Positions 1 to 57,800 of a stretch of 57,800 nucleotides of DNA are shown here, piece after piece (the first letter of the stretch is position 1; each line of letters starts with the position of its first letter). Under the pieces are notes generated by a model, which searched no databases, was not told the DNA's origin, and saw only the letters and a program-made list of their open reading frames with translations. A program made the position numbers and the translations under genes. The DNA is from a virus, in IMG/VR virus record IMGVR_UViG_3300050116_000283, positions 1 to 57,800 of that record, one strand, 5' to 3'.

Positions 1-498
1 TCAAACACCGAGAGCCTCCCGCCGCGCGGCAACGATGGCGCGCATCACGTTCGACTGGTTGGCGATGAGCGTCACGAGCGCGGCATAGCCGGGGTCGGTC
101 GCATATGTGGCAGCCACCGCCACGATCAGCGCGTTCAGATTACGGTCGAGCGAATACTGCTCCCATGCGGCGCGGTAGGGCTCGCCCGTGGTGATCAGAC
201 CGGCATAGTCGCGGCAGGAGTCCTCGAGGGAGTCGTAGTCTGCGAATTGCAATTCCTCCTCGACCGGCTTGCCGTCGATTACTTCGGTCGTTGGCTCGGT
301 GCACGACTCCGGATCGCGGCTGTTCTTCTTCATCCCGAAATAGTTCGCGTGGCCGCAGGGCTGCGATCCCCACCGGGACTCGACCGCCCACTGCGCGATC
401 ATCAACGGAGCCGGGCACCCGGTTTGCTTCTCCAGCGCAACTGCAATCTGCGCGATCTGAGCAAGCCGGGCTTGGCGTTCGGTGTCTTCGGACATCAT
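1..498 (-). CDS. Phage endolysin, glucosaminidase-type peptidoglycan hydrolase
   Basis: This 165-aa protein resembles the glucosaminidase (FlgJ/LytG-type) lysozyme-like family, which cleaves the glycan strands of peptidoglycan. The N-terminal half carries the family signature: a helix with APLMIAQWAVESRWG, containing the likely catalytic Glu of the 'ES.WG' motif, followed by HANYFGMK. A second block near residues 85-110 (FADYDSLEDSCRDYAGLI) matches the usual 'F..Y.s..es..dy..ll' segment. There is no signal peptide, so release would need a holin or another export route. The start lies behind AGGAGGGGGAG. It is the last gene of the leftward tail operon, the normal place for lysis genes. The family assignment is fairly secure; the lytic role is inferred from context. 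Confidence 0.85.
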   Translation of the reverse strand: MMSEDTERQARLAQIAQIAVALEKQTGCPAPLMIAQWAVESRWGSQPCGHANYFGMKKNSRDPESCTEPTTEVIDGKPVEEELQFADYDSLEDSCRDYAGLITTGEPYRAAWEQYSLDRNLNALIVAVAATYATDPGYAALVTLIANQSNVMRAIVAARREALGV

Positions 499-510
499 CT
501 CCCCCTCCTG

Positions 511-849
511 TTAGTTCATGGCCCAGTACCAAACCTGAATCGTGGGGCTGGTCATCTGGGCGGTCTGCTGGCCGGTGAACGTGAGCGTGGTGCCGACGAG
601 CGAATAGTCCAGCCCGCAGGATGCGCACATCAGAATTCCGTTCACGAAGACCTGCGGTGTGGTGCTGGGCGCCGGAGTCTGCGTGAGGGTGTAAACCTGC
701 GCGGCGGTCCGGAACACGTCCACGTGCTGTACGAGAGTCACCGCCATCGTCAGCGTGATCGACGACTGCTGCGCGTGCGCCGTCGGCCGGACCATCGGGC
801 CGACTGGCAGCAGTAGCGCCAGGACGAATATGGGCAGAAGCTTTCTCAT
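511..849 (-). CDS. Small secreted protein of unknown function
   Basis: The 112-aa product begins with a basic N-terminus (MRKLL), a hydrophobic core and an AHA-QQ cleavage-like site near residue 27, so it looks like a Sec-exported protein. The mature part of about 85 residues is Thr/Gln-rich and probably beta-structured, with two cysteines (CASC) near residue 71. I recognise no family. It sits 12 bp upstream of the endolysin gene and is the last of three consecutive genes whose products start with MRR/MRK signal peptides. It could be a periplasmic or virion-associated accessory; no function is assigned. Confidence 0.65.
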   Translation of the reverse strand: MRKLLPIFVLALLLPVGPMVRPTAHAQQSSITLTMAVTLVQHVDVFRTAAQVYTLTQTPAPSTTPQVFVNGILMCASCGLDYSLVGTTLTFTGQQTAQMTSPTIQVWYWAMN

Positions 850-909
850 CGCGGTGACTCACGTTCGGTGCTCTCACATTGGTTATCGGCAGATCGGCGG
901 CGCGGGCCG

Positions 910-3318
910 CTACCACACCGACTGAATGGCGGCCTGCGCGATGGGTCCAAGAAGCGCTTGCCCAGCCGCCGTGGGGTGCTCGCCGTCGCTGAAGTACGTG
1001 GTGTTGGCGGCGCACGCGTCACAGCCCATAGTGCCGTTGGCGGCGAAGTCGGCGATGGCGTCGTACCAGGAGCTATCCGCCTTGATGAGCGGGTTGACCG
1101 CGTCGCGGAAGGTGTTGAAGCCCGCCGTCGTCTGCGGCAGAAGTGTGGCGATCACGATCTTCAGGCCGGGCGACGCCGCCTTGCGTGCTAGGCAATAGGC
1201 CTTTAGGTCTGCCACCAGCGTGGCTGCGCCCAGGCCCGAGTCGTTCGCTCCGTCGAAGAGGAACAGCAACTTCTCGGCCAAACTCGTGGTGGCGAACGCC
1301 GCGTCGACGGCAGCAGACCGCGCGCTTATATTGGCGATCCCACTACCGGAGATGGCGAAGTTCGACCCTTGCGGGAAGGGCGTAATCGCGGCCTGCGCCA
1401 GAGCGGAGTACTTCAGGTTCGCCCCCATGCTAACGTTCGGATCGGTGATCGAATCGCCTTCGAACACCATCGCCTTTTTCAGCGACGGAATAGCGACGCC
1501 ACGCGTGGCCATGATGGATTGCACTGCTGCGGTGTTGCCGAGAATTTGGGCTTGGCTGTGCGCCACCCGATAGATCGCCACATAGCCGATCTGCCCCGGC
1601 CAGAATCCCGCACCCCCGAAATTGCTGATGAACAACTGGTTGAACTGAATCGGCGCAAGACCCCCCACAGCCCAGGTCTGCGCGAGGTAGCCATCGATGT
1701 AGAGATAGATGTTGTTCGACCCATCGTACTCGCCCGCCAGGATGTGCCAGTTCCCATCGAGGACGCTTGCCGCATACGCATAGCCGATGCTGGGGCCGAA
1801 GCGAAGACTGGGGAACAGTGTTCCATTCACTTGGCCAGCCAGCCAGAACTGCGGATTCGAAAGGTAGTTGTCGTTCACAATCGGGGCGTAGCCCGCCAGC
1901 GCTTCCGAGGTCGTCGATTTCACCGCCGCGTACGCCGTCACGGCAGACATATCGACCGGTTGCCAGCCCGTGGCCTGCATCCACCCGCAGTAGTTGCTCG
2001 CGCAGACCGTGGTGCAATCGATGCCGGCGGTAACCCAGGAACACGCGGACGCGGTCTGCTGCGGACCGGCTCCGTTGACCATCGTGTAGCTGGGATTGAA
2101 ATAGCTGGTAGGGTGCGGACCGACTTCCAACTGCGCGCCCCAAATCAACAAGTCGAGGTGGTCGTTGGCGGCGTCCTGCGCCACGGGAATCGCGTAACCG
2201 TTGCCGGTGGATGTGGACGTGAAGGTGTACGAGTATCGCGCCCATCCGGTAGCGGGCACGGCGATGTTCGAACCGTAGTTCACGTTGTTGTCGGACATCC
2301 GAAAGGTCTGCGCCACGCCGGTATTGCTCGCCGCGTAGATGCTGATCGTGTATTGCCGCCCGGAAACGAACGGCGGTTGCTTCGCCGTCGTCAGATACCC
2401 TCCGGTGCCAACCGCCTGGAGTCGCGATGCGATGAAATCGCCATTCGGATTCGCCGCATATGCATCGGTAAGAGTCATCCCCGGCGCGGTCCACGGCACG
2501 GGCCCGTTCGACGTGCTGGTGTTGAACTGCTGTTCGCTCGGCCCGATCATGTTGTAGTTCGGTTCCGGAGGGAAGGCGTAGTTATAAGCGTACCCGCCAG
2601 TGCCCTCGTTCAAAACGTACTGAGCAACCAGATTGGATGTGGACGCCGAAAGAGTTGCCCCGAACGCGGTGCATGTGCCCGGCCAGGAGCCCGATGCTTT
2701 TGGTCCGTACAGGCAGTTCGTCAGGGTGTCGAGATAGAAATCGCCGTTCGCGCCGGTCCCCGACACCGGAGTGGCAGCACCGTTCCAGATCGTGTTGCCG
2801 CTGGCGCCGGTCGCGCCCGTTGCTCCGGCGGCACCGGTGGCTCCAGCAGGGCCGGTGGACCCGGTCGGACCTGCGGGACCGGTTGCGCCGGTCGATCCTG
2901 CCGGACCCGTAGTGCCAGCGGGGCCGGTAGGACCTGTAGATCCCGCCGCTCCCGTCGATCCGGTTGCGCCGGTCGCGCCGGCAGAGCCCTGCGGTCCCGT
3001 AGGGCCAGTGGGACCGGTCGATCCGGTGACACCGGCAGCGCCGGCAGGCCCGGTCGCGCCCGTGGCGCCCGTCTGCAAAGTCCAGGTGTTCGTTGCCGTG
3101 CAGTAGTACAGCGTGCTCGGGCTGGTGGCGATGTTCAACCACACGTCAGCGCCTTGCTTGCAGGACGCCGGAGCGGTGGCAGACACCTGCCAATTGACCT
3201 TGCCGTTCATGGCCGCCGACAAGATCGAAGACGCCGTCTGCGAGCTGAAATCGGACCATCCCTGCGCGAAGGCAAGAGCAGATCCGGCAAGCGTGAAGAG
3301 AAGAATAAGTCGTCTCAT
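910..3318 (-). CDS. Secreted collagen-like / LamG-like / SGNH-hydrolase fibre protein
   Basis: An 802-aa mosaic protein. Residues 1-20 look like a signal peptide (MRRLILLF...AFAQ). Residues about 82-173 are Gly-X-Y triplets of the GATGPAG/GPTGPTG type, as in phage and bacterial collagen-like fibres. The middle (about 240-600) is beta-rich and contains a LamG/concanavalin-like stretch ([11 protein letters not shown]). The C-terminus (about 615-802) is an SGNH/GDSL hydrolase: block I FEGDSITD near 620, GANDS near 691, and DGEHPTAAG near 781 supplying the Asp-His pair. The likely role is a receptor- or polysaccharide-binding fibre with esterase activity. A strong AAGGAG precedes the ATG. The signal peptide is unusual for a virion fibre and may instead indicate a secreted lysogenic-conversion protein. 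Confidence 0.8.
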
Positions 3319-3331
3319 GGTGATAAGCTCC

Positions 3332-3898
3332 TTAGTTACTCAACGAGGTTAGTTGGCTGTTGGAGAGCGCCACCAGTTGAGCGTTAGTCAGAGTAGAAAG
3401 CTTGAGGGAGGAACTCCCTCCGCCGGCGCACGGCAGCAAGCTTACTCGTTGGGAAACAACAGTCACGCAGTACGCGCCATCAGCCAGGCCCGCCGCATTC
3501 ATCTGGCCCCACTGCACTGCGGCGGTGCTGGGTGGTGTGACCGATTGGGCCACGCTCGAAATCCGAAGCGGCGTCGACGAGGTGGGGACCACCCACATCT
3601 CGGTTCGCCGGATCGCTCCGTTCAGCAGGTAGACGGCGTTGTAGCCAGTGTTCGCCGGAGATGCCGTATCGTTGGGCTCTAGCGGGATCGTGACCGCGCC
3701 GCCCACGATATTGAAGGTGCTCGACTGCATCTCCACTCGAACACCATCCGCCGCCACAAAGGGGACGGTCGGTGTGATCGTGATCGTGCCGTTGGTGACC
3801 GCCGCCCCGCCTGGAGCTTGAATGTTGGTCTCTCGAATTACCGTCTGAGCGCCGAGTGGAGCAATCAGCGTCGCACACAGCAGTAAACATCGTCTCAT
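3332..3898 (-). CDS. Secreted beta-rich protein with short C-terminal repeats
   Basis: The 188-aa product starts with a signal peptide ([18 protein letters not shown]), followed by a beta-sandwich-like region (about 20-130) rich in Thr, Val and Pro. The C-terminus ends in an imperfect repeat of LTNAQLVAL / LSNSQLTSL, a pattern found near the ends of some phage fibre or adhesin proteins. AAAGGA lies 8 nt before the ATG. It is the first of three consecutive exported-type genes between the TIM-barrel tail protein and the endolysin. Family unknown; a fibre-accessory or host-surface role is inferred from position only. Confidence 0.65.
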
Positions 3899-3923
3899 CG
3901 GAGTTTCCTTTCTAAGCCGCTGC

Positions 3924-6900
3924 TTAGAACACCCTGGCGACCCGCCTGTTCGCAGGCAAAGGCGGCACGCGCCAACTAAGCAGAGTCAGATGGTCGACCG
4001 CCCAGAAGCCTATGATCGGTATCCCCGCGTTCACCGCCGCGAGGTACTGCGCGGTCCATGCGCACGCGCCGTTGAACCACGGCACGAGATAAGCCAGTGC
4101 CGGCTTCGCGTACGTCAACACCGAAAAACCGTAAGCCATGGCGGCCTTCGCCAGATCGATGTTCAAGTATGCAGTGCCCCAGGACAGCGCCTCCAGCTTC
4201 ACGCGGTCGATGTCCCCGTTCGGTGCCATATACTGCGACGGGATGTTGACGTAATTGTTCATCCGGCCGCCCTGCGGGTACGGATAGCCCGCGTTCCAAT
4301 AGACCGTCGGGTTGTTGGTGTCCATCGGCAGCAGCCATTCGATCTTGGCTCCCGCGTATGCCGCCTTCACTGCCTGCGCGATGGCGTGCATGTGGCTGTA
4401 GACCTGGGTGCGCAGGAAGTTCGCGTCCGCGTGCGAGTTGACGCTCGGGTCGTCGTCCTGCGTCCAGAAGCTGGCCAGCGCGCGCCCGAGCGCCGCCAGC
4501 GCCGCAGCCGCCGTGTAAGCGTCGTAATAGGCCATGCCGCCGCCGCTCACCGTGCCGCCCTCCGTATACGCCGCGTTCCCGTTCGATCCGGTCTCCGTGA
4601 AGTGCGTGGCATCCGTTACCACGATGGGCCACGTCCCGTTCGCCGCCGTCGTGCCTTCGACCGCCGCGACTATCGCGTTCTGGCCGGTGGAGAAGCCGTG
4701 CGCCGCGACCGTGCCGACTGAAATAGGAGCGGTCCAACTGGCGTACCCGATGGCCTCGTTCATCAGGCGCGAGAAGAACCACCAGCCCACCTCGCCCAAC
4801 TGGAGCCACGGCACGAGGCCCGCCGCCGCGAGAATTCCGGCAGCCTGCAGATAGCATTTTTCGAGGTAAGCGGTGACCGTCGCCGGGTTGAAGCAACACT
4901 GCTGGGTTTGCAGGTCGATCAGCGTCGTGGCGCCTGCTGCCACGGTGAACGCGGTCCCCGAGACGAGAGTCGTCAACTGGTAGTGGTCGGCGTCCGTGAC
5001 GATCACCGACCACACCGCACCGTTCGGCCCCTGCGCGATGTGGACAGTGTTTCCGGTGACGTACCCATGACCGATCTGCTCCACGGTCTGCGGTCCGGAC
5101 CCGCTCACTCCGTCGACGACGCCCGCGCCCCAGGAGCCGAAACCGGTGGCAGTCAAGACCGTCGCGCCGTTGGCGAAACGCTGGCACCAAGCGCCCGCCG
5201 CAGTCGCGGCGTCCGGCGGCGCGAGCAACTCTTGGGAGAACGCGACAGTCATGGTCTGCCCCGCCGCCTTCACCTCGGCGGCGAAGTCGGTCAAGAAATC
5301 TTTGAACGCGCGATTCAACGGCGAGGACTGCGACGCGTCCACCGCCCATGTGCCTTCGTTCCCGCCGGCCAGGGCGGTCGAACCGATGTCCCCGGCTACC
5401 GCGACCGCGATTCCGGCGCCGGTGCTCACCGACAGGTCCAGACTGAAGCCGTTGACGGGGCTGAGGACCGTGATGGTGAACTGTCCGGCGGTGGCGGTCG
5501 GAGCTGCGCAGATCCCGACGAACGTCCCGTTAATCGCGTTCACCATGCGCTGTGCGAGCGTGGCCAACGTGTCTGCCGGGTACGCCACCGCGCCCAGTAC
5601 CGTGCCGCCCAGCGAACTCCCGCCCGATGGATTGCCGCCAGTCGTCGTGGCCCCTGAAATCGTCGTGCCGGTGTTCGGGAAGGTTCCTCCCACTGTCAAC
5701 CACACCGTGTCCGCGCCGACGCCGAACGAGTTCCCCACATTGATGGTGCCGGTCAACGTCACCGTCGCCTGGTGAAAGTTCCCGCCGTTCCGGACTCTCT
5801 TAAGCGCGAAAAATACGCCCGCGTAGAAGTCGATGTCTCCCGTGAACCCGGCTTGGCTCAAAATCCACAGCAGGCGCGCGGGCGGGATCTGGTACGTTTG
5901 GCCGGTGTCGAAGTCGCAAGCGCAGTTGGCGTTGGCGTACGTCGCGGAAGGCGCCACCGGATCGGCCAGGACCGCCGCCTGGAGATAGTCGAACAAGCAC
6001 GTCCCGCTCGCCACCGTCAAAACGACCGTATGGGTGCCCGCCGCCACCGCGCTCGCAATCAACCGGCGGCCGGAGGTCGGACTGGCCGATGCCTGGAGCG
6101 AGTACGCGCTTACGGGAGCAACCGCCCCACCGTCCACTGTCGCGTCGACGGTTCCACCAAACGTCGAAAGCGCGGAGCCCAGATACAAGTTGTGGCTCGC
6201 CTGGCAGCTATAAGTGATCGTCACCGTGTCGCCCGCGTGCCCGCTCTGATATGCGAAGCCGCCCAGGTACCACCCGGCCACCTGCGTCCACCCGCTGCCG
6301 GCGCGCTTCGCCCAGGTGTCGTTCGACGGGATGGTGACCGAACCGGGCCCGGCCACCTTCAGCGGAGTAACACCGCCCGGATCGCCGACCGTCCAGTTGG
6401 CCAGGACCGCAGACCACTCCTGCGGCGCGAACGCCACCAGCGACGGGTTCACCGTGCCGGAGTCGTACGTCAGCGGAGGCGCGAACGTAAGCCACAACTG
6501 CCGGACCGCCGCCAGGCCCAGCGCGGAGAAATCCATGTGGACGTGTATCGACGTCGGGTCGGTCCCGCCGGTAAGCTTCGAGGCGCCGGCAGGCGTCAAA
6601 TAGCACGTCGCGGTCTTGTGCATCTCCAGCAATTCGATCCCGTTGCCGTCCACACCGACCGCCCGCGACTGGACTGTGAAGCTGCTGCCGGCCTGCGTCG
6701 CCTGCAAGACCGCGTTCGCGTTGATCTGTGCCACCAGTTGGGCGGCCACCCATGCCGTGAGGCTCGTGATTTCGAGAAGGAGTAAGCCCGTCCCGTTGCC
6801 ATCGGAAGCAGAGCATGTAACCTCTGCACCCGTGTTCAATTTCGGGGTGAGCTCCACATTATTCCCCGCCGCCACCGCCGTGGCGTTCGCGTCCGGTGCG

Positions 6901-7562
6901 GTGTTGATGAGATTCGCCAGCGCGGTCGCGATATCGCCCGAGCCATCGGTCGCAAGTTGCACATAGGTGTACGTCTGGGTGTCGATGGTGATCGTGTGGC
7001 TGTAGCCGGTGCCGAAAGAGTTGAAGAATGAAAAGACGATGGATGACACAGCCCCGGCCCAACTCGGCACCACCACATCGAAGAGCACGTTGCCCAGATA
7101 AACCAATTGCACGCGGTCGTACACCGCCGGAGTTCCGTTGACCGTGTAAGTGCAACTGGCCTGCGCGCCGCCCATCGTCGCCGTAACCGGTAGCGCCACG
7201 GTGCCGGGCGTCTCGGTGACGACGCCGCCGGCCAAGCTGCGCGCGATGTAACTGAGCGAGCCCCACGCGACCGAAGGGTACTTCGAGCTCGTCGCATTCT
7301 GGCAGCCCGTCCAGGACAGATCGAAGTCAAGTGTGACGCCCGCCAGGGAGAAGTCCGGCAGGTATCGCGAGGTGAACAGGTGGCCGTAAACGTCGTCGGC
7401 GTCGAACAGAACAGCCACCGCGAAGTCGGCCTGATCGCTCCAGCATCCGCTCATGGTGAAGCCGCCGGCAGATGCGTTGTGCATCGATGCCGCAGCTCCG
7501 CGGCGGTCGAACCCGCGCAGATAGATCGACCGGTGGGGCTCGAGTTTTGAGATCGTTGCCAT
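3924..7562 (-). CDS. Large tail protein with C-terminal TIM-barrel glycosidase-like domain
   Basis: A 1212-aa protein. The N-terminal half has repeated beta-rich modules with tail-sheath/tube-like themes such as TYTVNG and repeated ALANLIN / QLVAQINAN helices (about 200-300). Two copies of a short fold, ending TDADHYQLTT and TDATHFTET, lie near residues 860 and 980. The C-terminal half contains pieces typical of a TIM-barrel glycosidase-like domain: WLQLGEVGWWFF near residue 922 (possible acidic catalytic residue), KIEWLLPMD, and IIGFWAVDHL near the end. Similar proteins in siphoviruses are large tail/fibre or tail-sheath-like components. It follows the hub gene, as expected for a receptor-binding or cell-envelope-degrading tail part. 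There is no clear Shine-Dalgarno sequence. Confidence 0.6.
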   Translation of the reverse strand: MATISKLEPHRSIYLRGFDRRGAAASMHNASAGGFTMSGCWSDQADFAVAVLFDADDVYGHLFTSRYLPDFSLAGVTLDFDLSWTGCQNATSSKYPSVAWGSLSYIARSLAGGVVTETPGTVALPVTATMGGAQASCTYTVNGTPAVYDRVQLVYLGNVLFDVVVPSWAGAVSSIVFSFFNSFGTGYSHTITIDTQTYTYVQLATDGSGDIATALANLINTAPDANATAVAAGNNVELTPKLNTGAEVTCSASDGNGTGLLLLEITSLTAWVAAQLVAQINANAVLQATQAGSSFTVQSRAVGVDGNGIELLEMHKTATCYLTPAGASKLTGGTDPTSIHVHMDFSALGLAAVRQLWLTFAPPLTYDSGTVNPSLVAFAPQEWSAVLANWTVGDPGGVTPLKVAGPGSVTIPSNDTWAKRAGSGWTQVAGWYLGGFAYQSGHAGDTVTITYSCQASHNLYLGSALSTFGGTVDATVDGGAVAPVSAYSLQASASPTSGRRLIASAVAAGTHTVVLTVASGTCLFDYLQAAVLADPVAPSATYANANCACDFDTGQTYQIPPARLLWILSQAGFTGDIDFYAGVFFALKRVRNGGNFHQATVTLTGTINVGNSFGVGADTVWLTVGGTFPNTGTTISGATTTGGNPSGGSSLGGTVLGAVAYPADTLATLAQRMVNAINGTFVGICAAPTATAGQFTITVLSPVNGFSLDLSVSTGAGIAVAVAGDIGSTALAGGNEGTWAVDASQSSPLNRAFKDFLTDFAAEVKAAGQTMTVAFSQELLAPPDAATAAGAWCQRFANGATVLTATGFGSWGAGVVDGVSGSGPQTVEQIGHGYVTGNTVHIAQGPNGAVWSVIVTDADHYQLTTLVSGTAFTVAAGATTLIDLQTQQCCFNPATVTAYLEKCYLQAAGILAAAGLVPWLQLGEVGWWFFSRLMNEAIGYASWTAPISVGTVAAHGFSTGQNAIVAAVEGTTAANGTWPIVVTDATHFTETGSNGNAAYTEGGTVSGGGMAYYDAYTAAAALAALGRALASFWTQDDDPSVNSHADANFLRTQVYSHMHAIAQAVKAAYAGAKIEWLLPMDTNNPTVYWNAGYPYPQGGRMNNYVNIPSQYMAPNGDIDRVKLEALSWGTAYLNIDLAKAAMAYGFSVLTYAKPALAYLVPWFNGACAWTAQYLAAVNAGIPIIGFWAVDHLTLLSWRVPPLPANRRVARVF

Positions 7563-7826
7563 CGGGTTCTTATGCGTGTTTGCTTTGCATTGGTTGCGGC
7601 GGCTGGTGAAATTGCAACCGTTCTGCTGATAACCGGCTGGAACAAGAGAGAGGCTTTTGATGCAGCAAGTAAAAGCAGATTGATTCGCTGGCCCACGACT
7701 GCCAGATCACCCGGACCCAGTTCATCCGGCAAGCGATTGTCGGAGCGGTAACCAGTCCGGGCAGAACCATCCTTCAGTGAGGTGGTTGTGGCCTCGCGCG
7801 ATTACTGACAGGTGAGCATTCGCGAC
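7563..7826. other. Intergenic segment with a 6-bp inverted repeat
   Basis: No convincing gene is present; the short ORFs here lack ribosome-binding sites and have shadow-like composition. An inverted repeat GGTTGC (7592-7597) / GCAACC (7614-7619) lies about 30-57 bp upstream of the large tail gene start. It could be part of its leader or the end of the upstream cargo transcript, but no T-run follows it. Confidence 0.3.
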
Positions 7827-9236
7827 CTATTGCCCAATGTAAAACGTCACCGAATAGCGGGCGGAACCTGCATATGTTTCTTCGCCGTAAAACGGCAGAA
7901 CGTTGGCAGCGGCGACGCGACCAGCTACACGGAATGTTCCGGGCGCTAGATCCAGATCCTGAGATGCGCCTGGAGCCAGAGTCAACTTCTGCGAAACCGG
8001 ACCGTCGAAGAACACTGACAGTTCGTAGGCGGTGGAATTCTTGATGTTCATTGTGGTCCGGACAGAAACCGCGGGAATGCTTTCTGTGGAGCGCTGCGCT
8101 GGTGGCATCGCCGCATGAGTCCCGGAACGAATCGCTTCAACCTCATCGTGGACAGTGGCTTCCGTGGGCGGCACCTCGGGAGGTTCGGGGAGTAGTGCTT
8201 TATCAAATTCGACTGGCGCGGCGGACGACGGAAGTGCGACGACTGCGATACGGGTCGTGGCCTCGTTGATCTTCGCCACAAAAACCCTCCGGGCCGGTTT
8301 TGAAGGGTCAGCGAAGAAGACTTGATTAATGCCCACTGCTTTTTCGTCGGGCTGGAACGGAAGGTTGAGAATCGATCCCACCGATTTCACCGTGCCTTCG
8401 TAGCCGTCGCTGGAGGCATGGAACACGCACCCGAACGTCCAAGCGGAAGGAGACGGAGGATTGGCGGGCGGGGTCTTGAGCAAGGCGCACTTGTCCGCGC
8501 CAGCAAGTTGAAGACTGGTCTTCCACTGGCGACTGTCAGATGCGGAGAGGTCGAACTCGCCGCGAACACTGGCAAAGGGGTCAGGCTCATCGGCAAAACG
8601 CAGGGCGGCTAAAATGCTTTTCGCGAAAGCTAGCCTGGCTTCTTCGCGCTGCTGCGCTATTTGGCGGGTTTCCTCCTCGTACAATCTCCGCTTTGCCTCC
8701 ACATCTGCCTGCCAGGCGGCATCCGCTTCCTTCCGTTTGCGTTCTGCCTCTTCACGCTCAATCTGCGCCCGATGGTCCTCTTCGATCTGCTGAGTACCGC
8801 AGGCGTCTTTGACCTGTTGCAACAAAGCTCTGCTGTTCATGCCCTTCTGTTTTACGGATATGGCGAAGGTCCCATGCTCATAAACGTCCCCGTGATTTGC
8901 GAATTTGAACTTCAGTACGTGCTCGGATCCGACCGTCGTTTCTCGGACGAAGTCGGTGCATGAGGCCTCGGTTGTTGGGAGGCCGTCGGCGGGGAAGCCA
9001 TAGCTAGGAGATTCTTGCCCTAGGTACGTTTTGACGTGCGGGGCGTAGCTGAAAATGACCCTGGCATGACTCACTGTCAGGAGCGTCCACACCGTCGGCC
9101 ACGTCGTCTTCGTCACCTTGTCGACGGCTTCGATGCTAAAGCTTAGGTCATTTGTGGCGGCGAGCCCGACCGGCACGACGAACAGGGCCGACCAGACTCC
9201 CAGCGACCAAAGCAACGGATGCCGTCTTACCGACAT
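7827..9236 (-). CDS. Exported coiled-coil protein, probable cargo (moron) gene
   Basis: This 469-aa protein starts with a signal peptide or anchor (about residues 1-27, ending VGLAA). A globular region follows, then a charged coiled coil (about 150-205: repeated EEAERKRKEAD / EEETRQIAQQREEA). The C-terminal domain of about 75 residues (from roughly 395) is beta-rich (TMNIKNSTAYELSVFFDGP). No family is recognised. GGGAGGT lies 6 nt from the ATG. The gene separates two tail structural genes, a terminator-like hairpin stands just upstream of it, and its codon use appears less GC-biased than the flanking tail genes. These are hallmarks of a phage cargo gene expressed from the prophage. An envelope location is inferred. 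Confidence 0.7.
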   Translation of the reverse strand: MSVRRHPLLWSLGVWSALFVVPVGLAATNDLSFSIEAVDKVTKTTWPTVWTLLTVSHARVIFSYAPHVKTYLGQESPSYGFPADGLPTTEASCTDFVRETTVGSEHVLKFKFANHGDVYEHGTFAISVKQKGMNSRALLQQVKDACGTQQIEEDHRAQIEREEAERKRKEADAAWQADVEAKRRLYEEETRQIAQQREEARLAFAKSILAALRFADEPDPFASVRGEFDLSASDSRQWKTSLQLAGADKCALLKTPPANPPSPSAWTFGCVFHASSDGYEGTVKSVGSILNLPFQPDEKAVGINQVFFADPSKPARRVFVAKINEATTRIAVVALPSSAAPVEFDKALLPEPPEVPPTEATVHDEVEAIRSGTHAAMPPAQRSTESIPAVSVRTTMNIKNSTAYELSVFFDGPVSQKLTLAPGASQDLDLAPGTFRVAGRVAAANVLPFYGEETYAGSARYSVTFYIGQ

Positions 9237-9282
9237 AAGAGACCTCCCACTGGCTACGTCCGGGCCATGCCAGACATTTCAC

Positions 9283-9326
9283 AAAAAACACGGCGGGACC
9301 GAAATTATATGGTATTTCACGCCGTG
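9283..9326 (-). terminator. Terminator-like hairpin after the tail hub gene
   Basis: Read on the minus strand, CACGGCG (9326-9320) pairs with CGCCGTG (9295-9289), followed directly by six T (9288-9283). The 7-bp stem is perfect but the loop is 24 nt, longer than usual. It would end transcripts of the upstream hub gene before the cargo gene at 7827-9236. Confidence 0.5.
9304..9309 (-). promoter_or_regulatory. Possible -10 element (TATAAT) for the 7827-9236 gene
   Basis: A consensus TATAAT on the minus strand lies about 70 bp upstream of the cargo-gene ATG, in a locally AT-rich patch within GC-rich DNA. No good -35 is seen at 16-18 bp (GTCCGG at 17 bp). It also falls inside the loop of the terminator-like hairpin. 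Weak support. Confidence 0.3.
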
Positions 9327-9410
9327 CCGGACTGCAAAAGGGCCGCCGGCCGCCGGGCCGCCGGAAACGGACATTCGTCAACGTCGTTGTTCACGATTTC
9401 GTTGGTAAGC

Positions 9411-12400
9411 CTACATGTAGATGAACACCGAGAGGTCCGCGCCCGGCACCGTCGTGCCGACGGCGGTGATATCCATCGTGATGCTGGCGCTGCCGGTGAT
9501 GACCCCGGCCGCCGTCAACTGCGCGGCAGTGGGCTGCACCGACAGGTTGCCTGCCGCAATCGTGAGACTCATCCAAAGCACGCCGCCCACGTTGATTTTG
9601 ATCGTCAGTCCCGCGCCGGTCGGGGCGGTGCCCACGAGCGCCACGACCTCGTTGGGAGTACGTGTAGCGTTCAACTGCAACGGCGGCGCTTGGTTGCTGC
9701 CAATCGCCAGAGTGCCGGCCACCTGCAGCGTCGCGCCCGGGGACGCGTTGGTCCCGACCGCCCCGTAGATCCAGTCCTCGCGGACCGGCGCATCGCCGTC
9801 CGGAGACTCGTTGCCGTTCACGTCCACTGTGAAGCCGGCAATCAACATCGGTTGCTTGATGAAGTTTGCGGTCGGTACCGCAAGTGTAACCGGCGTCAAC
9901 GGGCTCGCGTTGTCGATGGAGGTGGAATCGGCTTGGAAGACCCAACTCGGACCTTCGATAATCCACGTCGAGGTTTGGTCCATCGTAAGTGCCGGCTGGA
10001 ATGTGACACCCGTGGCGGTGTTGCCTGTGATGGTGCTCGGTAGCTGGCCGCGTCCGGTGTTCGCGATAATGCGAATCAGGTTCCCTATCTCAACGCCCAC
10101 CCCGCCGACCACGCCGATGCCGCCGTAACCGTTCAGCGAATTCCTGCAACCGTTGTCGTTGACGGTGTTGACCTTCGCCGGCTGGGCATTCAGGTTGTCC
10201 GACTTGAACCGAATATTGAACGCATCGCCCGGCAGCACGATCCCGGTAGGGTCGCGGTCCAGTGTGAGCGTCCCGGTCGCCGGCACGTGAGCGACGATGT
10301 TGAAACTTGCAAACGGCGTGCTGGCGTTCGGCCTGCCGATGATCGATAGCACCCGCCCTGCCGCGTTGAACGGCGTGCTGGAAGTATCGACCATGTCCGA
10401 CGACACAATCGTGTTGGTGGAGACGCCCAACACGGACGCACCAATCACACCCGAGTGCCTCAGGATTTTTGCTTTGACCCGCACCTTGGCAACGTACGGG
10501 GACGGCATCGCCCAGGTCGACCGCGCCAGCGGGCCGGAGAACGTTATAGAAGACGGGCTGTAGGTCATGCCGTCCCCAGTCGGCGTGAGCGCGCCCGACA
10601 ACTGCTCGCAGATCAGGTCGTCCTGGCTCGCCACAAACAGAACGAAGGACGCGAGCCCGGTGACCGCTGGCCATTTGATGTTCGCCAGCGTGAAGGAATC
10701 GGTGCCCGTGATCGACGTGCCGATGACAACGATGTTCGACGGCACTGAGGGAAGACCGCTTGCATCGATAGCACAGATGGCCACGTAGAGCGTCACCATC
10801 GCCGGCAGCGAACCGGCCGTCGACGCCTGCCCCACCAGCCCGATGCCCGGCGCGCCCGCACGCGTGGCACTGAATTCGTTCACCGGAAGCTTCCCGGTGA
10901 TCACCAGGGAAGCCTGCTGGCTCCCGTCCTGCAGAGGAACATAAACCTGATCCGAGTCGAACGTCCACTCGCCAGGGAAGAGCGCGTCGCTCGCGTTGGC
11001 CTGGATTTGATAGGGCGCCCACACCGGGCCCGCCGGGATCGCGTAGAAGATCGGCGACGGCGGCGCGGGCGCCACGTCCACCGGCTTCGGCCCGACGTCC
11101 AGGTCGTACATCGACGCAGTGACGGTCTGCCCTTCGATTTGCACCGACCAGTCTTTCTTGAGACTCCACTTCTGAATCCGGAAGCACATCGTGATGACGT
11201 GGTACGAAAGACCCGTCCCGCTGGGCGGCGCAGGATTCGTCGTGATCGTGGAACCATCGCTCGCCACCGCTGTGATGGTCACCTGCTCGTTGCCGATGAG
11301 GACCACCTTGTTGACGAGCTCGGTGTCGCCGGTCGCCGTGCCCGCATAGGTCCACGCATCGCCGCTTACGAAGGTCGCGACCGCCCCCGCGACGTTGCAG
11401 ATGCCGCGCGCGCCCGGAATGTCGGGATGCGTCATGGAGACGACCTGGCCGACCTCGTTCCCGAGCCCCAGGAGCGTGGTCTGCCAGGAAGCGTTACGCG
11501 CGTTGCGCCATTCCATCGGCGTCACGCCGCCGCACTCCTCGCGCGTGCGGGTGGCCGCGATGCGCAAAGCCTGACTCAGCGTGCTGATGCCAACCGAGTG
11601 CATCTGGCTGGTCAGCGGCGATCCGGCGCGCCCGTAGTAAGCCGCATGGCTCTTGTCGCAATAATCCGCCGTGTTGGCCTGGAATTGATACGCCACGTCG
11701 GCGTAGGAAATGATCAGATGCTCGAAGGCCGCCACGGTCGGCGTCAGCTTCAACGTTTGGAAGAGGATGCTGCCCAGCGTATAAGCGTCCACCGCGCTCG
11801 CGTTGATGCGGCACCCAAGTTTCAGCTTGCCGAATTCCCACGTGTAGAACCCCAGGCAGCAGTTGAGCACCTCGGAGAGCCAGTCGCGGAACGGCTTCTG
11901 GCTGCCGATCGATCCCTGGAACTGAAACTGGATTTCGTTCCCGGTGCCCAGGATCGCTGGCACCTGGGCTGCGGCGATCTCCGCGGCACCGCTGCCGTCG
12001 CCCACGATCAGCGAGGACAGCACGAAGGCCCCAAGCTGCTGTGCCGACATGCTCGGGTACGACATCGAGTCGCCGGGCGTCGCGCTGCCGGTGATCGGGG
12101 TGAGATAGTAACTCGTCCAGTCGTATTTACCATCGGCGGTGAAAGTGATGCCACCGAGCGTAAGGGTCGTGCCGACCGCCATGCGATCCTCGACGGATGC
12201 GATCAACGCCTTCTCTGCGTTGCCGGTCGGGTTCGGCCCGGCGATCACCGCGCACGCCTGCACGTACGCGTTCCAGACGGTCGCGAAGTTGGCCGCGAAG
12301 ATGGTTCGATTCGCGGCGGTCTGGTATCGGGGAGCGAGGCTCTGCCAGTTGTAAAGATTGGTCGCCAGCAGGGCCTCTGCCTGGTTCGCCGCGTTGCTCA

Positions 12401-14441
12401 TCGGCACGCTGTACGCGTTGCCGGTGAACGCGCTGCCGATCCACGCGATGAGGCACGCCCACATTCCGACCGGGTTCCCCAGCGCGGCCACGTATTCGAA
12501 GTCGCCGATGGTGGACCCGCTGAAGCTGAAGAACGAACTGGGCGGCAGCGTCACCACGATTGTCTGGGTGTTCAGCGGCGCCTGAAGGCCGGCGGTAAGC
12601 CCCATGGCGCGCAGGAACATGTTCACCGCGATCCAGAACGGATTGATGAGGCCGGACACCACGGAGCGATTGCCGTGCTGGTCCCACACGAAACCGGCGA
12701 GGCCGTAATCGAGCGGGATAACCATCTGGTGCTGGTCCGGAGTGCTCGGTTGGATGGTGCTCGACTTCGTGATGCGAACCTCGCAGAACGCGATGCCCGC
12801 CGCGTAGTTGTTCGGCTCCCATGTCTGTGGCGTCCCCTGGCCAAGCGAGAAGTAGTCGCTCGTCGGGTTGGCCGGATCGTTGCCGAGCACCTGCCGCAGT
12901 CCCATGCCGGGCTGGTTCTTTGTGATGACCAGATTGCCGTTGACCTGAAAGCCCTGCCACGTGTAGCCGTCGACCGTCGGCGCCACCACGTACCGGTAGC
13001 CGTCGGCGTTCTGCACGATCTGCGAGGGCGTAAACCCGCCCAGCGGGCCCGCGCCCAGGATGCCCAGAGAGTCTGCGTACGTGGACTCGTCGCGGTACGC
13101 GACCATCAGTGCGTTGGCCAAAAACGCGAAGAGCGCGTTGCCGCCCGAGTTGCACCAGATCTCCGGCAGCGCCAGACCCCAGATGTACTCCGTGATGATC
13201 GACGTGGCCGTGACCGTATTGCGGCCGATGCCCACGAAGCCGGTGGAGTCGTCCTTGATAATCACACCCTGCGGGTCCGCCTGCTGGCCACCGAAGTACG
13301 GCGACATCCCGTGCACCTGACAACCGTTCGCCGATTCGAGGTAATAGTCGCAACTAGCCGGATCACCTCCTGCCGCACTGACCGCCGCCGCGCTCGCGCC
13401 CTTGGTAGCCCAGAGGCAGTAGACGCCGTCGTTGTAGGTCTTCCAGCACTGGCGGCTGGCCTGCTTCTCCGGATACTGATTCATGATCTGGAAGAAGCCG
13501 TCGGAGCAGACCACCGGGAAGTTCGGCGTGCCGTCGCTCGCATAGTTCTGAATGACGCCCTTCCAGATTTGAATCAGGAGTCCGGAGTTGACGTGGTACG
13601 CGCAGAAGTCGATCTCCGCGTATTTCAGATCGGTGTCGTTGACGAGGTCCGTCATCGTGCGGTCGGCATTGCCGAACGCGAATCGCACGGTGTCGGACGA
13701 TCCCTTGATGTCCTGGGAGACGAGGACGTCGGAGCCAGGCTCGCCGATCCCGGTAATGCGCGGCAGGTAGAGTTGCGAACTGGATGCCCACCCGAGCGCA
13801 GCGGCCACGGCACCGCTCGCAGCGTCCGTGAGCGTCACGCGCCGGTCGGAAAGCCAGATGTCCGGCACGGCGGTTTCGCGCACGCGGATGTGAATGAGCG
13901 GAATCATCTCCTGGACTTCGGAGAGCAGCGCGGTCGAGAGCGCCGTCGAGGGGAAGCGCATGCAGGGCGCGGCGACCACCGCGTACGTCGGTGCCGCCGT
14001 CGGATCGACGACCTCGATCAGATTAAAACCGGTCTGACAAGCGTTGCGCAGGTAGTTGAAGGAGATCGGCGTCTCCTCGAAGGTCACCAGGACAGAGCTT
14101 GTAGTCCCGTCCGGGTTGGGCACGTTGTAAGTGAACGCCTCCGATGGGCCCTGCATCGACTCCCAGAACGATCTCAGTTCGCGCGCCTCCGTCCAGCCGA
14201 GATTGCCGCGCGAGAACCGGAACTTCCGAGGTCCGATGCCGCTATAGAAGCGCTGCTCCTGCTTGGCGTCCCTGCTGCCGAAGCGCTGGACAACCACCGA
14301 CCGTTCGACGGAGAAGCCGACTGGGTACTGCGTGGTGAGCGGGAATGTCTGGCCGGAGTTCAGCACCGTGGGGACGGCGATGCGGCCGATGGTGTCGGAC
14401 ATGCTGAAAGGGATGATGAACGCAACTTGAGTCGCGTTCAA
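9411..14441 (-). CDS. Giant tail-tip hub protein (distal-tail + hub + gpJ-like fusion)
   Basis: A 1676-aa tail protein. Residues about 1-130 resemble the DUF2460/distal-tail type (QYPVGFSVERSVV, RFYSGIGPRKFRFSRG, LRSFWESMQG). Residues about 200-390 resemble the DUF2163/BR0599-type hub of gene-transfer agents, with a cysteine-rich segment ending CQVHGMSPYFGG near residue 387. From about 840 on (KPFRDWLSEVLNCCLGFYTW, ...FGKLKLG) it resembles gpJ/GTA gp15-like hub domains, followed by fibronectin-like beta modules and a C-terminal beta tail. In related phages these are two to four separate genes, so this looks like a fusion. The domain names are recognised by pattern only. It should form the tail tip that contacts the cell. 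Confidence 0.7.
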   Translation of the reverse strand: MNATQVAFIIPFSMSDTIGRIAVPTVLNSGQTFPLTTQYPVGFSVERSVVVQRFGSRDAKQEQRFYSGIGPRKFRFSRGNLGWTEARELRSFWESMQGPSEAFTYNVPNPDGTTSSVLVTFEETPISFNYLRNACQTGFNLIEVVDPTAAPTYAVVAAPCMRFPSTALSTALLSEVQEMIPLIHIRVRETAVPDIWLSDRRVTLTDAASGAVAAALGWASSSQLYLPRITGIGEPGSDVLVSQDIKGSSDTVRFAFGNADRTMTDLVNDTDLKYAEIDFCAYHVNSGLLIQIWKGVIQNYASDGTPNFPVVCSDGFFQIMNQYPEKQASRQCWKTYNDGVYCLWATKGASAAAVSAAGGDPASCDYYLESANGCQVHGMSPYFGGQQADPQGVIIKDDSTGFVGIGRNTVTATSIITEYIWGLALPEIWCNSGGNALFAFLANALMVAYRDESTYADSLGILGAGPLGGFTPSQIVQNADGYRYVVAPTVDGYTWQGFQVNGNLVITKNQPGMGLRQVLGNDPANPTSDYFSLGQGTPQTWEPNNYAAGIAFCEVRITKSSTIQPSTPDQHQMVIPLDYGLAGFVWDQHGNRSVVSGLINPFWIAVNMFLRAMGLTAGLQAPLNTQTIVVTLPPSSFFSFSGSTIGDFEYVAALGNPVGMWACLIAWIGSAFTGNAYSVPMSNAANQAEALLATNLYNWQSLAPRYQTAANRTIFAANFATVWNAYVQACAVIAGPNPTGNAEKALIASVEDRMAVGTTLTLGGITFTADGKYDWTSYYLTPITGSATPGDSMSYPSMSAQQLGAFVLSSLIVGDGSGAAEIAAAQVPAILGTGNEIQFQFQGSIGSQKPFRDWLSEVLNCCLGFYTWEFGKLKLGCRINASAVDAYTLGSILFQTLKLTPTVAAFEHLIISYADVAYQFQANTADYCDKSHAAYYGRAGSPLTSQMHSVGISTLSQALRIAATRTREECGGVTPMEWRNARNASWQTTLLGLGNEVGQVVSMTHPDIPGARGICNVAGAVATFVSGDAWTYAGTATGDTELVNKVVLIGNEQVTITAVASDGSTITTNPAPPSGTGLSYHVITMCFRIQKWSLKKDWSVQIEGQTVTASMYDLDVGPKPVDVAPAPPSPIFYAIPAGPVWAPYQIQANASDALFPGEWTFDSDQVYVPLQDGSQQASLVITGKLPVNEFSATRAGAPGIGLVGQASTAGSLPAMVTLYVAICAIDASGLPSVPSNIVVIGTSITGTDSFTLANIKWPAVTGLASFVLFVASQDDLICEQLSGALTPTGDGMTYSPSSITFSGPLARSTWAMPSPYVAKVRVKAKILRHSGVIGASVLGVSTNTIVSSDMVDTSSTPFNAAGRVLSIIGRPNASTPFASFNIVAHVPATGTLTLDRDPTGIVLPGDAFNIRFKSDNLNAQPAKVNTVNDNGCRNSLNGYGGIGVVGGVGVEIGNLIRIIANTGRGQLPSTITGNTATGVTFQPALTMDQTSTWIIEGPSWVFQADSTSIDNASPLTPVTLAVPTANFIKQPMLIAGFTVDVNGNESPDGDAPVREDWIYGAVGTNASPGATLQVAGTLAIGSNQAPPLQLNATRTPNEVVALVGTAPTGAGLTIKINVGGVLWMSLTIAAGNLSVQPTAAQLTAAGVITGSASITMDITAVGTTVPGADLSVFIYM

Positions 14442-14498
14442 TGAATTTCAAAACAAACGCAAAGGTTGGAAGCTGTTCGCGGGGTCAAACTGGTTTTG

Positions 14499-16124
14499 TC
14501 ATTCTTGCGCTCCCGATGTTCTGAGGAGATTTGCGATATCCAAGCGATTTTCCTTTATCGCCCATTCGAGTGCAGTGCGGCCGTGTGCGGGCCTCATGCT
14601 GGGGTTAGCTCCAGCCCGTAACAAACTCGCCACCACGGATTCTGAGCACCAAACAGCTGCCATCGATAATGCGCACATGTTGTCGTGCACTGCGTTCGGG
14701 TTTGCTCCTGCTTGTAACAGGAGGTCAACAGTCCTCTTGACCGCTTCCACAGGAAGGCGCTGTTCACGGGCACTGCCTGCAGCCAAGGGGACATTTGTCC
14801 GCCGAAAATCCGCGCTGACCACACAGAATAGTGCCGTATAACCATGTCCTGCCGCCTCGACGTTCGCCCCGTGTGCCAGGAGAATTCTCGCAATGTCATC
14901 ACGTGCACACCAAGCCGCAGCGGCGAGCGGTGCAAAACCATGCTGGTTAAGGCCATTCGGATTCGCACCAGCGGCAAGGAGCTCTTGGACGGTAGAGACT
15001 GCACCGGCAGCGGCCGCGTCGTAGAGGCTGATACGCGCTTCCAGCTTAGCCCCTATTGCGGCCTTGCTGAGTAGAAGCTTGACAACTTGGCTATACCCGT
15101 TTCTCGCCGCACGATCCCGTGCCGTCTGTCCCTCATTATCAGCGGCATCGGCAGCTGCCCCTCGATCAAGTAATAGTCCGACGACATCCAGGTGGCCGTA
15201 CTGTGAGGCTGCGGCTAACGCTCGCTCCCCGCTGGGCGTTGCTGCATTCACGTCGACACCGCGACTAAGGAGCAGTTCAACTGCTTCCCTTAGCCCGCGC
15301 CCTGCCAGCCGAACGAGAGCTACTGCACCATGGAGGGAGGCTATGTCGGCTTTGGCGTCAATGAGCCGATTCAATACCTCGCAATGGTAACGCGGGTCTG
15401 GGTCGTTCCCTGAAGTGAAGGCTTCACAGTCTGCCCCACGAGAGAATGGGGTGCGCCCTGCCTTATCCGTCGTGTCCACCTGCGCGCCGTGCTCAAGCAA
15501 TATCTTCACGGCTGCTGGCTGACAATAGTATGCTGCCAAATGTAAGGGTGTTTCCCCATAGAGGTTCACCGCATTCACATCAGCTCCGCTCGAAAGCAGC
15601 AAGCCCAATGCTTCAAGGTTGCACTTTGAATGGATGGTTTCATGCAGCGGTGTGTTTTGGTGGAGGTCTCTTGCGTTCACGTCAGCACCCCTCCTCACAA
15701 GCACCTCTGCGACGTCAATAGGTGTGTGTGAAGTGAACAGACGCACTCTGCGCCAGCTGATTGCATCAAACAACGGGGGTTGACCTGTTTCGTCTCGGAC
15801 GTCGAAGTCTGCTCCTTTCGCAAGCAGCAGTTCCGCGATCTCGGCATTTCCCGTCATTGCGGTTTGGTGTAGCGTGGACCGCTGGGAAACCGCAATGTTG
15901 AGGTCCGCGCCCCCGTCCAATAGCAATCGGACCATCGCAGCGTGTCCCTTTGTGACAGCACGGAAGAGCGGTGTGCAACCTTGAGCGTCCAGGGCATTGA
16001 TCTCTGCTCTTTTCTTCAAGAGTAGGCGGGCTTCATCGCAACTGCCCTTCTCTGTGGCTTCATGGAGGGGCGTCGGGCCGGAGGCAGCTGCCTTTCCCTT
16101 GAAGAATCTGCTGAATAGATTCAT
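14499..16124 (-). CDS. Ankyrin-repeat protein, probable cargo gene
   Basis: The 541-aa product is almost wholly ankyrin repeats. I count about 15 units of roughly 33 residues with the G-TPLH-A...G...VV-LLL..GAD-N pattern; units 4, 7 and 13 carry insertions of 9-20 residues. The N-terminus (MNLFSRFFKGKA) is a short amphipathic helix and there is no signal peptide. Ankyrin repeats are protein-binding scaffolds; no catalytic domain is visible. The gene is inserted between the distal-tail and hub genes, is visibly less GC-rich than its neighbours, and has its own promoter. It is therefore unlikely to be structural. Targets could be host or eukaryotic proteins, or a partner lost from this locus. 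There is no Shine-Dalgarno before the ATG. Confidence 0.85.
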   Translation of the reverse strand: MNLFSRFFKGKAAASGPTPLHEATEKGSCDEARLLLKKRAEINALDAQGCTPLFRAVTKGHAAMVRLLLDGGADLNIAVSQRSTLHQTAMTGNAEIAELLLAKGADFDVRDETGQPPLFDAISWRRVRLFTSHTPIDVAEVLVRRGADVNARDLHQNTPLHETIHSKCNLEALGLLLSSGADVNAVNLYGETPLHLAAYYCQPAAVKILLEHGAQVDTTDKAGRTPFSRGADCEAFTSGNDPDPRYHCEVLNRLIDAKADIASLHGAVALVRLAGRGLREAVELLLSRGVDVNAATPSGERALAAASQYGHLDVVGLLLDRGAAADAADNEGQTARDRAARNGYSQVVKLLLSKAAIGAKLEARISLYDAAAAGAVSTVQELLAAGANPNGLNQHGFAPLAAAAWCARDDIARILLAHGANVEAAGHGYTALFCVVSADFRRTNVPLAAGSAREQRLPVEAVKRTVDLLLQAGANPNAVHDNMCALSMAAVWCSESVVASLLRAGANPSMRPAHGRTALEWAIKENRLDIANLLRTSGAQE

Positions 16125-16144
16125 TGAGTCGGTTTATCGGCTAG

Positions 16145-16153
16145 AGTATAGCA
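16145..16153 (-). promoter_or_regulatory. Extended -10 promoter for the ankyrin gene
   Basis: On the minus strand the sequence reads TGCTATACT, an extended -10 (TGn plus a near-consensus hexamer). It lies about 20 nt upstream of the ankyrin ATG, predicting a short leader of roughly 14 nt. The -35 region (TTTCAG at 17 bp) is poor, as is usual for extended -10 promoters. Confidence 0.5.
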
Positions 16154-16228
16154 CCCAACTGCCGGGTCTGAAACGCCTGGCGGTGCTCGCCGCGACGGCG
16201 CTTTCGAGTTCTTGGGATGGACTAATTG

Positions 16229-16645
16229 TCAAGCTACTTCTGTGATTTCCAATGTCGGGGCGTTTGTCCGCGCTACATCCGTCGACTGCACCCAGTTGCC
16301 GCGGAACACGACGGTGACGCGGCCCCGCGTTTCGTTGCCCGTGGGATCGTAGTTGCTGCCGATCTGCAGGCCAGCGGCTACGTCAAACGGATTGTAGAAG
16401 GCGAACGGGATAAGGCCGCCATTCTTGGACACCCAAAAGTTGTACAAAGCGGAAAGCGACGACGCGCTCAAGCGCTTGCTGAGCCGGAACGTTCGACGCG
16501 AAGTCTGCGCAAGCTGCGACCGCTGGATCGTCCCATCGTGATACTGGTTCTGGAACTGGGGGTACTCGCGCGCCTCGGTGAACGCGGTGCAAAGCGAAAA
16601 CGGCATGACACCATCCAGTGCGGCGGGTTGGAGATTGCCAGGCAT
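16229..16645 (-). CDS. Minor tail protein, distal-tail/gpM-like
   Basis: The 138-aa protein contains the motif LSALYNFWVSKNGGLIPFAFYNPFD (residues about 64-88), typical of small minor tail proteins in which 'fw...kG....F.f.np' closes a beta-barrel. Pattern and size suit a distal-tail or lambda gpM-type protein that links tube to hub. It starts 5 bp after the tape-measure stop, so it belongs to the same operon. The next structural gene, the hub, is 1.8 kb away because the ankyrin gene is inserted between them. The exact family is uncertain. Confidence 0.65.
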   Translation of the reverse strand: MPGNLQPAALDGVMPFSLCTAFTEAREYPQFQNQYHDGTIQRSQLAQTSRRTFRLSKRLSASSLSALYNFWVSKNGGLIPFAFYNPFDVAAGLQIGSNYDPTGNETRGRVTVVFRGNWVQSTDVARTNAPTLEITEVA

Positions 16646-16650
16646 CGGAT

Positions 16651-19600
16651 CTACGCCACCATCAAACCTGGTACCTGGAGATTGGCCGACTGCTGGGTGC
16701 GGCCATAGCTGGCGTTCTGCGCCGCCATGGATTGATCGGCCACGAAGTCCGAAGTGATCGGTTGACCGTTAATGTTGAGCGACACGTACGTGCTGCCAGA
16801 CGGTGTCGTGTTCGGTCCCGGAGTCGTCGGGAATGTGGACCCGCCGATGCCTCCGAGCGTGGGCAGATCCGATACGTACGAGTGCCACGCGTTGTTCTGA
16901 AAGCTGGCCTGCTGGTACAGGTTGCCGCCCTGCTCGACGAGCGACCCGGCATACGGCGTCGACGCGGAGAGGGGCATCTTCTGGCCGGTGGCCTCGGAAT
17001 AGAGCATCACCAGTTGGCGTACCTTGGGCGACCGCACGGCCACCGCGATGTCGTTGCCGAACTCCGACTGCGCGATGCTTACGACCTGCTTGATGGTGCC
17101 GCTGTTCTGGGGGATATCGACACCGTAAATCTGCTTGATGTCGTTGTGCGCCTTCACCTGCGGCGACTCGATGCCGGCCAGCTTCTCGCCGATGCCGATC
17201 CCGAGTCCGGCGACCGCACCAATGCCCGCGCCGAGGACCGCGCCCATGGGGCCGCCGTATTGCATCCCGAAGCCCGCACCGAGCAGAGCGCCGCCAGCCG
17301 TGCCCATGCCGACGCCGCCCCAGCTTCCCATCTGCTTTCCCATCAAACCACTGGTCGCGAGCATCATCCCGGCAGCGGTAGCCATGGGCGAGGTGGCCAC
17401 AGCCAAGCCGCTGCTGGCGGCTTGGCCGGCGAACGTCGTCTGGTCGATGGGAAGACCGTGGTACGCCTTGGTGTTCCAGACCGAACTTTCAAGTTGAGAC
17501 AGTCCTGGGAATGCCGGCTTGCCGCTCAGAGCAGGCGCCAATTGGGAGAGTGGACTCCCACGGTTTAGCATCGGCAGGTTCGAGAGCGCAGACGTGCTGT
17601 ACCCGCCCTCCGGTGCGCCGCCACCGGACGGCACACCGCCGACGCCAGCAGGCGCGCCACCGCCGCCATCGATTATGAACGTCGGGCTGGCCTCCGGCAC
17701 GGCAGCGCCGTCGCCACCGCCGCCGGTCATCGTCACCGTAGCCATCCGCGCAGGCACCGAGATGCTGGGCACAGAGACACCCGCCAGGCCGGCGATGCCT
17801 GTAGGCGCGGCCACCGCCGGAGCGGTCATCCCCATCGCACCGGCAAGCACCGCGGTGAGCGCCGCCACGTGCGCCGAGTTCAGAATCGTCGCGGTGGTGT
17901 TCTGGTCCGTCGATATTTTGATTGGGTCTGCCTGCTTACTCCCGCCGAAGATCCCCTGGAAAATGCCGGCCAGCCCGCCGCCCCCGTCCGCGCCGAAGAT
18001 CGCCGGGTGCAAAACGTTGGCGGTCATCGACGCCATGCCTTCCGCTACCGGCTTAATCACTGCCTCGTGAATCGTACTGGCGAGTTCCTTCGGGAACTTG
18101 GTGGGATGCATAAGCAGCGTGTTCCACAGACCCTCGCTTTCCTTTTTGAGCGAGTCCATCTGCTGCTTCTGAATTTCAAGCTGCTTGAGCACAGCCTCTT
18201 CCTGCGCGTCGGCGACTTCTTTATTGAGTGCCTTCATCGCCCGGGCGCCGGCGACCAACTGCTCTGAGCCCGTGGTCTCTTTCAGAATCCGTTCCGCTTC
18301 CACCTCGGCGAGTTGTTTGGCGAGATCGATCCGGATCTGATATGTCTCGCGGACCGCGTCCATGCCTTCGGCGCCGCTGAACCCCACCATCTTCTGGGCG
18401 TGGCTGGCCTCCCGGGTGAGCAGGTCTTTCTGCGATTCGAGGTTGATCGATGCGACTTGGTCCTGAGCGCGGAACCAGTCCTCCCACTCCTTCATCTCCT
18501 CTTTCGACGGGCCGAGACTCGCCACGTTCTTCATCAAACGTTTGGCCTGCTCCTGCTGCGCATACTCCTCGAATTTCCGCCAGTCCGCATCGAACTTCGC
18601 GGTCTCCGCGGTGCGGATCTTTCCAGCCTGCTCGTCTGCCGCCTTGCGGATCGCGGCGATCTCCGCTTCCGACGCTTTCACTAGCACTGCCTGCTTTAGA
18701 AGCTGGTCCCGCTGGTAGAAGATCTTTCCGATTGCGTCGAGCTCTGCTTCATCGCCCTTCTTCTCAAACTCTGCCGCCTGGCGGCGAAACTCCTTAAGTG
18801 CCTCCCCGCCATGTGCGGTCGCGTCCAATGCCGCCTTGCGTCGCTCCTCGTCGGTTTGCGCGCTCTGGAGTTGGTGGCCAAGATCCTGCGCCTGCGCCCT
18901 CGTCAACGGCCTGTCCGGTTCGAACAGTTCTTTCTGCAACCGCTCAACGTCCTTCTTGGCATCGGCGTAGGCCTTCTCCATGCCCTCGTGCGTACCGAAG
19001 AACCGCGCTCGCAACCGATCCGTCTCCTCTTTGCCGCCGTGCAAATCCGTCCGTCTGGTGGCCGCCTCTGCATCGTTCAACATCTGCTGCAACTGTTTGA
19101 TCTGGCCTTGGATCTGGGTTGCGCCTTGCGCCTTGGCCTGCTCCTCCTTGGTGGGCGCCAGAGCCTGTAGCAGACCAAAATCGCCCACCAACTGCTGCTG
19201 TTGGCTGCGCAGATCCGCGATCTGCTGTAGAGTGGCGTCGCTGTTCTTCATGATGTCCGGCGCGCGCCGGTCCATATCTGCCATCGCCTGCCGATGGGCA
19301 GAGATCGACATCTTCGCGCCCGCACCGCCCGCCGCACGGACGGCATCCTGGTCTTGCCGCTGATGCTCCTCGCCAGCGTGCTCTTCCTCGCTACTGGGCG
19401 CGGCAACGTTCTTGAGGAACCAGTCGACGCCCTGGCCGACGTACGACACGGTGATGACCAGCCCCTCTTTGAACTTGCGGACCAGCGAGTCCCACTTGGT
19501 TTCGAGCACGGTCACTTCACGCTGGTACTCGGTGAACCGCCGGATGTCGTCCTCGGTCGGCCCGAAGCCCTCGTCGTGGGCGATGCGCAGGTTGTCGTTA

Positions 19601-20535
19601 AGCTCCGTCATGAACGGAATCGCCTCTACGCCGACCCGCTTGAACAGGTCCATGGCCGCCGCGTCCCGCTGGAGGCCTTCGGGGAGCTTGTTCAAACCCT
19701 CGGAAATCTCAACCAGGATTTCGGACGTGGGTTTCATCTCTCCGGCGGCGGTGTGCAGATCGATACCCATCCCGCGCAGAGTTGTCCGCGCCTTCTCACC
19801 CTCCTTTGAGTTGTCGTCGGCGGCCTGCGAGAGGCCGCGCATGAGACGTTCGACAATCGAAATGTCCTGACCGACCGCGCGCGCCGCGAACCCGAACTGC
19901 CCGACCTCTTTCGCGGCCAACCCGGTGCGCAACTCCGCATCCTTGACGTGCGTTCCATACTCGCCGAGGCTCTTCGCAGCCTCGAACGCGGACAGCGCCA
20001 CTGCACCGAGCACGGCAGCGCCGGAAGCGACCGCCACGCCGAAAGGACCGAGAGCCGTAAGGACGGACGAGATCGCGCCCCTGGCGCCCTGGAGCGGGTT
20101 CTCCATAGATTGGCTGACTCGCTGGCCGAACGCTTCGATGGCCACCGATTGCTTCTGGAGAGCCTCCTCTGCCTCTTTTGCAGCCTTGACGGCCAGTGCA
20201 TCGCGCGCGGACTTTTCCTCAATCGCGATCATCTTTTCGTACGACCGCGTGATGGCGTCGATAGCCTGCGGCTCCCTGGCGTACCGCTGGAGGAGTTGGT
20301 CGCGCTGGGAGATAAGCCGATCCACGCCGGTCTTCCCGAACGTGTCTGCCTGCTTCTCAAGCGAGGAAATGAGACGCTGCACACTGGTCCTGGTCTGGTC
20401 CGTGATCCGGACCACCTTGTCGTGCGCGGTCGTCGCTTTCTTCTCGAAGCTGTCCAGGCTGCTGTTGGCCTGATTCACCACCGGACTGACTTGGTCCTCG
20501 GCTTCAAGAACTACACGTTCAGCTTGGTCGCCCAT
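16651..20535 (-). CDS. Tail tape measure protein
   Basis: At 1294 aa this is the length ruler of a long siphovirus tail. Residues about 1-140 and 390-860 are long charged coiled coils (for example KADIRS-like heptads rich in Q, E, K and A). A hydrophobic/glycine-rich segment follows near 150-190. The region from about 1040 to 1130 has a glycine-zipper-like run (GGALLGAGFGMQYGGPMGAVLGAG) suited to membrane or channel insertion. The C-terminal 170 residues are globular. Position between the tail chaperone and distal-tail genes fits the tape measure. There is no lysozyme or peptidase motif. At about 1.5 angstroms per residue the tail would be near 190 nm; this is inference from the family rule. 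Confidence 0.9.
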   Translation of the reverse strand: MGDQAERVVLEAEDQVSPVVNQANSSLDSFEKKATTAHDKVVRITDQTRTSVQRLISSLEKQADTFGKTGVDRLISQRDQLLQRYAREPQAIDAITRSYEKMIAIEEKSARDALAVKAAKEAEEALQKQSVAIEAFGQRVSQSMENPLQGARGAISSVLTALGPFGVAVASGAAVLGAVALSAFEAAKSLGEYGTHVKDAELRTGLAAKEVGQFGFAARAVGQDISIVERLMRGLSQAADDNSKEGEKARTTLRGMGIDLHTAAGEMKPTSEILVEISEGLNKLPEGLQRDAAAMDLFKRVGVEAIPFMTELNDNLRIAHDEGFGPTEDDIRRFTEYQREVTVLETKWDSLVRKFKEGLVITVSYVGQGVDWFLKNVAAPSSEEEHAGEEHQRQDQDAVRAAGGAGAKMSISAHRQAMADMDRRAPDIMKNSDATLQQIADLRSQQQQLVGDFGLLQALAPTKEEQAKAQGATQIQGQIKQLQQMLNDAEAATRRTDLHGGKEETDRLRARFFGTHEGMEKAYADAKKDVERLQKELFEPDRPLTRAQAQDLGHQLQSAQTDEERRKAALDATAHGGEALKEFRRQAAEFEKKGDEAELDAIGKIFYQRDQLLKQAVLVKASEAEIAAIRKAADEQAGKIRTAETAKFDADWRKFEEYAQQEQAKRLMKNVASLGPSKEEMKEWEDWFRAQDQVASINLESQKDLLTREASHAQKMVGFSGAEGMDAVRETYQIRIDLAKQLAEVEAERILKETTGSEQLVAGARAMKALNKEVADAQEEAVLKQLEIQKQQMDSLKKESEGLWNTLLMHPTKFPKELASTIHEAVIKPVAEGMASMTANVLHPAIFGADGGGGLAGIFQGIFGGSKQADPIKISTDQNTTATILNSAHVAALTAVLAGAMGMTAPAVAAPTGIAGLAGVSVPSISVPARMATVTMTGGGGDGAAVPEASPTFIIDGGGGAPAGVGGVPSGGGAPEGGYSTSALSNLPMLNRGSPLSQLAPALSGKPAFPGLSQLESSVWNTKAYHGLPIDQTTFAGQAASSGLAVATSPMATAAGMMLATSGLMGKQMGSWGGVGMGTAGGALLGAGFGMQYGGPMGAVLGAGIGAVAGLGIGIGEKLAGIESPQVKAHNDIKQIYGVDIPQNSGTIKQVVSIAQSEFGNDIAVAVRSPKVRQLVMLYSEATGQKMPLSASTPYAGSLVEQGGNLYQQASFQNNAWHSYVSDLPTLGGIGGSTFPTTPGPNTTPSGSTYVSLNINGQPITSDFVADQSMAAQNASYGRTQQSANLQVPGLMVA

Positions 20536-20538
20536 TTT

Positions 20539-21114
20539 CTAAGCTGCCTTCGCACCGATGTACTGCTCAAATCCCGCCTGCCGCATGGAACCGAAATACG
20601 TGGAACCGAAGCTCTGAAAGGATCGGAACGTCGACCCTGTGCTGCCCGCCCCTTGGACCTGCTGCAGCGTCACCACCGGACGGTAGTTGTAAATCAGCGG
20701 AATCACCTTGTCTCGATCTGCCGGCGACACGCCCCACATCCGCTCCGTCTGGTTGTTCCAGAAAGCAAGTTGCGAAGCTGTCTGGCTTCGACCGGGCAAA
20801 GCCTCGTCTAGGAAGCCAATCACCGCGCGGTTTTCGGTCGCCGTAAGTACCTTGAGACAGCGCATCGTGTGCCCGGTCCATGTCCAGTCGCGGATCGGTT
20901 GGAGGCCATGCGCCGCCTTGTAATCCGGATAGCCGCGGCGTCCGGCCTGCGCGGGCTTCAGGGGCGTCGCCGCCTGATCGTAAATGTTCTGGCCACTCTG
21001 GATGCGCTTGCGGATCGTGTCCGCGAGCAACTGCGCAAAGCCCTGCATCTCCTGTAGCGTGAACGGGGAGTACACGAAGCGGGCGCGCCGAACGACTGTC
21101 TGGAAGCGAGGCAT
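20539..21114 (-). CDS. Phage tail-region protein of unknown role
   Basis: The 191-aa product is basic at its N-terminus (MPRFQTVVRRARFVYSPFT). It has an amphipathic helix (LQEMQGFAQLLADTIRKRI) followed by PLKPAQAGRRGYPDYK. The 'helix then G.d....a..pLk' layout recalls phage virion-morphogenesis (gpG-like) and HK97 gp10-type neck proteins, but those normally lie upstream of the tail tube, not beside the tape measure. It ends 3 bp before the tape-measure start, so translation is coupled. The start lies 33 bp from the divergent brnT gene, whose control palindrome may also affect this gene. Confidence 0.6.
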   Translation of the reverse strand: MPRFQTVVRRARFVYSPFTLQEMQGFAQLLADTIRKRIQSGQNIYDQAATPLKPAQAGRRGYPDYKAAHGLQPIRDWTWTGHTMRCLKVLTATENRAVIGFLDEALPGRSQTASQLAFWNNQTERMWGVSPADRDKVIPLIYNYRPVVTLQQVQGAGSTGSTFRSFQSFGSTYFGSMRQAGFEQYIGAKAA

Positions 21115-21139
21115 GGACTTCGTCTGTCTTTAGGAGGTG

Positions 21140-21156
21140 TTATACAATGTGTATAA
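21140..21156. promoter_or_regulatory. Perfect palindrome centred on the brnT start codon
   Basis: TTATACA (21140-21146), ATG (the brnT start), TGTATAA (21150-21156): a perfect 7-bp inverted repeat with the start codon as its 3-nt spacer. AGGAGGTG (21132-21139) abuts it. It could be an operator for BrnA, or an RNA hairpin controlling initiation. On the minus strand it contains TATAC/TATAA -10-like hexamers facing the tail gene at 20539-21114, so a bound repressor could affect both directions. Confidence 0.6.
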
Positions 21157-21455
21157 CGATGCGATTTGAATGGGACGACCAAAAGAACCGGGTCAACCAG
21201 CAGAAGCACGACATTTCGTTTGAGACCGCCGCCCTGGTCTTCAACGATTCCCTCGCAACGTTCCGCAAAGACCGAATCGTTGATGGCGAGCAGCGATGGC
21301 ACGCTATTGGCGCCGTAGAGAAGGCAGTTCTGTTGGTAGTCCACGTATATCGCATGGAGACTGAACATGGCGAAGAAGAAACCATCCGCATCATCTCGGC
21401 CCGCGAAGCTAATAAGCGTGAGCGCCGAATCTATATTCAGCAAGCCGGTGGGTAA
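21147..21455 (+). CDS. brnT: BrnT-family type II toxin (ribonuclease)
   Basis: The 102-aa protein matches BrnT: FEWDDQKNRVNQQKHDISF near the N-terminus ('f.WDe.K...N..KHgv.Fe.A'), then R...G......vvyt (RWHAIGAV...LLVVHVYRME), then IRIISAREANKRERRIY at the C-terminus. Family members are RelE-fold RNases that inhibit translation and are neutralised by BrnA. A consensus AGGAGGTG lies 7 nt before the ATG; an in-frame ATG at 21159 is an alternative start. It lies on the strand opposite to all the surrounding phage tail genes, with brnA overlapping its 3' end, so it is an independent insertion. Confidence 0.9.
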   Translation: MCITMRFEWDDQKNRVNQQKHDISFETAALVFNDSLATFRKDRIVDGEQRWHAIGAVEKAVLLVVHVYRMETEHGEEETIRIISAREANKRERRIYIQQAGG

Positions 21456-21699
21456 GAAACAGAAAGGCGCCCTGTCCCGGATCGCAAAGCGGCAGGCCGC
21501 CGGAGACGATTCCGGCATCGACTACTCGGACATCCCTCCTCTGACCAACGAGCAACTGGCGCAATTCCGCCGCACTCCGAAGGTTTTAGTGGCCGCTCGC
21601 ATCGACCGGGAAGTTTACGACTGGCTGATGCAATATGGCAAGGGTTACTCGACCCGCATCAACAGCATCCTGCGTACGGTCATGGATCGAACTCGTTGA
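21367..21699 (+). CDS. brnA: BrnA-family antitoxin
   Basis: The 110-aa protein ends with the BrnA pattern KVLVAARIDREVYDWL...GKGYSTRINSILRTVM, a ribbon-helix-helix-like DNA-binding and dimerisation region. BrnA proteins neutralise BrnT and repress the operon. The ATG at 21367 has GGAG 8 nt upstream and gives an 89-bp overlap with brnT, larger than usual. GTG codons at 21418 or 21448 would shorten the overlap but lack good ribosome-binding sites. The N-terminal 45 residues are basic and low-complexity. The toxin-first, antitoxin-second order is normal for this family. Confidence 0.88.
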   Translation: MAKKKPSASSRPAKLISVSAESIFSKPVGKKQKGALSRIAKRQAAGDDSGIDYSDIPPLTNEQLAQFRRTPKVLVAARIDREVYDWLMQYGKGYSTRINSILRTVMDRTR

Positions 21700-21721
21700 G
21701 CGCCTTCGATTCACCGGTTTC

Positions 21722-22138
21722 CTATCGTCGCGATAATTTCCTGATCAGCAACTCCTGGAAGCTCTTCACATCGCGGTCCTCTGCCGCGACGTATTCTTTC
21801 TGCTCGCTATCGATCAACTCCATCACGCGGAACTCCTCCTCCGTGATGTCGCTGAGCGTGAGGGTCAACCCGAGCGTTCTGGCGTTGAGAAGCCGGAAGC
21901 ACCGCCGGACCAGGAGGCCGTTCGGCGTGTCCATAGCCTCGTCGAGCAGGTGCCTCGGGCAGTTGGGCCCGTGGCTGACGTCGATGGCCTTCCAGCCCGC
22001 GTTGCACTGCGGGCAGGCATCCAACTCGTCCGGAGAAGAGTAACCGCACTGCCGGCATCGGAACACCCGGTCCGCGCAGTCTTCATCGCGTCCGCACGCC
22101 GATCCCTGGCGGCACGCCGAGCGGATCAGGAATCGCAA
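21722..22138 (-). CDS. Zinc-ribbon protein in the tail-chaperone 'T' position
   Basis: The frame is open far upstream, but that part only shadows the 22168-22779 gene. A TTG start at 22138 has GGAGGGG 8 nt upstream and gives 138 aa. Near residues 28-50 there is a zinc ribbon, CRQCGYSS...ACPQCNAGW (CxxC-x13-CxxC), preceded by a Cys-rich start. The C-terminal half is helical and ends SFQELLIRKL. It follows the G-like gene in the -1 frame relative to it, which is exactly the layout of lambda G/GT frameshift products. No canonical slippery heptamer was found, and the strong ribosome-binding site favours separate initiation. Function inferred: tail assembly chaperone partner or regulator. Confidence 0.6.
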   Translation of the reverse strand: MRFLIRSACRQGSACGRDEDCADRVFRCRQCGYSSPDELDACPQCNAGWKAIDVSHGPNCPRHLLDEAMDTPNGLLVRRCFRLLNARTLGLTLTLSDITEEEFRVMELIDSEQKEYVAAEDRDVKSFQELLIRKLSRR

Positions 22139-22167
22139 GCCCGGCCCCTCCGGAGAGTCGGGCTGCG

Positions 22168-22779
22168 CTATTCCGGGTCGTCGTCTGCCTCGATGGCCAG
22201 TTGCGCGATCACTTCGGACACCGCCGCGGATTTGTGAACGATGGGCACGTCGCCGGCATAACCGTCGTGCGACACGTGCAGCTTGTCGTAGAGTGCGCCG
22301 CTGGGTTCGAGGAACGCCCGCGTCTCGACCGAGCGCCTGGCGGCCACGACGCTGGTGGACGCCTTCTCGTGATCCTGCATCTCCTTGGCGGTCGGCATCC
22401 GCAAGACGTGCGTCACGCGCGCACCGGGGACCCTCATTGCGATCCGGTAGTTGACGCCCTCGCGCTCGATATCGGCCACCTGACAACGCTCGACGCGACC
22501 GATAACCATACCGGTTTCGGCGTCGTCGAACTCGGGACCCTCCTGGTCGATGCGGATCTTCCGGAATAACTCCGCGTTGATTTTCGGAAGATCGATGTCT
22601 TCGCTTTGCGACTTCCCGCGCCCGAGGAAATGGCGAATGGTGCGTTGGGCCCGCGCCCAGAAGCACCATTCCTCGTCGGTTGGAAAACGCACCTCGCATC
22701 GCTTTTCCCCGCCCGACAGGATCGGCACGACGATAGGCTTCGATGCGTCAAACATTGGCTTGCTGGTCTGTTGTTCCAT
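22168..22779 (-). CDS. Tail assembly chaperone-like protein (lambda gpG position)
   Basis: The 203-aa acidic protein has RCEVRFPTDEEWCFWARAQRT near residues 27-47, as in siphovirus proteins that follow the tail tube gene and assist assembly on the tape measure ('R....P.d.e......'). It is mixed alpha/beta, ending in an acidic EADDDPE tail. It lies downstream of the tail tube gene and upstream of the tape measure, as the chaperone does in lambda-like phages, and is followed by a zinc-ribbon ORF in the -1 frame. The role is assigned from position and general features, not from a specific family match. Confidence 0.55.
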   Translation of the reverse strand: MEQQTSKPMFDASKPIVVPILSGGEKRCEVRFPTDEEWCFWARAQRTIRHFLGRGKSQSEDIDLPKINAELFRKIRIDQEGPEFDDAETGMVIGRVERCQVADIEREGVNYRIAMRVPGARVTHVLRMPTAKEMQDHEKASTSVVAARRSVETRAFLEPSGALYDKLHVSHDGYAGDVPIVHKSAAVSEVIAQLAIEADDDPE

Positions 22780-22826
22780 AGAGTGTTTTATCGATCAGGA
22801 CTGCCATCGACGATGCCGCGCGGAGT

Positions 22827-22988
22827 TCACCAGCGATGGAAGTAAGGTCCACCGCCGAAGAATCCACCGAACAAGTAGGCCAGCAGGAGGATGACAAGGA
22901 CAGTCCAGATCAAGCCGCCCCCGCCCCACCGGTAATACCCACCTCCGCCGCCGAACAACAAAAGCAAGATGATCAGTAGAATCAGCAT
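22827..22988 (-). CDS. Small glycine-rich membrane protein (DUF3309-like)
   Basis: This 53-aa gene begins MLILLIILLLLFGGGGG, then YYRWGGGG, a second hydrophobic run (LIWTVLVILLLAYLF) and GGFFGGG. Two short transmembrane segments separated by glycine-rich aromatic stretches closely resemble the DUF3309 small-protein pattern. AAGGA lies about 9 nt before the ATG. It sits between the tail tube and tail chaperone genes, an unusual site for a membrane protein. A holin-like or stress-membrane role is possible; none is proved. Confidence 0.6.
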   Translation of the reverse strand: MLILLIILLLLFGGGGGYYRWGGGGLIWTVLVILLLAYLFGGFFGGGPYFHRW

Positions 22989-23000
22989 CGTCGTTTTCCT

Positions 23001-24056
23001 TTACTGGCAGATGCCGCCCTGCGGCGAAGTCACCGACATCGTGACCAGACCGTTGGTCGCGTTGTACAACTGGACGCCTGTCACCTGGAGAGTGGCGATG
23101 CCGTCGGTGTTCGACAACTCGACCACGTTGAATCCCATCTGCTGGATGGCCATCGTGAAAGTGTTGTTGGCGTCGCGCGTGAATGTGACGGTCGCGGTGC
23201 CGGTGGTTTGATTGATGAGGTTCGCGTATTCCATCGAACCGTTCTGCACGCGCACCACGAACTGGCAGGCGAACGTTCGGTCGCCCCACTCGAAGCGGCC
23301 TTGAATCTGGTAGCCGTCCTGCGCTCCGGAACCGGGGAAGAAGCCGGGCCGGAAGTTGTTCTCCCAGGAGGCGTCGAGCGACACGAACTGCATACCGCTG
23401 CCGCCGGTCAGGTAGTTGATGCCGTTGATGGTCAACGCACTGACCATGCTGGCGTTGAACTCGTGCGGTTGCGTTACCGCCGGCAGGGTGATGCCACTGG
23501 GCGAGGTGTACTGACCGGTAGCCACGCACTCGCACGACAGCATCGCGCTGGCGCGGCCGGGAGAATTCTTGATTGCCAGCTTCCAGCTCTTGATAGCGCA
23601 ACCGATCAGCATCTCGTCGAGGATTGCAGATCCGCCAGGCCGGATCTGCTGGACGTACGTGAAGTACGGCAACTCAAGGCCGGTCGGATTGGTCGCGCCC
23701 AGCGCCGGTACGACCGTGTAGGTGTATGGAGATCCGGTGCCGACGAGCGTCACGTTGCCCAGCGAGAACGACAGTACCCACGCCAGGAACTCCGACGAGG
23801 CGTACTTCGAAATCTCGAAGGTCGGCATGTTGTAGTGCGACTTGAACAGCGCCGTAGGGAACTCGTGACCCTTGCCGATTTCAGCCCGGTCGTCCTCGTT
23901 CACCGGCACCTTCGCCCAGGGCTTCGTGTTGAGGTTCGTCAACCGCCACATCTTGGCCGCGGTCTGCGGCGTAATAATCGCCGCAGCAGGCGGCGTAACG
24001 ACCGCGGCCTGTTTGCCGAAGCTCCAGCCCTCAATCAGTTCATTGATGTTCGCCAT
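23001..24056 (-). CDS. Major tail tube protein
   Basis: The 351-aa beta-rich protein resembles siphovirus tail tube subunits. It starts MANINELIEGWSFGKQ, has the KALFKSH-like loop region, and ends with repeated strands including TATVTFTRDANNTFTMAIQQM and TLQVTGVQLYNATNG, typical of tube proteins that describe bulk material without enzymatic motifs. It is of higher sequence quality (no low complexity) and has AAGGAGG upstream at 11 nt. It lies between the tail terminator and tail chaperone genes, matching lambda gpV. Polymerised rings would form the tail tube around the tape measure. Confidence 0.8.
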   Translation of the reverse strand: MANINELIEGWSFGKQAAVVTPPAAAIITPQTAAKMWRLTNLNTKPWAKVPVNEDDRAEIGKGHEFPTALFKSHYNMPTFEISKYASSEFLAWVLSFSLGNVTLVGTGSPYTYTVVPALGATNPTGLELPYFTYVQQIRPGGSAILDEMLIGCAIKSWKLAIKNSPGRASAMLSCECVATGQYTSPSGITLPAVTQPHEFNASMVSALTINGINYLTGGSGMQFVSLDASWENNFRPGFFPGSGAQDGYQIQGRFEWGDRTFACQFVVRVQNGSMEYANLINQTTGTATVTFTRDANNTFTMAIQQMGFNVVELSNTDGIATLQVTGVQLYNATNGLVTMSVTSPQGGICQ

Positions 24057-24059
24057 GGT

Positions 24060-24140
24060 TTAGTTGGCCTCCTTCGTCTCCGCAGTTTCGGGTTGCGCTA
24101 CTGTTGCCGGTGCGGGCACCTGATGCCAGCCTTGTGACAT
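24060..24140 (-). CDS. Possible 26-aa leader peptide before the tail tube gene
   Basis: A short ORF starting MSQGWHQVPAPATV and ending TKEAN, with its TAA 3 bp before the tail tube ATG region. It carries the tail tube's AAGGAGG within its 3' end. There is no ribosome-binding site of its own, but a TATACT hexamer lies about 10 bp upstream of its ATG. It may be translated and coupled to the tail tube gene, or be chance. Confidence 0.3.
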   Translation of the reverse strand: MSQGWHQVPAPATVAQPETAETKEAN

Positions 24141-24262
24141 GAGGGGCCCAAGTATAGCGGTGGTTGCCTGGACCTCCCGGATTTCATCGCTTTGCGGGGA
24201 CTGCATAAATACCATCGGAACGTCTTGCATCTCTTGGCCTCAACTCCGGGACAACCGGCTTT

Positions 24263-24760
24263 TTATGGGTTGGTAGCTTCGATCAACCGGACCGCCACCT
24301 CGAAGTACTCGAACGTGGCACCGTCCGCGCTGACCACGATAGTGTTGCGCCGGGCTGACGGCAGATAGAAATCCATCGGCTCGCAGCTGGGGTCGACCGG
24401 AAGGTGCAGCATCTGGAGCGTGCCGCCCTCCGGAATGTCGTTGACAATCCAGTTGTAGAGGTCCTCGTAGCCGACGCTGGGCGTCTCCGGCGCGCGCAGG
24501 TAAAGCGCGAACTCATGCACGAATACGAGGGCGTTGCCCAGTCGGCCCGGCGCAGTACCGTGCCAGACGACCATGATCGATCCCGGCGGCATTCCCAGGA
24601 CCGCCAGGCGAACGTTGTTCTGCGTGGACTGCCCGAAGACCGTAGCGTTTTCCGAATAGAATTGGACCGAGCTGGCAGCGCCGCCTATCGCTTTCATAAG
24701 GTTCGGCAGTGCTTGAAGAGCGGTCACCCACTCGGCCAGCATGGTCTTGGGATTGATCAT
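24263..24760 (-). CDS. Tail terminator / tail completion protein (gpU position)
   Basis: From the ATG at 24760 the product is 165 aa, beginning MINPKTMLAEWVTALQALPNL. This start overlaps the upstream stop as TAATG, so translation is coupled; the longer ORF upstream is discarded. The N-terminal helix followed by a beta-rich body with strands such as ALVFVHEFALYLRAPE and GATFEYFEVAVRLIEA fits siphovirus tail completion proteins that cap the tube. Position between the head-tail joining gene and the tail tube gene supports it (lambda Z/U region). No specific family was identified by residue signature. Confidence 0.6.
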   Translation of the reverse strand: MINPKTMLAEWVTALQALPNLMKAIGGAASSVQFYSENATVFGQSTQNNVRLAVLGMPPGSIMVVWHGTAPGRLGNALVFVHEFALYLRAPETPSVGYEDLYNWIVNDIPEGGTLQMLHLPVDPSCEPMDFYLPSARRNTIVVSADGATFEYFEVAVRLIEATNP

Positions 24761-25086
24761 TACGGTTGCATCGTCAGCGTCAAATGGACCATGCCGTACG
24801 GGTCGGGCTGGCGCACGGTCGTGACGGTGAATGTCGCCCCCCAAGCAGTGACCGTGTCGCCACGCTGCGGCGGCGCCTCAGGCAGGTCTACAGGGTTCAC
24901 TTCGATCTCTTCCACGCTCGCTACCGCACCTGCCTCCATCCGCTCGCGGGTACACCTGATGGCAGTAAGAGGAACCGACGCGCTGGCCGGCGCGCCCGCT
25001 TGCATCGGTTGGTACACCACCGGTTCGCCGAACCTGTTCTGCATGATGCGATTCGCGTTCGCGCTAATGGTGGGCCATCCGGACAT
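24760..25086 (-). CDS. Head-tail joining protein (gpFII-like)
   Basis: A 108-aa beta-rich protein. Its closing segment (RGDTVTAWGATFTVTTVRQPDPYGMVHLTL) has the 'GD.v...g..ftV..v..d..G.v.l.L' form typical of small phage head-tail attachment proteins. It lies between the capsid/decoration genes and the tail completion gene, where lambda encodes FII. Its stop overlaps the next start by one base (TAATG). A terminator-like hairpin precedes it, so it may be expressed at a lower level than the capsid genes. Confidence 0.6.
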   Translation of the reverse strand: MSGWPTISANANRIMQNRFGEPVVYQPMQAGAPASASVPLTAIRCTRERMEAGAVASVEEIEVNPVDLPEAPPQRGDTVTAWGATFTVTTVRQPDPYGMVHLTLTMQP

Positions 25087-25091
25087 AGGTC

Positions 25092-25116
25092 AAAAGGAAG
25101 CGGCGACTTGCGCCGC
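25092..25116 (-). terminator. Weak terminator-like hairpin after the decoration gene
   Basis: On the minus strand GCGGCG (25116-25111), loop CAAGT, CGCCGC (25105-25100), followed by TTCCTTTT down to 25092. Perfect 6-bp GC stem, interrupted T-run. It could partly terminate transcription after the abundant capsid genes. Confidence 0.45.
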
Positions 25117-25124
25117 CCCGAGTT

Positions 25125-25484
25125 CTAGAACGCGGAATTCAACCGCACACGAACGGTCGGATCGCCGGCCACGCCACCCGGAGCGTTCGCGCCGCTCGCT
25201 TGCATCAGCACGGCCACGCCGATCTTCTTGTCGGTGTTGATGGAGGTAGCTACGTGGTTGACGTTGTCCCAATACACGTAATCGCCGTTCGCGAACGTGC
25301 TGGCGTCTTTGGCTAGGTCGAAGACGCCCTCGACTTGGATCTCCATGTTGTCGCCCGTGACCTGCGTGTTGACGGCGACCCCGAACAGGTAGCCCGTACC
25401 GACGACCTCCACACCGCCACCCGAATTCACGCTGTAGGGCGCGATCACTGTGAGCGTCTTCCCTTGCTGGACGTAATTGTTCAT
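25125..25484 (-). CDS. Capsid decoration protein, DUF2190-like
   Basis: With the ATG at 25484 (behind GAGGAGAGGAAG) the product is 119 aa. It begins MNNYVQQGKTLTVIAPY and contains GVEVVGTGYLFGVAVNT, the hallmark of DUF2190 ('Gk.l....p..v.sG..v..g...GVA'), a small beta-barrel family found directly downstream of phage major capsid genes. Members are thought to stabilise or decorate the capsid. The 67 extra codons upstream in the open frame are basic, Arg-rich shadow sequence and are excluded. The gene is 82 bp from the capsid stop and in the same operon. Confidence 0.85.
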   Translation of the reverse strand: MNNYVQQGKTLTVIAPYSVNSGGGVEVVGTGYLFGVAVNTQVTGDNMEIQVEGVFDLAKDASTFANGDYVYWDNVNHVATSINTDKKIGVAVLMQASGANAPGGVAGDPTVRVRLNSAF

Positions 25485-25566
25485 CGACTTCCTCTCCTCT
25501 GGTTTGTGCCGGGACCAGATGAGGACCCGGCTTTGGTTGAGCTCGTTGGCCGCGCGCTGCAGCTTC

Positions 25567-28008
25567 CTACGCGCCGGCGTTTTTCTGCATGCCGCGATAG
25601 TCGATGGCCGCCGCGCCGAAGTCCATGCGCGCCTTAATTTCCACGCCGTCGATCTCGAAGCCTTGCTTGGTCTCGATGTAAACACCTTGCTGGCCCTCGA
25701 GGTAGCAGTATTCGATTGTGTCCACCTGCGCCGGGTCCGCGATCAGATACCACGCGGTCGCGCTGTTGGCGTCGAGACGGGGCTCGACCACGGGAATGAG
25801 ACCGCGCACCCACTCCGGGACCACCCCGCCAGGAGTAGCGGAGGCGATGTTGATGGGATACACGACCTGAAGCATGAAGGTTTCCAGCGCCGTCGGCACC
25901 GCGATGAAACGCGGAACCAGATTCAGGGGGGTCCCCTGCGGTCCCTTCTGCATACGCAAATTCTGCCGTCCGCTGCCGAGTGCGGACAATGCACCATCGC
26001 CCGCCGGAGTGCCACCGTTTACAGCGGGGTTGAGGCTGCTCCCAGCACCGGAGAGCAGGTTGTTGTGGCCAGCCGCGAACAGCGCGGTCTGAGCGGCGTC
26101 GCCCGCATACTGGGCAATCGGGTTGGACGTGATGATCGCCCACACAGTGTCAGACTCCAACCGTGCAGCAGCCACGCCCAGCAGCGCCGGAACGCGGGTG
26201 AACGCCTGGAGGTCGTCGTTGATGATGACCTTGCGGGTCAGCGCCACGATCTCGCCATAGGTGGCGAGCTGATACGTGATGTTGTTGTCGGTGAGCTGCG
26301 CGCGGTGGTACTCACCCTTTTCATTAAGCTTCTGGAGCACCGGCGCATCCGCCAACATCACCCGGTTGACGGGCTTGAAATCCTCTGCCGTCATCTGGCG
26401 GGAGAAAGGCTGGAACGTGCGCGGATAGGCTTCATAGCCCTGGCGCAGGGTCTTGTTGGCGACATTGGCCAGGATCGCCGGGAAGTCCGAGGTCGACTCC
26501 GCGCCGCCCTCGAAATATTCCACGTTGCGGGACGGTGCCCGCAGCGCCAATTCCGCAACCCGGGTGCTATCCCAACCGCGCGTGTCGATACCGCGAAGTT
26601 GCAGGTAGTCCTTCGCCATATCGATCAGCTTGAAATTGCGATACTCGCGCGCCTTTTCCTCGGCCTCACGATGCTGCGGTTCACCGCAACCGGACAGGAA
26701 GGCGCCAGACAGCGGTTGCCGATGCAGGAAGAACCGGCTATCGGCGCGCAGCAGCAGAGCGGACTGCATGCAGTCCAACCGCTTCTGTATCGCGTCGGTT
26801 CCGCCGCCCGTCCCCGGACCGTGGTTAACGATCTTGCGCCTCGCCGCATCCGCGGCCAGCTTGTTGAGGATCTGCGTCCCCGCATCGGCCGCCGACACGC
26901 CCTTCGCAACGAGCTCGGTAACGAAGGCCTTTTCGACGCCTTGAATGGTGCCCAGCGTTTCGATATCGCTGACCCGTTTACGTTCTTGAGTGACCGCCTC
27001 TTCGCGTGCGGCGGCCAACGCTTGTTCGTTCACAACTCGGGCATCCACAGCCGTGCCCTGCTGCGTCGTTTCAGTCATTGCAGGTTTCTCCTTTTGCGGG
27101 CTGATTGCCCGAAGTACTTCGATCACTGCAGCGTCCGGCGCGCCGAAGATTGCGATCTCCCCGTTCGGTTGCGCGCTCAGAAAACACGTATTGAAATCCG
27201 CCGGCACCGTACACGGCGAGATCTCGAACGGTTCCCAATCGGTCGCCTTGAACATCCCGATCTCCTGGTTGTTCAAGTACGGAGCTTTTCCCTCCGGCAT
27301 ACCCTCCGTCTGCATGTCGGTCTTCTCACGCTTGTAAATGAACGTGCCGAAGCTGAGATTCTGGAGGATCCCGGTCGAGGCCTTGCGGAACATCTCCGCG
27401 CCGTCCGGATCGCCCAGATCGAATTTGAGGGTCGCCATTCCCTTCGGACCGTTCGGCCACGCGCGCTGGACAACGCCGACCTGGGCCCGCGTGCCGACCT
27501 TGCCGGCCATGAGGGACTTGAAATCGTCGCCCGAGAAATGCGTGTCGAAGACCGGCGCTCCGGCATTCAACCGGTCGAGACGGGCGCCCGCCATGTCCAG
27601 CTTGAGCATGTACGGCTCGCCGGTAGAGCGGTCGATCCTTGGGACCATCGCGCCGCTATACCAGACCACGTCGATGGTGCCGTCGTCCGCGTTCGCGGTG
27701 CTGGGCACCACCTGCGCGTCGGCGGCGAAGACTTCGGACTGGCAGCCGCCGGCCGCGCCTACGGCAGGCTTCGTTCGGGCGTCGGCGATTATCTCCACAA
27801 TCTCCGACGTCTCTTTGGCGCCAGCAGGCGCATCGCCGCTTGCAGTCACCTCGCGATGAATCTCCGTCACGGTGGTCGTCGTTGGTTCGGTCGTCGTGGT
27901 AGTTGCGGTCGTTGCCGTAGTTGCCGGCGGATCCTCCGCCAGCGCCGCGATGGTCGCTTGGCCGGGCTGTTCCTCCAGACCGGTGATTACATCCGGTTTG
28001 CTGTCCAT
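25567..28008 (-). CDS. Prohead protease-scaffold-major capsid fusion protein
   Basis: From the ATG at 28008 (AGGAGAGGACCAGG upstream) the product is 813 aa. Residues about 110-290 resemble an HK97-type prohead protease: GAPVFDTHFSGDD (His near 155), then KFDLGDPDGAEMFRK and LQNLSFGTF (Ser near 217). Residues about 310-430 form a helical scaffold-like region (ALAAAREEAVTQERKRV). Residues about 430-813 are the major capsid protein (FPAILANVANKTLRQGYE, a classic Mu/lambda-class capsid segment, and VRGLIPVVEPRLDA). The first 100 residues include a Thr-rich linker. A strong internal start at 27078 could make scaffold-capsid alone, like lambda C/Nu3 nesting. Protease-capsid fusions exist in some phages. 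Confidence 0.85.
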   Translation of the reverse strand: MDSKPDVITGLEEQPGQATIAALAEDPPATTATTATTTTTEPTTTTVTEIHREVTASGDAPAGAKETSEIVEIIADARTKPAVGAAGGCQSEVFAADAQVVPSTANADDGTIDVVWYSGAMVPRIDRSTGEPYMLKLDMAGARLDRLNAGAPVFDTHFSGDDFKSLMAGKVGTRAQVGVVQRAWPNGPKGMATLKFDLGDPDGAEMFRKASTGILQNLSFGTFIYKREKTDMQTEGMPEGKAPYLNNQEIGMFKATDWEPFEISPCTVPADFNTCFLSAQPNGEIAIFGAPDAAVIEVLRAISPQKEKPAMTETTQQGTAVDARVVNEQALAAAREEAVTQERKRVSDIETLGTIQGVEKAFVTELVAKGVSAADAGTQILNKLAADAARRKIVNHGPGTGGGTDAIQKRLDCMQSALLLRADSRFFLHRQPLSGAFLSGCGEPQHREAEEKAREYRNFKLIDMAKDYLQLRGIDTRGWDSTRVAELALRAPSRNVEYFEGGAESTSDFPAILANVANKTLRQGYEAYPRTFQPFSRQMTAEDFKPVNRVMLADAPVLQKLNEKGEYHRAQLTDNNITYQLATYGEIVALTRKVIINDDLQAFTRVPALLGVAAARLESDTVWAIITSNPIAQYAGDAAQTALFAAGHNNLLSGAGSSLNPAVNGGTPAGDGALSALGSGRQNLRMQKGPQGTPLNLVPRFIAVPTALETFMLQVVYPINIASATPGGVVPEWVRGLIPVVEPRLDANSATAWYLIADPAQVDTIEYCYLEGQQGVYIETKQGFEIDGVEIKARMDFGAAAIDYRGMQKNAGA
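27076..27093 (-). promoter_or_regulatory. Internal ribosome-binding site and start codon in the capsid fusion gene
   Basis: AAGGAG (27093-27088 on the minus strand) lies 9 nt before an in-frame ATG (27078-27076), codon 311 of the fusion. The nested product would be 503 aa, beginning MTETTQQGTAV, and would contain the scaffold and capsid parts without the protease. Confidence 0.6.
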
Positions 28009-28036
28009 CCTGGTCCTCTCCTTTTTGCGGTTCGAT

Positions 28037-29758
28037 TTAGCCCCGGTAGAGTCGCGTAGTGGACTGCCAGTTGGTCCCAACGCGCGAGATGCCCGCTACC
28101 AGAAGCTCCTGTACCATCGCGAGGTCCTCGTCCGACAACTCGCAAATCCCAAGTCCTTGGCTGCCGGACCCGCCTCCGCCGGGCTTACTGGTGGGTGTGC
28201 GCTCCTCGGTATTGGCCGGTTGCTCCTGGCCGCGTAGAGTAACGTTACGCGGATCGACGTCCAGGATGATCTCGTATTTGTCCACCAGCTTGTTGAACAA
28301 AGCGATCTGCTGGAGTTGCGTCGTCGGATCGTATCCGTTTTCCAGCACCGCCTCGAACCACGGCTTCCGGCCCATGCGGACGTCTTTCAAAACCGACTCG
28401 GCGTCCTTCACCGGATCGACCGACTCGAACCGCGGCGAGGTCCATTGAACCTGCTTCAGGTTGATCTTCGGATTGTTCACCGCCGCCAGGGGAATTTTGC
28501 CCAACAGAACGAGCGTGTCGATGAACCGCCGCCACACCGGCATGCAGAACAGTGGCATCAACGTAAGCCACCGGTAGTTTTCAATGGTGTTCCGGAAGCC
28601 CAGCATCCCGCCGCGCCAGGACGAATAGTTCACCTGCGACATATCGCCGGTGCCGAGTTCGTAGGGCAGCCCGATGCCGGCCATGATCCCCTGCAACTCG
28701 GTCATCTTATATTCGCGGTAGCCGCCGGCCGGAGGCGGATTGTTGAATTTGATGTCCTGTCCCGGCTTCAGATACTCGACCATGCCCGGCTGGAAGCTTT
28801 CGACGGGATGCCCGCTGAACGGATCGGTCCCGGCAAAGCCCACGGGGTCGCCGTCGACGCCTTCGGGTTGCGTAACGAAGGCTGCAACGCACGCCTCGAC
28901 CTTCTTCCGTACGCGCTCGGCGTCGCAGTAGTCGTCCAGATCTCGGAGTGCCATCATCACCGGCGCCAGCCACGGCACGCCGCGCACTTGGCCGGGCCGG
29001 AGGACGCGATAGACGTGCATGATCTGGTCCGCGGGAACGGGCTGGCTGATGATGCCGCCGCGCGGGTTGAGGATTAGCACGCCGCCCGGGTGATAGCTGA
29101 AAAGCCAGTACGCTACGCGGTGGCCGTCCATGTCGAACTGCACGCCCTCCATCACGTGGCCGTTGACCAAGCCCATCGTTCGGGCTTGGTCCAGGAAGTC
29201 GGCTTCGAGCATCTGAAGCTGCAGCGGTATGCGCAGGCCGGAGTCCACGAGGCGCGGCCGGAACCGGACGATGGCTTCGCCGCTCTCCCCCATCGTCCGG
29301 ACCGCGAGTGTCTGCATGCCATAGAAGTCGAGACGCTGCGGCTCGTCGCACTGGTCGGAGAAGTACGGCCACTCGGCGTCGATGATCGCGTCGATAGGGG
29401 TTGCGCCGGTCTTGGCCATCGGGACGATGCCGGTCCCTACCACGTTGCCGGCCAACTCCTCGATGGCGCGCGCCGCGTACGGATTGTTCCGGATGAGCTC
29501 CCGGCTACGGTTGCGCAACCAGATGAGCGCGCCCATCAACTCGACGTTGGCGTCGGCAGACGAAGCATACCATCCGTGCACGCGCCGACCGGCGGTGGCG
29601 CCTTCGTACGCGAACCGTTGCGCGTGGCGCCGACGGTAGCCGTCGACCAACTCGCCCACCGTGCGCTGGATAACGTAGCGGCCGGAGGACGGAGATCGCG
29701 CGTTCCAGTCGCGGCGCAGCAGCGGGATAGGACGTCGTACTTGGAGATCAGTAGTCAT
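28037..29758 (-). CDS. Portal protein, lambda gpB family
   Basis: The 573-aa protein matches lambda-type portals. It has RNRSRELIRNNPYAARAIEELAGNVVGTGI near residues 80-115, then VLRPGQVRGVPWLAPVMMALRDLDDYCDAE near 255-290. Later comes LPYELGTGDMSQVNYSSWRGG near 375, and WRRFIDTLVLLGKIPLA. The dodecameric portal is the DNA channel at one capsid vertex and docks the terminase. Length is normal for the family (about 500-550). Its start overlaps the end of the upstream small gene by 11 bp, and it lies directly upstream of the protease-capsid fusion as in lambda (W-B-C-E). Confidence 0.93.
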   Translation of the reverse strand: MTTDLQVRRPIPLLRRDWNARSPSSGRYVIQRTVGELVDGYRRRHAQRFAYEGATAGRRVHGWYASSADANVELMGALIWLRNRSRELIRNNPYAARAIEELAGNVVGTGIVPMAKTGATPIDAIIDAEWPYFSDQCDEPQRLDFYGMQTLAVRTMGESGEAIVRFRPRLVDSGLRIPLQLQMLEADFLDQARTMGLVNGHVMEGVQFDMDGHRVAYWLFSYHPGGVLILNPRGGIISQPVPADQIMHVYRVLRPGQVRGVPWLAPVMMALRDLDDYCDAERVRKKVEACVAAFVTQPEGVDGDPVGFAGTDPFSGHPVESFQPGMVEYLKPGQDIKFNNPPPAGGYREYKMTELQGIMAGIGLPYELGTGDMSQVNYSSWRGGMLGFRNTIENYRWLTLMPLFCMPVWRRFIDTLVLLGKIPLAAVNNPKINLKQVQWTSPRFESVDPVKDAESVLKDVRMGRKPWFEAVLENGYDPTTQLQQIALFNKLVDKYEIILDVDPRNVTLRGQEQPANTEERTPTSKPGGGGSGSQGLGICELSDEDLAMVQELLVAGISRVGTNWQSTTRLYRG

Positions 29759-30017
29759 CGAATCGCTTCAGCTTGAAACCGGGTTCCAGGATCAGAAAGT
29801 CGAGGCCGTACTTCTCGCGGACCTCGTCGAGCATCGCCTGGAGGTTGGTGTATGACTCCGGCGACACCTCGAAATCGGTTTGGATGATGTAGAGCCCGGA
29901 GGTCTTCAGCTTCGACCGCGTGCGCGGCTCCTTCGCCAGCGCCATGAAGCTTTTCGGGCCGGCGTCGCGCGGCGCCAGATTGAAACACCGCCCGAGCCAT
30001 TCGAGGATCGCCGTCAC
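29748..30017 (-). CDS. Small conserved-looking phage head-region protein
   Basis: 89 aa with a GTG start whose GTGA overlaps the preceding stop by 4 bp. The N-terminus is basic-hydrophobic and the C-terminal half is alpha/beta (YIIQTDFEVSPESYTNLQAMLDEVREKYGLDFLIL). It overlaps the portal start by 11 bp. No family recognised; coupling on both sides shows that it is translated as part of the head operon. Confidence 0.65.
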   Translation of the reverse strand: MTAILEWLGRCFNLAPRDAGPKSFMALAKEPRTRSKLKTSGLYIIQTDFEVSPESYTNLQAMLDEVREKYGLDFLILEPGFKLKRFDDY

Positions 30018-30229
30018 GGCTTCCGCACCTCGATCGTCTCGACGTCCGGCCTATCCGCCGACGCCAGGCGAAGGTCCCGCGCCATCGTCTTGAGGGATGT
30101 GTCGCTGAAGACTGCGTACCGCGATCCCTCCGGTTGGTCCTTGTCCGCGCCTTGCCGCTGCGCGCGTTCGAGCGCTTCCGCTATTTCCGGAATCGTCATC
30201 CTGTTATCGTTATCCTCACGCCGCGCCAC
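30014..30229 (-). CDS. Small hypothetical protein in the head operon
   Basis: Up to 71 aa from a GTG at 30229, which overlaps the upstream gene by 14 bp; an ATG at 30199 would give 61 aa. The sequence MTIPEIAEALERAQRQG looks like an amphipathic helix and the remainder is charged. The C-terminus overlaps the next gene by GTGA. No family recognised. Confidence 0.55.
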   Translation of the reverse strand: MARREDNDNRMTIPEIAEALERAQRQGADKDQPEGSRYAVFSDTSLKTMARDLRLASADRPDVETIEVRKP

Positions 30230-30869
30230 TGCCCCACATGCTTTTCGGAGCCGGCTCTGCCGCCGGACCGTCCTTCATCTCCATCCCAATGCTGGCGATC
30301 TTGGCGTTCACCGTGTTCGCTTCCTTATAGGCCGCATGAGCTTCCTCCTTCACTTGGCCAAGCTTCTCGATGACGTTTTGGTGATTGGCCTGAGCATCTT
30401 CCCGCGCCCATCGGCGGTCGCGGGACTCGGTGTAACCCTTCCAGAGCAGCCCGGCCAGCACCGCGAGGAAGCCGAATGCCTGCGTGATCATCAACGCTAC
30501 GTTCTGCTCCCGCGCCGTAGTAGCAGCGCCTTGCGCGAGCAGCGCCGCATCCTCTGCAGCCTTGCGCGCCGCCGCACCATTGGCGGTCGCGATGATCTGA
30601 GCGGTGGCGGCATCCGCAGCGGCGTCGGCGGCTGCTACTGCAATGGTGGCTGCATCGTTCTTCCCGGCACGGGCCGCCGTAGCCGCCTTGACCACGGCGG
30701 CGGCGTTCGCTTTCGCCAACTCCTGGGCCAGTTGGTCGGCCGCCCGAGTGGAAGCGTCCAACGCCGCGTGCGCCATATCGAGTTGCGCCTGCAGGGCCTT
30801 CTCTTTCGCCGACTGGCCGAAGAGAGCACCCGACAGCGCTACGACCAATAGGAGTTTGGTAACCGTCAT
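30216..30869 (-). CDS. Signal-peptide/TM coiled-coil protein, Ala-rich
   Basis: A 217-aa protein. Residues 1-19 form a signal-like segment (MTVTKLLLVVALSGALFGQ). Residues 20-115 are an alanine-rich helix that should lie outside the membrane (LQAQLDMAHAALDASTRAADQLAQEL). Residues about 125-143 are a transmembrane helix (MITQAFGFLAVLAGLLW), and the rest is a charged cytoplasmic coil. The layout resembles spanin or holin-antiholin-like proteins more than a virion part, yet it lies between the gpW and portal genes. A lysis or membrane role is a guess; no family match. Confidence 0.6.
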   Translation of the reverse strand: MTVTKLLLVVALSGALFGQSAKEKALQAQLDMAHAALDASTRAADQLAQELAKANAAAVVKAATAARAGKNDAATIAVAAADAAADAATAQIIATANGAAARKAAEDAALLAQGAATTAREQNVALMITQAFGFLAVLAGLLWKGYTESRDRRWAREDAQANHQNVIEKLGQVKEEAHAAYKEANTVNAKIASIGMEMKDGPAAEPAPKSMWGSGAA

Positions 30870-30872
30870 AAA

Positions 30873-31121
30873 CTACCTCCACCTCTCCGGGCCCGAAGGA
30901 CCGTCGCCGCGATTGTGCTGCGCCAACCGGACGCGCCCGCCAGTCGCCCCGCTCATCTCCCGAATGTCCTCTTCGATCTCCGCCTTCGCCTTGCGCAACT
31001 CGTCGATGGTCCGGTACTGCACCTCGCGCCCGTCCGGAAAGCGCACGCGCAGGGTCGGATCGCCAATCGCGGTATTGATGGCGTCCCGGTTCGCCTGCAA
31101 CTGCACCAGCGTTAAAGCCAT
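30873..31121 (-). CDS. Head-tail connector gpW-like protein
   Basis: The 82-aa protein has the gpW pattern: an N-terminal helix (LVQLQANRDAINTAI), a hairpin (TLRVRFPDGREVQYR) and a second helix (IDELRKAKAEIEEDIREM), then a disordered tail (GGRVRLAQHNRGDG). In lambda gpW binds the filled head and is needed for tail joining. It is the first gene of the head module, upstream of the portal as in lambda (W before B). Confidence 0.82.
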   Translation of the reverse strand: MALTLVQLQANRDAINTAIGDPTLRVRFPDGREVQYRTIDELRKAKAEIEEDIREMSGATGGRVRLAQHNRGDGPSGPERWR

Positions 31122-31208
31122 GCGAGGACTCCGGCATTCGCCCTACCTTCGGGTCGAATATCTTTTTCTCGGAAATCTGCGGATTCCGCTTGATGTCCGA
31201 ACGAACAA

Positions 31209-31221
31209 GAGTGATGAATCG
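31209..31221 (+). repeat. Leader repeat copy 1 (upstream of DUF3489 gene)
   Basis: GAGTGATGAATCG is repeated exactly at 32140-32152. Downstream context is also alike: copy 1 continues AGGTGCCAGAAAACAGCAGC and copy 2 TCATGCAAGGAGAAAGCAGC. The two plus-strand cargo genes therefore share a 5' leader. Confidence 0.6.
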
Positions 31222-31265
31222 AGGTGCCAGAAAACAGCAGCACCAAAAAGGAAACGGACACCAAC

Positions 31266-31892
31266 ATGAAACTCTTTTCGATAGACGCCGACAACACCAT
31301 CACGACCTTCGCCGCCGCCGAGCAGATCCCCGAAGGACAAGAGCACTTCGCCACCGAGAAGGAGTTGGCCGCCACCGCCGCCAACTGGCCCGCCGACCGC
31401 TTGGTCCAGGTGTGGAACAGCTTCGCAGGTGTCGCCGGGTTCGGCGCGGACCTGAAGCCGGTCAAGAAGTTCACGAACCGCAAGAGCGCCGTTGCGCGGA
31501 TCTTCAAAGCCATCCAAAAGCTGGACGGCGCGCCCGAAGCCACCCCGGAAGCAGCGTCCGCAGGCGCTCCCGCCAAGGCCCCCAAAGCCGCGAAGAGCGC
31601 GCGGAAAGCCGCCAAGGCCGCGCCCGCGACGGCCAAGGCCAGCAAGACTACCAAGGCCGCCAAGAAGCCCGCCAACGCCACCCTGCCGCGCGAGTTCAGC
31701 AAGAAGGCCATCGTCCTCGACATGCTGCGCGCCAAGGACGGCGCGACCATGGCCGCCATCGCCAAGGAGACCGGCTGGCAGAACCACACCATCCGGGGAT
31801 TTATCAGCGGAACCCTTACCAAGAAGATGGGGCTGGCCATCGAGAGCACCAAAAGCGAATCCGGTGACCGGACGTACAAGATCGCGAAATAG
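31266..31892 (+). CDS. DUF3489-domain protein
   Basis: With the ATG at 31266 the product is 208 aa (a GTG at 31224 would add 14). The N-terminal 80 residues are globular (MKLFSIDADNTITTF). The middle (about 85-140) is a Lys/Ala-rich linker resembling histone tails (APKAAKSARKAAKA). The C-terminal 65 residues form a winged-helix-like DUF3489 domain: KKAIVLDMLRAKDGATMAAIAKETGWQ, HTIRGFISGTLTKKMG. This domain, often on mobile elements in GC-rich bacteria, is probably DNA binding. The gene is on the plus strand between leftward phage genes and has its own terminator, so it is an independent cargo unit. Confidence 0.8.
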   Translation: MKLFSIDADNTITTFAAAEQIPEGQEHFATEKELAATAANWPADRLVQVWNSFAGVAGFGADLKPVKKFTNRKSAVARIFKAIQKLDGAPEATPEAASAGAPAKAPKAAKSARKAAKAAPATAKASKTTKAAKKPANATLPREFSKKAIVLDMLRAKDGATMAAIAKETGWQNHTIRGFISGTLTKKMGLAIESTKSESGDRTYKIAK

Positions 31893-31920
31893 GCCAACGG
31901 TCAGCAGCAGGCCTTCAGAA

Positions 31921-31946
31921 GCCGCCCCGGAAGGGGCGGCTTTTTT
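31921..31946 (+). terminator. Rho-independent terminator of the DUF3489 gene
   Basis: GCCGCCCC (31921-31928), GGAA loop, GGGGCGGC (31933-31940), then TTTTTT (31941-31946). A perfect 8-bp GC stem with a tetraloop and T-run: a textbook intrinsic terminator, 29 bp after the stop codon. Confidence 0.92.
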
Positions 31947-32139
31947 ACGGTCATTCGCCAGTACGACGCCGACCCGTACGTGGCTGCGTCTGCGCCCGTT
32001 GCCGCGGGGGCGGCCCACGTTGCGCCCGCGCGAACATGCTGGACGTGTCGCGCCATCCGGATTGCCGGACGCGCCCCGTGCGCCAGGAACGAAGGATCGT
32101 GCCCTCCGCGAATTATCTGGTTGCGTTCCGGGGCGACCC

Positions 32140-32152
32140 GAGTGATGAATCG
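32140..32152 (+). repeat. Leader repeat copy 2 (upstream of 32173-32481 gene)
   Basis: Second copy of GAGTGATGAATCG, 20 bp before the start of the small CxxC protein gene. See 31209-31221 for copy 1. Confidence 0.6.
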
Positions 32153-32172
32153 TCATGCAAGGAGAAAGCAGC

Positions 32173-32481
32173 ATGGTACGGAACAGAAAACAACAGACCA
32201 GAACGAACGCCACGCCGGGATTCGGATGTGAGATCAAGGACGACACGGAACTGGGCATCGCGACGCTGATCGCGGAAGACGAAGAAGGCCACTACCTCCC
32301 GATAGGAAGCGTCGTAAGCATCAACGAAGGCCGCGAGATAGCCCTGGACGATCTGCGTTGCCGGATGCGCCTACTCGAACGCGGCACGGACCCCGGCTTC
32401 TGCCCGTACTGCTATAGGATCTGGGCCAGAGGGCTCGATGGCTTCCAGGTCGCCGCCACTATACTCGCCATCGAAGTGTAG
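32173..32481 (+). CDS. Small protein with one CxxC motif
   Basis: From the ATG at 32173 (AAGGAG 8 nt upstream) the product is 102 aa; the ATG at 32155 is less likely because it precedes the ribosome-binding site. The body is acidic (DDTELGIATLIAEDEEGHYL) and beta-rich. Near residues 76-79 a single CPYC pair is followed by YRIWARG. It could be half of a zinc site that dimerises, or a redox pair. No family recognised. It shares its leader with the DUF3489 gene and ends at a hairpin, so the two look like members of one cargo block. Confidence 0.7.
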   Translation: MVRNRKQQTRTNATPGFGCEIKDDTELGIATLIAEDEEGHYLPIGSVVSINEGREIALDDLRCRMRLLERGTDPGFCPYCYRIWARGLDGFQVAATILAIEV

Positions 32482-32502
32482 ACCAGCATCCTTCCCGACG
32501 AC

Positions 32503-32540
32503 GCCGCCAGGACGCGAAGTCCGGCGGCGGTTCTTCGTTT
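32503..32540 (+). terminator. Terminator-like hairpin between convergent genes
   Basis: GCCGCC-A-GGAC (32503-32513), loop GCGAA, GTCC-GGCGGC (32519-32528), then a T-rich GGTTCTTCGTTT. Ten base pairs with one bulged A. It follows the plus-strand CxxC gene and abuts the 3' end of the minus-strand methyltransferase gene, so it may separate convergent transcripts. Confidence 0.6.
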
Positions 32541-33801
32541 ATGCCGCAACCCCCGCCACTCTCGAAGCGGAGACGGCTGCGAACGTTTCTCCGGTGGATT
32601 CGAGTATTGCTGGCTTACCTGAGAATTCCATGAACCTTCTGCAAATCACATCGCAGTAGCGCGGATCGATTTCGAGGACGCGCGCCTGGCGGCCGGACTT
32701 CTCGCACGCGATGAGCGTGGTTCCGCTGCCGGCGAATGTGTCCAGGATGGTGTCGCGCGTCTTGCTGCTGTTACGAATCGCGCGCTCGACCAACTCCACC
32801 GGTTTCATCGTCGGATGAACGTCGTTGGCATTCGGCCTTTTGATGAACCACACGTCGCCCTGGTCGCGGGCTCCGCACCAAAAGTGATTCGTGCCCTCCC
32901 GCCAGCCGTAGAGAATTGGTTCGTACTGACGCTGATAATCGGACCGCCCCAACGTGAAGGTGTTCTTCGCCCAGATAACAAACGTGGACCAGTGCCCGCC
33001 TGTTTCGACGAAGACCCGCTGCAAAGTGTGTAACTGCGATGAGGACATGCAGATGTACATCGCACCCTTGGTCACCGCCAGGAGACTGGCGCATGCGTCC
33101 CGCAAGAACTGCTCAAAGCCATCGCCCAGGTTGTCGTTCTTAATCGTCAGCTTCTCTGCTGTCTTCCCTGTATAGGACACCGAGTAAGGCGGGTCGGTAA
33201 AGCACATATCGGCGAGCCCACCAGCCAGCAACTTCTCCACGTCCGCGAGAACCGTCGCGTCGCCGCACAGGAGTCGATGCGCGCCCATCACCCACACGTC
33301 ACCGGCGACCGTAATCGCAGTCTCCTCCGCGGCCGGAGCTGCATCATCGTCGGTAAGCCCGGAGCTTGTCTGCTCCGGATCAACCAGGAGGACATTCAAC
33401 TCGTCGTCCGTGAATCCGACGATATCCAGGTTGAAGTTGTCGTCCTTCAACGCTTGGAGCTCGTTCGCCAGCATCTCCTCATCCCATCCGGCGTTGAGCG
33501 CCAGCTTGTTGTCTGCCAGCACCAGGGCACGCCGCTGGGTCTCGGTAAGATGGTCAAGAACGATGACTGGCACCTCGGCGATGCCGAGTTTGCGTGCCGC
33601 CGCCAGCCGCGCGTGGCCGGCGATGATGATGTTGCCGCCGCCGACCAGGATCGGGTTCGTCCAGCCGAACTCGCGGATGCTGGCGGCGACCTGCGCCACT
33701 TGCTCGTCGGAGTGCGTTCGCGAATTCCTCGCGTACGGAAGGAGACGTTCCACCGGCCAGATCTGCACCGCGAGAGTGCGCAGGCGTTCTAAGATGTCCA
33801 T
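32539..33801 (-). CDS. ParB-domain DNA methyltransferase (DPPY type)
   Basis: A 420-aa fusion. Residues about 10-130 form a ParB/sulfiredoxin-like domain (YARNSRTHSDEQVAQVAASI, then IIIAGHARLAAARKLG). Residues about 165-410 form an amino-methyltransferase of the beta circular order: MCFTDPPYSVSY (motif IV, DPPY near residue 203) precedes LDTFAGSGTTLIAC (AdoMet motif I, near 370). DPPY enzymes make N6-adenine or N4-cytosine; the target base cannot be read from this. GGGAGGAG lies upstream inside the mini-ParB gene. Phages use such orphan enzymes to protect their DNA. It is paralogous in its N-terminus to the gene at 33999-35576. Confidence 0.9.
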   Translation of the reverse strand: MDILERLRTLAVQIWPVERLLPYARNSRTHSDEQVAQVAASIREFGWTNPILVGGGNIIIAGHARLAAARKLGIAEVPVIVLDHLTETQRRALVLADNKLALNAGWDEEMLANELQALKDDNFNLDIVGFTDDELNVLLVDPEQTSSGLTDDDAAPAAEETAITVAGDVWVMGAHRLLCGDATVLADVEKLLAGGLADMCFTDPPYSVSYTGKTAEKLTIKNDNLGDGFEQFLRDACASLLAVTKGAMYICMSSSQLHTLQRVFVETGGHWSTFVIWAKNTFTLGRSDYQRQYEPILYGWREGTNHFWCGARDQGDVWFIKRPNANDVHPTMKPVELVERAIRNSSKTRDTILDTFAGSGTTLIACEKSGRQARVLEIDPRYCDVICRRFMEFSGKPAILESTGETFAAVSASRVAGVAA

Positions 33802-33805
33802 GGCT

Positions 33806-33991
33806 TCAACACTCCTCCCGTTGGCGCGTCGGGATATCCGGGTGCGTCACCACAATGGCCGGCAACTCGTCTACGCCGCACTCCCGCTCCACCGCCAGGC
33901 GAGCGTGGCCATTGACGACCATGCCCTTGGATGTGACGATGGGACCAGCTATAAGGTCATTACGGATGGCTGGAATCTTTGCTCTGCCCAT
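33806..33991 (-). CDS. Mini ParB-like protein
   Basis: From the ATG at 33991 the product is 61 aa. Its centre, GMVVNGHARLAVERECGV, is the ParB-domain motif ('.i.dGh.Rl.aa..lG') and it ends a few residues after the VVTHPDI strand. It has only half the normal domain. The gene starts 7 bp after the stop of one ParB-methyltransferase and ends 4 bp before the start of the other. It may be a decayed paralogue or a regulatory subunit. Confidence 0.6.
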   Translation of the reverse strand: MGRAKIPAIRNDLIAGPIVTSKGMVVNGHARLAVERECGVDELPAIVVTHPDIPTRQREEC

Positions 33992-33998
33992 CGAAGCT

Positions 33999-35576
33999 CT
34001 ACGAGGCCTTTCGCTTCGGGCCATAAAAAGGATTCGGCCCGTTGTGCTTGATGGCGCGCGAATCCTGATCCCTGGGGTTCAATGCCTGCTCGACCGGCAC
34101 GCCGCGCGTCTCCGCGACCGCACCGAATGGCTGGTCAGTGTCCGCGAGCACCGGCATCTCCGCTCCCAGGTTCACCATGCGCCGGAGAATCACGTCACAG
34201 TAGGCCGGCGATAACTCGCAGCCGTAGCCGGCGCGTTCAAGGAGGTGCGCTGCCGCCATCGTTGTTCCCGACCCCATGAACGGGTCGTACACAATGTCAC
34301 CGGGGTCGGAGAAGGCAAACAGGAAGAACTCGACCAGCGCGCGCGGGAACGGCGCGGAGTGCGATCCCTGGCTCGACTCCGACTTCACCTCGATCACGTT
34401 TGACGGACGCGCCACGCCGGTGTGCCGACCCTCGGGATTGGTGGCCGCGCTCAAGTTCTTACGTGTGCGCTGCCACGAATCCTGCATATACCCGGAATCC
34501 GCGGCCGCCCCACGCTTGCCGGTGCCTAACAGCCCGCTGCCGGACGTCGACTTCGGATTGTTCGGGCTGTAGTCGAAGCAGTCCTCGGACGCGTGACCGA
34601 CCCGCTTCGGGCGGAATTTGATTTTCTGCTGGCGGCAGAAATGGAAGACCGGCTCCCAGGCATTCTTGAAACGATTCCCCCACCCGCCAGGAACGCCGTT
34701 ATCGGTCTTGCGCCAGCAGAACTCGTCCACGAAGCGCCAGCCCCAGTGTCGACGATGGGCAATCACCAGATCCTTTACGTAGAGGCTTCGCTCCCCGTCG
34801 TCGGCATGCTCCTTGATGTTAAGAAAGTAGGAACCGTCGTCCGCGAGGATGGCGGCGATGTTGGCTGCAATGTCTCGGAACCACTCGGCATATTCATCCG
34901 GCGGGATCGGCCGGAAGCCGCTCGAGGAGTCGTACTCACGCTGTGCAGCGTACGGCGGCGATGTAATGCAGACCGCCGCTCGCGCATTGGGCGGGAATAA
35001 TATTCCCAGACTATTCTGATCGCGGCAGTCACCGCACACCAGACGATGGTTTCCAATCAGCCATAGATCGCCAGGCCGGGTAACCGCCAGTAGTGGTGGC
35101 TCCGGAACCTCCTCGGCCGCCTCCGGAGCAGTCTCCGGTTCCTCGGGCATGGCCAGCAGCGCATCGAGCTCGTCACCGGAAAAGCCGGCAAGATCGAGGT
35201 CGAAGCCATCGGTCTGCAGAGCGCGCACCTCGTCCGCCAGCATTGCGTCGTCCCACCCGGCGTTGAGTGCGATTTTGTTGTCCGCCAGGATGTACGCCCG
35301 GCGTTGGGTCTCGTTGAGGTGGTCCAGTACAACTACCGGTACATCAACGAGGCCAAGCTTCCGGGCGGCCAGGAGACGTCCATGGCCAGCAATGATTCCT
35401 GAGTTGCTGTCCACCAGGATCGGGTTGACGAATCCGAACTCGACGATGGACGCCGCAATCTGTGCCACCTGCTCCGGCGAATGCGTTCTGGCGTTGTGCG
35501 CGTACAGCACCAATCGCGACGTTGGCCAGAGCTCGATGCGTCTTGCCATGGCTGGCGTGATGGCGGTGGCTGTCAT
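33999..35576 (-). CDS. ParB-domain DNA methyltransferase (SPPY type)
   Basis: A 525-aa fusion with the same N-terminal ParB domain as its neighbour (YAHNARTHSPEQVAQIAASI; IIAGHGRLLAARKLG) but a different catalytic half. Here motif IV is VCITSPPYAAQREYD near residue 207, the SPPY form typical of N4-cytosine methyltransferases, and motif I is DPFMGSGTTMAAAHLL near 440. The region between (about 280-430) is probably the target-recognition part. It starts just upstream of a tRNA-like gene and has no clear ribosome-binding site. Likely role: phage or prophage DNA modification against host restriction. Confidence 0.9.
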   Translation of the reverse strand: MTATAITPAMARRIELWPTSRLVLYAHNARTHSPEQVAQIAASIVEFGFVNPILVDSNSGIIAGHGRLLAARKLGLVDVPVVVLDHLNETQRRAYILADNKIALNAGWDDAMLADEVRALQTDGFDLDLAGFSGDELDALLAMPEEPETAPEAAEEVPEPPLLAVTRPGDLWLIGNHRLVCGDCRDQNSLGILFPPNARAAVCITSPPYAAQREYDSSSGFRPIPPDEYAEWFRDIAANIAAILADDGSYFLNIKEHADDGERSLYVKDLVIAHRRHWGWRFVDEFCWRKTDNGVPGGWGNRFKNAWEPVFHFCRQQKIKFRPKRVGHASEDCFDYSPNNPKSTSGSGLLGTGKRGAAADSGYMQDSWQRTRKNLSAATNPEGRHTGVARPSNVIEVKSESSQGSHSAPFPRALVEFFLFAFSDPGDIVYDPFMGSGTTMAAAHLLERAGYGCELSPAYCDVILRRMVNLGAEMPVLADTDQPFGAVAETRGVPVEQALNPRDQDSRAIKHNGPNPFYGPKRKAS

Positions 35577-35590
35577 GGAGTGGAACCTGA

Positions 35591-35662
35591 TTGCGGGCCG
35601 GGGAGTTGAACCCCGTCCTCCGGATTATGAGACCGGCGAATTAGCCGCTTTTCCTGCCCGCG
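35591..35662 (-). tRNA. tRNA-Met (CAT), initiator-like
   Basis: On the minus strand the sequence folds as a 72-nt tRNA. Acceptor stem CGCGGGC/GCCCGCA has six pairs plus a C1-A72 mismatch; the D stem is GAA/TTC with GG in the loop. The anticodon loop CTCATAA gives anticodon CAT on a CCGG stem; the variable loop is AGGA; the T arm is CGGGG-TTCAACT-CCCCG. The bases after A73 are TCA, so CCA is not encoded exactly. The CGCGGG start and C1-A72 mismatch are features of bacterial initiator tRNA. Weak points: A8 instead of U8, a T-T mismatch closing the anticodon stem, and a 3-bp D stem. It may be a phage tRNA or a decaying copy. Confidence 0.72.
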
Positions 35663-35724
35663 TCAAGAACCAGGAACCGCCTCCGGTGGATCGCCGGAAG
35701 TGGTTTAAAACACTGCTCGCCGGA

Positions 35725-36063
35725 TTACGAGCCGCTGCCCGAACCGGAACCGTTGCCCGATGCAGGGGGCACCGGCGCCAGCGCGATATTAATCTGGAAC
35801 GACACCACCGTGCCGGCCACTACGTCCACCGTCGTGGTCTCGGTCACGCCGTCGCCAACGACCGTAATCACTACGCTCCCGGTCTTCTGCGCGACGCCGG
35901 TGGCGCTCATCCCATCTGCCGCCCCGGTGAGAGTCAGGATCGTCGAATCCGAGGTGGAGTACACCGGTGGATTCTGAAATGTCGCGGGATTGCCGGACGC
36001 GTCGACCACACTGGTCAACGTGACCAAGAGGTCGCTGTTAACTGCAAAATTATTCCCTGCCAT
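35725..36063 (-). CDS. Small Ig-like (Big2-like) beta-sandwich protein
   Basis: From the ATG at 36063 (AAAGGAAAAGAAG upstream) the product is 112 aa. The core VDASGNPATFQNPPVYSTSD...LTLTGAADGMSATG...GSVVITVVGDG follows the Ig-like Big_2 pattern: alternating strands, 'v..s.d...lt......g..a.a...G.a.vtv'. The C-terminus is a GSGSGSG tail. Ig-like domains on phage proteins decorate capsids or tails and bind surfaces weakly. It lies downstream of the terminase genes, separated from the next structural gene. The 226-codon N-terminal extension in the open frame is shadow sequence. Confidence 0.7.
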   Translation of the reverse strand: MAGNNFAVNSDLLVTLTSVVDASGNPATFQNPPVYSTSDSTILTLTGAADGMSATGVAQKTGSVVITVVGDGVTETTTVDVVAGTVVSFQINIALAPVPPASGNGSGSGSGS

Positions 36064-36287
36064 CTTCTTTTCCTTTCCTTTTGCGCGTAACGCGCGGACT
36101 GCAATTCGAAACCGTGCTACCCTCGGCCGCCGGGGTTTCCGTCCTCCCCGAACCAACCGATCGGCAGCGCTCATAAAGTCTCTTTGTCGACCGCGTGGCA
36201 CCCACACCGAATTCCGGGTCCATCGCGAGACTGCGGATCGCCGGGTGCCGCGCGGCATGATGCCACCCAGCATCAATTTCGGCGTTC

Positions 36288-36641
36288 TCACCGGAACCAG
36301 TGCCGTCGCGACGGCACCCACTGTGGCCGCGACTGATGCCGGTCGCGATCGTGGTACCACGGGTCGTCGGGATGGTGCCCCCACCCGGCATCCTTCCACT
36401 GCGTCGCGCCCTGCGCGGATGGTTGCTGCTCCGGGTGTTTCAGGGTCGCGTCCGTAACCACACCACGGAGTGTTGGCGCCACCAACGGCTGCGCCCGCGT
36501 CGCCGCCTTCGAACTGCACACGGGACAGCATCGCGGGCAGAAACTTCCCGAATGGAACACCGGCTGATGCATCTTCTCCGCGCGACCGCCGCACATCCGG
36601 CACGCGGCATTTGCGATTGCCGATTGAACGCAGTGTCCCAT
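36288..36641 (-). CDS. Small Cys-rich (zinc-ribbon-like) protein coupled to terminase
   Basis: The ATG overlaps the terminase stop as TGATG, so it is translationally coupled; the product is 117 aa. Near the N-terminus are CRMCGG and FCPRCCPVC, enough cysteines for a zinc-binding site. The C-terminal half is rich in His, Trp and charged residues (DDPWYHDRDRHQSRPQW) and looks disordered. No family recognised. It may be a packaging accessory or a regulator. Confidence 0.6.
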   Translation of the reverse strand: MGHCVQSAIANAACRMCGGRAEKMHQPVFHSGSFCPRCCPVCSSKAATRAQPLVAPTLRGVVTDATLKHPEQQPSAQGATQWKDAGWGHHPDDPWYHDRDRHQSRPQWVPSRRHWFR

Positions 36642-38581
36642 CAGTGGGCAAACCAATCCCGCCGCTCGACCCACGGCTCGCGGCCGCTGGGCGGTGGCCG
36701 CTGCGGCGGCACTGGCCGGGCCCCTGGTGACCGCTCGGCATCCTCGCCGCCAGACTTAGCCGCGACCATCGCCTCGATCTGTTCGGCCTGCTTATTTAAT
36801 CGAAAGCGATTTGCGATCAGCGATTGTAGAGCGGCGTAGGCGTAGCAGCGCGCGTCCAATGCCTCGTTACGAACGCCGGTTTTCTTGATCCACTCCCGAT
36901 GTGCGAAGCCCTTGCTGTACCGCACACGGCACGTCTCCGCCGTAAGTTGCTCAAAATAAGCCAGGTCGTATTGGTCGCCGATCGGGAAATGACAAAAGCC
37001 AGGGCCCGGCTCGGTGATCTTGAGCCGCGCGTAGAGGGCTTCCTTAGATGCGTCCACACCGATTACCCACAGCGGCCGATTGTCTTTCGACTTGCTGTGC
37101 ATCCGCGGCCAGATCGGACGCTGCCCGGCCGCGCCCTTGATTGGGTAGATCTTGGGTGCCACCCTCCGACGCATTCGCTCACTGCAGAACGACTGGACGA
37201 TGGATGGATGAAAGCCCGAGTCCACGCACGCCGCCGCGATCTCGAACTCCCGCCCGCAAGGGTGAGCGAACTGCAACGAGAGCACCTGGTCGAACGAGTC
37301 CCACAGATCACGTTGCGCCGGGTCGCCAACCAAGACTATGTATGCCAGTGACCAACTCTCTTCGTCGCGACCCCACCCAATGATTTCTAGCTCGAGCCTG
37401 TCGGCTTGAAGATCCGCCCCGAGAGTAATGAGCACCACGCCCGCGGGCAGCGTGGTGTCCGGACGGTATTGCTGCCGCCGTCGCAGCAGTTCACTGGCGT
37501 CCGTCTTCGTGGCGCCGGCCTGCTGGAACGTCTCGGCCAGGACCGTGTTCGTGAAGGTCTGCATCCGCTCCGGCGACTTCCGGGCGCGCAGGAAGTCCTT
37601 GGCGAGTTGACTCCACGTCGTCCATGGCGAGTACAGTCCGTTGAGCCAAAAGCCCACCGTTTCTCCATCGCCGGGTGCTTCCGACCGCCACTGGCCCCGC
37701 GCCAGCATCTCCGGTTTATGGTGGTCAGCAATCCGCTGATGACAACGCTCGCATTCGTACCACGCCTCAGCGGGCACCCGGTCTGGCCACTTGATTTGGG
37801 CCCACCGCAGGATCTGGAAGACGCCGCAATGGGGGCATGGGACGAAATACTTCCGTTGATCCGACTCCAGGTACGCTTGTTCGATGCGGCTGACCTCCGC
37901 AATCGTGGGCGTCGACACCATGGCGATCTGCCGGTTGGCGAATGTGCCCGTGCGGCGGATGGCCAGATCAACCGGGTCGCCCTCCTCGGTGCCTGCCGCA
38001 CCGGTCGAGGCCGACGGTGGGTATGCATCCACCTCGTCCATGAGCAGATACCGCGCCGGCATTGACCGCAGACCGACCGAACTGTTGGCACCCGTGGCCA
38101 CGAGCACCCCGCCCGGAAACTCCTTCGCCAGGATCGTATTGCCGGAGTCGCGCTCACGCGGATCGGAGACGCGCTCCGCAAGCACCGTGGTGTTCTCGAT
38201 TAGCGAAGCGATCCTCTGGCGCGAGAAACGCTTGGCAAGCTCTACTGTGGGCTGCACCAACATCGCCGGGCCGGGCGCGTAATGAATGATGTAGCCCAGC
38301 ATGTTCAAGAGCAGTTCGGATCCGCCGATCTGCGCCGGCTTCACGAACACCACACGCGAGAACGGGGAGGATGGGCTAAGGCAATCCATAATCTCGCGCA
38401 GAAATGGTGTGCGCGACGTGCGCCAACGGCCCGGTTCACCAGCCGAGACGCGCGACAGCACGCGATACTGGTCGGCCCACTGGCTGATCGTGAGATCAGG
38501 ATCGGGAGCTCCTGCAGCGGAGATGGCGGCCAGCAGCGGCTGCACGCTGGGAGCGTGAGATTCAAAGGGCGAGGACTGCAC
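36641..38581 (-). CDS. Terminase large subunit, GpA family
   Basis: The 646-aa protein is a lambda GpA-type packaging motor. It has an adenine-binding/Walker A-like region (VFVKPAQIGGSELLLNMLGY near residue 85), LVQPTVELAKRFSRQRI, and a Walker B with RYLLMDEVDAYP (near 178). An intein-free C-terminal nuclease region includes VLITLGADLQADRLELEIIGWG (near 385) and VDSGFHPS. It cuts concatemers at cos and pumps DNA into heads. Length is typical (about 640). A GTG start overlaps the small-subunit gene by 20 bp. Confidence 0.95.
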   Translation of the reverse strand: MQSSPFESHAPSVQPLLAAISAAGAPDPDLTISQWADQYRVLSRVSAGEPGRWRTSRTPFLREIMDCLSPSSPFSRVVFVKPAQIGGSELLLNMLGYIIHYAPGPAMLVQPTVELAKRFSRQRIASLIENTTVLAERVSDPRERDSGNTILAKEFPGGVLVATGANSSVGLRSMPARYLLMDEVDAYPPSASTGAAGTEEGDPVDLAIRRTGTFANRQIAMVSTPTIAEVSRIEQAYLESDQRKYFVPCPHCGVFQILRWAQIKWPDRVPAEAWYECERCHQRIADHHKPEMLARGQWRSEAPGDGETVGFWLNGLYSPWTTWSQLAKDFLRARKSPERMQTFTNTVLAETFQQAGATKTDASELLRRRQQYRPDTTLPAGVVLITLGADLQADRLELEIIGWGRDEESWSLAYIVLVGDPAQRDLWDSFDQVLSLQFAHPCGREFEIAAACVDSGFHPSIVQSFCSERMRRRVAPKIYPIKGAAGQRPIWPRMHSKSKDNRPLWVIGVDASKEALYARLKITEPGPGFCHFPIGDQYDLAYFEQLTAETCRVRYSKGFAHREWIKKTGVRNEALDARCYAYAALQSLIANRFRLNKQAEQIEAMVAAKSGGEDAERSPGARPVPPQRPPPSGREPWVERRDWFAH

Positions 38582-39083
38582 TGGCCGCCGCCTCCAACTC
38601 GCGCGAAATCTCGGTCTTCAAAGTCAGGTGGACCTTCTTCGCATCTGATTCTGCGGCAATGACAGTCGCCAGCCGATCCGGGATCCCAAGCATGCCATCG
38701 CGGAACGTTCGGAAGGCATCCGCGGCGGCCTTGCGATAAACCTCGGCCTCGATCAGTTTCCCTTGCTTGGTTTCGAACTCGAGTCGGCGGAGTTTGGCGC
38801 GGAATACCATTTCGATCGTCCGCGCCTGGCCAAAGCTGGCACCCGACTGGCCAGCCGGCTCGCTGGCAGGCCGTAATGGCGACGAGGCGCCGGCTGCCGG
38901 AGACACGATGACGTCGTCTAGCGGACGGTCGTCAAGGACCATGTCGGTGGCCACCACGTCGATCTTGCCGCCGCGCATGACCAAGATGCCGTTCTTGGCG
39001 AGCTTGCTAATGTACGGCCTTGAGACGCCTCTATGCTTGGCGTATTCGGCCTTGGTCATCAGCCTTTCGGCGTCTGCGTTCAT
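38562..39083 (-). CDS. Terminase small subunit, Nu1-like
   Basis: The 173-aa protein starts with a winged-helix/HTH segment (LMTKAEYAKHRGVSRPYISKLAKNGIL), as in lambda Nu1, followed by a helical dimerisation or holoterminase-assembly region (FRAKLRRLEFETKQGKLIEAEVYRKAAADAFRTFRDGML). It binds the cos region and hands DNA to GpA. The overlap with the large-subunit gene by 20 bp is normal. No strong ribosome-binding site; an internal ATG at 39059 is possible. Confidence 0.85.
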   Translation of the reverse strand: MNADAERLMTKAEYAKHRGVSRPYISKLAKNGILVMRGGKIDVVATDMVLDDRPLDDVIVSPAAGASSPLRPASEPAGQSGASFGQARTIEMVFRAKLRRLEFETKQGKLIEAEVYRKAAADAFRTFRDGMLGIPDRLATVIAAESDAKKVHLTLKTEISRELEAAASAVLAL

Positions 39084-39134
39084 TCGTGCCAGCCAGCTTT
39101 GTTTGGAACAGGACCGCTACATCCGGAGGCGGCA

Positions 39135-39161
39135 GTTAACTCGGTTAACCGCCGAGTTAAC
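39135..39161. promoter_or_regulatory. Inverted repeat with three GTTAAC motifs upstream of terminase
   Basis: GTTAACTCGG (39135-39144) and CCGAGTTAAC (39152-39161) form a perfect 10-bp inverted repeat around a 7-nt spacer, and the centre CGGTTAACCG (39142-39151) is itself palindromic. GTTAAC occurs three times (39135, 39144, 39156). It lies 52 bp upstream of the small terminase start. Candidates: terminase (cosB-like) binding site, operator, or hairpin. Confidence 0.55.
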
Positions 39162-39470
39162 CAGTTTTCAGGGTCTGTCCCTGCGTGAATGCCGCACTAA
39201 TTCAACCCGCGGCCCCGGACCAAAGTCAGGTCCCATGAATTGCCACTGGCGGCGGCAGCAGTCCACAGAGATGCCGTCCGTTCGCGCCCTCGCGCGCCGT
39301 GTTGCGCCGTCTGCCTCGCGGTTGGCTTGCTGGCCGACCGACTGCTTCGGCGCGCCCCGCCGCCACAGACGGACGACACGTACGCGCGGATAAGGGGGGA
39401 TCGCGCAGAACAAACCGGCGGCTCGGTGTTCCCGGCTTGCGTGGCATTGTCCTGCACGATCATGGGTTGC
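39162..39470. other. Gene-poor region, possible cos neighbourhood
   Basis: About 310 bp with no convincing gene. Open frames here (for example 39197-39508 and 39168-39413, minus) are Arg/Ser-rich and lack ribosome-binding sites. In lambda-like phages the cohesive-end site lies next to the small terminase gene, so this region could hold cos. No specific cut site is recognisable by eye. Confidence 0.4.
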
Positions 39471-39650
39471 CTACTGCTTTGCGAGGTGAGCGCCCAGCGC
39501 CGAGACAACGGCTTGCTGGTGACCGGGAGGCGTTTGGCCCCCGCTGAATGCGCCCTCGATGGCTTGCACCAGCGCCACTACCTCCTGCGTCAACGTGATG
39601 CCAGAGGGAGCGACCGACAGAATCGATTGGAGGATCTGCAAAAAGTTCAT
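39471..39650 (-). CDS. Small helical protein
   Basis: A 59-aa gene from the ATG at 39650 with AAAGGA 8-9 nt upstream. The sequence starts MNFLQILQSILSV and includes QEVVALVQAIEGAFSGG, two amphipathic or hydrophobic helices. The longer open frame (31 more codons) is not used because of the strong internal site. No family recognised; a small membrane-active or accessory protein is possible. Confidence 0.55.
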   Translation of the reverse strand: MNFLQILQSILSVAPSGITLTQEVVALVQAIEGAFSGGQTPPGHQQAVVSALGAHLAKQ

Positions 39651-39823
39651 CGTTTTGTTCCTTTCTTCTGATCTGGAAAAATTCGGGGCGGCAGAGGAAT
39701 GCGTGGCGCGCCGCCCCGGTTCGGAGAGAATTTCCTGTGCCAACCGAGAAAGCCCCGTGGAAGCGGTTGCGGTGCGCGTAGCTCCGGCACCGCCTCCGGC
39801 AGGGCCCTCCCGTATGGGGAGCT

Positions 39824-40339
39824 CTACGCAGCCTTGGGCTGCGTCTGGGAAGGGGTCGAGGCACCGCCCGACGAATTGACTACCACCGGCACGAGGGCCG
39901 CGATGGTTTGGGAAATCGCCGTGGCCAAGGCGCTCGCAATCACTGGCGTGAGCGCCGTGAACAGGTTCGCGACGTTGGCGGTAACGGCTTCCGCGCTGAT
40001 TGCTTCGCCAGCGCCAGCGGCTGCGACTGCACCCTTCGTGGTTTCACTCGCCGCCGTGCCGGCGGGCGAGACGGTCTGCTGGCCTTCGGTCGTGCCGACC
40101 TGGCTGGAGAGCACGATATTGGCATTCAGGGCGTGGTCGATCGTCGCCGCGTTCTGCGCGCGCCGACTGGCCGTCTGCGCCATATCGAGCGAGATGGCTT
40201 CCCAGGCGCGCGCGCGCGCCAGATTTTCACGCCGGCTATCGAGTTCCTCGTCGAACAGGAGCTTCATGTTTTCCGCGCCGCCCAACAAGCTCGGCTGGTG
40301 GGTAACGCACGGAGAGAGATTGGGGTTCGTTTCTGCCAT
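39824..40339 (-). CDS. Hypothetical protein with hydrophobic C-terminal helix
   Basis: 171 aa. Residues 20-70 form a charged helix (MKLLFDEELDSRRENLARARAWEAI), about 95-125 are Ala/Thr-rich, and residues 128-155 (NLFTALTPVIASALATAISQTIAALVPVVV) are hydrophobic and could be membrane-associated. AAAGGA lies 9 nt before the ATG. It precedes the small helical gene in the leftward operon. No family recognised. Confidence 0.65.
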   Translation of the reverse strand: MAETNPNLSPCVTHQPSLLGGAENMKLLFDEELDSRRENLARARAWEAISLDMAQTASRRAQNAATIDHALNANIVLSSQVGTTEGQQTVSPAGTAASETTKGAVAAAGAGEAISAEAVTANVANLFTALTPVIASALATAISQTIAALVPVVVNSSGGASTPSQTQPKAA

Positions 40340-40430
40340 ACGGGATTTCCTTTCGGTTGGAAGTTAGGGGTTGTAGTCGCGCAGCCCGAATCGTCAAGCC
40401 GCAGGTAGAGTTCGCTCAAACAACCGGAAA

Positions 40431-40697
40431 TCAGGCGACGTGCCGCTTCCGGATACGCGCGGCGATGGTAAGTGCCGTCTGCTGGGATGCCGTCGCACCT
40501 ACTCCCCGACAACGCTCCGCCTCATCCTCGGCAACCTCGAGGCAGACGGTCCTGGCGGCCGAGATCGCCGAAGACCGTGTTTCGGCCAGAGCAGTCCGCA
40601 ATACTTCGGCCAAGCCTTCGGCATGATCGCGGGGCGCGAGACCCAACGAATGGCACACCTGTGTCGCCAAACTCTCCGCGGTGATCACGCCCGGCAT
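40431..40697 (-). CDS. Small hypothetical helical protein
   Basis: 88 aa, starting MPGVITAESLATQVCHSLGL and continuing as one alanine-rich helical stretch (SSAISAARTVCLEVAEDEAERCR). AAGGA lies 9 nt upstream of the ATG. Family unknown. Part of the block of small genes between the primase and terminase modules. Confidence 0.55.
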   Translation of the reverse strand: MPGVITAESLATQVCHSLGLAPRDHAEGLAEVLRTALAETRSSAISAARTVCLEVAEDEAERCRGVGATASQQTALTIAARIRKRHVA

Positions 40698-40797
40698 GCT
40701 TTTGGTCCTTTGACTCTCACTGTCAGTTTCTTACCACCGCGTGCAAAAGCTCCGCGAACGAATGCGACATACCGTCCGCCCACTTTCCCTCTCGCTT

Positions 40798-41157
40798 TCA
40801 TGACACGAGGCAATCCGCCACGACCTGCAAGAAAACGCCCCGCAAGCTCACCAGCGTTCCATCGTCGTCACGCCGATCCACACGCCGCAGTTTCCAGCAG
40901 CGACCGTGCTCCAGGTTCTCGATGAAGCTATATCGGGTGCCGCCACGGGCGTTGATCTCAACAGGGCTGCTGCCGTCTTCCTGCCGGAGCCAGATCGCCT
41001 TCATGTGCCCCTTGCGCCCATAGGATGCCTTGACGAACCCACCCTCGATGAGCCGTTTGGCTGCGTCGAGAGAACGGAAACCAAGCGACGTTCCATCGGG
41101 TGCGTAATAAGGGATTTGTTCTGCCGGCTTCACCTGGGCACACTTCGGGTACGACAA
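40798..41157 (-). CDS. Hypothetical protein, small early gene
   Basis: Up to 119 aa from a TTG start without an obvious ribosome-binding site. The sequence is well-formed: GTSLGFRSLDAAKRLIEGGFVKASYGRKGHMKAIWL, then ...RGGTRYSFIENLEHGRCWKLRRVDR, an alpha/beta layout. The 'G.tlG..s...A..L...G.v....r......i' pattern is seen in small DNA-associated phage proteins, but no family is named. It faces the plus-strand gene at 41349 across a 190-bp gap. Confidence 0.55.
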   Translation of the reverse strand: MSYPKCAQVKPAEQIPYYAPDGTSLGFRSLDAAKRLIEGGFVKASYGRKGHMKAIWLRQEDGSSPVEINARGGTRYSFIENLEHGRCWKLRRVDRRDDDGTLVSLRGVFLQVVADCLVS

Positions 41158-41348
41158 GGAAGGGAAGGAGTTTTGCGAGAGTCCCGTCTCTCGTTATTGG
41201 TTGAGGAGGAGTTCTTCGAGGGTGCGCCGTGCGCTCGCCTATCGAGCTTCGCTTCGATGTAAATATACGCAAGGCGCGGGAAAAGTGTAAACCCGGATCG
41301 ATGGAAACGATGGACATCGCCGAACTTGTAGTGTGAAATGGAGGGTCA

Positions 41349-41693
41349 ATGACACCGGAAGAGCGACGAATACTCTCTCCTCTCGCGCGCCAGCTGCGAC
41401 TGGGCGATCCAGGGAACTGGTCGGACTTGAAATACCAGACGCAGAACGGGCCAGAGTTCAGCGAATTTCCGTATTATCCCGCCGCGCTGGAATTTCAGGA
41501 TTCCGCCCAGCGTGCGGTCGCTGAGCTCGCCGCCGCCCAGAAGATCATTCTGCGTACTCAATGGCGATCAAAGTCTCGCTACCCGTACGAGTTCACGAAC
41601 GATGAGCGCATCTTAGTGCAATACGGTGTGATACTGGTCGATCTGATAGTGCAGCGGGCGCGGCAGGCGGGCGCGCGAACCAGCGAATTCTAA
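41349..41693 (+). CDS. Hypothetical protein on the opposite strand
   Basis: 114 aa with GGAGGG 4-5 nt before the ATG. Sequence: MTPEERRILSPLARQLRLGD, an aromatic middle (YPAALEFQDSAQRAVAEL) and a C-terminal helix (ILVQYGVILVDLIVQRAR). Family unknown. It is one of few plus-strand genes in the phage region; its stop overlaps the convergent gene at 41690-42394 by 4 bp. A divergent control region of 190 bp separates it from the gene ending at 40798. Confidence 0.65.
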   Translation: MTPEERRILSPLARQLRLGDPGNWSDLKYQTQNGPEFSEFPYYPAALEFQDSAQRAVAELAAAQKIILRTQWRSKSRYPYEFTNDERILVQYGVILVDLIVQRARQAGARTSEF

Positions 41694-42394
41694 CCAGGCG
41701 CCCGTCTAATCCACGGCTGTTCCACGTCCGGGTTATAGAATCGCGACCGTGTCTCACTTGGTGACGGCCCGATGAGTTCGATGGACTGCCGGGTGACCTC
41801 ACCAATCCGGTGACCGCCTCCGATATAGCACGCCATCCCATAACGCGCGGCAAAGGGCCGCCGCTCATAACCGTCTGAGAAGTACAAGCTTTCCATGGTC
41901 CAACCCAGCGCCAGCGCGCGATCGCAGACCTCGTCTATCAGTTGCTTCGCTCGAGCGATGCGTTCGGCTTCGAGGCTAAGCTTTGGAGGGGTTGGCTGCG
42001 TGGTTTCCGCGCCGTCGGACTCTTCAGGACGTGGCGGCCTGTAGTTGATCGAACGGAGCGTCCCAACTGCGGCGAGCAGTTGGACCTCGCCGAACCGGTC
42101 GATAGCCCAAGCATGAATGGCGTTGAAGCGCACCCGCAAGCACTCAAAGGCGGCTGCATCGAGATGCCCTGTGACTGCGGCCTTCTTGGCAACGACCATG
42201 CGTGCCCGCAGCCAGGCGTAGTACTCGGGATCAAGCCGCCGGTACATCGTATCGTTGAGCTGAAAGTCGCGCGCGAACTGCTCCGGACGTGCCGTCGTCC
42301 ACGTCGCTAGGGAGGTAGAAGCGAACAGGTGATCCCTAGGGGTGCCGTCCGGCGCGTCCGGCGACAATTTGACTTCCTGTAACTCGGTGCTCAT
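41690..42394 (-). CDS. Hypothetical protein, 234 aa
   Basis: AGGAG lies 7 nt before the ATG. The N-terminal half includes LNDTMYRRLDPEYYAWLRARMVVAKKAA, the middle is helical and the C-terminal third (YERRPFAARYGMACYIGGGHRIGEVTRQSIELIG) is beta-rich. The product has RARQ-like charge clusters and no catalytic motif I can identify. It follows the primase-helicase gene by 43 bp, so it belongs to the replication operon. Confidence 0.65.
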   Translation of the reverse strand: MSTELQEVKLSPDAPDGTPRDHLFASTSLATWTTARPEQFARDFQLNDTMYRRLDPEYYAWLRARMVVAKKAAVTGHLDAAAFECLRVRFNAIHAWAIDRFGEVQLLAAVGTLRSINYRPPRPEESDGAETTQPTPPKLSLEAERIARAKQLIDEVCDRALALGWTMESLYFSDGYERRPFAARYGMACYIGGGHRIGEVTRQSIELIGPSPSETRSRFYNPDVEQPWIRRAPG

Positions 42395-42437
42395 GCTTGC
42401 TCTCCTGGATTGAAACCGGTTTTTTCATCGTGCTGGA

Positions 42438-45400
42438 TTACGGTGGCTCTTCGCCGGCGGTTACCGTCGCGAGCCGCTGCTCCGCTCCGGTGGGGACATG
42501 GTGGGGACTTCTCTCGGCCAATGTCCCCACCATTAAGTGCTCATGTTTTGTGTCAGTTGCGGGCGTGGTGGGGACAGTGGGGACATTAGTGGCACTTTCA
42601 GGCCACCTACTAATATTGTTTTCTTTCTCGTCGTGTATGTGTTCCCGGCACGCGTGATTTTCTCCCGCGCGAGAATTCCGGGTTATGTCCCCACTGTCCC
42701 CACTGTCCCCACCGTCTCCGTAACCAATTGATTCGATTGGCAAAAGTTGGTGGGGACATTGGTCGAGAGAAGTCCCCACCATCTCCCCACCGACCAAGTC
42801 CAGCAGGTTGGTACTACTGGAACTGGCACCCCGCGGGTTATCGGGCCCGTCCGCTAACGCGAGGGCATAAAGCACGCCGGTCTTGTGATTGTTATGGCTG
42901 CTTTGCTTTACCGTGAGCCCGTTGAATACTCGATCACGCTTCGCGGCAAGCGCCTTGCCCAAACGGGTCTGCTGCGAGCGCGCCGAGCCGTCTCCACGCA
43001 CGCTGAGCATCAGGTCGCGCTCTTCGCAAAACTGGTTCAGTTCGCCAACTTTCTTTGGTTCCTCGCGATATGCCTCCCACCAGGTTCCGGTGAACTCGCG
43101 CCACATCTGACCATCGGTATCCGCCGCTTCATAGAGTTCGTTCAGATTGCAGAGGAAGCCGGGGATTCCCGCAACCTCCAACACGCCGCCCATGATTCCG
43201 GACCAGCTTTCGAACGACCCCAGGCGCGTCGCGTGCAAGGGTTTCCCGGCAGCGATCCAGGCTTGAACCACGGTGAGTGCTGCATGGACGAGCGCCGAAC
43301 GATTCTCTCGGGCCCATTCGGTGATGAGCGGGTGTTTGAATCCCGCTCTCAGCCACGGCATGTCGATCCTCGGATCAATGCGGAGCCGGATGCAACGCCG
43401 GCTCATCTCGCCAGATAGCCGTGGGTTGTTGCCGGTCATCAGCCAAAGGGCATTGTTCCGGAGGTGCAACATCGTGGATTCGCCCAGGAGTCGATCCGTC
43501 CACCACGGCAGCGTCACAACGGATGCTAGCGCGGCTGAATCCAGTTTCCGTTTCTCACTGAGGTTGTCGAGGAGGATGATGGGCCGGCCTGTAATCAGTT
43601 CAGCCGTGATCATCTTCCGAACCTCGTCCTCGCTTTCCGGTACAGTCCGTCCTTCGGACGCAGAACCAGTCGAAACGATGCTGATCAAACTGGCCAGCAG
43701 CCCTTTACCGGAGCCCTGCGTGGGCGCCTCGATCAGGTGTATCGGAGCAAGGTCGCCAATGATGCGCTGCAGAAAGGGGAGGAGTATTGCGGCGACGGCA
43801 TGAGCGCGATCCGAATCGCTTACAAACGGGAAGTCCCCGAGCAGTTCATCCACTAGCAGCCCTCTAGCGTGCGCGATTTGCTCCCGTGAGGGAATGATTG
43901 GAACTTCCGGGATTTCCAACGACTCGTCGGAGAACATCCAGAGCGCGTCGGCGCGATGGTAGCCGGCAGCGATGATCAACGCGGCGTCCTTTCCAAATGT
44001 CGGGGTACGAACCACCGATTCCAGCGGCGGGAGCGCCGGATCCGGGTTCACCATCATGTCTCGGGCCGTATCCCTCGATGGCGGCGCAGCGAGCACCGCT
44101 TCCTCGGTCACTCTGAGCCAGTTGGCGCTTCGGGCCAGTATGCCGTACATCGCCGTGTCGCCGAGCGCTTCGATCCGCCCCTGGGTGCCCGTGCCGGCAA
44201 TGCGCACAAGAGCGCCGCCTTTCTGGAAGAGGAACGGCTTATCGGTGATGTCTGGCCCCACTGGCTCGTTAATCGCGTGAATCGCCGTCCAGGCGTCGGC
44301 GATCACGTCACGCAATTGCCGATTGTTGACCTGGATGCCCCGCAGCGGCTGTGGTTCCGGCGCGCCGACCGGGGCGGTCGCGGCGTTTCCCCTCGGACTG
44401 CCGCCGCCGAGTACACCAGTCTGGGTCGCGCGCCGCGGGCGAGCGATTTCCACGACCTTCAATTGCTTCCGAAGGGTGGTGACCGGCAGCCGGATCTTCC
44501 CACACCGCGCCTGAATCAGCCTGAGGTACCGATCCTGTTCAATGGGGGCGAGCCGGCCGACCTCCGATAGAATCGGCTCGATTATCCGGCTGAGATCAGC
44601 ATCCGGAACATCGGTACTGAGCTTTGAGATGGCCAGTTCCAGCGGGGTCTGGGCTGCCGCGAGGATACCTTCGAAATCGGCCGCCGTCTTCCCCGAGGCG
44701 AAGAACTCGTTAACGTCAATCTTGGCGTCGGCCAGTAGCGCTTCGGCTTCGGCGCTTCCGCCTGGCAACGCGCCCAGCTTCTCCCGAGCCGAACGCTGCT
44801 TCTCGGCGAGAGGCAAAACCGCCACGCGAGTCGCAATCCCGTGAGCGGAGAGAAACCGCGCGGTCTTCAGCGCGCCCTGCATCCCCGCCTCGGACATTTC
44901 GTTGTCCTGGCAGATGTAGACGGTTTTCACACCGGCGAGTTTTGGCAGCAACCGTTCCCAGTCGGCCTCGCGGATCTGCACCGTTACCGGTGACACCACC
45001 GGGAATCCGTGCTCCATCAGGGAAATGCAATCCGTGACCCCTTCGGTGATGACGACCCGCTCGGGCCGCGCAAGCAGCACATCCTCGTTGTAGAGGACGT
45101 CATTCCGGATGTACGGCGAGATGTGGCTGTTGTTGCGGTCGTTGCGAATCGCCAGTTTCTTGTACTTCGACTTCTCCCACTCCTGATCCGGCGTCCAGGG
45201 CGTGCGCCGTCCGATCATGAAGACGACGTGTCCGCGACTCCAATATGGGAAGACGATCCGGCCATCGAAAAAGGGGAGCAGTCCGTCCTGCGCCGTGGGC
45301 TTGAAGACGGAGGTGGCCGTCAGTTCGCGCATGGTGAAGGCGCCAGGCCCGACCATCAACGTGCGCGCCACGCTGGGCTCGCTATTTTCCGCGTACCCGA

Positions 45401-45929
45401 TCTGCAAACGGCCGATCGTCTCCTCGCTGATTCCGTATTTCCCCCGAAACCAGGCGAGGACCTCCGGGTTCCCGACGAGCCTCTGGTGATACACACCCGC
45501 AGACGCGGTCAGCGCCTCACGCACGCGAAGCCTGATCTGGTGAGCTTCCTCGGCCTGCTCCGGATTGCCGGCAGCGAGCGTCGACAAAGGCGGCAGTCGA
45601 ACGCGTGCCGCCAGAAAGTCGCGAGCTTGCCGGTGGGAGTCCGGCATTGAGCCAGACTGCCCGCGGGTGACCACGCCGAAACGGACGAACTCGACCAACT
45701 GCAGCACATCGCCGCCGGTGCCACAGGCGTGGCAAAACCAGCCCTGCTTGTCGAGCCAGACATGAAGCGAGCGGTGCGACTGGCTCCGGTGGTTCGGGCA
45801 ATCGCAATACAGGGTCTGCCGCGATTCCTGCGTAATGCGGCCGCCGAGGAGTTCGCGGCCTATCTCGCCAATGTCCACATCGGTGACCTGCCGGTAGTAG
45901 TCGTGGATATCTACCGGAAGCGCAGTCAC
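42438..45929 (-). CDS. Large primase-helicase (CHC2 zinc finger, TOPRIM, P-loop)
   Basis: The GTG at 45929 overlaps the upstream stop as GTGA and gives 1163 aa; the 29-codon extension is discarded. Residues about 40-75 hold a CHC2-type zinc finger (CDCPNHRSQSHRSL...FCHACGTGGD). TOPRIM residues follow near 285-300 (VVITEGVTDCISLMEHG) with VYICQDNEMSEAG near 330. From about 700 there is a DUF927-like helicase: P-loop EAPTQGSGKGLLAS near 735 and Walker B RPIILLDNLSEK near 780. The last 150 residues are low-complexity and encoded by the iteron region. It should unwind and prime phage DNA. Family lengths vary. Confidence 0.85.
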   Translation of the reverse strand: MTALPVDIHDYYRQVTDVDIGEIGRELLGGRITQESRQTLYCDCPNHRSQSHRSLHVWLDKQGWFCHACGTGGDVLQLVEFVRFGVVTRGQSGSMPDSHRQARDFLAARVRLPPLSTLAAGNPEQAEEAHQIRLRVREALTASAGVYHQRLVGNPEVLAWFRGKYGISEETIGRLQIGYAENSEPSVARTLMVGPGAFTMRELTATSVFKPTAQDGLLPFFDGRIVFPYWSRGHVVFMIGRRTPWTPDQEWEKSKYKKLAIRNDRNNSHISPYIRNDVLYNEDVLLARPERVVITEGVTDCISLMEHGFPVVSPVTVQIREADWERLLPKLAGVKTVYICQDNEMSEAGMQGALKTARFLSAHGIATRVAVLPLAEKQRSAREKLGALPGGSAEAEALLADAKIDVNEFFASGKTAADFEGILAAAQTPLELAISKLSTDVPDADLSRIIEPILSEVGRLAPIEQDRYLRLIQARCGKIRLPVTTLRKQLKVVEIARPRRATQTGVLGGGSPRGNAATAPVGAPEPQPLRGIQVNNRQLRDVIADAWTAIHAINEPVGPDITDKPFLFQKGGALVRIAGTGTQGRIEALGDTAMYGILARSANWLRVTEEAVLAAPPSRDTARDMMVNPDPALPPLESVVRTPTFGKDAALIIAAGYHRADALWMFSDESLEIPEVPIIPSREQIAHARGLLVDELLGDFPFVSDSDRAHAVAAILLPFLQRIIGDLAPIHLIEAPTQGSGKGLLASLISIVSTGSASEGRTVPESEDEVRKMITAELITGRPIILLDNLSEKRKLDSAALASVVTLPWWTDRLLGESTMLHLRNNALWLMTGNNPRLSGEMSRRCIRLRIDPRIDMPWLRAGFKHPLITEWARENRSALVHAALTVVQAWIAAGKPLHATRLGSFESWSGIMGGVLEVAGIPGFLCNLNELYEAADTDGQMWREFTGTWWEAYREEPKKVGELNQFCEERDLMLSVRGDGSARSQQTRLGKALAAKRDRVFNGLTVKQSSHNNHKTGVLYALALADGPDNPRGASSSSTNLLDLVGGEMVGTSLDQCPHQLLPIESIGYGDGGDSGDSGDITRNSRAGENHACREHIHDEKENNISRWPESATNVPTVPTTPATDTKHEHLMVGTLAERSPHHVPTGAEQRLATVTAGEEPP
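42488..42792. repeat. Large inverted repeat with GTGGGGAC iterons, candidate replication origin
   Basis: A 45-bp arm at 42488-42532 and its inverse at 42748-42792 differ at only two positions. Inside each arm are further copies of GTGGGGAC or its complement. I count ten exact copies: 42490, 42501, 42523, 42568, 42577, 42687, 42696, 42705, 42750 and 42772. Five point each way. The centre (about 42605-42640) is AT-rich. The whole lies in the 3' end of the primase-helicase gene, the usual place for iterons that bind a phage or plasmid initiator. Alternative: a large transcript hairpin or repeat-driven coding tail. Confidence 0.7.
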
Positions 45930-48118
45930 TGCCGTGCCTCCGGGTGGAGCAGGAAGGAGAGAAACGTGTTTCTCCGGTCCACCTGGCGTTTGGCGGCGCA
46001 GTTGTCGATGCCCCACCGGTCCCCGAGAAGAATCACGGAGTCCTTCGCGCGCGTCACCGCGGTGTACAGCAGATTTCGGTGGTGCATGAAGGAATGCGAC
46101 TTGTGGGCGATCACGACCGCGCAGGGAAATTCTGATCCCTGAACTTTGTGGATCGACGTCGCGTAGGCCAACTGGATATTGCCGAGCGCATCGCTGCCGC
46201 TCTTGATCTCTACCCGCCGGCCATCGAAATCGATGGAAAGACTGCCGTCCGGCGTGGCGTCAACCACGACGCCCATCGCGCCGTTCATGACGCCCAATTC
46301 GTAGTCGTTCTTCGTCTGGATCACCTTGTCGCCCGGATATGGCCGCGCGCGGTGGCCAGCCTCGACGGTAGGCACATCCACCCCGAACAACTTCTGCTGC
46401 AAGAGGCGCTGCAACTCGATATTCAACTCCACTGTGCCGAGCGGGCCTTTGTGCGTCGGCGTGAGCACCTGAACTTCACGAATCAGGTCGTAGCCGAGCC
46501 GCTCCTGCAGCACTTCTTCGAAGAGGAGCAGTAGCATTCGGCGAACATCGTCGCGGTCTGCGAACTTATCGATGACGTACCAGGGCCGGCGCGCGCCGCC
46601 GAACGAATCCGAGGTAGGTCGAACCTCGCCGTTGAGGATGGCTGTGGAGTTCTCTTTCAGAACACCGGCCTGGCGGATGATCCGGGTGAGCACCGTGGTC
46701 GGGATCGCCATGGACCGCACAAGGTCTCGCAGGAGGTTACCCGGGCCCACCGGCGGCAACTGGTTGTGATCCCCGACAAGAACCACGGCGGTGCGCATGC
46801 GATCCACCGCCTGGAACAACCGCCAGGCGAGGGCGATATCCACCATCGAGACTTCGTCCACGACGAGAATGTCCGCGTCAATCGGGTTCAGCGCGTCCCG
46901 CGAATAAGTGTTGCCGTTGAAGCCCAACAGGCGATGAATGGTACTTGCCTCATGGCCAACTACTTCCTCGAGGCGTTTTGCAGCCTTTCCAGTGGGCGCT
47001 GCGAGCACGATCTTTAACTCCAATCGTTCGGCGACGCTGGCGATGGTCGATACCGCGTATGTCTTGCCGCTACCGGCGCCGCCGGTCATGAGCGAGATGG
47101 AAAAGTTGAGGGCGTTCCTGACTGCATCGCGTTGCTCGGGATTCAATTCGCCGCCCTCAGCATCGAGAAGATCCTCTACCTCGGTGACAGCGTGCGGGCT
47201 GCGCTGACCGGCGGTCTTCAGGATTTCGGCGATATCTGTTTCCATCCGGAGAATCTCCGGATCGGCAACTACCAACCGCTCGAACGGCTGCGAGACAAGC
47301 CGCCCCTCGGCAATCAGAGCTTCGAGATGCTCTTCAATCACGTGACGGCTGTCGAGTGTGTCCATCACCAGGAGCGTGTTGGCGCGGTCAAGCAAGTCTT
47401 CGTACTCGACCCAGCAGTCCCCGTCATCGAGGGCGGCCAGCACGCAGTAATGGAGCCCGGCGCGAAGCCGCGAGGGAAGGTCCTTGGGCGTTCCCATCTT
47501 GCGGGCGATCTTGTCGACGCGCTTGAAGCCGTAGCCGGTGATTTCCCGCATCAGCACATAGGGATCGTTCTCCAGGATCGGCACGACCTGGCTGCCGAAT
47601 TTGCCCACCAGCGTCGTCACCTGGTGATGGGTGAGCCCGAAGCGGGACAGGTAGGTCATGGCGGCGTTGAAGTCGCTGTTGGCAATCCAGATACGTTGGA
47701 GATCCAGGATCGCCTCCACCGGCGCCTTCGCGATTGTGGCCACGGTCTCGGGCTGACTGCGGATCGCCGTGTCGAAGCGCGCGCCGAAATGGTCGGCGAT
47801 CAGCCGGGCTTTGACCGGTCCGATCCCTTTCACGTCCGGGTGATTCGCCAGGAAGTTTGCCAGCCCATCCGCGTCCATCTCCTGATCGAAGCCCATGCAA
47901 TCGGCCGCGAACTGCCGTCCGTACTTCGGATGGTGGGTCCAATGGCCTTCCAGACGAACAGAATCATTCTCCCTGGCGAACACCTTGCCGGCAAACGTAA
48001 TGAGATTACCGTCCGATGTCCGGAGGCGCCCGGCGCTGAACGCCGGGCCAGAATAGAAGACCATTTCCACGATGCCGCGGAGAGAACATCGGACCTCTGA
48101 GGTTGCCGCCTTCGTCAT
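45926..48118 (-). CDS. RecD2-like DNA helicase
   Basis: With the ATG at 48118 (ATGA overlap with the upstream stop) the product is 730 aa. The N-terminal part has an OB/HhH region (GLANFLANHPDVKGIGPVKARLI near 90-110). Superfamily 1B motifs follow: Walker A GGAGSGKTYAVSTIAS near 344, Walker B ILVVDEVSMVD near 418, VVLVGDHNQLPPVGPGN, and late motifs TSIHKVQGSEFPCAVV and YTAVTRAKDSVILLGD. RecD2-type enzymes move 5'-3' and act in recombination or fork restart. It has no RecB partner here. The following primase is coupled by GTGA. Confidence 0.9.
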   Translation of the reverse strand: MTKAATSEVRCSLRGIVEMVFYSGPAFSAGRLRTSDGNLITFAGKVFARENDSVRLEGHWTHHPKYGRQFAADCMGFDQEMDADGLANFLANHPDVKGIGPVKARLIADHFGARFDTAIRSQPETVATIAKAPVEAILDLQRIWIANSDFNAAMTYLSRFGLTHHQVTTLVGKFGSQVVPILENDPYVLMREITGYGFKRVDKIARKMGTPKDLPSRLRAGLHYCVLAALDDGDCWVEYEDLLDRANTLLVMDTLDSRHVIEEHLEALIAEGRLVSQPFERLVVADPEILRMETDIAEILKTAGQRSPHAVTEVEDLLDAEGGELNPEQRDAVRNALNFSISLMTGGAGSGKTYAVSTIASVAERLELKIVLAAPTGKAAKRLEEVVGHEASTIHRLLGFNGNTYSRDALNPIDADILVVDEVSMVDIALAWRLFQAVDRMRTAVVLVGDHNQLPPVGPGNLLRDLVRSMAIPTTVLTRIIRQAGVLKENSTAILNGEVRPTSDSFGGARRPWYVIDKFADRDDVRRMLLLLFEEVLQERLGYDLIREVQVLTPTHKGPLGTVELNIELQRLLQQKLFGVDVPTVEAGHRARPYPGDKVIQTKNDYELGVMNGAMGVVVDATPDGSLSIDFDGRRVEIKSGSDALGNIQLAYATSIHKVQGSEFPCAVVIAHKSHSFMHHRNLLYTAVTRAKDSVILLGDRWGIDNCAAKRQVDRRNTFLSFLLHPEARQ

Positions 48119-48579
48119 GCTTTCCACCTCGCGTGAGCGCCGAGCAGATAGGCCTGCACAAACTGACAGGCCGCCTGACGGCTGGAACAGAAAAACACCG
48201 GGATGCGGTAGTCGAGTGTGATGGAGAGGGCGCTGCCGAGCACGGCGTTCGGATGGGCGCCACCCCGGTAGCGTCCTTGCAGAACTTCCAGAAGGCCTGC
48301 CTCTACTACCACGCAGGCAGCGCGGTAGGCAGCCAGCTTGCAGAGTTCGCGCCGGAAGCGGGCTCTCTGGTGAATGACGGTGGAGACAAAATCGTCGAGC
48401 GTTTTCCGTTCCACGGCAACCACCGCCTCCAGGCCCGCGACCGAGTAATCCCCGGCTGGCAGGGCGCGGCGTTCCACCACCACCAGCCGGGAATCGAATG
48501 AAAACGCCTCCTGCTCCCTTGTGTCGGCGATGAGCGTGACCAGCGCCGGGCTAGAACGGGACAAGCGCGTCCCCCGCAT
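48115..48579 (-). CDS. ERCC4-type nuclease
   Basis: The 154-aa protein carries the ERCC4 nuclease signature: IADTREQEAF near residue 17, GDYSV near 43, and VAVERKTLDDFVST near 53 (the V/I-E-R-K-x-x-x-D motif that binds metal). Members of this family cut branched or flap DNA; phage versions act in recombination or replication. It overlaps the DUF669 gene start region by 29 bp and its ATGA overlap couples it to the helicase. Confidence 0.88.
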   Translation of the reverse strand: MRGTRLSRSSPALVTLIADTREQEAFSFDSRLVVVERRALPAGDYSVAGLEAVVAVERKTLDDFVSTVIHQRARFRRELCKLAAYRAACVVVEAGLLEVLQGRYRGGAHPNAVLGSALSITLDYRIPVFFCSSRQAACQFVQAYLLGAHARWKA

Positions 48580-49009
48580 CCTGCCGGAACTTGCTTGGTG
48601 TCCGGTCGTTTACGATGCGGCTATTGAAGTAGATGTTCTCGTTGTCGCCCTTGGTCTTCTTGGTGACCTCCAGCTTCACGTCGAGCAGCTTGCTCAGATT
48701 CCGGGGCAAGTCCGACAGTTTCTCCAGGTCCAGACCGCAGATGTGCAGGTCGGTCTTCACGAACTTCAACGTGTTCGGGGTGAAGACGCTGTTGCGCCAC
48801 ATGAGGCGGTTGACGTGGCGCGGCGCCAGGACACGGAGTGTCCACTTCAGCATCGGGTTACCGGTGGTGTGCGCTTCGGTGATCTCCACCTTCTCCACAA
48901 CAACCTGATACTTGCCGTCGGGAACGCTCTCCCTGTCCGAAAGCTCCGCCGGAGTTTCACTCCGGAAGTCGTCGTCAAACTGAGTCAAATCGATCGAATT
49001 GTTAGCCAT
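48551..49009 (-). CDS. DUF669-family SSB-like protein
   Basis: 152 aa with AGGAG upstream. The core VPDGKYQVVVEKVEITEAHTTGNPMLKWTLRVLAP and HICGLDLEKLSDLPRNLSKLLDVKLEVTKK match DUF669 ('P.G.Y...i...e...tk.g...l...f.i'). DUF669 proteins are probably phage single-strand DNA-binding proteins, encoded beside recombinases. The C-terminus ends DAGDALVPF, close to the VPF/IPF tip of bacterial SSB, which would recruit partner proteins. Confidence 0.85.
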   Translation of the reverse strand: MANNSIDLTQFDDDFRSETPAELSDRESVPDGKYQVVVEKVEITEAHTTGNPMLKWTLRVLAPRHVNRLMWRNSVFTPNTLKFVKTDLHICGLDLEKLSDLPRNLSKLLDVKLEVTKKTKGDNENIYFNSRIVNDRTPSKFRQDAGDALVPF

Positions 49010-49033
49010 GTGCTGTTCTCCTGGTGTGATGAA

Positions 49034-49798
49034 TTACTGCTTTGCTGGTGCCTGAGCCGGACGGCTGGGCTCCACAGCCTTGACCGTGGGTGCCGCCACC
49101 GTCGCCGCGTTGTAGGACTCCCTGAACTTGCCGAAGTCGAGTTCCAGCGTCTCGGGCAGCCGGCCCGTACGGTCGCCGGCCTCGTAGTAAAGGCTCGGCT
49201 TGGTACGGATCACGCGCCGCATGCTCTGCTCGCCGTTGTCGCCCGCGACGACTTCGAGATCGCAGAACAGCACCATGTCGGCCATCCCGAGCACAATCTT
49301 GCGGGCCTTGTCCGGCAGCGTTGGCACCACCCGCGTGTACTTGCCGGTGCGCGAGTCCACCTCCATCTCCTTGGCGTGCGAGATAAGGAACAGCCCGTAG
49401 GGCAGGAAGGCGAGCTTGGTGAGGACGCGCTGGAACTCGTTATTGACCAGCGCATAGCCCTTGCCGTAGCCAAGATCGGATTCGTGCTCCACCTTGAACT
49501 TTGCCAGGATGTATTCGGTGCAGAACTTGTAGGCGTTGTCGATCGTATCCAGAATCACCGTCTTGAACGGGTGATTGCCTTCGACGATTTCGGCGCATGC
49601 CTTGCGCAGATCCTCCCAGGACTGAATGGGCACCTGATAAACATCCAGGGCGTTGAGTCCGGGCTCGGTGGCCAGGAAGAGCGCACCATCGGCTTGCGAG
49701 CAGAGGGTCGTCTTCCCGATTTTCGTTTGCCCATACACCAGCACGGTGAGATCAGCGAGGTCGGGCTTGGGTTGAGTTTTCGTTGTCGGTAACGGCAT
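49034..49798 (-). CDS. Sak4-like RecA-fold ATPase (AAA_24)
   Basis: A 254-aa ATP-binding protein: Walker A VYGQTKIGKTTLCSQ near residues 17-31, Walker B TVILDTIDN near 82, and QRVLTKLAFLPYGLFLISHAKEMEV near 125-145. AAA_24/Sak4 proteins of siphoviruses promote single-strand annealing and recombination together with SSB-like partners, which agrees with its neighbour DUF669. AAGGAG lies 11 nt upstream. The C-terminal 35 residues are disordered. Confidence 0.88.
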   Translation of the reverse strand: MPLPTTKTQPKPDLADLTVLVYGQTKIGKTTLCSQADGALFLATEPGLNALDVYQVPIQSWEDLRKACAEIVEGNHPFKTVILDTIDNAYKFCTEYILAKFKVEHESDLGYGKGYALVNNEFQRVLTKLAFLPYGLFLISHAKEMEVDSRTGKYTRVVPTLPDKARKIVLGMADMVLFCDLEVVAGDNGEQSMRRVIRTKPSLYYEAGDRTGRLPETLELDFGKFRESYNAATVAAPTVKAVEPSRPAQAPAKQ

Positions 49799-49815
49799 GG
49801 TTGCGTAGTCTCCTT

Positions 49816-50835
49816 TTAGAAAGTGGTCTCGGTGGGATCGTTGGGCAGCACCCGCAACTCCTCGTTGGGCGCCACCCGTTGGTAGAAGTTCTCGATGACG
49901 TTGGGATTACCGTTCGAGCGGCACAGCGCGAAGTACGCGCACGGCCTGTGAAAGTTGAAGCAGAAGCCGGTGTTCTGATAGAAGACGCCGCGGCGGCGCG
50001 CGTCGAGGAATGCCTGGGTGAGTTCCCAGAGTTCGCTGCGCAGAATGTCGAAGCGGTCTCGGGAGAGGTAAAGCATTTCCCGGTGGAGCATGGCCGGATC
50101 GGTGTACTTTTCCGCCAAGCGCTCCTGGAATTCCTCATCCGTTTCCGGCAGCTTCCGCTTGGCGGTGGTCTTGCCCGTCTTCGACTTCGCCAGCAGCTCC
50201 GCGCGGCGCATCTCGTACTCTTCCTCCGTCTCGCCCTTACTCTGCTGGAGCTTCGCTTTGACGAGGATGTTGTAGAGGATGCCGGTGATGGTGATGCCCA
50301 TCGCCTGTTCCACGTAATAGGCGTAGATGGTGATCTGGAAGTCCGTCCACAGCCGCTCCAGATAATCGGCGTCGAGTTGCGCGGCGGTCTTGTGCTCCAG
50401 GAGGAAGTAGTCGTCCCCGATGCGCACGATGCCGTCGACCTTGCCGGCGAGGACGAAGCTGCGGGATGCCGCGCCGGTGGCCGGATTGACGATCGGACCT
50501 TGGAACGTCTTCTCCAGCGCCACCACTTCGAACTCTTCCGCCGCATACCGCGCCGCGTAGGCCTTCATCATTGCTGTGGCGTTGTGCCAGTCCCGGCGTT
50601 GGCCTTCGTCATACAGCCGGTTAGGGCAGAGAGTTCCGATGAAATCCAGCACGCGCCCGAGGTCGCGGCACTGCTGCCACAGCTCAAGGCACTGGTGGAA
50701 GAGGGTGCCGAAGTGGAGGTTCCCATCGCGCTCCAGACCGACCAATTGCTGGATGTAACGCCAGTCCACCGCTTTCCGGCAATTCCGAAAGAGCGACCAC
50801 ATGCTGTAGGTGGAGGTCATGAGCTGGGCGCTCAT
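49816..50835 (-). CDS. RecB/Cas4-like PD-(D/E)XK nuclease
   Basis: The 339-aa protein matches the PD-(D/E)XK exonuclease family. Motif pieces are FGTLFHQCLELW (near 45), GKVDGIVRIGDDYFLLEHKTAAQLD (near 128-150, with D, E and K for metal binding), and LWTDFQITIYAYYVEQAMG. A cysteine cluster, FCFNFHRPCAYFALC, lies at the C-terminus. Together with an N-terminal Cys (RNC), this could bind an iron-sulfur cluster as in Cas4. The ATG overlaps the preceding stop as ATGA. Role: 5'-3' resection for annealing recombination. Confidence 0.88.
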   Translation of the reverse strand: MSAQLMTSTYSMWSLFRNCRKAVDWRYIQQLVGLERDGNLHFGTLFHQCLELWQQCRDLGRVLDFIGTLCPNRLYDEGQRRDWHNATAMMKAYAARYAAEEFEVVALEKTFQGPIVNPATGAASRSFVLAGKVDGIVRIGDDYFLLEHKTAAQLDADYLERLWTDFQITIYAYYVEQAMGITITGILYNILVKAKLQQSKGETEEEYEMRRAELLAKSKTGKTTAKRKLPETDEEFQERLAEKYTDPAMLHREMLYLSRDRFDILRSELWELTQAFLDARRRGVFYQNTGFCFNFHRPCAYFALCRSNGNPNVIENFYQRVAPNEELRVLPNDPTETTF

Positions 50836-51350
50836 TGGGCACCTCCAGCGACGAAGTAGCGGGGCCCAATGCCGGCGGCGTCAAGCGCTTCTCGAATCTG
50901 CCGTTTCCGGACCTGGATGATCTGGCGCGAGCAGCCCAGCGCCTCGGCGGTTTCGACCGTGGAGTACCAAAACAGCGCCAGGGCGGTTTCATGGACGGCA
51001 CTGGGCAGCAGGGCGAGCGCTCGTTCAAGGTCAATCCGAAACCGCCCACGAGCTGCCGAACTTGGAGCGGAATCGGCGACCGGGATCTCCTGCTCCCTCC
51101 GGCTGGGTGCCAGGCGGTACCGCTGGATGGACGTCAGTTTCTTGTCCATGACGCGCGAGGCGAATGTCTGGACGGACGCCCTCTCGCTGTCGAACTTCGG
51201 CCAGCGCGCGAGAAATGTCAGGACGAGCTGGCTCTCCACATCCTCCCGCTCGTCAACGCCCAGCCCGCAGCGTCGAACAAAAGCATTCGCCTTCCTCCCG
51301 GCGAGATCCTGGACAACAGGGAGTGCCTGGTCAAGTGTGAGATCAACCAC
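50832..51350 (-). CDS. Sigma-70-like factor
   Basis: A GTG start at 51350 overlaps the upstream stop by 8 bp and gives 172 aa, starting MVDLTLDQALPVVQDL. Residues about 25-90 (DEREDVESQLVLTFLARWPKFDSERASVQTFASRVMDKKLTSIQRYR) resemble sigma region 2. Residues about 115-165 (RALALLPSAVHETALALFWYSTVETAEALGCSRQIIQVRKRQIREAL) resemble region 4 with a helix-turn-helix. The residues upstream in the longer frame are Ser/Pro/Arg-rich shadow sequence. It may direct host RNA polymerase to phage promoters. Confidence 0.72.
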   Translation of the reverse strand: MVDLTLDQALPVVQDLAGRKANAFVRRCGLGVDEREDVESQLVLTFLARWPKFDSERASVQTFASRVMDKKLTSIQRYRLAPSRREQEIPVADSAPSSAARGRFRIDLERALALLPSAVHETALALFWYSTVETAEALGCSRQIIQVRKRQIREALDAAGIGPRYFVAGGAQ

Positions 51351-51678
51351 GGCGGCCCCCTTCCAGTTCGATTTCCATGGAGAAGGGCAACCCGTGCCGG
51401 ACCTCGAGCTCGCGGATCTCGCCAGCATCGACTTCGCGCACGTAGGCGAAGAACTCGGCGACCTGCGGCCGAAGCTCGGCGTTAGGTTCGGCGGGCTTGC
51501 CTGCGGTGGGCGGGGTCGCGAACTTGACGTCGCGCACCGTGGCGGGCCAGGGTTCAAGCACCAACTCGCCGCCGCGGATCTGCAGGTACTCAAATCTGCC
51601 GAAGCCGAGCCGCTGTATCGCGGCGAGGAAAGTCGACTCGGACGGCAGCATGTCCTGAGTGGTGACCGGCGGCGTCAT
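51343..51678 (-). CDS. Small early hypothetical protein
   Basis: 111 aa with AGGAGGT 7 nt upstream and an ATGA overlap with the previous gene. Sequence includes STFLAAIQRLGFGRFEYLQIRGGELVLEPWP and a C-terminal acidic segment (MEIELEGGRRG). No family recognised. Coupled translation on both sides. Confidence 0.65.
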   Translation of the reverse strand: MTPPVTTQDMLPSESTFLAAIQRLGFGRFEYLQIRGGELVLEPWPATVRDVKFATPPTAGKPAEPNAELRPQVAEFFAYVREVDAGEIRELEVRHGLPFSMEIELEGGRRG

Positions 51679-51890
51679 CGCGCCACCTCCTGGGGTAGGT
51701 CGCCCGGAGACTTCTGAGCAACGATCCAGGCATCCACGTCATCCGGGCGATACCGAACCAGCGCGCCGATCTTCACGTACTGCGGGCCTCGCCGTTGGCT
51801 GCGCCATTTGCGAAGCGTCAGCACGCTGATCGAGCACGAATCCGCTACCTCGTGTTCATTAAGGAGTCTTTGTGGTGTGTTGAGCTTCAT
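51675..51890 (-). CDS. AlpA/excisionase-like DNA-binding protein
   Basis: The 71-aa protein fits the MerR-like AlpA/Xis (helix-turn-helix 17) pattern: LLNEHEVADSCSISVLTLRKWRSQRRGPQYVKIGALVRYRPDDVDAWI, with the HTH followed by the wing 'gp.y.kig..vrY...dv..Wi'. Such proteins control excision or activate early genes. No integrase is seen in the window, so an activator role is also possible. It starts a run of coupled genes. Confidence 0.82.
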   Translation of the reverse strand: MKLNTPQRLLNEHEVADSCSISVLTLRKWRSQRRGPQYVKIGALVRYRPDDVDAWIVAQKSPGDLPQEVAR

Positions 51891-52001
51891 CTCGATGCTT
51901 GCTGCGGTATGTGTCCCGCAACCTCTGCATCGAGAATGCCCGAGATGGCTTTGTCAAACGATAGGAGATACCGAACACTTTCCGAAGAATTTCCGAAAAG
52001 T

Positions 52002-52916
52002 TCAGCGCCTGCGCGGCGTCTTGATCCCGGCTGGCAATTCGCCCCTCAGCAGCGCCTCGGGCGCCATGCCCATCCTTTCGGCCATGGTCTTGAAGTTGCT
52101 CCGCTGCATCTCGCCGGTATCGAAAAAACTGCGCAGAGTCTGTTCCGTGATCCCCGCCTGAACACTGAACTCGGCTTGATTCAAAACCCGTGCGGCCATG
52201 TAGCTCTTGACTGCGGCGACAGCTTCCAGGCTTCCGGTCGTCCGCTTACGGCGCATTTCGGGCTGCGACAACACCGCACGCTGGCGTCCGTCCTTGAGCC
52301 ACTCCAGCGTCAGCTTGCCGTCAGTGGCAAACGGATAAAGCGGCAGGATCTGCACCGCGCCATCCCGGAACAGCCGCTCGTGTTCTGTTCGTTGTGGAAG
52401 CGCTAATGGTGTAAGCAGTGCGGGGGCGTCGCTGGAGCTTTCAAGTCGTGTCAGCCGACCGAGGACAGCGTCCATTTCGGGCTGCCCAAGCAGCAGATGG
52501 ACCTGCAGACTGCGCCCTGCCACTACTTTCACGCCCACGTGAAGCAGACCGTTGTCCATGGCCTGCGTAGCCGCTATGATTTCGTTTTCCGCACGAAGTT
52601 TGTTGATCAGAGCACCGACCGAAACGGCATACTGCCGGATGTCGTCGTCGGTGAGACGAACAGGATTGCAGTAGTCGTCAGCGGCGGCAACGCCGTAGAT
52701 GGTTCCGCCCACGCGCCGTACCAGCAGGGGTCCGCCGGCACCGAGCCGCGGCGGTCGCCCGATCTCATCCGCTGCGGCGGTCTCCTTGAACACCCCTTCT
52801 TCGAGCAGACGGGCAACATCAGCGGCGGGGAATTGGGCCAGTTCAGCGGCGAGTACGACCGGCGCCTCGTCCGCAGCCAGCAAGCGTAAAACGTACTGGA
52901 GCGGACTTTCAGGCAC
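52002..52916 (-). CDS. Unrecognised protein with C-terminal HTH-like region
   Basis: 304 aa from a GTG start that overlaps the preceding gene by 8 bp. The middle (NPVRLTDDDIRQYAVSVGALINKLRAENEI; HVGVKVVAGRSLQVHLLLG) is alpha/beta. The C-terminal 70 residues (AVAAVKSYMAARVLNQAEFSVQAGITEQTLRSFFDTG...NFKTMAERMGM) look like an Xre-type helix-turn-helix. It is co-translated with the 373-aa gene upstream. Function unknown; a regulator or antitoxin-like partner is one guess. Confidence 0.65.
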   Translation of the reverse strand: MPESPLQYVLRLLAADEAPVVLAAELAQFPAADVARLLEEGVFKETAAADEIGRPPRLGAGGPLLVRRVGGTIYGVAAADDYCNPVRLTDDDIRQYAVSVGALINKLRAENEIIAATQAMDNGLLHVGVKVVAGRSLQVHLLLGQPEMDAVLGRLTRLESSSDAPALLTPLALPQRTEHERLFRDGAVQILPLYPFATDGKLTLEWLKDGRQRAVLSQPEMRRKRTTGSLEAVAAVKSYMAARVLNQAEFSVQAGITEQTLRSFFDTGEMQRSNFKTMAERMGMAPEALLRGELPAGIKTPRRR

Positions 52917-54030
52917 TGAGGATCTTCCACCGCCGCAGGTAGCGGAAGATGTCCTCGGCGTGGGTGGCGCGCTTGAACGAGATTTTGTTGGTCCCGCTAA
53001 TCTCTACGCGCTTTCCGCGACCGTCGTCCGGGAACCCGATTTTGAGGACTGCCTTCTGAATCGTTGCGCCCGCAAGGCGCTTGCGAAGGTAATTCAGCTG
53101 CAACGTGTCCAGAACATCCTTGGACCGGACAACGAAGGCGGGCGCGTGTTTCTGCTTCAGTTTGAAGTGGAGTTCAACCAGGGCTGCCGAGTCTCCGTCG
53201 TCGACATCCAGTGCGAAATCTTCACAGGCAATGACGCCGAGCGTGAACTTCTGGGCGGATTCCGGCTTCTCGAATAGCTCGGCATCGCCGAAGTAGCATT
53301 CGGCGAAACTCGTGCGGAGTGCGCTCTCCTCTTTCTCGAAGCGTGCTTCGATCTCCACCTGGCCGGTCTCGTTGTTGTAGCTGATGAAGTCCTGCTGTGC
53401 CGGGCGAAAGACAGTGGGGGATACCTTCGGCTTGACGCGGGACCCTTGGAAAACCAGCATCGCCTGCGTGCGCTTCTCGTGATAGACGATGATGTTCGTG
53501 TACGCGCCTTCCTGATACTGTCGCACCAGCACGCGGTCGCTGTTCTTGTCGTCCTTAAAGAGCGCCGATAGCTTCTGCTGGAATTGGTCGGTGGCGGCGG
53601 GAACATCCGCGATGGTTAACCCGGCCTCGCCCTGGAAAACGGAAAACCTCTCCGCTTGGTGGAGCGCGCAACGGTCGTACGCCAGGTTGAAGGCGTCCTC
53701 GTTCTCAGCGCGGACCTTCAGGCTCAGGCACTCGACGGGCAGTTTTCCCTCGGGATCGGGTTCGTACTTGTGGTCCCCGCAGGCGGCAATCAGGTCTTCG
53801 TGGCCGCGCTCATTGGAGAGGTCATACGCACGATAGAGGCCCTCCATGAACTGGTCCTTCTGCTCGCCGTCGCCATTGAGGATGAAATCCTTGAATGCTG
53901 GCACGTCCAACGACGTGGCGTCGGCCTGGAGACCATCGCCCCAGATGCCCATGTACAAATGCAGCACGCCCTCATGGCCCTGGAACTTGTCCAGGAAACG
54001 ATCTGCGTTGAACGCCCTATGCTTCACCAT
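52909..54030 (-). CDS. Unrecognised protein paired with the 52002-52916 gene
   Basis: 373 aa, well-formed and not low-complexity. Features: MGIWGDGLQADATSLDVPAFKDFIL near the N-terminus, YDRCALHQAERFSVFQGEAGLTIADV in the middle, and RKRLAGATIQKAVLKIGFPDDGRGKRVEISGTNKISFK near the C-terminus. There are no signal or transmembrane segments. I recognise no domain. It lies at the far end of the early operon, next to dinD, in the zone where accessory or anti-defence genes often sit. It overlaps the HTH-like gene by 8 bp. Confidence 0.68.
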   Translation of the reverse strand: MVKHRAFNADRFLDKFQGHEGVLHLYMGIWGDGLQADATSLDVPAFKDFILNGDGEQKDQFMEGLYRAYDLSNERGHEDLIAACGDHKYEPDPEGKLPVECLSLKVRAENEDAFNLAYDRCALHQAERFSVFQGEAGLTIADVPAATDQFQQKLSALFKDDKNSDRVLVRQYQEGAYTNIIVYHEKRTQAMLVFQGSRVKPKVSPTVFRPAQQDFISYNNETGQVEIEARFEKEESALRTSFAECYFGDAELFEKPESAQKFTLGVIACEDFALDVDDGDSAALVELHFKLKQKHAPAFVVRSKDVLDTLQLNYLRKRLAGATIQKAVLKIGFPDDGRGKRVEISGTNKISFKRATHAEDIFRYLRRWKILSA

Positions 54031-54048
54031 ATTCGTGCCGGTGCCTCT

Positions 54049-54930
54049 TTACTCTGTTGCCCGCCCTTCAGCGCTCGCCACGCCGGGTTGAGCCAGGCCG
54101 CTCGGCGAAGGCAGTGCCTTCTCGGAACCGGCCAGCCGTTTGGGCTTCTTCGCTGACACTAGTTTCTTGATGGAGGGTTCCGCCGGCAGGTTCTCGGGCA
54201 CCACTCCGCCCAGTTGCCGGATGGTCGCTCGTACCGCCTCTCCGACCTGGCGGTGCGTGTGGATGGCGTGAGACTCTCCATTCACTTTCTCCCGGCGCAA
54301 CTTGTCTTCCGCCTGCGTGATCCGGAACTCGTTCGCCGCCAACTCGACTCGGCCGGCGCGGTCCAGCAGGTCGTCTTTCGGGGAGATGCCCTTCCGGGAT
54401 TTGATCTCCTTGACGCCCATCCCATACAGTCCGCGGTAGCCGGCGTCGTGGAATAGACCATAGTTCTGCACTCCCGCGTCCTTGGCCGCCGAAGTCAGGC
54501 TCCGGTTGGCTTCCTTCACCCGCTGGCGCATCTCCACCCGCCGCAGCTCGGGGTTCTGATCCCGGATCTCCTGACGGCGGGTCTGCACCGCGAAGTACGT
54601 TTGGGCGAGCCCCACCTCCGCCTTGCGGGGATCACCGTTCATCGCGATCAGGTAGCAGGCATAACGGGAAAGAAATATGTCGTTTCTCTGGACTTCCGCT
54701 CCCTTTCCGGCCGCAATCCCCTTCGTGACCTCATGAAACTGATCACCTGCGTCCACTCCGGCACTTTCGCATGCCATCTTTGCCTTCTCTATCACGTTCG
54801 CGAAGTTTTCCCAACTGGTATACCCTAGCAGCGGTTGAAGATCACGCCCCATCCAATACGCAACCCCGTTGGGAGAAACCCGTTTGCATGCCTCCAATTG
54901 ATTGACTAGAAGCGGTCTGAGTTGATCCAA
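54049..54930 (-). CDS. dinD: DNA-damage-inducible protein D (DinD) homologue
   Basis: A TTG at 54930 with a perfect AAGGAGGT 5 nt upstream gives 293 aa. The sequence matches E. coli DinD nearly domain by domain: LLGYTSWENFANVIEKAKMACESAG (near 40-65), IFLSRYACYLIAMNGDPRKAEVGLAQTYFAVQTRRQE (near 85-120), VQNYGLFHDAGYRGLYGM (near 160), RVELAANEFRITQAEDKLRRE (near 195), VGEAVRATIRQLGGVVPENLP (near 235). DinD is SOS-induced and inhibits RecA filaments. It heads the leftward early operon. No clear LexA box was seen; the operon promoter is unresolved. Confidence 0.93.
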   Translation of the reverse strand: MDQLRPLLVNQLEACKRVSPNGVAYWMGRDLQPLLGYTSWENFANVIEKAKMACESAGVDAGDQFHEVTKGIAAGKGAEVQRNDIFLSRYACYLIAMNGDPRKAEVGLAQTYFAVQTRRQEIRDQNPELRRVEMRQRVKEANRSLTSAAKDAGVQNYGLFHDAGYRGLYGMGVKEIKSRKGISPKDDLLDRAGRVELAANEFRITQAEDKLRREKVNGESHAIHTHRQVGEAVRATIRQLGGVVPENLPAEPSIKKLVSAKKPKRLAGSEKALPSPSGLAQPGVASAEGRATE

Positions 54931-55014
54931 GAGAAACCTCCTTCCCCAGAGGTTAACAGACGGAGAGGCCACGCACAATATCTATTTTCCATCTTGCGCA
55001 GTCTTTTCCATTTA

Positions 55015-55044
55015 TTGACTTCCAGCCCTTGCTGGCCATATACT
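55015..55044 (+). promoter_or_regulatory. Sigma-70-type promoter with palindromic spacer
   Basis: TTGACT (55015-55020) and TATACT (55039-55044) are 18 bp apart, and the gene starts at 55067. The spacer contains CCAGC-CCTT-GCTGG (55022-55035), a possible operator. GAAGG lies 7 nt before the ATG. Confidence 0.7.
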
Positions 55045-55066
55045 GGTTCTTCCCGAAGGCCAATCA

Positions 55067-55561
55067 ATGAAATTCCGCGACGACCTACTCAAGCGTATAG
55101 AAAAGAAGGAACTGGAGATCCGGGACCTGGAAAAGCAACTCGCGGCGGCCAACGCCTACCTGCAGGCGCTGCAGGAGACTGTACGCATTCTTCCAAAGGA
55201 GCCGTTGGGCAGTCCGATGTCGCCCGCTCAAGTCCTGCGGCCGGGAAGCGCAGTTGCGAAGGCGCGCGAGGCGATCATAAAGGCCGGCAAGCCTCTCCAC
55301 ATAACGGAACTTCTGAAGGCGCTCGGCCGACCGGTGGACAAAAACAGCCGGGTCTCCCTGAGTGGCTCCCTGAGCGGCTACGTGAAGCGGAACGAGATCT
55401 TCACGCGCCCAGCACCAAACACGTTCGGCTTGATCGAGCTAAACCACAGCCAAATGCCGGAGGATGAACCACCCGAAGATTTCGGATCTCTCCCCGAGGA
55501 TGAGCCGGAGAAGCCGGAAGCGCCGGCAACGGACCTCACGGACGATGACGTACCTTTCTAG
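55067..55561 (+). CDS. Coiled-coil/winged-helix-like protein with SSB-type C-terminal tip
   Basis: 164 aa. Residues 1-45 form a coiled coil (LLKRIEKKELEIRDLEKQLAAANAYLQAL). Residues about 62-122 resemble a winged helix/HARE-HTH type: AREAIIKAGKPLHITELLKALGRPVD, then SLSGSLSGYVKRNEIFTRPAPNTFGLIEL. The last 40 residues are acidic and end DLTDDDVPF, almost the DDDIPF tip with which SSB recruits partners. There is no OB fold. It lies between a promoter and hsdM, so it may regulate or assist the type I methylase, or contact SSB-binding repair proteins. Confidence 0.75.
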   Translation: MKFRDDLLKRIEKKELEIRDLEKQLAAANAYLQALQETVRILPKEPLGSPMSPAQVLRPGSAVAKAREAIIKAGKPLHITELLKALGRPVDKNSRVSLSGSLSGYVKRNEIFTRPAPNTFGLIELNHSQMPEDEPPEDFGSLPEDEPEKPEAPATDLTDDDVPF

Positions 55562-55673
55562 CCTCTAAAGTGGAACAATACATAGGACAAATGTTGCATT
55601 GTCGTTTCGGCCCCGGCCGTAACGACCGCACCTGGCGGCGCACGGTAGATTCCCGGTACGTCCGATCATACGT

Positions 55674-57800
55674 ATGAGCCAAACCGCACTCCACGACATC
55701 GAAAAGCTCGAAGACAGCCTGTGGGCCGCCGCCGACAACCTGCGCGCCAACTCGAAGCTGACATCGTCGGAATATTGCATGCCGGTGCTCGGCGTCATCT
55801 TCCTGCGGCACGCCACCAACCGGTACGACGCGGCTCGCCAACAAATTGCCGGCGACCAGGCAGCCGGCAAGATGCCGAAGCGCCCGCTGGTCAAGGGCGA
55901 TTTCATTAAGCGCCGCGCCCTCCTGCTCCCCAAGGAGGCCCGCTACGACGAGTTGCTGAGGCTGCCCAAGGGTACGAACCTCGGCACCGCGCTCGTCGAG
56001 GCCATGAACGCCATTGAGCGCGATTTCGAACCACTCGCGGGCCAACTCCCCAAGGACTACGAGAAGTTCGGCAGCGATCTGCTCGAAGACCTCCTGCGCG
56101 TATTCGACAGCGCTACCCTGCGCACCGCCAGCGGCGACGTCTTCGGCCGTATCTACGAGTACTTCCTCATGAAGTTCGCCATGCAGGGCGCCCAGGACAA
56201 CGGCGAATTCTTCACGCCACCCTCCCTCGTCCAGACCATCGTCAACATCATCGAACCCGACCACGGCATCGTCTTCGACCCCGCCTGCGGTTCTGGCGGC
56301 ATGTTCGTTCAATCCAGTCACTTCATCGAGCGGCTCGGAAAAGACACTGCCCACCGGGTCACCTTCTTCGGCCAGGAGAAGACGGCTACCACCATCCGCC
56401 TGGCGAAGATGAATCTTGCCGTCCACGGCCTGGAGGGCGACATCCGAGAGGCGAACACCTTTTACGAGGACGTCCACACGCTCTATGACAAATGCGACTT
56501 TGTGATGGCAAATCCGCCCTTCAACGTCGACATGGTGGACGCCGAGAAGGTAAAAGATGATCGCCGCCTCCCGTTCGGCTTGCCCGGCGTGAACAAAGCC
56601 AAGAAGGTATCGAACGGCAACTACCTCTGGATTTCCTACTTCCACAGCTACCTGGGGCCGAAGGGCAGGGCCGGCTTCGTCATGTCTTCGCAGGCCTCAA
56701 GCGCCGGGCACGGCGAAGCCGAGGTTCGCCGCAAGATCGTCGAAACCTGCGACGTGGACGTGATGGTTTCCATCCGCTCCAACTTCTTCTACACCCGTAC
56801 CGTCCCTTGCGAACTCTGGCACTTCGACAAGGGTAAGCCAGCAGACCGCCGCGACCAGGTGCTGATGATTGACGCGCGGAATATCTACCGCAAGGTCACG
56901 CGCAAGATTTACGATTTCACGCCGGAGCAGTCGGCCAATCTCACCGCGATCGTGTGGCTCTACCGCGGCCAGGCGGATCGATTCCTTGGGTTGGTGCAGC
57001 GCCACCTGGACCGCACGATTGCGGAGGCTGCCGCTATTGGCGAGCACGCCGCCGAATTCCGCAAGGCCTACACTACCCTTGCCGAGGCCGCCGCGCCGTT
57101 TCTTAAGGCGTTGCCCGCGCAATCAGAAGACACGGCGGAAGCTAACGCCCCCAACCTCCAAGACCTGATTAAGGAGCGGGACGAAGCGGCCGAGGCCTGT
57201 TTCCGGTCCCTCGATGAGTGGACCGCACTCATCGCCAAGAAATGGAGCAAACCATGCGCGCCCGATCTCGCAGCCCAGCAGAAGCGCCTGGCTGCTCTCG
57301 ATGCGCTCGCCACTGCCTGCCGTGACCTGGTGAAGGATGTCGACCTCGTCACCAAACTCGCCACCCGGTTGGTGGACGCCGCCGAAAAGGAGGTCAAGAA
57401 ATCTAAGGAGAACGGCGACGACAATCACGACAACTGGGATGGCCGCGCTATCGGGCGCCTCGAAAAGGAACTCGAGCCCCGGCGCAAAGAGCTGGTCGAG
57501 CAGCTCAAGCGCACGGCCTACTTCCAGCGCCAGGCGCAATGGCTCCTGTCGCGATTCCCGGAGGCTAAATTCGTAGCCGTCCCTGGACTTTGCCGCGTTG
57601 TCACGCGCGCCGAAATCCAGGCCGCCGACTGGAGCCTCACGCCTGGACGCTATGTGGGCGTGGCGCCTCCGGAGGTGGATGAAGAATTCGATTTTGAGCA
57701 GGCCCTTCGCGACATCCACATCGAACTGGCGGACCTTAACCGGGAATCGTGCACTCTCGCGGCCAAGATTCAGGCGAACTTCGAGGGGCTGGGTATATGA
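55674..57800 (+). CDS. hsdM: Type I restriction-modification methyltransferase (HsdM)
   Basis: The 708-aa protein contains HsdM motifs: an N-terminal helical region (LWAAADNLRANSKLTSSEYCMPVLG), AdoMet motif FDPACGSGGMFVQSS near residue 201, and catalytic MANPPFNVDM near 279. It modifies N6-adenine in the target recognised by HsdS. It is longer than the usual 490-520 aa; residues about 470-650 are a charged coiled-coil extension (LAAQQKRLAALDALATACRDL). The gene ends at the last base of the window, so HsdS and HsdR may lie beyond it. There is no Shine-Dalgarno; the 112-bp gap holds no other gene. Confidence 0.93.
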   Translation: MSQTALHDIEKLEDSLWAAADNLRANSKLTSSEYCMPVLGVIFLRHATNRYDAARQQIAGDQAAGKMPKRPLVKGDFIKRRALLLPKEARYDELLRLPKGTNLGTALVEAMNAIERDFEPLAGQLPKDYEKFGSDLLEDLLRVFDSATLRTASGDVFGRIYEYFLMKFAMQGAQDNGEFFTPPSLVQTIVNIIEPDHGIVFDPACGSGGMFVQSSHFIERLGKDTAHRVTFFGQEKTATTIRLAKMNLAVHGLEGDIREANTFYEDVHTLYDKCDFVMANPPFNVDMVDAEKVKDDRRLPFGLPGVNKAKKVSNGNYLWISYFHSYLGPKGRAGFVMSSQASSAGHGEAEVRRKIVETCDVDVMVSIRSNFFYTRTVPCELWHFDKGKPADRRDQVLMIDARNIYRKVTRKIYDFTPEQSANLTAIVWLYRGQADRFLGLVQRHLDRTIAEAAAIGEHAAEFRKAYTTLAEAAAPFLKALPAQSEDTAEANAPNLQDLIKERDEAAEACFRSLDEWTALIAKKWSKPCAPDLAAQQKRLAALDALATACRDLVKDVDLVTKLATRLVDAAEKEVKKSKENGDDNHDNWDGRAIGRLEKELEPRRKELVEQLKRTAYFQRQAQWLLSRFPEAKFVAVPGLCRVVTRAEIQAADWSLTPGRYVGVAPPEVDEEFDFEQALRDIHIELADLNRESCTLAAKIQANFEGLGI

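Follow-up and report, generated by a model that had tools for sequence, protein, structure and literature searches.

A conserved iteron grid in the 3' tail of a primase-helicase gene is a probable replication origin of Acidobacteria phages

The replication origin of PICI/SaPI elements lies just 3' of pri-rep and consists of two iteron sets arranged around an AT-rich region (PMC6092414, PMC7581432). In the Streptomyces plasmid pWTY27, RepA binds its own iteron region specifically, as determined by EMSA and footprinting, and this region comprises five copies of GTGGGAAC and five inverted copies. The repAB genes and the iterons together form the basic (minimal) replicon of the plasmid, which replicates bidirectionally (PMC3583192). 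The locus described here belongs to a soil phage and was analyzed within a 57,800-base virus record from IMG/VR (IMGVR_UViG_3300050116_000283), hereafter called the window. Its primase-helicase gene carries an array of short repeats that, judged by sequence comparison and analogy, is very probably the bidirectional (theta) origin of the phage, of the pri-rep-ori kind and served by its own D5/SF3-type self-loading primase-helicase. For most tailed phages in which primase and helicase are fused, no origin is known to have been mapped.

The open reading frame (ORF) that contains the array is built from two halves. The N-terminal half, with a zinc ribbon, DnaG_N and Toprim, matches a DnaG-type primase (Pfam), and the C-terminal half comprises a D5/SF3-like helicase and a predicted winged helix, followed by a long low-complexity tail. 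The helicase half has no Pfam match and is assigned to phrog_10537 and phrog_19930; its alignment likewise yielded no match among the sequences of solved structures (PDB). An AlphaFold2 (AF2) model of residues 601-1058 (pLDDT 79) resembles vaccinia D5, AsfvPrimPol, SCCmec Cch, SaPI5 PriRep, SaPIbov1 Rep and the C-terminal region of NrS-1 (Z 10-12). In model numbering, the winged helix contains helices 390-399, 404-407 and 412-425 and then a beta hairpin at 434-454. Nearby genes in the window encode a RecD-like helicase, an SSB-like protein, a Sak4-like protein, an exonuclease and a terminase large subunit (PHROG), and a 234-aa protein encoded at 41690-42394 matches neither Pfam nor PHROG. The gene features are:

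42438..46016, minus strand: primase-helicase/initiator ORF, 1192 aa (Pfam DNAG_N, Toprim_2, Zn_ribbon_DnaG; phrog_10537, phrog_19930, phrog_47)
42843..44216, minus strand: RepA/D5-like initiator helicase half, residues 601-1058 (identity to pWTY27 RepA, shared PHROGs, AF2)
42849..43064, minus strand: predicted winged-helix DNA-binding domain, about residues 985-1056 (AF2, covarying columns)
42942..42983, minus strand: predicted recognition helix, residues 1012-1025, with putative specificity positions 1017 and 1021 (AF2)
42438..42848, minus strand: coding tail crossing the putative origin (comparison of frame and C-terminal peptide)
41690..42394, minus strand: conserved 234-aa gene just past the putative origin, present after the array in relatives too

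An earlier note on this DNA had proposed an origin with iterons inside the primase-helicase gene, formed by ten exact copies of GTGGGGAC, five in each direction, around an AT-rich centre and bounded by 45-bp inverted arms with two differences. The whole-window motif count and the GC profile confirm this description. Ten exact copies occur within 42490-42790, five on each strand, and an eleventh with one change lies at 42783-42790, whereas the other 57.5 kb of the window contain only two exact copies and whole-window shuffles yield a mean of 2.4 and a maximum of 7. The arms, 42488-42532 and 42748-42792, are complementary at 43 of 45 positions (96%). The array centre has a GC content of 0.43-0.47 against about 0.62 window-wide, and its lowest 60-bp stretch falls within the bottom 0.1% of the window. 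Every copy of the array is situated in the 3' tail of the ORF. Read on the primase strand, the sites follow the order > 11 > 23 < 44 > 9 > 9 > 111 < 9 < 44 > 23 < 11 <, and their positions in the window are:

42490, 42501, 42523, 42568, 42577, 42687, 42696, 42705, 42750, 42772: starts of the exact GTGGGGAC copies, five per strand
42488..42532: origin-distal arm, with iterons 42490-42497 (plus), 42501-42508 (plus) and 42523-42530 (minus), the last two forming a convergent pair
42568..42584, plus strand: inner direct iterons 42568-42575 and 42577-42584, 9-bp pitch
42590..42684: AT-richer centre, candidate melting region (GC profile)
42687..42712, minus strand: inner direct iterons 42687-42694, 42696-42703 and 42705-42712, 9-bp pitch
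42748..42792: origin-proximal arm, with iterons 42750-42757 (plus), 42772-42779 (minus) and the degenerate 42783-42790 (minus)

GC skew across the window shows no switch at the array, which counts against reading it as an origin; skew was consequently dropped as an origin marker.

The helicase half is homologous to pWTY27 RepA, with 35.4% identity over 81% of the query (tblastn, E 1e-54), and both proteins belong to phrog_10537 and phrog_19930. The iteron region of pWTY27 (NC_013667.2) lies directly downstream of repA, and its sites are ordered > 11 > 17 < 39 > 9 > 73 < 9 < 39 > 17 < 11 <. The window shares two hallmarks of a pWTY27-type theta origin, for which specific binding and bidirectional replication are shown in pWTY27 itself: a homologous RepA helicase beside the array, and a dyad grid of about ten 8-bp iterons in the same order and orientation, with somewhat different distances. 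A second Streptomyces plasmid with a related RepA carries CGTGGGAAC sites at distances of 19 + 47 = 66 bp. The proposed origin is therefore supported by a homologous plasmid RepA that binds the same grid, as well as by the conservation of the grid among relatives.

Relatives were collected by protein search, which gave at first 25 viral loci and later 76 loci in bacterial or archaeal genomes and 79 viral loci. The close relatives are mainly from Acidobacteria (mostly Bryobacterales/Solibacter in the genome scan), and one locus, L032 from a Ca. Sulfopaludibacter MAG, is 96% identical to the query alignment. Arrays were detected automatically as the commonest 7-mer within 420-450-bp windows. By this search, nearly every complete close relative has a dense array at the 3' end of its primase gene. 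The letters of the iteron are uniform within an element and differ from element to element (GTGGGGA, GGGGAAC, GTCTCCA, ATCCCCA, GTCGGGA, TGGAACA, GGTCCAC and others), while the grid is retained. Measured from the convergent pair to the inner sites, the distance is 66 or 67 bp in 30 of 34 cases on the left side and in 25 of 30 on the right. The inner sites keep a pitch of 9 bp, and the centre, which spans 99-119 bp, coincides in most relatives with a local minimum of GC content (median 2nd percentile). The earlier note had suggested that spacing should be kept in homologues while codons vary, and the comparison came out as predicted. The near-perfect 45-bp dyad, by contrast, did not hold up as a conserved feature: sequence between the convergent iterons is 93% complementary in the window and on average 57% in relatives, hardly better than the 54% of the non-pairing orientation, so the long arms are a peculiarity of the window and it is the grid of short sites that is conserved.

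The array adjoins the helicase in 34 of the 35 loci that have the window's helicase module and enough flanking sequence. The sole locus without an array, L166/L214 (IMGVR_UViG_3300048503_000178), has a truncated DNA-binding domain as well: its primase is cut inside the recognition helix, and the winged-helix end and the array are both missing. Helix and origin are lost together here, through either a natural deletion or an assembly join. Homologues with the same primase and no repeats, which the earlier note had named as evidence against an origin, are limited to this truncated locus and a few distant relatives of at most 49% identity; no array was found near the gene in the distant relatives L190, L217 and L219. 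The ORF ends before or within the array in L084, L140-L142, L089 and L018, and the array is still present. Location of the array inside the gene is thus a feature of the lineage and not a requirement.

Across these loci, one primase half (DnaG/Toprim) is joined to three C-terminal modules: the RepA/D5-like module of the window, a VapE-type module (PF05272) and a module of phrog_47 type. A separate iteron family lies immediately downstream of each module, which suggests that the C-terminal half reads the sites. VapE-type loci are L020, L023-L029, L036, L042 and L045-L047, and phrog_47-type loci are L030, L031 and, in part, L051-L099. The VapE-type and phrog_47-type modules look unrelated, and the pattern is one of modular exchange of helicase together with origin. 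In one MAG, bin-0121, each of three elements (L034, L038, L091) has a different iteron, as would be expected if elements avoid interfering with one another; contrary to this, another MAG has two elements with an identical iteron (L037, L074).

Related layouts were also encountered outside this set. A scan of viral contigs for the GTGGGGAC triple by pattern only gave three matches. In L001 (1365-3842), a D5_N/Pox_D5 primase-helicase of another family has a GTGGGGAC array in its 3' coding tail. L002 has a GTGGGGAC triple inside its primase gene and a separate array after that gene: about 19 copies of GTAGGGG (12 exact in one 450-bp stretch), at 5316-5900, directly follow its DUF5906 primase-helicase gene, and this array is probably another origin of the same kind. 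The third match, L003, was rejected as an unrelated coding repeat. L171 and L181 are two primase genes of the 83-kb viral contig IMGVR_UViG_3300028837_004134, separated by about 50 kb, and a CCTTCGC-type array follows each of them; either the contig has two candidate origins or its assembly is mixed or duplicated.

The grid suggests how initiation might proceed. Most likely, the C-terminal winged helix of each subunit would read one iteron of 8-10 bp. The iterons form two mirror groups, in each of which two or three direct sites follow at 9-bp pitch and a convergent pair lies 66-67 bp farther out; these groups would seat two oppositely facing ring-helicase assemblies of D5/SF3 type. These assemblies would melt the AT-richer centre of about 100 bp, load themselves and travel outward, and the fused Toprim primase half would lay primers and start synthesis. 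Double-hexamer loading and melting of the centre are inferred by analogy with SaPI-type and D5-type helicases, and origin activity in the window phage is also an inference.

Inverted iteron groups also serve in copy control and partition of plasmids, and a grid by itself is no proof of initiation. The same protein or another phage regulator might accordingly bind the repeats at an operator, a copy-control site or a centromere-like partition site and not at a replication start. This alternative is improbable, since the repAB-iteron segment of the homologous pWTY27 is a minimal replicon, the pri-rep-ori segments of PICIs, in which two iteron sets flank an AT-rich region, do replicate, and an AT-richer centre suits a melting site.

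Less probable still is a role in RNA, in which the dyad would give the primase message a long 3'-terminal hairpin that acts as terminator, stability element or regulatory RNA. The window RNA does fold into one long hairpin (-179.8 kcal/mol, z -13.8), and fold z-scores are strong in relatives too, but such folding is expected, as any inverted repeat must fold. Conservation does not follow pairing. Potential hairpin partners differ by 0.60 mismatches per 9 bp, compared with 0.58 for same-orientation, non-pairing copies, and spacer pairing in relatives is 0.57 against 0.54 in the wrong orientation. Moreover, neighboring direct copies change in concert, the homologue pWTY27 RepA binds DNA, and Rfam gives no credible match (sub-threshold miRNA-like matches only, from the GC-rich hairpin). 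The RNA-structure reading was rejected: the folding energy is strong, yet there is no pairing-specific conservation. The proposal that the DNA repeats simply reflect a low-complexity protein tail with VPT and GD repeats is barely tenable, for although most relatives keep the frame and have a C-terminal peptide under protein-level selection, the copies lie on both strands and in several frames, substitutions between the window and L007 at the three codon positions number 26, 21 and 38 in the tail against 5, 0 and 33 (third-position bias) in the domain, and the array is kept where a stop precedes it (L084, L140-L142, L089).

Protein-level constraint on the tail nevertheless exists alongside the putative origin. 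In most relatives the frame is open through the array and ends in a peptide of the form [IVL]DL[AT]x[LF], whose codons vary mainly at synonymous sites; it is found at the C-terminal ends of L008-L017, L022, L034-L041, L078, L091 and L218 and has been lost in the window and L007. Given the open frame and the conserved peptide, many of these phages probably translate the tail, with the origin DNA doubling as linker-coding sequence. This linker sets the peptide apart from the winged helix, and the peptide possibly binds a partner.

The variation in iteron letters was compared with the protein across 24 non-redundant elements. Iterons were placed by hand, from their spacing, in a register of positions p1-p10 (in the window, GTGGGGACAT), and each of 458 helicase columns was ranked by its association with each position. 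For p8, residue 1017 ranks first of the 458 columns, T/S occurring with C and I/V with T (the uncertain L215 aside). For p9, residues 1021 and 1038 tie for best of 458; at 1021, K accompanies G/A and S/N/T mostly C, while L018 combines R with T, and L012 and L078 are exceptions (N with G). The best column for p5 is 989, where K changes to R with A, and those for p6 and p2 are 1044 and 1046. All of these top columns (p2, p5, p6, p8, p9) map to the winged helix; in the AF2 model, the recognition helix contains 1017 and 1021, and the tip of the wing contains 1044-1046. Positions p1, p3, p4, p7 and p10 are uninformative, as too few elements vary or whole clades are separated. No rule rests on L215, whose array assignment is uncertain and whose register was set by hand.

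These associations come from a small sample of related elements, some of them registered by hand. When a tree is built from the helicase core with the winged helix excluded, a change at 1017 accompanies four of the five p8 changes, and L012 and L078 (both I1017, with T at p8) fall within a group of T1017/C relatives. Two relatives added once the pattern was known also conform to it, namely L218 (T1017, K1021; GGGACA) and L213 (V1017, N1021; GGGATC). The winged helix adjoins the array, so the pair may also move together by recombination and thereby contribute to the covariation; nevertheless, residue 1017 stands out among winged-helix columns that are equally linked to the array. At the level of sequence, iteron and winged helix changing together present an apparent natural specificity code.

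Taken further, the rigid grid may mark the identity of the replicon: specificity would switch jointly in the winged helix and in the 10-14 dispersed sites that it reads, according to a code, and in most lineages the ORF would span the origin and encode a flexible linker and a conserved C-terminal peptide. This proposal is tentative, with chances somewhat below even, and the same joint estimate covers the code that it includes (C for T/S1017 and T for I/V1017, a purine for K1021, mostly C for S/N/T1021, and A at position 5 for K-to-R at 989). Such a code gives testable residue-to-base predictions, and the relatives are a natural experiment on a long-standing question of iteron replicons, in which an initiator and about a dozen scattered sites switch specificity together. 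They also indicate that a reading frame which is open and probably translated can contain an origin. Within the open-access literature searched, no description of such a phage origin or code was found, and a search for GTGGGGAC as a string returned nothing relevant. The kind of origin is already known, as pri-rep-ori and from pWTY27; what is new is its occurrence in Acidobacteria phages, its embedding in an open reading frame, a strict grid whose letters change freely, and a code that can be read from the relatives.

Among described systems, PICI/SaPI elements (SaPIbov1, SaPI5, EcCICFT073) likewise combine a primase with a self-loading Rep helicase, sometimes fused (PMC6092414, PMC7581432). 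The window shares their origin position at the 3' end of the gene and their two iteron sets flanking an AT-rich region, here inside the ORF. The predicted fold is like that of SaPI Rep/PriRep (Z 10-11), yet the sequence has no detectable similarity to SaPI Rep chains of solved structure. Unlike PICI/SaPI, the window has a DnaG-type Toprim primase half and an array within the ORF; nor is it a satellite, but a tailed phage that has its own genes for recombination and replication and a terminase large subunit of phage type. In the PLE satellite RepA/ori, as here, the DNA-binding domain of the initiator and the iterons covary between relatives, and in PLE they are functionally matched; PLE differs in its RepA_N-type initiator of an unrelated family and in its three iterons of about 30 bp in a separate noncoding region (PMC8263062). 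ORF904 of pRN1 also unites primase, SF3 helicase and winged helix in a single protein, and an essential inverted-repeat origin with letters varying between relatives lies just downstream. However, pRN1 is an archaeal plasmid with an archaeo-eukaryotic primase, and its origin is described as a stem-loop and not as an iteron grid (PMC4234260).

The likeness to pWTY27 extends to the RepA/D5-like helicase, the array at the 3' side of the gene, the sites themselves (GTGGGAAC versus GTGGGGAC) and the dyad around a centre. Unlike in the window, the pWTY27 array is intergenic, and its primase is a separate protein, RepB, annotated as primase/polymerase. The distance from convergent pair to inner sites is 56 bp in pWTY27 compared with 66-67 bp, and the centre measures 73 compared with about 110. 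pWTY27 is a plasmid of an actinobacterial host, whereas the window comes from a phage; its putative origin is recognizable by eye and ties Acidobacteria phages to an experimentally studied actinobacterial plasmid origin.
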